Assembly: GCA_023251895.1 (NCBI GenBank)
Contig: JAHEXX010000008.1
Span: 1 to 37,688, forward strand
Direction of reading: 5' to 3'
Source of the DNA: a bacterium
GTDB taxonomy: Bacteria > Actinomycetota > UBA4738 > HRBIN12
Length of the DNA stretch: 37,688 nucleotides
Below the pieces are notes generated by a model, which was not told the origin of the DNA, did no database searches, and was given only the letters and a program-made list of their open reading frames with translations. Both the position numbers and the translations under genes were made by a program. Shown here one piece after another: positions 1-37,688 of this stretch. The stretch's first letter is position 1. Each line of letters begins with the position of its first letter.

Positions 1-1
1 G

Positions 2-444
2 TGGTTCTCCTCGACTCTGCTCGAATGGGGCCCGTGCGGAAAGCTGATCGTGGAGGACGGTGAGGCCGTCGCCTTCACCGAGTACGCGCCGGCACCGCTG
101 TTTCCCCGCCTGGCCCACTCCCTGCGACCGGCGTCTCCGACGATGCGGCCTATCTCGCGTACTGCTTCGTGGAGGAGCGGCGCCGGAGCCGAGGGCTGGG
201 AAGCGAACTGATCCGTGAGGTGGCCCGCGATCTGGTCGATCGGGGCTACCGTGCGGTGGAGTCGGTCGGCGACCGGCGGTGGGGCGGTGACACCTGGGTC
301 CTGCCGGTGGCGTTCCTCGCGGGCAACGGGTTCCGGGTAATGCACGACGATGCTCGGTACCCGCTACTGCGTTTGGACCTCCACGAAGTACCCGAAAGGC
401 GGATGGCCCAGGATGCGACCTTCGTCCACCTTCCCACCGCGTGA
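2..444 (+). pseudogene. GNAT-family N-acetyltransferase, 5'-truncated by the window, with an apparent 1-nt frameshift near 118-122
   Basis: Frame 2 reads WFSSTLLEWGPCGKLIVEDGEAVAFTEYAPAPLFPRLAHS and frame 1 continues PATGVSDDAAYLAYCFVEERRRSRGLGSELIREVARDLVDRGYRAVE (GNAT RxxGLG acetyl-CoA motif). Joining them needs one extra C in the CCC run. Confidence 0.65.
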
Positions 445-518
445 GGGGGGTGCTACGTTCGAACCGAGAGCATCCCGTGTTGGAGACGGGTCCGGATCGA
501 GGAGGAGACGGGACCGCG

Positions 519-740
519 ATGGCTCGCTACCTGCTGAATCGATTGGCGCTGATCACCCTGTTGGGTGGTGCTGCCTGGGCGACGCTAATGCCGGCGGACA
601 AGCTCGACGTGTGCGTGCGGTACAGCTTCCTGCATTGCGGGGCAGGCGACATCCTGTACATGCGCCTGCTGATCGGCGGGGTGGCCGCGGTGGTCGCATT
701 GGTGCTGTTCACGACGAGCAACTTCTTCATGCGGCACTGA
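519..740 (+). CDS. small membrane protein, 73 aa
   Basis: ATG at 519 preceded by GGAGGAGACGGG; two hydrophobic segments; MARYLLNRLALITLLGGAAWATLMP... Confidence 0.6.
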   Translation: MARYLLNRLALITLLGGAAWATLMPADKLDVCVRYSFLHCGAGDILYMRLLIGGVAAVVALVLFTTSNFFMRH

Positions 741-748
741 CCGCCGGC

Positions 749-1879
749 TCACCCGGCCGGTCGTTCCTCGGCGCGTTGCTGGGTGGCGCCCAGGAACCTC
801 GCGATGCCTTCCGCGATCGCCGCGGCGACCCTGTGAAGGAACCCATCGTCGCGCAGCAACCGCTCTTCGTGCGGGTTCGTGATGAAGCACGGCTCGACTT
901 GAACGGCGGGCATCCGGGTCTCACGGAGGATCGCGATGGCAAGGGGATGGATCCGCCCGTCCACAAGATCGAGGCCGGACGTGAGCGACGCCAGGATCAA
1001 CTCGGCCAGCCGCATGCCGGCCGGGGAGTGCGTGCCTTCGGTTCCGAAGTAGAAGCAGGTGGCGCCTTCGGCGGTGGGGTCGCCGTGGTTCGTATGGACC
1101 GCAACGCACACGGCGGCACCAAGCTCGTTGGCCAGCTTGGTCCTGGCACTCGCCGGCGGGTCTGAGTCGGCTTCCCGGAGCAGAGCGGGCTTCGCACCGC
1201 GCGCGGCCAGCTCATCGGCCAGGGCCGTGGCTAGGCGGTAGGCGGCCTCGGCCTCCACCGTCCCGCCGGGGCCGCTCGCGCCCGGTTCCTCGGGGCCGTG
1301 GCCGGGATCGATGGCGATGACGGCACCGACGAGCGGGGCGCGCATCGTGTGGAGGGCTTCCGCCTCGCGCACCAGGGCCCGGCTGGGGCCTGGGGCGGGC
1401 CGACGGAGGCGCTGGATGTCGGCCAGGGTCTCTGGACCGACGATACCGTCTGCCTCACGGCCAACGTTCCGCTGGAACTCCCGGACGGCACGGTCGGTCC
1501 GCTCCCCGAAGATCCCGTCTTCCTTGCCGGCCTCGAACCCCAGCGCGTTCAGGGCCCCCTGGAGCGCGGCGACGTCGTCGCCGCGCGACGGCGGGTAGCG
1601 CAGATAAAGGGTGCGGTCGCCGAGCGAGTACCCGGCCTCCACCAGGTTCCCCCAGGTGTCCGGTCCCACCAGGCCGTCGGAGGGGATGCCTCTTCGCCGC
1701 TGGAACTGGCACACGGCCGACTCGGTGCTGGGGCCGAACCAGCCGTCGAGCTCATAGGCATCGATGCGGAAGCCAAGCGACGTGAGCCGCTGTTGCACGT
1801 CATCGACCTCGGGTCCCCGGTCGCCGGGACGGATGATCCTCACGGGGGCAGTCTGCGCGCGGCCGGTCGGCAACGCCAA
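749..1879 (-). CDS. cwlM: N-acetylmuramoyl-L-alanine amidase with two peptidoglycan-binding domains (CwlM-like)
   Basis: Two PG_binding_1-like repeats (GDRGPEVDDVQQRLTSLGF..., RGDDVAALQGALNALGF...) followed by an Amidase_3-type domain (IDPGHGPEEPGASG... VQVEPCFITNPHEE); adjacent to trxA/trxB. Confidence 0.85.
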   Translation of the reverse strand: MALPTGRAQTAPVRIIRPGDRGPEVDDVQQRLTSLGFRIDAYELDGWFGPSTESAVCQFQRRRGIPSDGLVGPDTWGNLVEAGYSLGDRTLYLRYPPSRGDDVAALQGALNALGFEAGKEDGIFGERTDRAVREFQRNVGREADGIVGPETLADIQRLRRPAPGPSRALVREAEALHTMRAPLVGAVIAIDPGHGPEEPGASGPGGTVEAEAAYRLATALADELAARGAKPALLREADSDPPASARTKLANELGAAVCVAVHTNHGDPTAEGATCFYFGTEGTHSPAGMRLAELILASLTSGLDLVDGRIHPLAIAILRETRMPAVQVEPCFITNPHEERLLRDDGFLHRVAAAIAEGIARFLGATQQRAEERPAG

Positions 1880-1906
1880 CCGGCCGCGGCCTCTACGGTG
1901 TCGTGT

Positions 1907-2236
1907 CTAGGCGACGAGCGCCGGGTCGATCTCCCGTAGCAGAGCGTCCTTGCCCCGGGCTCCGACCATGCGGGCGACCGGCTCCCCGCCCCTGAACACG
2001 ATGAGGGTGGGGATGCTCATCACACCGTACCTGCGAGTCATCTCGGGGTTCTCGTCGATGTTGAGCTTGGCCACGTGCATCGCTTCACCCTTGTCTCGTC
2101 CGATCTCCTCGACAACCGGGGAGACCATGTGGCACGGCACGCACCACTCGGCCCAGAAGTCGACCAGCACGGGGGTCTCGGATTGCAGGACCCTGGCGTC
2201 GAAGTCCAGGTCGGTCACGTCTCCGATGTTCGCCAC
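1907..2236 (-). CDS. trxA: thioredoxin with WCVPC active site
   Basis: LVDFWAEWCVPCHMVSPVVEEI... YGVMSIPTLIVFRGGEPV; GTG start (VANIGDVTD) preceded by GAGGAGGAAC. The ORF track extends further upstream to 2293. Confidence 0.88.
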   Translation of the reverse strand: MANIGDVTDLDFDARVLQSETPVLVDFWAEWCVPCHMVSPVVEEIGRDKGEAMHVAKLNIDENPEMTRRYGVMSIPTLIVFRGGEPVARMVGARGKDALLREIDPALVA

Positions 2237-2323
2237 TTCGTGTTCCTCCTCGGTTGCGGGCCTGGCCGGCGTCACCGGCCCCTTTCCAGCCAACGCCGTC
2301 TCGGGCGCTGCGATTCCCCTTCC

Positions 2324-3268
2324 CTATCCGTGAGCCTCGGCTTCGAGGAACCGCTCGGCGTCGATGGCCGCCTTGCAGCCCTGGCCGGCGGCGGTCACGG
2401 CCTGACGATAGGTCCGGTCGGTGACATCGCCGGCCGCGAACACGCCGGGGACGCTGGTCTTCGCCGTGGGCTCCTGCACTACGACGTACCCCTGGTCGTC
2501 AAGCTCGAGCTGCCCCTGGAAGAGCTTCGTGTTGGGATCGTGGCCGATCGCCATGAAGACGCCGTCGGTGGGGAAGTCGGTGACGTCGTCGGTCTCCACG
2601 TTCCGCAGACGAACACCGGTGACCCCCTCCTCGCCCAGGATCCCCTGCACGGTGGATCTCCAGATGACTTCGATCTTGGGGTTCTTGAGCGCCCGGACCT
2701 GCATGATCTTCGATGCTCGGAACTCGGCCCGCCGGTGGACGATCGTCACCTTGCTGGCGAACTTGGTGAGGAACGTGGCTTCCTCCATGGCGGAGTCGCC
2801 GCCGCCCACCACGACCAGCTCGCGGTCACGGAAGAAGAACCCGTCGCAGGTGGCGCAGGCCGACACCCCCCTTCCCCGGAGCTTGGCCTCACCCGGGACG
2901 CCCAGCCACCGCGCCGTCGCACCGGTCGCGATGATGACGGTCTTGGCCCGGTACTCCTGGTCGCCGACCCAGATCCCGAAAGGCCGCGAGGAGAAGTCGA
3001 CCCGGGTTGCCTCCTGGTGGACCAGGTCCGCGTCGAACCGGGAAGCCTGCTTCTCCATCTGGTCCATCAGCTCGGGACCCATGATGCCGTCGGCGAAGCC
3101 CGGGTAGTTCTCGACCTCGGTGGTCAGCATGAGCTGGCCGCCGGCCTCGATGCCCTTCAGGACGAGGGGACGGAGATTGGCCCGGGCGGCGTAGAGGGCG
3201 GCCGTATACCCGGCCGGCCCCGATCCGATGATGACGACATTTCGTTCTTCCACCACGACGCGGCCCAT
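2324..3268 (-). CDS. trxB: thioredoxin-disulfide reductase
   Basis: [19 protein letters not shown] motif, [10 protein letters not shown] redox Cxx[18 protein letters not shown] motif, GVFAAGDV. Confidence 0.93.
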
Positions 3269-3314
3269 TCTCCCATAGCTAGTAACCGCTCCCTATTCCG
3301 CGGTGACGGTCGGG

Positions 3315-4484
3315 TCAGCCAAGGGTGGCCCGGCGGATCTTGCCGAGCGGGGTGCGAGGGAGCTCTTCGACCAGCTCCATGTCCTGGGGCGCCTTGTACC
3401 GCGGTAGGCGTTGCGCGGCAACGTCGCGCAACGATTCCAAGGTCGGGGGGTCGTCGGGATCGGTCGGAACGACGAACGCCACGACTCGGGTTCCCCACTC
3501 CGGGTCGGGCCGCCCCCGCACTGCGACGTCGGCCACCTTGACGTGGCGGCGGAGGGCGGTCTCGACCTCCTGGGGCCAGACCTTCTCCCCGCCGGAAAGG
3601 ACCACATCGTCCAGCCGGCCGACTACCGTCAGGCGCCCTTCCTCGTCGAAGACGCCAGCGTCGTCGGTGCGCAGCCACCCGTCGTCCGTGTGGGCGCGGG
3701 CCGTGGCGTCGCGGTCGTCCCGGTAGCCCAGCATGAGCGTGGGCCCGCGGAGCTGGATCTCGTCGTCCGGGCCCAGTCGCACCTCGGTCCCGGGAAGGGG
3801 CCGGCCGTCGTACACCAAGCCCCCGCAGCCCTCGGTGAGTCCGTACGTGAGGACCACGTTGGCCCCGCCCTCTCGTGCCTTGGCCACCACGTCCTCGTCG
3901 GCTGGGCCGCCACCTACGAGGATCGCCCGGAAGCGCGAGAGGTCGGCGCCGGCGTCCACCAGGCGCCCGAGCATGGTAGGGACGATCGAGGTGAACGTCA
4001 TGCGTGGCTCCGAGGCGAAGGTCTCGACATCGAACCGGGGGTGCACCGACACCGGGGCCCCCAGCAGCACGGCGCGCATCAGCACGAGCAGGCCCCCGAT
4101 ATGGGCGACGGGCAGGCAGGACAACCAGGGGTCCGCCGGGCCGGCCTCCAGTGCCAGGGCCGAGGAGGCCACGGCGGCGTCGATGGCGCCCCGATCGAAT
4201 TGGACGAGCTTGGGGCGACCGCCGGTGCCGGAGGTCGCGACGATCACGGCGACCCCGGGATCCGCCGGCCGGCCGTCGCTCGGCCGATGTTCCCCCTCCG
4301 GGCCGATCACCATCGTCGGTTTGGCCGCCTCGAGGAGCGCCCTCACCTCGGGCTCGGGCAGGCGATGGTCGATGGGGAACAGCGCCGCCTCATCCGCCCA
4401 GATGTGCTGGACGAGCGGGGGCCAGTCGGGGCCGGGGGGCAGCCGAACGGCCACCAGGTCCTGCGGGTTCTCGGTTCGACTCAC
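3315..4484 (-). CDS. menE: o-succinylbenzoate-CoA ligase (AMP-dependent synthetase)
   Basis: ATSGTGGRPKLVQFD P-loop, VLTYGLTEGCGG, GWLRTDDAGVFDEEGRLTVVGRLDDVVLSGGEKVWPQEVE, PLGKIRR; men gene context. Confidence 0.82.
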   Translation of the reverse strand: MSRTENPQDLVAVRLPPGPDWPPLVQHIWADEAALFPIDHRLPEPEVRALLEAAKPTMVIGPEGEHRPSDGRPADPGVAVIVATSGTGGRPKLVQFDRGAIDAAVASSALALEAGPADPWLSCLPVAHIGGLLVLMRAVLLGAPVSVHPRFDVETFASEPRMTFTSIVPTMLGRLVDAGADLSRFRAILVGGGPADEDVVAKAREGGANVVLTYGLTEGCGGLVYDGRPLPGTEVRLGPDDEIQLRGPTLMLGYRDDRDATARAHTDDGWLRTDDAGVFDEEGRLTVVGRLDDVVLSGGEKVWPQEVETALRRHVKVADVAVRGRPDPEWGTRVVAFVVPTDPDDPPTLESLRDVAAQRLPRYKAPQDMELVEELPRTPLGKIRRATLG

Positions 4485-4537
4485 CTGAGCTAGGCTACCG
4501 GGAACCGTTCGAGTGAGCGCTCTAGGAGTGATTGGTC

Positions 4538-5350
4538 ATGGAATGGATCCGTTCCGGCGAGTACCAAGACGTCAAGTACGAGACAGCCGAGGGGATCGCC
4601 AAGATCACGATCAACCGCCCGGAGGTCCGCAACGCGTTTCGGCCGCAGACGTTGTTCGAGCTCTCCCGCGGCTTCGATGTGGCCCGCGACGACCCCGACG
4701 TCGGAGTGATCATCCTGACCGGGGAAGGTCCCGAGGCGTTCTGCTCGGGGGGCGACCAACGGATCCGCGGCGAGGACGGGTACGTGGACGACCGCGGTAT
4801 CGGGCGGCTGAACGTGCTGGATCTTCAGGTCCAGATCCGTCGGCTCGCCAAACCGGTCATCGCGATGGTGGCCGGGTACGCGATCGGGGGCGGTCACGTC
4901 CTCCACCTCGTGTGCGACCTGACCGTGGCGGCCGACAACGCGATGTTCGGGCAGACCGGGCCGAAGGTCGGCTCGTTCGACGCCGGGTACGGCTGCGGCC
5001 TGCTCGCCCGCACGATCGGCCTGAAGCGCGCCAAGGAGATCTGGTTCCTGTGCGAGCAGTACGACGCGAAGACGGCGCTGGAATGGGGATTGGTGAACAG
5101 GGTCGTTCCGCTCGAGTGGCTCGAGGAGGAGACCGTGGCGTGGTGCCGGCGGATGCTGGAGATGAGCCCGTTGTCGCTCCGCCTCCTGAAGGCCGGGTTC
5201 AACGCGGACACCGACGGCATGGCCGGGATCCAGCAGCTGGCAGGCGACGCCACGCTCCTCTACTACATGTCGGAAGAGGCGCAGGAGGGGCGGGACGCCT
5301 ACCTGGAGAAGCGCGCACCGGACTTCACCCGGTTCCCGAAGCGCCCGTGA
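4538..5350 (+). CDS. menB: 1,4-dihydroxy-2-naphthoyl-CoA synthase
   Basis: Crotonase fold: [65 protein letters not shown] (MenB-type). Confidence 0.92.
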
Positions 5351-6249
5351 CGTCGCTCTCGGTGTGGTGGAGGGGCGCTCGCCCCCGGACCCTCGGCGCT
5401 TCGATGTCCCCGGTCGTCGTGGGAACAGCGGCCGCCGGACACACGGTGCCGTGGCGGTTCGTCGCGGCGCTGCTGGTGGGCGTCGGCTTGCAGGTGGGTG
5501 CGAACTACGCGAACGACTACCACGATGGCGTCCGCGGCGTGGACACGCACGAGCGGCTGGGGCCGCCGCGGCTGACTTCGTCGGGCACGGCCGAGCCGCG
5601 GGACGTGGCGGCGGCGGCCTTTGGGGCCATCGGGATCGCCGGCGTCGCGGGGCTGGCGCTGGCCATGGCGACGTCGCGGTGGCTGATCCCCATCGGCGCG
5701 CTCGCCATGGGAGCGTTGTGGCTCTACTCCGGTGGTCCAAGGCCGTACGCGGGGCTAGGCCTGGGCGAGCTGTCGGTGTTCCTCTTCTTCGGCGTGATGG
5801 CCACGGCCGGGACGGCTTACGTGCAGGCCGAACGCGTGAGCGCGGCGGCGTGGTGGGCGTCCGTTCCGATGGGCCTGCTGGCGGTGGCTATCCTGGTGGC
5901 GAACAACCTCCGCGACATCCCCACCGACGAGGCCGGCGGGAAGCGCACGCTGGCGGTGCGGTTGGGCGACCGGCGGACGCGGCTCCTCTACCGCCTGCTG
6001 ATCGTGGCCACGTTCACCGCGATTGGCGTGGGGGTGCTGGTGGGCCTGGCGAACGGCCGGGTCGGCCTGACCGAATGGGCGCTGTTCGCGTTGGTGGCGT
6101 GGCCCCTCGCGATCAAGCCCATGGAGGCGGTGGGGAAGGCCGTCGGCCGAGAGCTGATCCCAGTCCTCGTCGGCACGGCGCTCCTGCAGGTGTCCTTCGC
6201 GGGGCTGCTGGCGCTGGGACTGTGGATCGCGGGGGTGACGGCGTCGTGA
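5347..6249 (+). CDS. menA: 1,4-dihydroxy-2-naphthoate polyprenyltransferase
   Basis: [20 protein letters not shown]... [14 protein letters not shown] ... [25 protein letters not shown] start overlaps menB stop (GTGA). Confidence 0.9.
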
Positions 6250-7943
6250 CCTCCGAGGCGGAGCGCGCATTCGCCGCGTCCTGGTGGCTGGTCGACGACC
6301 TGGTGCGGTTCGGGATGGAACACGCATGTCTGTCGCCGGGGTCGAGGTCGACGCCGATCGCCCTCGCGTTGTGGCGGCACCCGTCGGTTCGTGTGCACGT
6401 CCATCTGGACGAACGGGCGGCCGCCTTCTTCGCGCTCGGGGTCGCCAAGGCGACCGGCAGTCCGGTGGCGGTCGCTTGCACGAGCGGGACGGCCGCAGCC
6501 GAGCTGCTCCCGGCGGTTGTCGAGGCCTCGATGTCGCGCGCGACGTTATTCCTGCTGACGGCGGACCGACCGCCAGAGCTCCGAGGCGTCGGCGCGAACC
6601 AGACGATCGTTCAGCCAGGCCTGTATGGGGAGTACGTCCGAACGACCATCGATGCGCCGGTTCCGGGCGACGCGCCGGAGGAGGACACGTGGCATGCGCT
6701 GATGCTCGAAGCGACCCGCGCAGCGATGGGACCGCCACCGGGCCCGGTGCACCTCAACCTGCCGTTCCGCGAGCCGCTCGTGCCCGGCCTCGTCTCGCTC
6801 CCCGCCTCGCCCCCCTCCGGCACGGAGCACGCGATCGTGGTGAGCGCGGAACCGGAGGACGTGGAGGCGCTCCGCCGGGACCTCGCGTCGACGAGCCACG
6901 GCGTGATCCTCGCCGGTTCCATGCGCGAGTCGCCGCCTACCCTGCCGGAGCTCTCGGGCCGGGTCGCTTGGCCGCTCCTCGCCGAGCCCACCTCGAACAT
7001 GCGGGTGCCGGGGACGATGTCGGCGGGGCAATTCCTGCTTGCCGATGAGCGGTTCGCCGCCTCACACGTGCCCGAGGTCGTCCTGCAGTTCGGCGCGGCG
7101 CCGACGTCCCGCGCCGGGCTCGAGTTCGTGCGGCGAGCTGGACGGCTCGTGATCGTCGACCAGGACCATCTCGTCGCCGATCCCCACCGCAGGGCGTCGT
7201 TGACGCTTCGCGCGGAGGCCGCGGCGGTCGTGTCCGAGGCGCTGGAGGAGCTGGAGCCACGTGACGAGACGCCGTGGCTCCGGGCGTGGATCGATGCGGA
7301 CACGACCGCGCGCACGTCCGTGGACGGGCTGATGGACCGGTGGGAGGAGCCGTTCGAGGGGCGCGTGGCCCGCGACCTCCCGGCCGCGATCCCCGACGGG
7401 GGCACCTTGGCGGTCGGGTCGAGCATGCCGATCAGGGATCTGGACCACTACATGGTTCCCCGCGGCGGCCTCAGGGTGCTGGCGAACCGAGGCGCGAGTG
7501 GCATCGACGGCTTCGTCTCCACCGTCCTTGGCGTCGCCGCCGCGGGCCCGCCGACGTACGCCCTGTGCGGTGACCTGATGCTGCTCCACGACGCCGGCTC
7601 GCTGCTGTGGAGCGCGAAGCGAGGCTACGACGCGGTGTTCGTCGTGCCAAACAACGATGGGGGCGGGGTGTTCTCATTCCTGGCGCAGCGGGACCTGCCT
7701 GAGTTCAAAGACCTTTTCGCGACTCCGCATGGCCTCGATCTGGCGAAGCTGTGCGAGACCGCCGGCGCCGGCCACACCCAGGTCGAGCGCGCCGGCGACC
7801 TCATTCCGGCGGTGGAGGGCGCGGCCGGCGCCGGCGGCGTTCATGTCGTCGAGGTTCCCTCCGACCGCGAGCGGAACGTGGCCCGCCACGCCGAGGTGAC
7901 CGCGATGGTTGCGGAGGCCTTGCGGGGTTGTGAGAGACGGTAG
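6246..7943 (+). CDS. menD: 2-succinyl-5-enolpyruvyl-6-hydroxy-3-cyclohexene-1-carboxylate synthase
   Basis: CLSPGSRSTPIALAL... HLDERAAAFFALGVAKATGSPVAVACTSGTAAAELLPAVVEA; ThDP-binding GDLMLLHDAGSLL... VPNNDGGGVFSFLAQ; GTG overlaps menA stop. Confidence 0.92.
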   Translation: MTSEAERAFAASWWLVDDLVRFGMEHACLSPGSRSTPIALALWRHPSVRVHVHLDERAAAFFALGVAKATGSPVAVACTSGTAAAELLPAVVEASMSRATLFLLTADRPPELRGVGANQTIVQPGLYGEYVRTTIDAPVPGDAPEEDTWHALMLEATRAAMGPPPGPVHLNLPFREPLVPGLVSLPASPPSGTEHAIVVSAEPEDVEALRRDLASTSHGVILAGSMRESPPTLPELSGRVAWPLLAEPTSNMRVPGTMSAGQFLLADERFAASHVPEVVLQFGAAPTSRAGLEFVRRAGRLVIVDQDHLVADPHRRASLTLRAEAAAVVSEALEELEPRDETPWLRAWIDADTTARTSVDGLMDRWEEPFEGRVARDLPAAIPDGGTLAVGSSMPIRDLDHYMVPRGGLRVLANRGASGIDGFVSTVLGVAAAGPPTYALCGDLMLLHDAGSLLWSAKRGYDAVFVVPNNDGGGVFSFLAQRDLPEFKDLFATPHGLDLAKLCETAGAGHTQVERAGDLIPAVEGAAGAGGVHVVEVPSDRERNVARHAEVTAMVAEALRGCERR

Positions 7944-8408
7944 GATCGGCCTGGCGGTGGCTGGCTCTGGCGGTATCGGATTCGTCGGCCCCTGGTTCGA
8001 CAAGGACGGGCACCCGGCGCCGGACGGCATGGACCCGAAGAACGAACACGCGTTGGTCCTGCACGTGTCGTCGGGGCCGCCCACTGCGGTTGGCGGCATG
8101 CCGTCTTCCTGTCTCTGGCCTGGCCGCTCGGGAGCGTCGCCCTCTGCGGGGACGAGTTTCGCCAGTACATCCGTGATCCAGAGGGTGTCGTGCACGCGAA
8201 GCTGGCCGCCCAGCTCGACCGGGAAGCGGTTCTCCCGGCTGATGCCCGACAGACCGGCTACCAGCGGGGAGACTGGAAACTCTGGGTCAGCCCGTCGGAT
8301 GCCGAGATCTACGTCCACTTGGTGGGGCCCGGGCACGTCGAGCGATGGCCGTGCTCCACCTTCGTCCCCCCCGATCGGCGGCACCGACACTTGGTTGTTT
8401 GCAAGTAG
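7930..8408 (+). pseudogene. hypothetical protein, possibly frameshifted near 8090-8100
   Basis: Protein-like sequence ...NEHALVLHVSSGPPTAVGG (frame 1) appears to continue as HAVFLSLAWPLGSVALCGDEFRQYIRDPEGVVHAKLAAQLDREAVLPADARQTGYQRGDWKLWVSPSDAEIYVHLVGPGHVERWPC (frame 3). Confidence 0.35.
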
Positions 8409-8516
8409 CAGGTGCCGCAGATCGGCCGAGGGTCGGTTCCGAAGACGACTGCTGACTCAGCCGGTTTCAGGCAGCCTGAGGTCTCGCTCGGTCCTCTCTG
8501 GACGCCTGAGCCAACG

Positions 8517-9803
8517 CTAGCCCCAGCGGAGGGAATCGAGGAACGCGCGGAACTTCCGCTCGGTCTCATCGAGCTCCTCGTCGGGGTCGGAGTCGGCCAC
8601 GATGCCGGCGCCCGCGAACAGCCGGGCCCTCGAGCCGGCGAGCTCGGCACACCGCAGCGCGAGGCCCCATTCGCCGTCGCCGTTCGCGTCGACCCATCCC
8701 ACCGGCCCCGCGTAGGCGCCCCGGACGAAGGGCTCCAACTCGATGATCGCTTGGCGCGCCAGCTCGCGGGGCGTTCCGCACACCGCCGGTGTGGGGTGGA
8801 GGGCTCCGACCAGGTCCAGCGCCGACGGCGCGGGTTCCCCGAGCACGCCGCGGAACCGCGTCGACAGGTGCCAGACGTTCGCGGTGCCAAGCAGCACCGG
8901 CTCGGGATCGTAGGAGAGCGTGTCGCAGAACGGGTGCAGCGCAGCGGCCACGGCCTCGACGACCACTGCGTGCTCCTCCCGGTTCTTCGTCGAGCCCAGA
9001 AGGAAGTCGGCGTTGGCACGGTCCTCACCCGGGTCTCCGGATCGGGGTGCCGAGCCGGCCAGGGGGTTCGATCGCACGTCCCGGCCGCGCCGGGCGACCA
9101 GGAGCTCGGGGCTGGCGCCGACAAGCGTGCCCTTCCTCAGTAGGTCGCCACCCCGGTCCACGAAGGTCGGCGCCGCGAACGCGTAGCAATCGGGATCCAC
9201 CGCTCGCAGCCGCCACAACAGCTGTTTGGGATCGAGCTCCCGTCCCGCGTCGACGACGAGGGAGCGGGCCAGCACGACCTTCCTGAGATCCCCATCGCGG
9301 ATCCGCTTCCGGACCGCAGCGACCGCGGCCCCGTACGTCCGGGGCACCGGGTCGGGCCGAAGCTGGATCTCCTCGAAAGCCTCGAACGGCACGGCCCGCC
9401 CGGCCCACCGCTCCCTCGGCTTGTGCAGGGGCGCGAGGCCCTCGGGCCACACGTCCAGCTCCCAGGCCCCGCGGTCCTCGCCCCGACCGACGGCGCGTTC
9501 GGGGATCACCAGCATGGCGGGCTCGAGCTCGTCGAACGGGATGACGCCCACGGCGACCGGCGGGGGCTGTCCGGCCCATTCGGAGCCCCGGATCGCGGCG
9601 AAGGCCTCGCGCACGCCTCCGGCCAGCCGCCCGATCCGGCCCGGACCGCCGGCCACGGCCACGCCCCGGGCGGTCCCCACCGCAGAGACGCCGTTCCCCC
9701 TCCGCTCGAAGAAGAAACCGGCATCGGGCTGGTAGTTGGCCAGGAGGTCGAACGCCGGACCGAGGGGCACGGTCCGGGCCAGGAGGGGCGCGGCGCCGGT
9801 CAT
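8517..9803 (-). CDS. menF: isochorismate synthase
   Basis: Chorismate-binding domain: RKVVLARSLVVDAG, FVGASPELLVARRG-like, NPLAGSAPRSGDPGEDRANADFLLGSTKNREEHAVVVE, HPTPAVCGTPRELA, GPVGWVDANGDGEW; ATG overlaps menG stop (ATGA). Confidence 0.9.
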   Translation of the reverse strand: MTGAAPLLARTVPLGPAFDLLANYQPDAGFFFERRGNGVSAVGTARGVAVAGGPGRIGRLAGGVREAFAAIRGSEWAGQPPPVAVGVIPFDELEPAMLVIPERAVGRGEDRGAWELDVWPEGLAPLHKPRERWAGRAVPFEAFEEIQLRPDPVPRTYGAAVAAVRKRIRDGDLRKVVLARSLVVDAGRELDPKQLLWRLRAVDPDCYAFAAPTFVDRGGDLLRKGTLVGASPELLVARRGRDVRSNPLAGSAPRSGDPGEDRANADFLLGSTKNREEHAVVVEAVAAALHPFCDTLSYDPEPVLLGTANVWHLSTRFRGVLGEPAPSALDLVGALHPTPAVCGTPRELARQAIIELEPFVRGAYAGPVGWVDANGDGEWGLALRCAELAGSRARLFAGAGIVADSDPDEELDETERKFRAFLDSLRWG

Positions 9804-10492
9804 ACTCGAGTCCCCAAGAGAAGCTGGGTGATGCCGCCGGACAGCTGGAGGCGTTTGGCGTCGGGGAACCCCGCCTCGCGCAGCATCCGCGTCATCTCGC
9901 CCGGCGGCGGAAGGTAGGCCATGGACCTGGGGAGGTATCGATAGGCGGTCGGGTCCGACAGCGCTCCGCCGATCAGGGGCACCACGCGGTTGAAGTAAAC
10001 GCTGTGGCCGGCGCGCATGATCGGGTTCTCGGGCTCGCTGGCATCGAGGAGCGCGATGCGCCCACCGGGCCGGACGACCCTGGCCAGCTCCGCGAAGAAC
10101 GCCGCGAGGTCCTTCACGTTGCGCAACGCGAACCCGCACGTGGCGCCGTCCGCCTTCCGGTCGCGTGCGGGGAGCGAGAGGATGTCGGCCTCCACCAGCG
10201 GCGCCGTCGTCTTGGCCTCGAGCAGCATCCCGTGGGAGAAGTCAAAGCCCACGGCCCGGTACCCGGCCGTCTGGAGCTCACGGCAGAAGTCGCCGGTGCC
10301 GCAGGCCAGATCGAAGACCAGCGCACCTCCCGGGAGGCGGAGCTCGTGGACCGCCCGCCTCCGCCAGCCGACGTCCATGCCGAACGTGATGACTCGGTTC
10401 ACCAGGTCGTAGCGCCCGGCGATCGAATCGAACAGCCGGCGTACCCCCCGGGCCTTCTCCTCGCCCTCGGGCAGGGGACGGTGAGTGCTCAC
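9800..10492 (-). CDS. menG: demethylmenaquinone methyltransferase (UbiE/MenG)
   Basis: RRLFDSIAGRYDLVNRVITFGMDVGWRRRAV, VFDLACGTGDF, GFALRNVKDLAAFFAELARVVRPGG. Confidence 0.92.
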   Translation of the reverse strand: MSTHRPLPEGEEKARGVRRLFDSIAGRYDLVNRVITFGMDVGWRRRAVHELRLPGGALVFDLACGTGDFCRELQTAGYRAVGFDFSHGMLLEAKTTAPLVEADILSLPARDRKADGATCGFALRNVKDLAAFFAELARVVRPGGRIALLDASEPENPIMRAGHSVYFNRVVPLIGGALSDPTAYRYLPRSMAYLPPPGEMTRMLREAGFPDAKRLQLSGGITQLLLGTRV

Positions 10493-11262
10493 GAGCGGCC
10501 CGTCGCCTCCAGCCGCCGGGCCTCGGCCTTGGTCGCCTCGACCTCGGCAGCGTCGCCGACCCGTTCGATGTGTTCCTCGGCCACGGCGAGCAGCACCCTT
10601 CGGAAGTGATGGGCCACCAGCTCCGTCACCGACGGGAGCAGCCTGCGGAAGGCCCCCACCAGTTGTTCCGCCGCCTGCTCGTCTGAGCCCATAGTGTCGC
10701 GGATCGGCTTGCGCACGTGCTCGTCGAACAATTCGACGGCCCGTTCGGCGAGCGTCGTCATGGCCCCGTGGGTGTCGCGGGCCAGGGTCAGGAGGTCGCC
10801 GAGCGGCAGGCCGAACTCGAGGAGGGTCAGCGCCGCCCGGACCATCTCGATGTCGGCGGCGGTGTACCTCTCTTGCCCGTTCCCCTGCCGACCGATGGCG
10901 ATACCCTCGCGTTCCACGGCCTGGATCAGCGAGGCCGGGACCCCGCTCCGGGCGGCGAACTCGTCCAGCGTGAGGAGCTCGGCGTCGTCGTGACCCTCCG
11001 TGCGTGCGGCTGCGACAGCGGCTGCCAGGTCGGCGTCAGGCTTGCCCAGCTCCCCCTCGAGGACCCGCCGGATCGCGTTCAAGGTGAGGCCCTTGCGCTG
11101 CAGCGATCGGATCTCGCGGATCCGCTCAGCGTGCCCGGGCCCGTACCACGCCACCCGGCCCTCTCGCCGAGGCGGCGGGAGCAGGCCTCGGGACTGGTAG
11201 TAGCGGACGGTGTCGACGGAAACGTCGCACGCCGCGGCGAGCTGTTCTACCCGGTACCTCAC
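10489..11262 (-). CDS. MerR-family transcriptional regulator with a second MerR-like region
   Basis: N-terminal MRYRVEQLAAACDVSVDTVRYYQSRGLLPPPRREGRVAWYGPGHAERI; second HTH-like LTLDEFAARSGVPASLIQAVEREGIAI...RYTAADIEMVRAALTLLEFGLPL; stop overlaps menG start. Confidence 0.85.
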   Translation of the reverse strand: MRYRVEQLAAACDVSVDTVRYYQSRGLLPPPRREGRVAWYGPGHAERIREIRSLQRKGLTLNAIRRVLEGELGKPDADLAAAVAAARTEGHDDAELLTLDEFAARSGVPASLIQAVEREGIAIGRQGNGQERYTAADIEMVRAALTLLEFGLPLGDLLTLARDTHGAMTTLAERAVELFDEHVRKPIRDTMGSDEQAAEQLVGAFRRLLPSVTELVAHHFRRVLLAVAEEHIERVGDAAEVEATKAEARRLEATGRS

Positions 11263-11317
11263 GACCAGAGACTCTACGAGTGTTCGCTCGAAGGGTCCAA
11301 GCGAGGCCGGGCGCTGG

Positions 11318-12085
11318 TCAGACCGGCGCGCTCACGGAGGTGATCAGCGAGCATGTGTCGGGGGAGACCGCCCAGGCCAGGGCGCGAGTGGGCGCCTGGC
11401 CGGCCTTGGGCGACGACAGGAACACGGCGATGTAGGCGTCCTGGTTCTCGTAGGTGGCCCGGATCAGGCGAACCAACTGGAGGCTCGTACCCTCGTCGGA
11501 CGCGGCCAGTACCTCCCCGACGCAGGCGACGGCGGCGTCCGTTTGGGGCCGGTCGGCGTTGCGTCCCTCGGCTCGCGCGAAGGGGCCGAGGAAGGCCAAG
11601 TCCTTGGCGAGCTTCGTGAGGGCCGCGCGGTCGTAGACGCGGTTCTGGAGGGCGAGGACGATCACCGGGGAGGCCTCGGTCGGGACAGCCCCGCCTCCGC
11701 CTTCGGCCGCGGCGTTCTTCACCGGGGCGCTCGTCCTTGCCCCGCCGGTGGTGAGCCCGCCCCCGATCTTCGGGATGACGACGGCCGCGAAGACCAGGAC
11801 CACGGCGGCCGCGGCAGCCAGGCCCACCAGCTGATACCGCCGCTCGCGGGGCCTGGCCGCCGCGGCAGGCCGCTTCCGCGATTCCCACTGGACCCGCCCG
11901 GTGAGGCCCTGAGGGACCTCCTCGTCCGCCAGGAGCCCGAGGAGCGCTTGGGCCCGCGTCGCGAGGGCCAGCTCTTCGCGGCAGGTCTCGCACGTTGCGA
12001 GGTGCGCGTCGACGACGACGCGCTCCTCGGCGGGGAGCGCGTCGTCCGCGTAGCCGGCAAGCAGTTCCTCGGGATGATCGTTCAT
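11318..12085 (-). CDS. anti-sigma factor, zinc-finger (zf-HC2) type with one TM segment
   Basis: DAHLATCETCREELALATRAQALLG (HxxxCxxC), TM LVGLAAAAAVVLVFAAVVIP; overlaps the sigma gene stop. Confidence 0.82.
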   Translation of the reverse strand: MNDHPEELLAGYADDALPAEERVVVDAHLATCETCREELALATRAQALLGLLADEEVPQGLTGRVQWESRKRPAAAARPRERRYQLVGLAAAAAVVLVFAAVVIPKIGGGLTTGGARTSAPVKNAAAEGGGGAVPTEASPVIVLALQNRVYDRAALTKLAKDLAFLGPFARAEGRNADRPQTDAAVACVGEVLAASDEGTSLQLVRLIRATYENQDAYIAVFLSSPKAGQAPTRALAWAVSPDTCSLITSVSAPV

Positions 12086-12669
12086 GCCTGCACCGTTCCG
12101 TCTGACGATCGAGGGATACCCGGGCGTTCCCGGCCCGGGATGCCCATTGCGCGGGCCAGGGCCACCCGCCCCCGGTGGAGGCGGCTCTTCACGGTTCCGA
12201 TGGGGATGTTGAGGATCTCCGCGATCTCCTCATGGGACACGTCCTGGACGTCGTGGAGCACCAGCACGGCGCGGAACTCAGCGGACACGCGCAGCAGGGC
12301 CCGCTGGACGTCGATCGACTCCGCCGCGGCGTCGGCGTGGTCGGGCGCCGGAGGGCCGGCTTCGGGCTCGTGCGCCTCGTCGGCGAGCGGCGCGCGCCGG
12401 CGCTTGCGGAGCAGGTCGTAGCACGCGTTCACGGTGACGCGGTGCATCCACGTAGTGAACGCGGCGTCGCCCCGGAACGAGGACAGCTTGCGAAGCGCGA
12501 TGAGGAACGCGTCCTGCGTCGCGTCTCGCGCGTCCTCCTCTCGGCCGGTCATCCGCAACGCCAGGTTGTAGACGCGCCGCTCGTGGCGCCGTACGAGCTC
12601 GGCGAACGCGTCACGCTCGCCTTCCAGGTAGCGGCGGACGAGTTCCTGATCGCGGGGTTCCTCAGCCAC
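12082..12669 (-). CDS. sigM: RNA polymerase ECF sigma factor (SigM-like)
   Basis: Region 2 YNLALRMTGREEDARDATQDAFLIALRKLSSFRGDAAFTTWMHRVTVNACYDLLR; region 4 VLVLHDVQDVSHEEIAEILNIPIGTVKSRLHRGR. Confidence 0.88.
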   Translation of the reverse strand: MAEEPRDQELVRRYLEGERDAFAELVRRHERRVYNLALRMTGREEDARDATQDAFLIALRKLSSFRGDAAFTTWMHRVTVNACYDLLRKRRRAPLADEAHEPEAGPPAPDHADAAAESIDVQRALLRVSAEFRAVLVLHDVQDVSHEEIAEILNIPIGTVKSRLHRGRVALARAMGIPGRERPGIPRSSDGTVQA

Positions 12670-12820
12670 CGCGCCCGACCATCCGGAGCTCGGCGACCTC
12701 TAGCCGATTCCCGGGGACTCGGTCGGAGGTGCCGAAGGCGATCGTGATCGCCCCACGGCCCATGTCGTACTCGAGGAGATACCGATTGCCCAGGACCGTC
12801 GGCCGGTGTGGGGTCTTCAC
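12662..12820 (-). CDS. small ORF of unknown function (52 aa) overlapping the sigma-factor start
   Basis: GTG at 12820: VKTPHRPTVLGNRYLLEYDMGRGAITIAFGTSDRVPGNRLEVAELRMVGRGG*; its TGA lies inside the first codons of the sigma gene. Below the length cutoff of the supplied ORF track. Confidence 0.45.
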   Translation of the reverse strand: MKTPHRPTVLGNRYLLEYDMGRGAITIAFGTSDRVPGNRLEVAELRMVGRGG

Positions 12821-12842
12821 CCCGGCAGTCTAAGCCGGGGTG
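12818..12842. terminator. perfect 9-bp inverted repeat with 7-nt loop (terminator or translation-control hairpin)
   Basis: CACCCCGGC-AGTCTAA-GCCGGGGTG, downstream of the murJ-side operon and overlapping the putative sORF start codon. Confidence 0.6.
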
Positions 12843-12868
12843 AGGCCCACCCGGCTCAAGGCCGAGGG

Positions 12869-13264
12869 TCAGAGCTTGGGTGGTCCCGTCGCGACGGTCA
12901 CCCTCGCCACGGTGAAGCGCTTGAGCTCATCGAAGTACTTGAAGGCGATCGTGGATGCGACCTTCCTGACCGTCAAGGTGACCACGCCGCTCTTGAAATT
13001 GACCCCGAACTTGGCCAGCTTTGCGTCGGGGTCCTCAGCCGAGATCGTATGCGTCGCCACCTGCGCGGCCCGTTCCTGGTTGCGGGAATGCTGGAAGTTG
13101 TCCGCTGCATCCTTCGCCGCCTGTTCCGCCAGGTCGGAGAGCTGGGTCTTCGTGAAGACGACCGAGAGCGTGTCGATGGCGGCGACCCCGAGTAGCACGA
13201 CCACGAGGAGCATGAAGACGATGGCCTTGCCGACCAACCCGCGTTCGCCGGAAAGGCGGGTCAC
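12869..13264 (-). CDS. hypothetical TadE/TadG-like single-TM protein
   Basis: VTRLSGERGLVGKAIVFMLLVVVLLGVAAIDTLSVVFTKTQLSDLAEQAAKDAADN...; GTG overlaps murJ stop. Confidence 0.65.
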   Translation of the reverse strand: MTRLSGERGLVGKAIVFMLLVVVLLGVAAIDTLSVVFTKTQLSDLAEQAAKDAADNFQHSRNQERAAQVATHTISAEDPDAKLAKFGVNFKSGVVTLTVRKVASTIAFKYFDELKRFTVARVTVATGPPKL

Positions 13265-14892
13265 CTGCCGAACCTCGATACGAGCATGTTCTTGACGGTA
13301 TCGACCTCTTCGGCCCCGACGATAAGCGCGATGACCCCGAACACAAGCACTCCGGCTGCAACGGCGGCGGCAATCTGCACGACCTGGTGCGGGAGTGTCG
13401 TCGTGCCCAGCGCGTCGCCCACGAGCCGGGCCACGCCCCAGGCGACCCCGGCGCCGCCCCCCCCGGCCACCAGGGCCTTGCCGACCCCGGCCGCGATGCG
13501 CCTGCCCTCGATCCGGTCGAGCCGCCGCCGCATCGCCCAAAGCAGCGCGGCGGTGCCCGCCGTGTAGGCGGTGGCATGCCCCAGGGCAAGGCCCCGCACT
13601 CCCAGGTGGAGCACGAAGAAGAAGAGGAGGTTCGCCGCCACGTTCACGAGGTTGGCGCCGACGTTGACGAGGGCGGGGGTCCGGCTGTCCTGCATCGCGT
13701 AGAACCCTCGGGTCAGCAGCTGGAAGGTGGAGAACGAGAACAGGCCGAGCGCGAACGCGAACAGGATCTGGGCCACGAACCGGGTCTGTTGTTCGGGCTG
13801 CGCTGCCCCGGCGAAGGGTCCGTGCGCGAACAGCAGGCGCGCGATGGGTTGGGCCAGGGCCAGGTAGCCGAGGGCGGCCGGGATGATGATGAACGCGGTC
13901 GCCCGGATCCCCATCGATAGCTGCGAGCGGTACCCCTCCCGATCGCCGGCCGACCAACGGGAAGACATGGCCGGCAGGAGCGCCGTGAACACCGACACCA
14001 CGAAGATGGCGTGCGGGAGCTGGAACACGATGAACGCGTACTGGTACGCGGAGAGCCCACCCGTGTCGCGGTTGGCCAGAACGATGACGAGCAGGTACGC
14101 GAGCTGGTTCGAGACCACGTACACGATCACCCAGGTCGCCAGGCGGACGATTCGGCGCACAGCTGCATCCCGCCACTGCAGCCTCCATCGGAACCGGAAC
14201 CCCGTGCGCCGCAGCGAGGGCCACAGGGCGGCGGTCATCGCGAACACCCCGAACGTGGTTCCTATGGCAAGGATGTACTTCTGCGCCGTCGTCGCGAGCT
14301 CGCCCGGGTTGGTGGGGCCGGGGAGTTGGGTGACGACGATCATCGTCGCGATGACCACGAGGTTGTTCAAGATGGGCGCGAACATGGGCGCCGCGAAGCG
14401 CCGGTGGGCGTTCAGCAAGCCGGTGGCGACCGAGCCCACGCCGTAGAGGAGGATCTGGGGCATGAAGAACACCAGGAAGAACGAGGCCAGCGCGCGGGTG
14501 GCCTCCTGCTGGGCGGCCGGCACTTGCACCGTGTAGAGCGAGATGATGACGGGCGCCGCGACCATACCCACGACCATCACCGTTCCAAGGACGACGATGG
14601 CGATGGACATGACGTCCCGTGCCACGTCCCGGGCTTCTTCCGGTCCGCGAGTCTGCATCCAGTCCACGAACACCGGGACGAACACCGACGACAACACGCC
14701 GCCCAGTACCAGCTCGTAGATGATGTTGGGCGTGACGTTCGCCGTGTTGTAGGCGTCGGCCAGACGGTCCTTGATGATGCCGAGCGCCGCCACCGTGGCG
14801 ATCAGCCGGGCCACCCCCGTGATCCGCGACAGCGCCGTTCCGAGCGACATCACGGCGGTGTGCCGGACCAGGGCGGACCTCGTGTCCTCCAC
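13261..14892 (-). CDS. murJ: lipid II flippase MurJ (MviN)
   Basis: SLGTALSRITGVARLIATVAALG... ADAYNTANVTPNIIYELVLGGVLSSVFVPVFV; about 14 hydrophobic segments. Confidence 0.92.
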   Translation of the reverse strand: MEDTRSALVRHTAVMSLGTALSRITGVARLIATVAALGIIKDRLADAYNTANVTPNIIYELVLGGVLSSVFVPVFVDWMQTRGPEEARDVARDVMSIAIVVLGTVMVVGMVAAPVIISLYTVQVPAAQQEATRALASFFLVFFMPQILLYGVGSVATGLLNAHRRFAAPMFAPILNNLVVIATMIVVTQLPGPTNPGELATTAQKYILAIGTTFGVFAMTAALWPSLRRTGFRFRWRLQWRDAAVRRIVRLATWVIVYVVSNQLAYLLVIVLANRDTGGLSAYQYAFIVFQLPHAIFVVSVFTALLPAMSSRWSAGDREGYRSQLSMGIRATAFIIIPAALGYLALAQPIARLLFAHGPFAGAAQPEQQTRFVAQILFAFALGLFSFSTFQLLTRGFYAMQDSRTPALVNVGANLVNVAANLLFFFVLHLGVRGLALGHATAYTAGTAALLWAMRRRLDRIEGRRIAAGVGKALVAGGGGAGVAWGVARLVGDALGTTTLPHQVVQIAAAVAAGVLVFGVIALIVGAEEVDTVKNMLVSRFGR

Positions 14893-14909
14893 GGGGGGGG
14901 CGGGGGTGA

Positions 14910-16955
14910 TCAGCTCGTCTTCCGTGGCAGGAACCTCCTAGCCCAGGCGAGGAGCAGCAGCGCGCCAGCTCCCATCGTGATGATGAGGGCGATCCGGTTG
15001 TACGCCGTGGAACGAACGCTGAGTTCGGTGCCACTCACCGGGGCCCCCAAAGGCGACTTGACGACCACAGCCACCTGGAACACACCGGCGGTCTTCGCCT
15101 CTACGTCGAGCTGGAGCGTCGTGTCACCCGGCTCCAGGCGGATCTGCCGGGCCGGGCCCTCGGAGAGGTGCGAGGAGGCGAACTGCACCACGACCCGGAC
15201 CGGCTGTGGCGTGTCGTTGTGGAGGCGAACCGGGATTGTCCCCCGGCTGGAGGTGAGGATGAACTCCTGGCCTTGATACGCACCGACCGCTTGCAGCGCG
15301 ACCGTGGTCTCGCGGCGGGCGGCCCGGACGAACCCGACCCCGGCGCGCTCGTCGCCGACGAATTGCCGGGCCTCCGCGAGGAGCAGTTGCGTCTCGAGGC
15401 GAGCGGGATCGGGCTGCGGGGAGGGGTTGGGCTGCACCAGGATCGAGCGCCAGGTGGCGATCTTCCCTCGTGCCAGCTCCAGCAGCTCGACGTAGTTCCG
15501 GGTGAACGACGGGCCCCCATCGACGAGCAGGGTGGCGGGCTCCTTCGGGGGCGGGAACCGCTGGAGCAGGGTCGATGCCAAAACGGGTTGGAGCCAAGGG
15601 GCGCGCGAGATCCTCCGGATCAGCGGCTCGAAGATCGCGGTCGGCGGGGCCGCCTCCTCGGACACGATCATCGCCAGTCCGCGCTCGACCGAGGGCTGCT
15701 CCCGCCAGATCACGGCGAGTTCCGCCAGCATGGCCTGCGCTCCCAGGACCGGATCCTGGGACGTGAGCGGCGAGGACAGGAGGTCTTCGATGCCGGGATC
15801 GGGCGCCACGGCTGAGACGGTCGCGCCCCCTGCCGCCAGGGTGGCGGTCGGTGGCCCCGCGAGCCCCAGTGGCTGCGCCGGCATCTCGACCGCGCCGGCA
15901 TCCAACAGCAGGACCCGCACGCCGTTCGCGCGCAGGGCGTCCAGCGCGCGCCTGTCGACCACGCCCCCAGGGGGCCGGAGCACGGCCGGATCCGGCTGGC
16001 CGACCAGTGGAGTCAGGAACGTCCGCCCCTTGTCCAGCTGAACCCGCACGTCGGCGCCGAGCCCGCTCGCCTCGAGGGCGGGCAAGCTCGGCGCCGAGAA
16101 CGGTAGGGCGGAGATCTCGGCCCCGGCCAGACCGGCGAGCTGCCTGAGGACATTCGCAGCGCCGACGGCCCCACCCTCTCCGGGATTCACGCGCCGCACG
16201 GTTCCGACGGCATCCACCACCGCGTAGCCGTCCACCATCGCGCGGAGCTGCAGCACGAGGGTGGGGGAAAGCGCCAGGTCGAACGGGACCGCGTCGGGCC
16301 GAGCGGCCATGGCATAGAGCGCCGCCGTCTCGGCCGCGATCCGCCCCCCGGGGGCGACGGCATCTTCCAGGTCGGACGACCGGAACCGCCCATCTGGTCC
16401 CACGACCAGCGGACCGTCGAGCACGAAGGTCCAGCCCAACACGAGCGGCGTCTCGGGCTGGCGAACCAAGAACACCTCGGGCGTGCGGAGCGCGGCCACC
16501 GGAACGCCGGCCGACTGCAGTTCGACCTTCACGGGGTACACGAGCGACTCTCCGCCGGCGGCGAGGGAGCGCGTATCCACCGATGCCGAGAACTCGCGAG
16601 TGGCCCCCGCCGCCAGCGCGCCATCCACGGCCTGCGGCACCGTGAGGACGGCCCCGGTCTGCGGATCGGTCTCCAACGAGGACTCGTATGCCGTCCGCGT
16701 TCGGACCGCCTCGAAGACGGTGACCTTCAAGGAGAGATCCCCGAGGGCTGCATCGCCCCCGTTGGTGGCCCGCACGGTGAGGTGGAGCTGGGGATCCCTC
16801 GGTGTGGTCCACGGGGTCTGCCCGGCAAGCTTCAGGTGAACCGCCGCCTGATCCTGCGCTTCCACGGGCGACGGCGAACCGATCGACGCCAGGAGCACCG
16901 CCGCCAGGAGCGCGGTCACCCTCCGGACCGACGCTCCGGCCATCCGCCGCCTCAC
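14910..16955 (-). CDS. DUF6049-like secreted/membrane protein
   Basis: Signal peptide VRRRMAGASVRRVTALLAAVLLASIGSPSPVEA, long extracellular region, C-terminal TM IALIITMGAGALLLLAWARRFL; position next to murJ. Confidence 0.72.
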   Translation of the reverse strand: MRRRMAGASVRRVTALLAAVLLASIGSPSPVEAQDQAAVHLKLAGQTPWTTPRDPQLHLTVRATNGGDAALGDLSLKVTVFEAVRTRTAYESSLETDPQTGAVLTVPQAVDGALAAGATREFSASVDTRSLAAGGESLVYPVKVELQSAGVPVAALRTPEVFLVRQPETPLVLGWTFVLDGPLVVGPDGRFRSSDLEDAVAPGGRIAAETAALYAMAARPDAVPFDLALSPTLVLQLRAMVDGYAVVDAVGTVRRVNPGEGGAVGAANVLRQLAGLAGAEISALPFSAPSLPALEASGLGADVRVQLDKGRTFLTPLVGQPDPAVLRPPGGVVDRRALDALRANGVRVLLLDAGAVEMPAQPLGLAGPPTATLAAGGATVSAVAPDPGIEDLLSSPLTSQDPVLGAQAMLAELAVIWREQPSVERGLAMIVSEEAAPPTAIFEPLIRRISRAPWLQPVLASTLLQRFPPPKEPATLLVDGGPSFTRNYVELLELARGKIATWRSILVQPNPSPQPDPARLETQLLLAEARQFVGDERAGVGFVRAARRETTVALQAVGAYQGQEFILTSSRGTIPVRLHNDTPQPVRVVVQFASSHLSEGPARQIRLEPGDTTLQLDVEAKTAGVFQVAVVVKSPLGAPVSGTELSVRSTAYNRIALIITMGAGALLLLAWARRFLPRKTS

Positions 16956-17722
16956 GTTCTCACCAGGACCGAGATCTCCTCCGCGGCGAACAGCACCGCG
17001 ACGAGGATCAGGAACACCCCTACCGCCAGACGGAGGGCGCCCTCCCCTGCCCCCAGCGATAGCCGGGCGCCGAGGCGCGCTCCCGGCACCACGCCCACCG
17101 TCAGCACGAGCGCGATGGCCCAGTCGATGTTCCCCAAGGCCCAGTGCACGATGGCTCCGGGGATCACCAAAGCCACGATGGCGGCCAGGGACGTGCCCAA
17201 GGCCTGCTTCAGCGGCATCCCGAACACCCCGGCTAGCAGCGGCACGATGATGATGCCCCCCCCCACGCCGAGGAGTCCGGACACGAACCCGGCGGCGGCT
17301 CCCGCCAAGCCATACTGCCACCCGGGGACCTCCGTGTGCGTCCGCGAAGGCCGGGCCTGCTTCCCTCTGGCCACCTGGACAGCCTGCCAGGCCAACAGAC
17401 CCGCCGTGACGAGCAGGAGGATGTCGGCGTTGACCCGGTCGGCCACCAAAGCGCCGGCGGCGGCGCCGAACATCCCCGGTCCCGCCATCCACTTGACCGC
17501 GCGCAGGTCGATCTGGCCGGCCTTCCGGTATCTGGCCGCGCCCGTCAGGGCGGTGGGGAGGATCACCGGCAGAGGGGTAGCCACCGCGATGATTGGTAAG
17601 ACGTCGAAGAACGCGACGATGGCCGGGGTGGTGATGATACCGCCGCCCACGCCGAACGCTCCGGACAGTACGCCGGCGGCGAATCCGGAGATCACGCCGG
17701 CGACCGCCTCGAACAGCGTCAT
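16952..17722 (-). CDS. TauE/SafE-family (sulfite exporter-like) membrane protein
   Basis: GVISGFAAGVLSGAFGVGGGIITTPAIV ... GFVSGLLGVGGGIIIVPLLAGVFGMPLKQALGTSL (duplicated GxxxGxxGxGGGxxxxP motif). Confidence 0.87.
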   Translation of the reverse strand: MTLFEAVAGVISGFAAGVLSGAFGVGGGIITTPAIVAFFDVLPIIAVATPLPVILPTALTGAARYRKAGQIDLRAVKWMAGPGMFGAAAGALVADRVNADILLLVTAGLLAWQAVQVARGKQARPSRTHTEVPGWQYGLAGAAAGFVSGLLGVGGGIIIVPLLAGVFGMPLKQALGTSLAAIVALVIPGAIVHWALGNIDWAIALVLTVGVVPGARLGARLSLGAGEGALRLAVGVFLILVAVLFAAEEISVLVRT

Positions 17723-18225
17723 CCGAGATGATCCGCGGCCTTGGTCAGGATCTCCCGCTCCCCCCGGTACGTGGCCCGCTTCAGCGCCTCCGGGAGCGGG
17801 AACCACCGGACCTCCTCCATCTCGTCGTCATGGTCGGACACGTCGCCGCCCGTGGCCCGCATGAGGAAGAAGTGGACGCGCTTCCGCACCCGCACGCCAT
17901 CCCACACGTAGAAATACCGGCTCTGGCCGAGGGGTGCCTCGATGGTGGCTTCCAGTCCGGTCTCCTCCCGGACCTCACGAACGGCTGCCGACTCGGGGGT
18001 CTCCTCGGGCTCCACAGCGCCCTTGGCCAGCCCCCAAGCCAGGTCGCCGCGGCGGGTCCGGCGGGACGCCAGGGCGACCTGGACGACGCCCTTGCGCCGC
18101 CGGTACACGACGCCGCCCGAGGAGACCTCGGACCTGCTCGGGGGGGTCGTGGACCGGCGGCGCTTGGTCGGCTGCTTCCCCCCAGCGGAGCGCCCTTTCG
18201 TCGAGGACGTGCCCTTCGGGCTCAC
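17719..18225 (-). CDS. NUDIX hydrolase
   Basis: Nudix box GAVEPEETPESAAVREVREETGLEA; GTG start VSPKGTSS. Confidence 0.88.
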   Translation of the reverse strand: MSPKGTSSTKGRSAGGKQPTKRRRSTTPPSRSEVSSGGVVYRRRKGVVQVALASRRTRRGDLAWGLAKGAVEPEETPESAAVREVREETGLEATIEAPLGQSRYFYVWDGVRVRKRVHFFLMRATGGDVSDHDDEMEEVRWFPLPEALKRATYRGEREILTKAADHLG

Positions 18226-18315
18226 GGCGCGGATTGTAAGCGCAGATCGGCGACCCCTCGGCAGGGCGGCCAACACCCACGCCCTGCGGCGGGAGGCGGA
18301 TAGGCTGACTTCATC

Positions 18316-20742
18316 GTGGGCGAGGTCTGGAGCACGGTCCTCGAGGGTCTCAGCGCGGCCCAGGTGCGCGAGCGCGTGGCGCGCGGCGATGTCAACGACG
18401 TGCCGGCGGTGCCAAGTCGCACCGTGGGAGAGATCGTCCGCGCCAACGTCTTCACGCGGTTCAACGCGTTGCTCGGCGGGCTGCTCGTGGTGATCCTCAT
18501 CGTCGGGCCCGTCCAGGACGCCCTCTTCGGCGGCGTGCTCATCGCCAACACACTGATCGGGATCATCCAGGAGCTCCGGGCCAAACGAACCCTCGACCGC
18601 CTGGCGGTCCTCACGTCGCCCAAGGCGCGCACGATCCGCGACGGAACGGTACGCGAGCTTCCCCTGGATCAAGTCGTGCTGGACGACGTCCTTGAGCTGA
18701 CCCCCGGTGATCAGGTCGTCGTCGACGGCACGGTGCTGGACGCGCGGGGCTTGGAGGTCGACGAGTCCCTGCTGTCCGGAGAGTCGGAGCCCATCGAGAA
18801 GGACCTCGGCGACGACGTGCTGTCGGGGAGCTTCGTCGCGGCCGGAAGCGGTCATTACCGCGCAACCCGGGTCGGATGTTCCGCCTATGCCGCGGCGCTC
18901 GCCGCAGAGGCCCGCCGGTTCGAGCTGACCCGGAGCGAGCTCCGGGCGGGCATCGATACGATCCTGCGCGTGGTGACGTGGGTCATCGTGCCCACCGCCG
19001 TCCTCTTGTTCATCAGCCAGTTCCGGCAGCAGCACGGCATCCGAGAGGGGCTCCGGGGCGCTGTAGCCGGGACCGTGGCCATGGTGCCGGAAGGGCTCGT
19101 GCTGCTCACGAGCGTCGCGTTCGCGGTGGGCGTGGTCCGCCTGGCCAGGAGGAAGGTGCTGGTGCAGGAACTGCCGGCCGTAGAGGTGCTCGCACGGGTC
19201 GACGTGCTGTGCATCGACAAGACCGGCACGCTCACCGAGGGACGGCTGGCGGTCGAGGAGGTGGACGTCCTCGCCCCCGACACCCCGCACGAGGATGCGC
19301 TGTCTGCCCTCGCCGCGAGCGATCCGTACCCGAACGCCACGCTACTCGCGATCCGCGAAGGCTACCCCAGACCCTCCGACGAGTGGCACGCGACGGCGAC
19401 GGTCCCGTTCTCATCGGCCCGGAAGTGGAGCGGGTCGGAGTTCGCCGGACACGGAACGTGGGTCCTGGGAGCCCCGGACGTGCTGCTGGACGGTGCCCCC
19501 GAGGGGGATCCCGCCCGCCGCCGGTGCCTGTCGCTGGCGGAGGCCGGACGGCGGGTGGTACTGCTCGCCTGGGGATCTCAGGGCTTGGAAGGGGAGCGCC
19601 TTCCGGGAGATCTCTTACCCGCGGTCATCGTCGTGCTGAGCGACCGGGTCCGGCCGGATGCGGGCGAGACGCTGCGGTACTTCGCCGACCAAGGCGTCAA
19701 GGTGAAGGTCATCTCGGGCGATCATCCGCTGACGGTCGCGGCCATCGCCGGAAGGCTCGGCGCTCCGGGAGCCGACGAGGCCGTGGACGCGCGGACGCTT
19801 CCGCAGGAGGCTGCGGAGCTGGCCGGGGAGCTCGAGCGGCGATCGGTCTTCGGCCGGGTCACGCCCCCGCAGAAGCGGGCGATGGTACGGGCGCTGCAGT
19901 CTCGCGGCCACGTGGTGGCCATGACCGGCGACGGTGTGAACGACGTGCTGGCCCTGAAGGACTCGGATCTCGGTATCGCGATGGGCTCCGGCAGCTCGGC
20001 GACCCGGGCCGTGGCCCAGCTGGTACTGCTGGACTCGACGTTCGACGCGCTGCCCCGGGTGGTGAACGAGGGGCGCCGGGTGCTGGGCAACATCGAGCGG
20101 ACCTCCAACCTGTACGTGACGAAGACGGTGTACGCGCTCCTGCTGGCCCTCGCGGTGGGCGTGTTCAGCCGGCCGTTCCCGTTCCTTCCCCGGCACCTCA
20201 CGCTGATCGGGGCGCTGACGATCGGGATCCCTTCGTTCTTCCTGGCCCTGGCCCCCAACGCGGAGCGCGCCCGCGCCGGGTTCCTGCGACGGGTGCTCCG
20301 CTTCTCGGTCCCGGCCGGGGTGTTGGCCGCCACAGCGACGTTCCTGGGGTATCAGGTGGCCCTCCGGGAGCCCGGGGTCAGTCTCGACGAAGCCCGTACT
20401 GCCGCGACCATGGTGCTCTGCTGGATCGGGCTGCTCGTGCTCACAATCATCGCGGCACCGCTGACCCGGTTCCGGTTGTTCATGATCTGGGCGATGGCCG
20501 GCGCGTTCATCGGCGTGCTCCTGTCACCGGGCGCCAGCGCCTTCTTCAACCTCGATCCGCCTTCGTTGATCGTGTGGCTTGCGGCCTTCGGGATCGCCGC
20601 GCTGGTGTGGTCGTTCGCGCGCTTGTTCATCCCGCCCGACCGGCCCGTGGGGCCCGGGCCCCAGCCTCGTGCCCGGGCCGCTCCCGACCGGGCGGGTCCC
20701 GACCGGGCCCTCAAGCGGCGCCGGAACTCACCCGACCAATAG
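18316..20742 (+). CDS. ctpE: cation-translocating P-type ATPase (CtpE-like)
   Basis: DKTGTLTEGRL phosphorylation motif, MTGDGVNDVLALKDSDLGIAMGSGSSATRAVAQLVLLDS, SGESEPIEKD; multiple TM helices. Confidence 0.88.
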   Translation: MGEVWSTVLEGLSAAQVRERVARGDVNDVPAVPSRTVGEIVRANVFTRFNALLGGLLVVILIVGPVQDALFGGVLIANTLIGIIQELRAKRTLDRLAVLTSPKARTIRDGTVRELPLDQVVLDDVLELTPGDQVVVDGTVLDARGLEVDESLLSGESEPIEKDLGDDVLSGSFVAAGSGHYRATRVGCSAYAAALAAEARRFELTRSELRAGIDTILRVVTWVIVPTAVLLFISQFRQQHGIREGLRGAVAGTVAMVPEGLVLLTSVAFAVGVVRLARRKVLVQELPAVEVLARVDVLCIDKTGTLTEGRLAVEEVDVLAPDTPHEDALSALAASDPYPNATLLAIREGYPRPSDEWHATATVPFSSARKWSGSEFAGHGTWVLGAPDVLLDGAPEGDPARRRCLSLAEAGRRVVLLAWGSQGLEGERLPGDLLPAVIVVLSDRVRPDAGETLRYFADQGVKVKVISGDHPLTVAAIAGRLGAPGADEAVDARTLPQEAAELAGELERRSVFGRVTPPQKRAMVRALQSRGHVVAMTGDGVNDVLALKDSDLGIAMGSGSSATRAVAQLVLLDSTFDALPRVVNEGRRVLGNIERTSNLYVTKTVYALLLALAVGVFSRPFPFLPRHLTLIGALTIGIPSFFLALAPNAERARAGFLRRVLRFSVPAGVLAATATFLGYQVALREPGVSLDEARTAATMVLCWIGLLVLTIIAAPLTRFRLFMIWAMAGAFIGVLLSPGASAFFNLDPPSLIVWLAAFGIAALVWSFARLFIPPDRPVGPGPQPRARAAPDRAGPDRALKRRRNSPDQ

Positions 20743-20746
20743 TCGT

Positions 20747-21865
20747 ATGACGATCGAGGTCAAGGACCTGCTCCGCTACACGGTGGAGATGGGGGCGAGC
20801 GACCTGCACCTGAAGGCCGGGAACGTCCCGTTCGTCCGCGTGGACGGCGACCTGATGCCGGCCCCGTTCGGAACGCTCGAGCCCGACGATACCGAGGAGG
20901 CCGCCAAGGCCCTGATGCAGCCCCACAAGGCGCGGGAGTTCGACGAGACGGGCGAGGCCGACCTCGGGTATACCCTCCCGGGCGTAGGCCGGTTCCGGGT
21001 GAACGTCTTCCGTCAGCGGGGCGTGGTGGGACTGGCCGTCCGGCGCGTCCGTTCCGAGGTCCCATCGTTCCAGGAACTCCGCCTGCCCGCCGTCATGCGG
21101 GAGCTGGCGGAGAGCCCCCGAGGACTGATCCTGGTGACCGGGCCGACCGGCACGGGGAAGACCACGACGATCGCGGCCATGATCGGTCATATCAACGTCT
21201 CACGGCGCGCGCACATCGTGACGGTGGAGGACCCCATCGAGGTCGTGCACGACGACGTCCTGTCCATCATCCAGCAGCGCGAGATCGGCCTGGACACGGA
21301 GTCGTACGCGGCGGCGCTCCGGCATGTCATCCGTCAGGACCCAGACGTGATCTTCATCGGCGAGATCCGGGACCCCATCTCGGCGCTGGCCGCGATCCAG
21401 GCGGCCGAAACCGGGCACCTGGTGATCTCCACCCTGCACACGATCGACTGCACGGAGACCGTGAACCGCGTGCTGGACCTGTTCCCGCCGGAGCAGCAGC
21501 GAGAGGTCCGCACGTCGTTCGCGGGAGCGCTGCGGGGCATCGTGTCCCAGCGCCTGGTGACCCGAGCCGACGGCAAGGGCCGCGTGCCGGCGATCGAGGT
21601 GCTGATCAACACCGGGCGCGTGTACGACCGGATCATCGATCCCGAGGCCACGGTCGAGATCGTCGACGTCATCGCGGACGGCACCTTCTACGGCATGCAG
21701 ACCTTCGACCAGGCCCTGGTGAAGCTGGTTCGCGAAGGCGCCGTGACCCGCGACGACGCGCGCCGGACCGCTACCAACCCGCACGACTTCGACCTGGTGC
21801 TCCGGGGCGAGACCCTCCACCACGGCGCCGCTCTGGCCTTCGACCCCGCGGAGCTCCCTTCCTAG
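20747..21865 (+). CDS. PilT/PilU-like secretion ATPase
   Basis: MTIEVKDLLRYTVEMGASDLHLKAGNVPFVRVDG; Walker A GPTGTGKTTT; VTVEDPIEVVH; IRQDPDVIFIGEIRD; AAETGHLVISTLHT. Confidence 0.9.
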   Translation: MTIEVKDLLRYTVEMGASDLHLKAGNVPFVRVDGDLMPAPFGTLEPDDTEEAAKALMQPHKAREFDETGEADLGYTLPGVGRFRVNVFRQRGVVGLAVRRVRSEVPSFQELRLPAVMRELAESPRGLILVTGPTGTGKTTTIAAMIGHINVSRRAHIVTVEDPIEVVHDDVLSIIQQREIGLDTESYAAALRHVIRQDPDVIFIGEIRDPISALAAIQAAETGHLVISTLHTIDCTETVNRVLDLFPPEQQREVRTSFAGALRGIVSQRLVTRADGKGRVPAIEVLINTGRVYDRIIDPEATVEIVDVIADGTFYGMQTFDQALVKLVREGAVTRDDARRTATNPHDFDLVLRGETLHHGAALAFDPAELPS

Positions 21866-22230
21866 CGTTCGCCGGCCGCCCTGCGCGCGGCCAGCTCGAA
21901 GGGGTGCTTCCTGTACCCATACGGGATCGCCAGCAGGAGGTACGCCGGGATGAACAGCGGGCCCCAGGCGCAGTACTGGCGGATGTGGTGGCGCTCGTGC
22001 GCCAGGAGCGTCCCGTCCACGGGTTCGCTCGACAGGATCACGAACCCCACGGTCATGGCGGAGCGGTTGAACCTGTTCATGAGCCAAGAGAGGCCTCGAG
22101 GGCCGTGGTCGTAGACGAGCGCACCGTGGGCCAGCCGGGGCACCTGGAACGTGAGCAAGCCCAGCAGGACGCCGATCAGCGTGTTGGGAAGCGTCCACGC
22201 GAACCCCAGCCATGTGGGCACGGCCCGCAC
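21862..22230 (-). CDS. small membrane protein with HExxH motif
   Basis: Hydrophobic N-terminus; LLAHERHHIRQYCAWGPLFIPAYLL; stop codon overlaps that of the convergent pilT-like gene. Confidence 0.7.
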   Translation of the reverse strand: MRAVPTWLGFAWTLPNTLIGVLLGLLTFQVPRLAHGALVYDHGPRGLSWLMNRFNRSAMTVGFVILSSEPVDGTLLAHERHHIRQYCAWGPLFIPAYLLLAIPYGYRKHPFELAARRAAGER

Positions 22231-22277
22231 CGTACACCGCGGGCAGCCGCCGCCGCCGGGGATATCCTCTTCCGGTC

Positions 22278-23642
22278 ATGACCAACCTGGACGTGCCGGC
22301 GCTGGCCAAGGACCTCGGCGAGCGTTTCCGCGAGGCCGGGCACGAGCTGTACCTGGTCGGGGGCGTGGTACGCGACGCCGTCCTCGGCCGCGAGCTGGTG
22401 GACTACGACCTGGCCACGAGCGCGCAGCCTCGGGAGACCACCCGGCTGCTCCGGGGCTGGGCGGAGCGCCAGTACCTCGTGGGCGTGCGGTACGGGACGG
22501 TGGGGGCCCGGCGGGACGGCCACACGTTCGAGATCACCACGTTCCGCGAGGAGGTCTACCACGAGGACCATCGAAAGCCGGTCGTGACCTTCGCGAGGGA
22601 CGTCGAGACCGACCTGTCCCGGCGCGACTTCACGATCAACGCGATGGCCATCCGGCTGCCGGAGGGAGAGTTCGTCGATCCCTTCGGCGGGCTGAAGCAC
22701 CTGGCGGCCCGGCGGCTGGATACGCCGCTGGGCCCGGACGTGGCCTTCTCGGACGATCCGCTTCGGATGCTGAGGGCGGCTCGGTTCGTTTCGCAGCTCG
22801 ACGTGACCCCCGCGCCTCGAGTCGTTGAGGCCATCGGGCGGATGCGGGAGCGCCTGCGGATCGTCTCCGCGGAACGGATCCAGGATGAACTGGTCAAGCT
22901 CCTGTGCGGGGACAAGCCGTCGAAGGGGCTGGACCTCGTGGTCGGGACCGGCCTGGCCGATGAGTTCCTGCCCGAGCTACCGGCGCTGAAGCTGGAACAG
23001 GACCCCGTGCAGAGGCACAAGGACGTGCTCCACCACACCTACGCGGTGGTGGAGCGCTGCGAGCCCGACGCGGTGCTGCGGCTGGCGGCGCTGCTCCATG
23101 ACATCGGCAAGCCTCGGACCCGGCAGATCACGCCGGAGGGTGTGCAGTTTCACCACCACGAGGTCGTCGGTGCGCGGATGGCCGAGGAGCGCATGCGTGC
23201 CCTGCGGTTCCCCGCGGCCGTGACCCAGGACGTCAAGAAGCTGATCGAGATGCACCTGCGGTTCCACGGGTACTGGATGGGCTGGACCGACGGCGCGGTG
23301 AGGCGGTACGTGCGCGACGCGGGACCGCTGCTCGACAGGCTGAACCAGCTGACAAGGGCCGACGTGACGACCCGCAACCCGGGGAAGGCCAAGCAGTTCG
23401 CGGCGCTCCAGGACGACCTGGAGGACCGCATCGCGCGCCTGGCCGAGGAGGAGAACCTGCAGGGGCTGCGCCCGCCCCTCGACGGCGAAGAGGTGATGGC
23501 GCACCTCGGCATCGCGCCGGGGCCCGTGGTGGGCGAGGCGCTCGCCCACCTGATGGAGATACGTATGGAGCGGGGGCCGATCGACGGGGACGAGGCGTAC
23601 CGACTGCTCGAGGAGTGGGCCAAGGAGCGGGGCCTGCGGTAG
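22278..23642 (+). CDS. pcnA: CCA tRNA nucleotidyltransferase with HD domain
   Basis: YLVGGVVRDAVLGRELVDYDLATSA; RRDFTINAMAIRLPEG; DDPLRMLRAARF; LLHDIGKPRTRQ. Confidence 0.92.
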   Translation: MTNLDVPALAKDLGERFREAGHELYLVGGVVRDAVLGRELVDYDLATSAQPRETTRLLRGWAERQYLVGVRYGTVGARRDGHTFEITTFREEVYHEDHRKPVVTFARDVETDLSRRDFTINAMAIRLPEGEFVDPFGGLKHLAARRLDTPLGPDVAFSDDPLRMLRAARFVSQLDVTPAPRVVEAIGRMRERLRIVSAERIQDELVKLLCGDKPSKGLDLVVGTGLADEFLPELPALKLEQDPVQRHKDVLHHTYAVVERCEPDAVLRLAALLHDIGKPRTRQITPEGVQFHHHEVVGARMAEERMRALRFPAAVTQDVKKLIEMHLRFHGYWMGWTDGAVRRYVRDAGPLLDRLNQLTRADVTTRNPGKAKQFAALQDDLEDRIARLAEEENLQGLRPPLDGEEVMAHLGIAPGPVVGEALAHLMEIRMERGPIDGDEAYRLLEEWAKERGLR

Positions 23643-23669
23643 TTCTTGCCGAGTTCTAACGATTCCGGC

Positions 23670-23699
23670 TTGACGGTTCGGCGGGAGTCTCGATAGCTT
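23670..23699 (+). promoter_or_regulatory. possible housekeeping-type promoter for the cupredoxin gene
   Basis: TTGACG - 18 nt - TAGCTT upstream of the ATG at 23751. Confidence 0.4.
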
Positions 23700-23750
23700 G
23701 CGGTTCCCCCCGCGCAACGGCGCGCGGCGCGACCCAAGAGAGGCAGGGTT

Positions 23751-24887
23751 ATGCGACTGTTGCGTGGTTCGTTCGTGCTGCTCCTGCTCGTCGGCCTGTC
23801 CGGCTCGTTCGCCGGTACGGCCGTAGCAACTCCGTCGACGTATCGGGTTCAACTCGACGCGATGCCCCCGGCCGGGGAGCCGTGGGCGTTCCTAAGGTTG
23901 TTCCCGAAAGTCATCAAAGTTCACCGCAACGACGTGGTGCAGTTCGCATGGGCCGGAACCGACACGCCCCACACGGCCACGGTCGTGCCGGCTCCCGACG
24001 CGGCGACCTGGCGGGCCACGAACCAGGGGCCGGGCGGCCCGTTCGAGGACCCCATCGTGGACACCTCGATCGGCGGGGACGACGGTGAGTTGATCGAGAA
24101 CCCCTCCGTCGTGTTCCCCTCGTCGTTCGGCTGCGGGACGGCGGCTATGCCTTGCTTGTTCAAGGGAACCTCGGTGGTGAGCAGTGGGCTTCAGTTTTCC
24201 AACCCGGGAGCCCAGCCGTCGTTCGACGTGCGGATGGAGGCGCCGGTGGGCCGGTACTCGTTCCTGTGCCTGCTGCACCCGGGTATGGAGATCCCCGTCG
24301 ACGTGGTGACCAACGGCACCTCGATCCCCGGACCGGCCGGGGTGGACAAGCGGGCGGCGAACCAGGTCGCGCGCGCCATCGCGGTGGACGGCGCGGCCGC
24401 GGACGCCCAGGCTCAGACCGTGACGGCCAAGGCCGTGGAGGGCGGGAACACCCGGTACGACATGAGCGCCGGCGGTTTCTCGAACGGGGCGACCGCGAAC
24501 GAGTTCCTGGACCACCCGCTCAGGGTGCATGTGGGCGACAAGATCCGGTACTCGGGGACGAGCGAGATACACACCGTTACGTTCCCGATGAGCAAGTTCA
24601 AGACCGTCCCGTTCATCGTGACCCAGTGCGAGGTCCCGGGGCCGGACACGCCGGCGGCGTCGCCGCTCGACTGCGCCGATCCGAGCAAGTTCGAGGTAGC
24701 GCTGAACGGCAAGGCCATCAGCCCGACGATGGCGCGCGGGCTGACGAACCCGCACAGGTTCCTGAACTCCGGGCTGCTGGCCGGGCCCGTCCAACACACG
24801 TTCATCGCGAAGGAGCCGGGAACCTACACCTTCGTCTGCCTGGTCCATGGTCCGGAGATGAGCAGCACGATCAGGGTCGTGGCTTAG
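23751..24887 (+). CDS. secreted protein with two cupredoxin-like (type 1 copper) domains
   Basis: Signal peptide MRLLRGSFVLLLLVGLSGSFAGTAVA; domain 1 DTPHTATVVP...FLCLLHPGMEIPVDV; domain 2 HTVTFP...FVCLVHGPEMSSTIRVVA. Confidence 0.8.
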   Translation: MRLLRGSFVLLLLVGLSGSFAGTAVATPSTYRVQLDAMPPAGEPWAFLRLFPKVIKVHRNDVVQFAWAGTDTPHTATVVPAPDAATWRATNQGPGGPFEDPIVDTSIGGDDGELIENPSVVFPSSFGCGTAAMPCLFKGTSVVSSGLQFSNPGAQPSFDVRMEAPVGRYSFLCLLHPGMEIPVDVVTNGTSIPGPAGVDKRAANQVARAIAVDGAAADAQAQTVTAKAVEGGNTRYDMSAGGFSNGATANEFLDHPLRVHVGDKIRYSGTSEIHTVTFPMSKFKTVPFIVTQCEVPGPDTPAASPLDCADPSKFEVALNGKAISPTMARGLTNPHRFLNSGLLAGPVQHTFIAKEPGTYTFVCLVHGPEMSSTIRVVA

Positions 24888-24907
24888 CCCCAACGTCGGC
24901 CCGAGGT

Positions 24908-24938
24908 AAGGCGGGGCGGCCCGGCGCCGCCCCGCCTT
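24908..24938. terminator. bidirectional terminator hairpin between convergent genes
   Basis: AAGGCGGGGCGGC-CCGGC-GCCGCCCCGCCTT, perfect 13-bp arms between stop codons at 24887 and 24942. Confidence 0.85.
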
Positions 24939-24941
24939 CGC

Positions 24942-25328
24942 CTATGCGCCGGACAGGCGGAGGATCCGCTGGAGCGTCGCGGGGTCACCGTGCCAGTGCT
25001 CGGTCACCACGTCGCGACCGGCGCGCTTCAGGATGTACCGGAGCACTAGGCCGGCCATGATCGCGTCGTCCAGCGGCCCGACCACCGGCAGGAACTCCGG
25101 GATCAAGTCGATCGGCGAAACCACCCACGCCACACCGATGCCCAGGATCACCTTGGCCCGACGAGGCACTCGGGGATCCTTCAACAGGCCGCGGAACAGG
25201 GCCAGGAGGTTGGGCAGCAGGAACACGAGCTCTCTGGCGGCGCCTCGCCGGCCCACAACGAGGAGCACGCCGACGGCCATGACCCACAAGAGGGCGGCGA
25301 CCCCAAACCCGATCAGGAACACGCGCAC
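24942..25328 (-). CDS. YkvA-like (DUF1232) membrane protein
   Basis: PRRAKVILGIGVAWVVSPIDLIPEFLPVVGPLDDAIMAGLVLRYILKRAG. Confidence 0.85.
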   Translation of the reverse strand: MRVFLIGFGVAALLWVMAVGVLLVVGRRGAARELVFLLPNLLALFRGLLKDPRVPRRAKVILGIGVAWVVSPIDLIPEFLPVVGPLDDAIMAGLVLRYILKRAGRDVVTEHWHGDPATLQRILRLSGA

Positions 25329-25422
25329 GGTGCCAGCGTACGGCTCGGTGCGCGGCCGGAGCGGAAGGAACTATCCTCGGTCGGCGGAGGCGGAACCGCC
25401 CGCATCCGAGAGGGGAGTGCAG

Positions 25423-25938
25423 ATGCCGATGCCGAGCATGCCGCCCAGCGACTTGACCGCCCAGGCCCTCACCGGGTTGATGCCGCCACCGTCGGCCCGG
25501 ATGACCATGGGGAGGAAGGGCATCCCGCTCCTCGGGAAGGTCCCACTCTTCTCAGGACTGTCCAAACGGCATCTGCGACGGTTGGCCGACCTGGCCGAGG
25601 ATGTGCGGTTCGCGGGGGGTCGGCAGATCGTGCAGGCCGGCACGCCGGGGAAGGCGTTCTTCGTCATCCTGGAGGGGAACGCCAAGGTGTACCGCGGTGT
25701 CGTTCCAACCGGGCGAGCGATCGCGCGGCTCGGTCCCGGCGATTTCTTCGGAGAGCTGGCCCTTTTGGACGGTGGTCCGCGCACCGCGTCCGTCGTGGCG
25801 GACAGCCGCGTGACGGCGGTGCGCCTGTCGCGGGGCGCCTTTCAGAAGCTCCTGAAGTCGGAGCCGGACATCGCGGTGGCGATCATGGTCGGGCTGGCGC
25901 GTAGGGCCCGCGAAGCGGGCAAGCTCCTTACCGAGTAG
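25423..25938 (+). CDS. cyclic nucleotide-binding (Crp/cNMP) domain protein
   Basis: VPLFSGLSKRHLRRLADLAEDVRFAGGRQIVQAGTPGKAFFVILEGNAKVY...LGPGDFFGELALLDGGPRTASVVA; no HTH after the domain. Confidence 0.87.
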   Translation: MPMPSMPPSDLTAQALTGLMPPPSARMTMGRKGIPLLGKVPLFSGLSKRHLRRLADLAEDVRFAGGRQIVQAGTPGKAFFVILEGNAKVYRGVVPTGRAIARLGPGDFFGELALLDGGPRTASVVADSRVTAVRLSRGAFQKLLKSEPDIAVAIMVGLARRAREAGKLLTE

Positions 25939-27118
25939 CGCCGGCCCGGCGGACGAGGGTCAGGCTCCACGCCGCAGCCAACGCGATGGCGGCGGTGACG
26001 GCCAGGTTGCCGAGGGTGGCTCCGGCGATGCCGGCGACCGCGGCGATGACCAGGTTGGCGCCGCGAAGATCGGCGATGAGCCACGCGTGGCGGATGCCGG
26101 CGTACACCAGGAACCCGGCCAACGCCCAGACGGGGAGCAGTCCGAGGATCACGGGAACCTGGCTGCCGAAGAACAATCCGATCGTGGCAAGGATCGACCC
26201 GATCAGCACGTTCATCCCCGCCGTCCGGGCACCCAGTCGGACATGCGCGGTCAGGCCGCCGGCGCCGTGGCACATGGGCATGCCGCCCAGGATCCCCGCG
26301 GCGACGTTCCCGATCCCGTCGGACAAGCAGACGCGGGCGGCCGTGACCCGCCTGGCCCGCTCGCCGAAGTAGTCGTGGGACAAATCGGTCACCGCGACCA
26401 CCGCGTTGCCGAAGGTCAGGGGGAACTGGGGGACGACCAGTAGCCAGAAGGCCGTCGCGAAGGCGCTCGCCGGCGGCACGGAAAGGTTCGGGAGCACGAG
26501 CCCGGGGGCTCCCAGGTCGGGATGGACCGACGCCGCGGTCGCGACGATCCCGGCGACGAGCAGTACCAGCGCGGCCCAGAAGTGCCGGGTCCTGGCGGCG
26601 AAGACCACGCCCAGGAACGTGGCGGCGGCCAGGACCACGGGCCACGGCGACGGCGGGACGCCGGCGAACACGGCGGGCGGCTTGGCCACCAGCTTGTAGG
26701 CGGCGATCGACAACAGGATGCCGACCCCGAGCTGGAGGGCCCGGATCACCGGCTTGGTGAAGATCCTCGCGACGACTTCGGCCGCGCCCCGGATCGAAAG
26801 GAGTAGGAGGATGGCGCCGAGCTCGATCCCCGCCGCGCGGATCACGCCCGGCGCGAGCTGCTCCGCTACAGCGACGGCGGTGAGCGCCTTGAGGGGTTGA
26901 ACCGGGAAGGGGACCCGGAAGAACAACCCGGCCCCCAGGTAGAGGAGTCCGGCGCACAGCAGTACCGAGCCAGCGTCGAGCCCGTTCACCAGGATCAAGG
27001 CCGCGGCGAGGGGGATCAGGACCCCGAGGTCGGCTACGGCGCCTGCCGCCTCGCCCGTGCCGATGCGGAAGGGTGACCCTCTCGCCGGCGAGGCGGTCGG
27101 AGCTTCGACGGCCCTCAT
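25928..27118 (-). CDS. MOT1-type putative sulfate/molybdate transporter
   Basis: GAVADLGVLIPLAAALILVNGLDAGSVLLCAGLLYLGAGLFFRVPFPVQPLKALTAVAVA...; molybdate context from the adjacent TOBE gene. Confidence 0.8.
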   Translation of the reverse strand: MRAVEAPTASPARGSPFRIGTGEAAGAVADLGVLIPLAAALILVNGLDAGSVLLCAGLLYLGAGLFFRVPFPVQPLKALTAVAVAEQLAPGVIRAAGIELGAILLLLSIRGAAEVVARIFTKPVIRALQLGVGILLSIAAYKLVAKPPAVFAGVPPSPWPVVLAAATFLGVVFAARTRHFWAALVLLVAGIVATAASVHPDLGAPGLVLPNLSVPPASAFATAFWLLVVPQFPLTFGNAVVAVTDLSHDYFGERARRVTAARVCLSDGIGNVAAGILGGMPMCHGAGGLTAHVRLGARTAGMNVLIGSILATIGLFFGSQVPVILGLLPVWALAGFLVYAGIRHAWLIADLRGANLVIAAVAGIAGATLGNLAVTAAIALAAAWSLTLVRRAGATR

Positions 27119-27507
27119 CCCAGCAGCTCCACCGTGACGTTGGTGGCTTTCACGGCGGCCACGGCCGGCATCCCCGCCTTCAGGCCCATCTCGTCGGCGG
27201 CTTCGCGGGTGATGAACGCGAGGATCCGATGCGGCCCGGCCTGTATCTCCACGGTCGCGGCGAGCTTGTCCCGCTTCACCTGTGTGATGACCCCGGGGAA
27301 CTTGTTCCGGACGCTCCCGGCGGCCACCGGCTGCTTGCTACGGCGCTCTGCCAGCAGGCGCGCGACCTCGCCGGCGGGGATCAGCCGCTGGCTCCCCTTC
27401 GTGCGGACGGCGCGGATCTTCCCCTCCCGCTCCCACCGGCGCAGGGTCTCGACCCGGACGCCGAGAACGGCGGCAGCCTCCCCGATGCGGTAGGTCTGCT
27501 CGGCCAT
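27115..27507 (-). CDS. MerR-type HTH + TOBE (molybdopterin-binding) regulator
   Basis: YRIGEAAAVLGVRVETLRRWEREGKI...; NKFPGVITQVKRDKLAATVEIQAGPHRILAFITREAADEMGLKAGMPAVAAVKATNVTVE. Confidence 0.87.
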   Translation of the reverse strand: MAEQTYRIGEAAAVLGVRVETLRRWEREGKIRAVRTKGSQRLIPAGEVARLLAERRSKQPVAAGSVRNKFPGVITQVKRDKLAATVEIQAGPHRILAFITREAADEMGLKAGMPAVAAVKATNVTVELLG

Positions 27508-27568
27508 GAGGGCGAGAGCATACAGCTTTCAGTCGATCAAGCGCCAGGGAAACCTGGTAACCGCGGCT

Positions 27569-28576
27569 CTAGACCGCGAATCGGACGTGGAAGACGTCAC
27601 CCTCGCGGACGACATAGTCCTTGCCCTCCACGCGGACCAGGCCCTTGTGCTTGGCCGCGTCCAGGCCGCCAACGGCCGCTAGGTCCTCGAAGGAGATGAC
27701 CTCGGCCCGGATGAACCCCCGTTTCATATCGGTGTGGATAGTGCCGGCGGCCTCGGAGGCGGTCGCGCCGCTTCGGACCTCCCAGGCTCTGGACTCGTTC
27801 TCGCTCGTCGTGAGGAACGTGATGAGATCCAACGCCCGATAGCTCGCGGCGATCACCTTCTGCAGGCCCGGCTCGTCCACGCCGAACTCGTCCAGTAACG
27901 CCACCGCTTCGTCCGGGTCCATGTCCGCAACCTCGGCCTCGATGGCGGCCCACACGCCGACGGTTCCCTCCGGAAGCCCCGGCGGGACGTCGGACCCCTC
28001 CTCCATGTTCGCGACCACCACCCACGGTTTCAGTGTGAGCGGGGCGAGGGACCGCAGGTGCGTCAGTTCGTCCGCCGTTAGCCCCGCGTCGCGAAGTGGC
28101 GTCTCGGCCAGGAGCGCGTCGTGCGCTCTCTGCAACGCCGCCGTCTCGTCGGTGGCCTTGCCCCTGGCTCGCTTCTGCGCCTTCTCCCGGGCCGAGTCGA
28201 CGATCGCGAGGTCGGCCAGCAACAGGTCGGCGCGGACCGACGCGAGCTCCTCCGCCGGTGTGGCATCGGGACCGAAGCAGCGCACCACGATGCAGAGTGC
28301 GTCGATCTCCCGAAGCGACGCGACTCCCTGGGCCGACGACGTTCCACCGGGAACGTCCACGAACCGGACCTGCGCGTGAACATGCTTCTTGGACCGTTCC
28401 ATCTCGGACAGGGCCCGGACCCGCGGATCGGGGACCTCGACCACGGCCTGGTTGGCGCGGCCACCGTGCGACCCGGTGTGGGTGAGAGCCGTGAACAGGG
28501 TCGACTTCCCCGAATTGGGAACGCCGACCAGTCCTATGTCCTTCACGTCCGGCACCCTACCAAGCCGAAAGTCCAT
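27569..28576 (-). CDS. ychF: YchF/Obg-like ATPase (redox-regulated ATPase)
   Basis: GLVGVPNSGKSTLFTALT (G1), FVDVPGGTSSAQG (G3), NMEE at the G4 position, C-terminal TGS-like region HTDMKRGFIRAEVISFEDL...GKDYVVREGDVFHVRFAV. Confidence 0.85.
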   Translation of the reverse strand: MDFRLGRVPDVKDIGLVGVPNSGKSTLFTALTHTGSHGGRANQAVVEVPDPRVRALSEMERSKKHVHAQVRFVDVPGGTSSAQGVASLREIDALCIVVRCFGPDATPAEELASVRADLLLADLAIVDSAREKAQKRARGKATDETAALQRAHDALLAETPLRDAGLTADELTHLRSLAPLTLKPWVVVANMEEGSDVPPGLPEGTVGVWAAIEAEVADMDPDEAVALLDEFGVDEPGLQKVIAASYRALDLITFLTTSENESRAWEVRSGATASEAAGTIHTDMKRGFIRAEVISFEDLAAVGGLDAAKHKGLVRVEGKDYVVREGDVFHVRFAV

Positions 28577-28792
28577 GGCCCGGGTCCCCGGTTCACGCCC
28601 GAACTACCGCCGTTCGGCCGTGTGCCGGGAGCCCCGGTTCTGCCGATACCCGGCGTGTACGAGGGCTGCCGGGCCGCGGGGGCACCAGACCCTCCCGGGC
28701 CCGGCGGTATGGCCCGTCGGCGCTCGGGGGCACGTCGCGCCGGCGTTCCCCCGGCACCGGCGGTCCTCGTCAACAGCGGGGGGTTAGGCCCG

Positions 28793-28823
28793 TCCCTCGT
28801 CCCCTCGAGGAGGGGACGAGGGA
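28793..28823. terminator. perfect 14-bp inverted repeat with 3-nt loop
   Basis: TCCCTCGTCCCCTC-GAG-GAGGGGACGAGGGA. Confidence 0.6.
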
Positions 28824-28868
28824 ACGGCCACTCAGGAAGACCCGGAGACGTCTCCCTCCGGGGACGCG

Positions 28869-28905
28869 GGCGGGCGCGGCCGCGCTTCGCGCGGCCCCGC
28901 CCGCC
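28869..28905 (-). terminator. strong GC-rich hairpin directly downstream of sodN
   Basis: GGCGGGCGCGGCCGCGC-TTC-GCGCGGCCCCGCCCGCC: 17-bp arms, one mismatch. Confidence 0.7.
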
Positions 28906-28921
28906 TCACACCAGATGCCGC

Positions 28922-29317
28922 CTAGGCGGCCTTCGTCTCCCAGAAGACCTTGGCGATCTCATCGATCGCGTCCAGGAGCTTCTGACCCTGTGCCGGGTCC
29001 TCGGACTTCTTCGCCTCGCCGGCAAGCTTGGTGGCGTTCCAGAAGAGGTCGTGGAGGTTCGGGTACTTCTGAAGGTGCTCGGGCTTGAAGTAGTCGGTCC
29101 ACAGCACCCACAGGTGCTCCTTGACCATGTTCGCCCGCTCCTCCTTGATGGCCACCGCGCGCTCCCGGAACACCGGGTCCTCGTTACCCTGGTACTTCTC
29201 CTGGCAGGCCCTAACCGACTCGGCCTCGATGCGGGCCTGGGCCGGGTCGTAGACGCCGCACGGGAGGTCGCAATGCGCGTGGACGACTCGGCGGGGTTTG
29301 AGCAAAGCTGTCAGCAT
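28922..29317 (-). CDS. sodN: nickel-containing superoxide dismutase
   Basis: MLTALLKPRRVVHA|HCDLPCGVYDPAQARIEAESV Ni-hook motif after a short propeptide; SD AGAAGGAGG. Confidence 0.95.
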   Translation of the reverse strand: MLTALLKPRRVVHAHCDLPCGVYDPAQARIEAESVRACQEKYQGNEDPVFRERAVAIKEERANMVKEHLWVLWTDYFKPEHLQKYPNLHDLFWNATKLAGEAKKSEDPAQGQKLLDAIDEIAKVFWETKAA

Positions 29318-29777
29318 GCCGCCTCCTTCTGATCGGGACCTAGGAGAAACCTATCACCGTGGTCGGAAATGGAGGCAAGCCGGGATCTCCGCGGGGCTGG
29401 CGGCGGGGGCCGTCCTCCTGCACAGCCTGATCCGGTACCGGCCCTCCAGGGTCGAGGTGACCGGGCCCAGCATGGCTCCGACCCTGGAACCCGGAGATTG
29501 GGCGGTGGCCGTACCGGCACGTCGCGTCCACTCGGGCGACATCGTCGTGATCGAACACCCGAAGGAGGAAGGCCTCGAGATGGTCAAGCGCATCGTGGCG
29601 GGTCCTTCTGCCCTCACGCCCGACGGCCGGCTCCTGGGTCCGGGCGAGTTCTGGGTGGAGGGCGATGATCCAGCGCACTCGACCGACAGCCGCGACTTCG
29701 GCCCCATCGGCCGCGACCGGATCAGGGGGCGGGTCCGCCTGATCTACTGGCCGGCCCGGCGCCGCCGCCTCCTGTGA
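29316..29777 (+). CDS. sodX: Ni-SOD maturation protease (S26 signal peptidase-like)
   Basis: VEVTGPSMAPTLEPGDWAVAV, DIVVIEHPKEEGLEMVKRIVAG, FWVEGDDPAHSTDSRDFGPI; divergent from sodN. The alternative TTG start at 29298 gives a longer overlap. Confidence 0.88.
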   Translation: MPPPSDRDLGETYHRGRKWRQAGISAGLAAGAVLLHSLIRYRPSRVEVTGPSMAPTLEPGDWAVAVPARRVHSGDIVVIEHPKEEGLEMVKRIVAGPSALTPDGRLLGPGEFWVEGDDPAHSTDSRDFGPIGRDRIRGRVRLIYWPARRRRLL

Positions 29778-29828
29778 CGCGACCCGCCTAACCGTCGCGC
29801 CCGACGACGGACCCAGGCCGACGTCGAG

Positions 29829-29858
29829 TTGCCCGAAACATCACCTGGGCGGTAGGAT
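29829..29858 (+). promoter_or_regulatory. putative promoter for the poly-Cys leader / tusA-dsrE transcript
   Basis: TTGCCC - 18 nt - TAGGAT; the -10 element ends 12 nt before the leader ATG. Confidence 0.45.
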
Positions 29859-29870
29859 TTGCACCTGCGA

Positions 29871-29978
29871 ATGATCAGGACGCGCGAAGCCGGAGTCGTC
29901 GGGGCCATGATCCCCTGCCGCTGCTGCTGTACCGGGGTGCACGGCGGCGGCTCGCCCCACGCGTCCGCCCGCCGGTAA
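29871..29978 (+). CDS. putative poly-cysteine leader peptide (35 aa)
   Basis: MIRTREAGVVGAMIPCRCCCTGVHGGGSPHASARR*, 47 nt upstream of the tusA ATG. Confidence 0.6.
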   Translation: MIRTREAGVVGAMIPCRCCCTGVHGGGSPHASARR

Positions 29979-30025
29979 GGCACCCACCTTCTTCCGTTCT
30001 TTCCATCCCTAGGAGGTTCCGTCGT

Positions 30026-30256
30026 ATGGCCGTCATCACGCGCACCGTCGATGCCCGCGGGCAGTCCTGCCCTGGTCCCCTCGTGACCCTAGCCCGCCAG
30101 CTGAAGGAGGCGCAGGCTGGCGACCTCCTCGAGCTGCTCGCGACCGATCCCGGTTCCAGGTCGGACGTTCCCTCGTGGGCCGAGCTCTCCGGCAACGAGC
30201 TGCTCGAGGCGGCCGAGGGGAACGGGGTCTTCCGTTACGTGATCCGAAAGCGATAG
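30026..30256 (+). CDS. tusA: TusA-family sulfur carrier protein
   Basis: VDARGQSCPGPLVTLARQLKEAQAGDLLELLATDPGSRSDVPSWAE; CPxP motif; SD AGGAGG at 30011. Confidence 0.92.
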   Translation: MAVITRTVDARGQSCPGPLVTLARQLKEAQAGDLLELLATDPGSRSDVPSWAELSGNELLEAAEGNGVFRYVIRKR

Positions 30257-30268
30257 GAGAGGAGCCCG

Positions 30269-30826
30269 ATGAGCGAGCGGGAGATGACCAACACCGAGCG
30301 GGAGCTTGCGGAGGTCGTGTCGGCCGCGGCCGAGGAGCGGGGGCGCAGCAAGAGGGACAAACTGGCCATCATCGCCTGGGACGGCCACCTCGACCGGATC
30401 TGGCCCACGCTGATCCTGTCCACGACGGCCGCGGCGAGCGGCATGGAGGTCAGCGTGTTCTTCACGTTCTGGGGGTTGTTCGCCTTGGTGAGGCCGGGCG
30501 TGCGGATCACCGGGAAGGACTGGATGACGAAGGCCCTGTCGGTCATGAACCCGGGGAGCCCCGGGAGGGCCAAGCTCAGCCGCTACAACTTCGCCGGCGC
30601 CGGGCCGTGGATGTTGGGCAAGTTGGCCAAGGACTACAAGACCCCGCATCCGTCCGAGCTGCTCGAGATGGCCCGGGACATGGGCGTCCGCCTGATCCCG
30701 TGCCAGATGACCATGGACCTGATGGGACTCACCAAAGAAGACCTGCTCGACGGCCTGGAGGAGCCAATCGGCGCGGCCACCGCGCTGCTCGAGATGAAGG
30801 AAGCCGCGATTCAGCTGTTCATCTGA
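30269..30826 (+). CDS. DsrE/DsrF/DrsH-like (DsrE2-type) protein
   Basis: KLAIIAWDGHLDRIWPTLILSTTAAASGMEVSVFFTFWGLFALV... GVRLIPCQMTMDLMGLTKEDL. Confidence 0.88.
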   Translation: MSEREMTNTERELAEVVSAAAEERGRSKRDKLAIIAWDGHLDRIWPTLILSTTAAASGMEVSVFFTFWGLFALVRPGVRITGKDWMTKALSVMNPGSPGRAKLSRYNFAGAGPWMLGKLAKDYKTPHPSELLEMARDMGVRLIPCQMTMDLMGLTKEDLLDGLEEPIGAATALLEMKEAAIQLFI

Positions 30827-30864
30827 GCGGGGTCGCGGGTCCGGGGGGAACGCGCGGTGACCGG

Positions 30865-31038
30865 TCAGTCCGCCTGACGCCAGTCGGCCTCGGCGAAGAG
30901 GTCCTCCAGGAGGAAAACGTCCTCGTCGTCGGTTGCGGCGTCGGCTTGGAGCGCCTGGTACCAGCCCGGTTCATACGCCAGCTGCTGGCACTCCGGGCAT
31001 TCGGGGACGAGGGCGGGGAAGTGATCCTGGTGTTCCAT
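30865..31038 (-). CDS. small acidic protein with a CPxC motif
   Basis: MEHQDHFPALVPECPECQQLAYEPGWYQALQADAATDDEDVFLLEDLFAEADWRQAD (57 aa). Confidence 0.5.
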   Translation of the reverse strand: MEHQDHFPALVPECPECQQLAYEPGWYQALQADAATDDEDVFLLEDLFAEADWRQAD

Positions 31039-31141
31039 GTCGATGCGAGGATACGTTCGGCCTCCCCCGTGCGTAATCGGCCGTTGGTCTCTAACCGATG
31101 CGAAAGGCAACCTTCGACCTACCCCGAAGGATGTAGCGGCG

Positions 31142-31184
31142 GGCGTGCGAACGGCCCGCCGGTCGGCGGGGCCGTTCGCACGCC
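31142..31184 (-). terminator. strong hairpin downstream of the 31195-31554 gene
   Basis: GGCGTGCGAACGGCCC ... GGGCCGTTCGCACGCC, perfect 16-bp arms, plus inner GCCG/CGGC pairing. Confidence 0.75.
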
Positions 31185-31194
31185 TTCCCCGGTG

Positions 31195-31554
31195 CTAGAT
31201 GCCCAGCTCCACGCGGACCTTCGACGCCCGCTCCAGCTGGCGCGGGATCTCCTCGCCCACCGTCAGCAGATCGACCGCGAAGTGCTCCACGAGGATCCTG
31301 GCCTTCTCACCCAGCCAGAGGTACTTCTCCTCCTCCATGAGCCTGAAGATCTCCGGAGCGGGGCCCTTCATGACCATGAACCCCGTCTCCTCCTCCTGGT
31401 CGCTCGTCATGAAGAGGTAAGGCTCGAAGTAGGTGAGGACGTTCTCCTTCACCTTCTTCAGGAAGTACTCCGTGGCCTCGGTGAACAGCTCGATGGCCTG
31501 GGCCTCCCGGCCAGGCACGAGCTTGCCGTACCGAATGATCACCCCAAGTTCCAT
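31195..31554 (-). CDS. hypothetical protein (119 aa)
   Basis: MELGVIIRYGKLVPGREAQAIELFTEATEYFLKKVKENVLTYFEPYLFMTSDQEEETGFMVMKG...; SD GAGGGGGAG; flanked by a terminator hairpin. Confidence 0.75.
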   Translation of the reverse strand: MELGVIIRYGKLVPGREAQAIELFTEATEYFLKKVKENVLTYFEPYLFMTSDQEEETGFMVMKGPAPEIFRLMEEEKYLWLGEKARILVEHFAVDLLTVGEEIPRQLERASKVRVELGI

Positions 31555-31662
31555 GATGGCTCCCCCTCGACAGATCCCCCGACGCCCGACGACACCCCGT
31601 CACCTCCTTGCCGCCGGGAACCGCCAAACTCTGGATCGAATCGTGCGCAAGTCGTCGCTGGC

Positions 31663-31825
31663 CCGGGAAGGGCCGGGGGTCCCGCTCCACCCGGGACCCG
31701 GTTGCGCCTTGAGTCATTTCCTCCCGACTCAGCCCCCGATCGGGCCCGGAACGCGCACCAGCCGGGGTCGTGGGAGCACTTGGCGTGCTCCGGGCTTGCG
31801 AAGCCCGCACCCGGCTGGTTCGCGT
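31663..31825. other. candidate structured RNA region (consecutive stems and a three-way junction)
   Basis: GGGTCCCG/CGGGACCC (31677-31699), TGAGTC/GACTCA (31710-31731), outer stem ACGCG.ACCAGCCGGG/CCCGGCTGGT.CGCGT (31751-31825) enclosing GGAGCAC/GTGCTCC and GGGCTT/AAGCCC. Confidence 0.4.
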
Positions 31826-31985
31826 GTTGATCGCTACGCGGAAACCGAGGAGGGGGGGTCTGCGGTCTCCACGCGTGGCCGAAGCTTGCGCCACCGGCTG
31901 TCGGAACTGAATACCTGTTTCTGGGGAACTAGCCGTCCCGGATTCAGGTATTGCGTCGGCGGGCAGGGGTTCCCCGGTTGTTAGC

Positions 31986-33446
31986 TCAGGAGCGCTCGCG
32001 GTCCAGGCGCCAGTCGCCGTCCGGCTCGTTGCGCGAAACGTCGATCTCGGTGCCGTCCTGCAGCGCGAGCCGGTAGCAGACGAGCGCCGTGCCGCTCCGC
32101 TGCTCGCGCCAGGTCCGCCGGACCTCGACGGTCTCCTCGACGCCCCCCCACAGGATCGAGCGGGGCCACTCCTCGGCCCTGGCGCCGGCGTAGAACCGGA
32201 TCACCAGCTCCGGGGTGCGCTCGATCCACCTCGGCAGTACCGGCGTCCACAGGATGAAGGCCACGCCTATCAGCGCAACGGACCACGCCTCGCCCAACGC
32301 CGGCAGCATCGGGATGGCGATGAGCGCCGCCCCGATCCGGGACATGTTGTACGCGACGTCGTAGACGGCGAAGACCCGCCCCCGGTAGCCGTCCGGGATG
32401 GCCTCTTGCACCATGGTGTCCACCGGGACCTTCTTCAGGGCGAACGTGAACCCCACGGCGAAGCTGGCCATCAGCACGCTCCACCCCGTGATGTGGGTCG
32501 CTACCAGCACGAGCACGACCCCACCGGCCAGGAACGAGCCCGCCACGATCCGTTCTTTGGGGAACCGCTCCTCGAGCTTGCCCACCGTGAGCAGTCCCAG
32601 CAGCACCCCGATGCCGCCGGCTCCGATGACTGTGGAGAACGACCCCACGCCCTCCTTGAACCGTTCCCGGAAGACCACCAAGGACAGCACGAGCACGATG
32701 CCTTGTCCCATCTGGTCCAGCGTGATGGAGGTGATGGGGGCGACGGCGCGAGGGGTCCGGGCCAGGCGCCGGATCCCGTCCCCGAAGTCCGCGGCCACGC
32801 GGCGCAGCTCGTGGCGGAGCAGCTCGGGGGCCTCGGGGAGCGTGTGGGGCACAAGCGAGCTCCGGATCCGCCGGGCGATCAGCGACGTGATCAGCCACAT
32901 GGCGCCGGCCGCGGCGATGACCGGGACCGAACCGAACCGATCGGCGATCTGCCCCCCCGCGAACACCCCGGCCAGCAGAGCGACCGTCCCGCCGACGGTG
33001 GCCATGGAGTTCGCCATCAGCAGATCCTCCAGTGGGACCAGACGGGGGACGACGGCCTGGGCGGTGGAGAGGAAGAACCGGTTTGTGGAAAGGACCCAAA
33101 GAGCCCCCAAGTAGAACGGGACCGAGGCGGATATAGGGCTGTAGAGCACCAGCCATACCAGCGCCGCCCGCAGGACCGGCACGACGACCAGGATCTTCCG
33201 GCGGGACCACCGATCGATGAACACGCCGGTGAACGGACCGATCACCGAGAACGGCATCGAGATGATGAGGGTGGCGATGGCGAACCCGACCGTCGTGCTC
33301 TGCTTCTCCGGCGAGAACACCACCGAGGCCACCAGGGATGCCTGGAACAGCCCGTCGGCGGACTGGCTGACCAGGCGGATAGCGAACAGCCGGCGGAAGT
33401 CGCGGCTGCGCAGCGCCTCCCGGGCCCGCTCGGCGGTTCCCTTCAT
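31986..33446 (-). CDS. MFS transporter
   Basis: SRDFRRLFAIRLVSQSADGLFQASLVASVVFSPEKQSTTVGFAIATLIISMPFSVIGPFTGVFIDRWSRRKILVV; about 12 hydrophobic segments and a soluble C-terminal tail. Confidence 0.83.
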   Translation of the reverse strand: MKGTAERAREALRSRDFRRLFAIRLVSQSADGLFQASLVASVVFSPEKQSTTVGFAIATLIISMPFSVIGPFTGVFIDRWSRRKILVVVPVLRAALVWLVLYSPISASVPFYLGALWVLSTNRFFLSTAQAVVPRLVPLEDLLMANSMATVGGTVALLAGVFAGGQIADRFGSVPVIAAAGAMWLITSLIARRIRSSLVPHTLPEAPELLRHELRRVAADFGDGIRRLARTPRAVAPITSITLDQMGQGIVLVLSLVVFRERFKEGVGSFSTVIGAGGIGVLLGLLTVGKLEERFPKERIVAGSFLAGGVVLVLVATHITGWSVLMASFAVGFTFALKKVPVDTMVQEAIPDGYRGRVFAVYDVAYNMSRIGAALIAIPMLPALGEAWSVALIGVAFILWTPVLPRWIERTPELVIRFYAGARAEEWPRSILWGGVEETVEVRRTWREQRSGTALVCYRLALQDGTEIDVSRNEPDGDWRLDRERS

Positions 33447-33495
33447 CGGACAGATGGTAGGCCGTGCGGCGCCGATGGAACGGTGCCGGGATCTG

Positions 33496-34617
33496 CTAGG
33501 CGCGCTGGACGTCGAAGAAGGCCGTCCAGTCTGCTCCCTTCGACGGGCCGTTGCCCAGGATGAACTCCTCGACCATCTCGTGGGCGGCCTCGTCGCTGAA
33601 CTGCACCGGCGGCGACTTCATGAAGTACGCGGAAGGGCCGATCAGGGGGCCGGATACGCCCCTGTCCTTCGCGAGTTTCGCGCAGCGAACGGCGTCGATG
33701 ACGACGCCGGCGGAATTCGGGCTGTCCCACACCTCGAGCTTCATCTCGACCGTCAGCGGAACTCCGCCGAAGGACTCGCCCTCCAGTCGGATCTGTGCCC
33801 ACTTGCGATCCTCCAGCCACGGCACGTAGTCGGAGGGGCCGATGTGGATGTTGTCCTTGGGCAGGCCCTCGCGGAGCTGCGACTGGACCGACTGTGTCTT
33901 GGACTGCTTCTTCGACACGAGGCGCTCGCGTTCCAGCATGTTCTTGAAGTCCATGTTGCCGCCGAAGTTGAGCTGATAGGTCCGCAGCAGCTTCGCGCCG
34001 CGGTCCTCGAACAGCTTGGCCAGTACGCGGTGGATGATGGTGGCCCCGACCTGGCTCTTGATGTCGTCGCCCACGATCGGCAATCCGGCCCTGTGGAACT
34101 TCTTGGCCCACTCCTTGTCGCTCGCGATGAACACCGGCAGGCAGTTCACGATGGCGCAGCCGGCGTCGATGGCAGCCTGCGCATAATGGCGCGCTGCTTC
34201 CTCGGACCCGACCGGCAGGTAACACACGACCACATCGACGCCCGCGTCGCGCAGCGCCCTCGCCACATCGACCGCGGGCAGATCGGATTCCTCGATGACC
34301 TCGCGGTAGTACTTGCCGAGGCCGTCCAGCGTCGGCCCGTGCTGAACGGTCACGCCGATGGGCGGCACGTCGGAGAACCTGACGGTGTTGTTGGGTTCGG
34401 TGAAGATGGCCTCGGCGACGTCCTTTCCGACCTTCTTCCCGTCGACGTCGAACGCGGCGACGACCTCGATGTCGCTGATGTGATACGGGCCGAGCTTCAC
34501 GTGCATGAGGCCGGGCACCGTTTCATCGGGGAAGGCGTCCTTGTAGTACTCCAGGCCCTGGACCAGCGACGAGGCGCAATTGCCCACGCCGACGATCGCT
34601 AGACGAACCTTGCTCAT
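33496..34617 (-). CDS. ino1: inositol-3-phosphate synthase
   Basis: [25 protein letters not shown]... [37 protein letters not shown]... [21 protein letters not shown]... NFGGNMDF. Confidence 0.93.
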
Positions 34618-35204
34618 GTCGTGTGCTCCTTTCTGCGAAGCGCACGGGGGTCACGCCGCTTCGGTTCCTTGCGTCGTGGGACCTGAGCCGCGATAAGGCG
34701 TTCGGCCTGGATCAGGCCGTCGAGCCACGCGATGTCCTGCTCCGTGGACTCCCGCCCGTGGTTCATGAGGGACATCGTGTACGTGTCCGAACCCGCTCCC
34801 GAGGCAGCGAGCGAGCTCTTGATGGCGGCCAGGCGCTCCTCGAGGTAGGCGCGCCGACGCTCCAGCAGGCGGATCCGAGTCTCGGGTGCGAGGTACCGGA
34901 AGAACGCCAGGCGGACCCGGAAACGGTTGTCCTCGGACGACTCGTGCCCCGCCTCTTGAAGCAGCTGGTGGAAGAGTTGCTCGCCCTTCTCGGTGATCCG
35001 GTAGACGTTCTTGCGTCGGCCGACCTCTTCGGCGTCGAAGACCTTCTCGACCGCGCCATCTCGTTCCAGGCGGCGCAGCGACGGGTACAACGAGCCGTAG
35101 GAAACCCGCCAGAGCCCTCCGAGCGTGTCCGTGAGCCGCTTGGAGAGCTGGTAGCCGTGCATCGATCGCTCCTTGAGGAGGCCGAGGATCGCGAGTTCCA
35201 GCAT
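34614..35204 (-). CDS. PadR-family transcriptional regulator
   Basis: [56 protein letters not shown]...[17 protein letters not shown]; stop overlaps ino1 start. Confidence 0.9.
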
Positions 35205-35238
35205 CTCGGAGGTAGCTTCCTTCCCGTAGGCTTGCGTT

Positions 35239-35272
35239 CCGATATATCGGTTGTCTATATCGGTCCGATATA
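35239..35272. promoter_or_regulatory. paired palindromes, putative PadR operator
   Basis: CCGATATATCGG (35239-35250) and TATATCGG-T-CCGATATA (35256-35272), AT-rich island upstream of padR-ino1. Confidence 0.6.
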
Positions 35273-35344
35273 TCTAACCGCTACAGTGCCCCAGCGTCAA
35301 CAACGACCAAAGAGCGGATCCGTGGCATCCCGCCGGGGCTTCGG

Positions 35345-36532
35345 TCAGGGAGCCGGGTGTCTCCCGGCCACCGTGACCAGCCAGGCGCCAAGCACGCCGA
35401 GCAGGCCGCACCCGACCCACACCGCGTCGGGGCTCAGGCTGTACACGGCGGTTCCGACGATGGGCCCGATGATGGCCGCCACCGCGAACGTGGCACCGAA
35501 CGCCCCTTGGTAGCGGCCCCGAAGGCGCCGGGGGGAGCGACCGGCCACGAAGGCCGAGGCCACCGGGGACTCGAGCATCTCCCCCAGCGTCCAGAGGGTC
35601 ACGCCGGTGGCCAGCACCGGCGCGGAGTGCGCGACCACGTTCCACAGGTACCCGAGGCCGAGCAACAAGGAGCCCACGGCGATGATCCGCGTCGGGCGGC
35701 GCCGCATCGTCCACGAGGAAAGCGGGAGCTCGGCGAAGACGATGATGAGCCCGTTCAGCGACAGGAGCAGGCCGTAGGTCTCTTCCGATAGCCCGCTGTC
35801 GCGGACGTGGAGCGCGAAGGTCGACGCCGCCTGCATGTAGAGGATTGCCATCGCCAGCACCGCACCCAGGAACAGCAGGAACCCCCGGTCGGCGAGCAGG
35901 GCCCTTGCCGCTTCGCCTCGCCGCTCCTCGTCGCGAGAGCTCCGGACGCCGTGCGGCAGCGACGACAGCGCGATCAGGCCGAACGCCCCCGAGGTCGCGG
36001 CGTCCGCGGCGAACAGCAGGAAGAACGACCTGTGGGCCATCACGCCGCCCAGGGCCGGACCGAACGCCCACCCCAGGTTGATCGCGAACCGGTACAGGGC
36101 GAAAGCCGTGACCCGCTGTTCCTCCGAGACCACATCGGCGATCAGAGCGCTGGAGGCGGGCCGGTACAGTTCGGCGGACATGCCCACGAGTGCCGCGAAC
36201 GGCAGGATCAGGGGCAGCGTGCGGGCTTGCGACAGCGCGAGCGTGAATGCCGCCCCCGAGAACATCGACAGCGCGATCGAGTTCCGGCGCCCCATCCTGT
36301 CGGCGAGCAGGCCCCCCAGCGTCATGGCACCGACGCCACCCATGCCGTAGGCGGCCACGGCCAGTCCGGCCTCCAGCTTCGAGTACCCGCGATCGGTCAT
36401 GTAGAGCACCAGGAACGGTAGGACGAACGTGCCGAACCGGTTGACGAACGTGCCGGCGAACAGGATCCAGGCCGTGCGCGGCATCGCCCGGAGGTTCCCC
36501 CGGAGGGTGGGGTGCGGAGGGGCCTCGCTCAC
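35345..36532 (-). CDS. MFS transporter
   Basis: WILFAGTFVNRFGTFVLPFLVLYMTDRGYSKLEAGLAVAAYGMGGVGAMTLGGLLADRMGRRNSI; GTG start overlaps the upstream stop. Confidence 0.83.
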   Translation of the reverse strand: MSEAPPHPTLRGNLRAMPRTAWILFAGTFVNRFGTFVLPFLVLYMTDRGYSKLEAGLAVAAYGMGGVGAMTLGGLLADRMGRRNSIALSMFSGAAFTLALSQARTLPLILPFAALVGMSAELYRPASSALIADVVSEEQRVTAFALYRFAINLGWAFGPALGGVMAHRSFFLLFAADAATSGAFGLIALSSLPHGVRSSRDEERRGEAARALLADRGFLLFLGAVLAMAILYMQAASTFALHVRDSGLSEETYGLLLSLNGLIIVFAELPLSSWTMRRRPTRIIAVGSLLLGLGYLWNVVAHSAPVLATGVTLWTLGEMLESPVASAFVAGRSPRRLRGRYQGAFGATFAVAAIIGPIVGTAVYSLSPDAVWVGCGLLGVLGAWLVTVAGRHPAP

Positions 36533-37194
36533 GGGTTCCGGGACCCGCGGCGGTAGTCCGTCACGTACCCGGGCGGCTCGATGCCGTCCGGCAGTCGCGG
36601 GTCGGGGTCGGGCTCCCCCGGTACCGTTCGCAGCGGCAGCACTCCAGCCCAAACCGGCAGCCCGTAGTCATCCTCGTCATCCTTCGGCGGGCCCGTCCGG
36701 ACCTTGGCCGAAGCCTCGTCCAGGGAGATGGCAAGGATGGCGGTCTCCTGCAGCTCCTTGTCGCTGGGCAGACGGGCGTCCGCGAGCCGCCCCGGCACGA
36801 CGTGCTCGACCACTGCGTTCTGCGCCTGGAACTTCTCCTTCGGATCGGTGACCTCCCGTGCCACGCCGTAGATCACGACCGAGCGGTAGTTCATGGAGTG
36901 TTTGGGTGTCGAGCGGGCAAGCACCAAGCCGTCCAGCAGCGTGACCTCTACGCAGACCGCCGTCCCGGCACGCAGGGCACGAATCGTCCGGCTGGCCTGG
37001 GAGCCGTGGATGTAGAGGGTGTCGCCCGCGCGCGCATGGATGGTGGGGATGATGGTGGGGCGACCGTCGACCACGTAGGCCACGTGGCAGATCAGGGCCT
37101 CGTCGAGGACGGCGTCGATCGTGTCCCGGTCGTAGGCGCCCCGTTCAGGGTGCCGCTTGACCTGCGTGCGATCGGAGGGCGGGCCGGGCTCCAT
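36529..37194 (-). CDS. pyridoxamine 5'-phosphate oxidase-like FMN-binding split-barrel protein
   Basis: ICHVAYVVDGRPTIIPTIHARAGDTLYIHGSQASRTIRALRAGTAVCVEVTLLDGLVLARS...MNYRSVVIYGVAREV. Confidence 0.87.
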   Translation of the reverse strand: MEPGPPSDRTQVKRHPERGAYDRDTIDAVLDEALICHVAYVVDGRPTIIPTIHARAGDTLYIHGSQASRTIRALRAGTAVCVEVTLLDGLVLARSTPKHSMNYRSVVIYGVAREVTDPKEKFQAQNAVVEHVVPGRLADARLPSDKELQETAILAISLDEASAKVRTGPPKDDEDDYGLPVWAGVLPLRTVPGEPDPDPRLPDGIEPPGYVTDYRRGSRNP

Positions 37195-37215
37195 CGGAAC
37201 GCTAGAGTAGCGGCC

Positions 37216-37688
37216 ATGCCTGAGGTTGGGGAGGAAGGCGTCACCAGGATCGTCGTCCGGGAGAACGGTCCGTACCTGGTGGAAGGCAGGGTGCTCCTGA
37301 CACGCGCGGCCCAGGTGGAAACGGAATACGGGGAGCCTGTCGACTGGGAGTACGGGCCGGAGTTCAAGTCGCGGCCGACGTACGAGCTGTGCCGCTGCGG
37401 GCGTTCGTCGCGCAAGCCGTTCTGCGATGCCACGCACGAGACGATCGACTGGGACGGTGCGGAGACCGCCGACCGGGAACCCAGCGAAACCCGCCGCGAG
37501 TCGTTCGCGGGAACGGGGGTCGTGATGACCGACGACTTCGTGTTGTGCACACAGGCCGGGTACTGCGGGGACCGGTTCACGAAAGTCTGGTTCATGATCG
37601 ACGAGACCGCCGATCCCGAGATCCGCGCGAGGCTGATGCGGATGGTGGAACTGTGTCCCTCGGGCCGGCTCCAGTACATGATCCCGCC
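37216..37688 (+). CDS. CDGSH iron-sulfur domain protein, truncated by the window end
   Basis: YELCRCGRSSRKPFCDATHETIDWDG (CxCx2Sx3PxCDx2H) after a DUF1271-like N-terminus. Confidence 0.82.
   Translation, partial: MPEVGEEGVTRIVVRENGPYLVEGRVLLTRAAQVETEYGEPVDWEYGPEFKSRPTYELCRCGRSSRKPFCDATHETIDWDGAETADREPSETRRESFAGTGVVMTDDFVLCTQAGYCGDRFTKVWFMIDETADPEIRARLMRMVELCPSGRLQYMIP

Follow-up and report, generated by a model that had tools for sequence, protein, structure and literature searches.

Leader peptides with runs of cysteine codons have been predicted 5' of mycobacterial cys operons; no terminators accompany them, and Rho was suggested instead (Seliverstov et al. 2005, PMC1262725). According to the accounts given in PMC9031893 and PMC13236596, Canestrari et al. 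(2020, Mol Microbiol) showed that polycysteine leaderless ORFs act as attenuators of cysteine genes in M. smegmatis. The window, by which we mean the whole stretch of 37,688 nucleotides analysed here, belongs to the assembly (2.49 Mb, 94% complete) of an uncultured actinobacterium whose named relatives are themselves uncultured Actinomycetota, e.g., HRbin12, KatS3mg013, and AC_69. The sequence-only reading that preceded our analysis proposed that a leader peptide containing cysteine codons controls a sulfur operon in this window, and that core idea is supported by the recurrence of such leaders before other sulfur-assimilation operons. We regard it as nearly certain, on comparative grounds, that the ORF encodes a real, conserved leader peptide and did not arise by chance. 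That it is the regulatory leader peptide of a cysteine-responsive attenuator seems to us likely, although we infer the stalling, the cysteine dependence, and the direction of control.

The ORF, which is unannotated, extends from 29871 to 29978 on the forward strand (ATG at 29871-29873, TAA at 29976-29978) and encodes 35 amino acids, MIRTREAGVVGAMIPCRCCCTGVHGGGSPHASARR. Its stop codon lies 47 nt before the ATG of tusA at 30026, and the earlier claim that a 35-codon ORF had been missed at this place is borne out. The proposed regulated gene, tusA (30026..30256, +), encodes a sulfur carrier/transferase (PF01206, E 1.1e-23), and it is followed in the operon by a gene of the dsrE2 type (30269..30826, +; PF13686, E 2.6e-43). 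The promoter-like sequence TTGCCC-N18-TAGGAT is present 5' of the ORF as first described. Its -35-like hexamer, TTGCCC (29829..29834, +), was not called by a consensus scan; its TTG recurs at the same place in most tusA leaders of the 17-member alignment. The -10-like hexamer, TAGGAT (29853..29858, +), follows after an 18-nt spacer and falls in a TA(G/A)(G/C)AT-like block conserved in the same alignment. Transcription of the window leader is predicted to start at approximately 29864-29867. With the -10 element 12 nt 5' of the ATG, the tusA leaders have a predicted 5' UTR of about 4-7 nt, and other leaders have longer ones. These predictions, like the earlier suggestion that transcription starts within a few nucleotides of the ATG, point to a near-leaderless message, not to a strictly leaderless one.

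Just 5' of the leader are sodN, for a nickel superoxide dismutase (TIGR02753), and a gene for its likely maturation protease, which overlap in opposite orientation (28922-29317, -; 29298-29777, +). A sodX-like sequence is also found 5' of the leader in two other loci (L003, L004), and a MOT1-type molybdate transporter gene (PF16983; window 25928-27118, -) is located near the sulfur and Ni-SOD genes.

The tusA-dsrE2 loci of other genomes were gathered by DsrE homology, and the region 5' of tusA was then inspected without using the leader sequence. In 17 of 17 leader-type loci, 16 of them in the window's family (the window included) and 1 in a sister family, a homologous ORF was present whose end lies 47-88 nt 5' of the tusA start as aligned; the sequence-only reading had named lack of the Cys run in homologous tusA-dsrE leaders as evidence against itself, and the leader is conserved throughout this set. 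A third family in the order contributes 2 tusA-dsrE2 loci that have no leader and in which tusA comes after a flavoprotein-like gene, and the same gene arrangement is found at the second tusA-dsrE2 pair of the window genome (G000:C69:16166-16696, L137), which has neither the leader nor the operator considered below. Outside this lineage, in Chloroflexota and in other Actinomycetota, the tusA-dsrE loci that were examined have no CC-containing short ORF just 5' of tusA. In one genome (G004; L006 and L033), the tusA alignment is split between two frames, one for residues 1-41 and the other for residues 42-75, possibly through a frameshift or an assembly error.

The leader is not confined to tusA. 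A DNA pattern made from its conserved core identified 45 copies, spread over 20 genomes with one to three in each and all within one uncultured Actinomycetota order; the reversed pattern, used as a control, gave zero matches, and the leader pattern is absent from the other 371 of the 398 genomes sampled from the phylum. The family consensus, [MVL][IV]RTRxxGxVGAMIPxR[LIC]C(C), is followed after Cys19 by a tail that varies in sequence and length and has no conserved C-terminus, and the complete peptides are 22-38 aa long. The genes 3' of the leaders are tusA-dsrE2, a two-domain rhodanese/thiosulfate sulfurtransferase gene (sseA), and genes for sulfite reductase (sir), PAPS reductase (cysH), carbonic anhydrase, and a DUF3303 protein. 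The last two targets occur in single families only, and nearly all 45 leaders precede sulfur operons; membership in a family placed before several sulfur-assimilation operons suggests that the leader is probably a built-in cysteine sensor. The window genome itself has a second leader, before a sulfurtransferase gene (G000:C70:26784, VIRTREQGLVGAMIPSRLCCSRFGARPEGAEGRVRP). The DUF3303 gene is the one preceded by a leader in L109/L140 and L110; a protein recognised by eye as ClpS-like comes next in L109, and the L110 leader would begin with CTG. No known leader-peptide family model matches the leader ORF, an Rfam search of the leader returned chance-level matches only, and the 1.5-kb regions upstream of cysH in other Actinomycetota, where cysH often seems to lie behind another gene, yielded no informative related Cys leaders.

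Change among these leaders is of the kind expected if the peptide itself matters. For a tusA set selected without the leader pattern, the synonymous share of codon differences is 49%, compared with 20% (sd 6%, max 39%) when columns are permuted, and in the two alternative frames the share falls to 17% and 4%; the synonymous-site bias that had been suggested as something to look for in related genomes is therefore there. Largely synonymous codon change indicates selection on the peptide itself, including the part that comes before the Cys codons. Positions outside the first search pattern behave in the same manner: Arg17 is found in 45 of 45 leaders and is specified by five different codons, and Arg3 is found in 39 of 45. 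This degree of N-terminal conservation exceeds what simple sensing by Cys codons needs.

The Cys codons of the window leader (TGC CGC TGC TGC TGT, 29916..29930, +; Cys at 29916-29918 and 29922-29930) are the predicted stall site. The sequence-only reading had taken the poly-cysteine run to be the key feature, and here it has to be corrected, since conservation does not extend to the contiguous run: Cys19 never varies (45/45), Cys20 is present in 36 of 45, and in most leaders the conserved 17-residue N-terminus is followed by one to three Cys codons. The window leader reads CRCCC at this point, many others read CC, some have a single or split Cys, and several (ICAC, LCGC, LCGM, LCRR) have no adjacent Cys codons at all. 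The choice of codon is also uneven. Codon 19 is TGC in 41 of 45 leaders; codon 20, where it encodes Cys, is TGT in 35 of 36 cases, against a background in which TGC is 5.5 times commoner (TGC:TGT 829:151). The TGT bias at codon 20 points to a constraint at the level of the codon or the RNA.

What the RNA downstream contributes appears to differ from operon to operon. The minimum-free-energy fold of the window leader has a predicted hairpin over all the Cys codons (29917..29951, +), in which 29917-29932 pairs with 29937-29951 over 15 bp; the helix proposed earlier, 29920-29930/29941-29951, is a shifted alternative of it. The complementarity of that helix, with G-U pairs, is genuine, but in the window it is no stronger than in shuffled sequences (z -0.33). 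Over the 17 tusA leaders the Cys-codon helix is better than chance in a duplex test against shuffles (mean z -1.32, p 0.0013), with a p value that is generous given the relatedness of these sequences. Fragments of 70 nt show no excess of Cys-codon pairing over shuffles, and the complete leader RNA of the window does not fold better than its shuffles (z +1.0). A candidate helix for sequestering the Shine-Dalgarno sequence of tusA (29986..30017, +), which joins ACCUUCU at 29986-29992 to AGGAGGU at 30011-30017, leaves that sequence predicted as paired in the window. We consider it a weak candidate because accessibility across the 17 tusA leaders equals that of shuffles, and sequestration as a general switch was rejected on thermodynamic predictions of accessibility (0.21 free, 0.20 stalled, 0.21 shuffled).

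Within 90 nt after the leader stop, a strong hairpin resembling an intrinsic terminator was found in 17 of the 28 non-tusA leaders, where shuffles predict 0.7, and in none of the 17 tusA leaders, that of the window included. Typically it has the form GGCCGCC..GGCGGCC, and most have a T-containing tail. Equilibrium folding predicts that a stalled ribosome abolishes the terminator only at some loci and leaves many unchanged; L092 is a case of predicted loss (0.94 free, 0.06 stalled, 0.95 with the ribosome at the stop). The intergenic gap of the tusA leaders is C-rich (48% C vs 21% G), a composition that would suit Rho and is proof of nothing.

The alignment of tusA leaders shows almost no variation in one stretch, TTGCACCTGCAA, which lies 3' of the -10 element and 5' of the leader ATG and forms a palindrome around a 2-nt centre. 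The window copy, TTGCACCTGCGA (29859..29870, +), has 1 mismatch, overlaps the predicted transcription start, and abuts the leader ATG; 16 of the 17 tusA leaders have the element with at most one mismatch, and in most of these loci the -10 element is directly 5' of it. Exact copies number 57 in 17 genomes of the family, against one control match, and 52 of the 57 are at promoters of Fur-type regulator or sulfur genes. When sites were assigned by reading the flanking ORFs, 13 fell to a Fur-family regulator, 12 to a Prok-JAB/Mec-like peptidase, 3 to a single-domain rhodanese, and 5 elsewhere; the remainder fell to leaders, those of tusA (11), sulfurtransferase (6), sulfite reductase (4), and cysH (3). 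The regulator (L155:442-900; PF01475, E 3.5e-22; orthologs L191-L206) is present in 16 of the 17 family genomes, and in 16 of 16 its own promoter has a TTGCACCTGCAA site with at most one mismatch. The window genome has exact or one-mismatch sites; no ortholog of the regulator was found in its 94% complete assembly, the best match having 28% identity. Overlap with the predicted start in the tusA leaders suits a repressor, and the sharing of the element among the promoters of leaders, Mec peptidase, and Fur-family regulator suggests a second, transcriptional layer of control. It is likely that the Fur-family regulator binds the TTGCACCTGCAA operator. The Mec-like Prok-JAB peptidase genes have the operator at their start in L147, L153, L163, L165, L173, and others, and a ThiF gene comes next in L147; in several loci the peptidase start codon overlaps the operator (TTGCACCTGCAATG), which suggests near-leaderless mRNAs.

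We suggest that transcription starts inside the TTGCACCTGCAA-like element and that a ribosome would then load at the AUG close to the 5' end. Under a shortage of Cys-tRNA, this ribosome would stall at the conserved Cys codons (position 19, and usually also 20), possibly aided by the conserved nascent sequence RTRxxGxVGAMIPxR, and would hold the downstream RNA in a permissive state, allowing tusA-dsrE2 to be expressed. When cysteine is plentiful, the ribosome would reach the stop codon and leave, and expression would be attenuated. For the sseA, sir, and cysH leaders the attenuating element is probably the intrinsic terminator; the tusA class would probably rely either on Rho, terminating within its C-rich gap of 47 nt, or on pairing that involves the Shine-Dalgarno sequence of tusA. 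As a second layer, a Fur-family regulator would probably repress these promoters through TTGCACCTGCAA.

What the genomic comparison establishes, at the level of sequence, is that the peptide is conserved and goes together with sulfur operons, that one class of leaders has terminator-like hairpins, and how the operator is distributed. Whether these amount to a lineage-specific, two-layer sulfur regulon is a broader proposal, for which we see the chances as about even. Under it, the peptide family, whose selected nascent sequence ends in Cys codons, would be a ribosome-read cysteine sensor with an operon-specific output (an intrinsic terminator at sseA, sir, and cysH and another route at tusA-dsrE2), and a Fur-family repressor acting through TTGCACCTGCAA would also control mec and its own gene.

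The conservation of the N-terminus raises the possibility of an arrest peptide, in which the nascent RTRxxGxVGAMIPxRLCC would itself halt the ribosome upon sensing a ligand or a redox state (e.g., a thiol or persulfide on the nascent cysteines) and not the charging of Cys-tRNA. Conservation of approximately 17 residues before the Cys codons, at the amino acid level and across paralogous operons, speaks for such a peptide, as does the presence of only one strictly invariant Cys. That invariant residue, however, is the very amino acid that the regulated pathways make as their end product, a feature shared with classical attenuators, and the sequence showed neither a recognisable arrest motif nor a match to any family model; we consider arrest of this kind unlikely. 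Protein-level conservation and association with sulfur genes would also fit a functional small Cys-containing protein (e.g., one binding metal or sulfane sulfur) that is co-expressed with the sulfur genes. Against this, which we think very improbable, stand a length of 22-38 aa without a conserved C-terminus, a number and spacing of Cys that vary, a position always immediately 5' of the operon, and the terminator-like hairpins that follow 17 of 28 non-tusA copies.

The leader might also do nothing more than boost tusA translation, by coupling or reinitiation, with no cysteine sensing involved. Such a function would fit the short gap to tusA, the strong Shine-Dalgarno sequence of that gene, and the near-leaderless start, but it leaves the invariant Cys19, the sulfur-centred targets, and the terminator-like hairpins of the sister leaders unexplained, and we give it very little credence. 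An ORF this short, with no annotation or family model, could in principle have occurred by chance in GC-rich intergenic DNA; its conservation at 17 tusA loci (45 loci in all), its synonymous changes, and its absence from controls make chance a negligible prospect. The cysteine-responsive attenuator remains our preferred reading.

The present findings widen the probable reach of control by cysteine leader peptides, adding an uncultured order of Actinomycetota and the target tusA-dsrE2, and the leader family they define is specific enough for automatic annotation. Because a genome can combine one leader sequence with different downstream elements, it becomes testable whether the response is set by the nascent peptide in addition to its Cys codons. 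For sulfur assimilation, a candidate regulator of the Fur family can also be named, together with its operator. We found no Fur-family sulfur-assimilation regulator with a TTGCACCTGCAA operator in the open-access literature that was searched, and if the proposal is true, a Fur-type regulator of this process would be new to the sources searched.

Known Fur-family regulons (Fur, Zur, PerR, Nur) resemble the one proposed here in having a palindrome at promoters and at the regulator's own gene, and the regulator matches PF01475; here, in contrast, the putative targets are those of sulfur and cysteine assimilation, and the best NCBIfam scores are far below the cut-offs for PerR, Fur, and Zur. With trpL-type attenuators the leaders share codons for the end product of the pathway and, in 17 of 28 non-tusA copies, a terminator-like hairpin; they differ in that the tusA class has no terminator and that predicted stall-dependent loss of the terminator is limited to some loci. 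The tusA class is closer to the leaders of Seliverstov et al. (2005, PMC1262725), which likewise have Cys codons near the stop, no obvious terminator, and a pyrimidine-rich gap for which Rho-dependent termination was hypothesised. That set, compared here without its peptide sequences, has no intrinsic terminators, unlike our sseA/sir/cysH class. As far as the polycysteine leaderless sORFs of mycobacteria are described in the accounts cited at the outset, they share with the present leaders a short Cys ORF at or near the mRNA 5' end, a position before sulfur or cysteine operons, and several such operons per genome. Set against those same accounts, the leaders described here belong to an uncultured order and usually have 1-3 Cys codons after a conserved 17-residue N-terminus; they add tusA-dsrE2 as a new target, are followed in many copies by intrinsic-terminator-like hairpins, and share the TTGCACCTGCAA operator, while Shine-Dalgarno sequestration is unsupported by folding. 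On present evidence the system works like the mycobacterial Cys leaders, and it differs from them in its peptide, its few Cys codons, its targets, the terminator of one class, and its operator.
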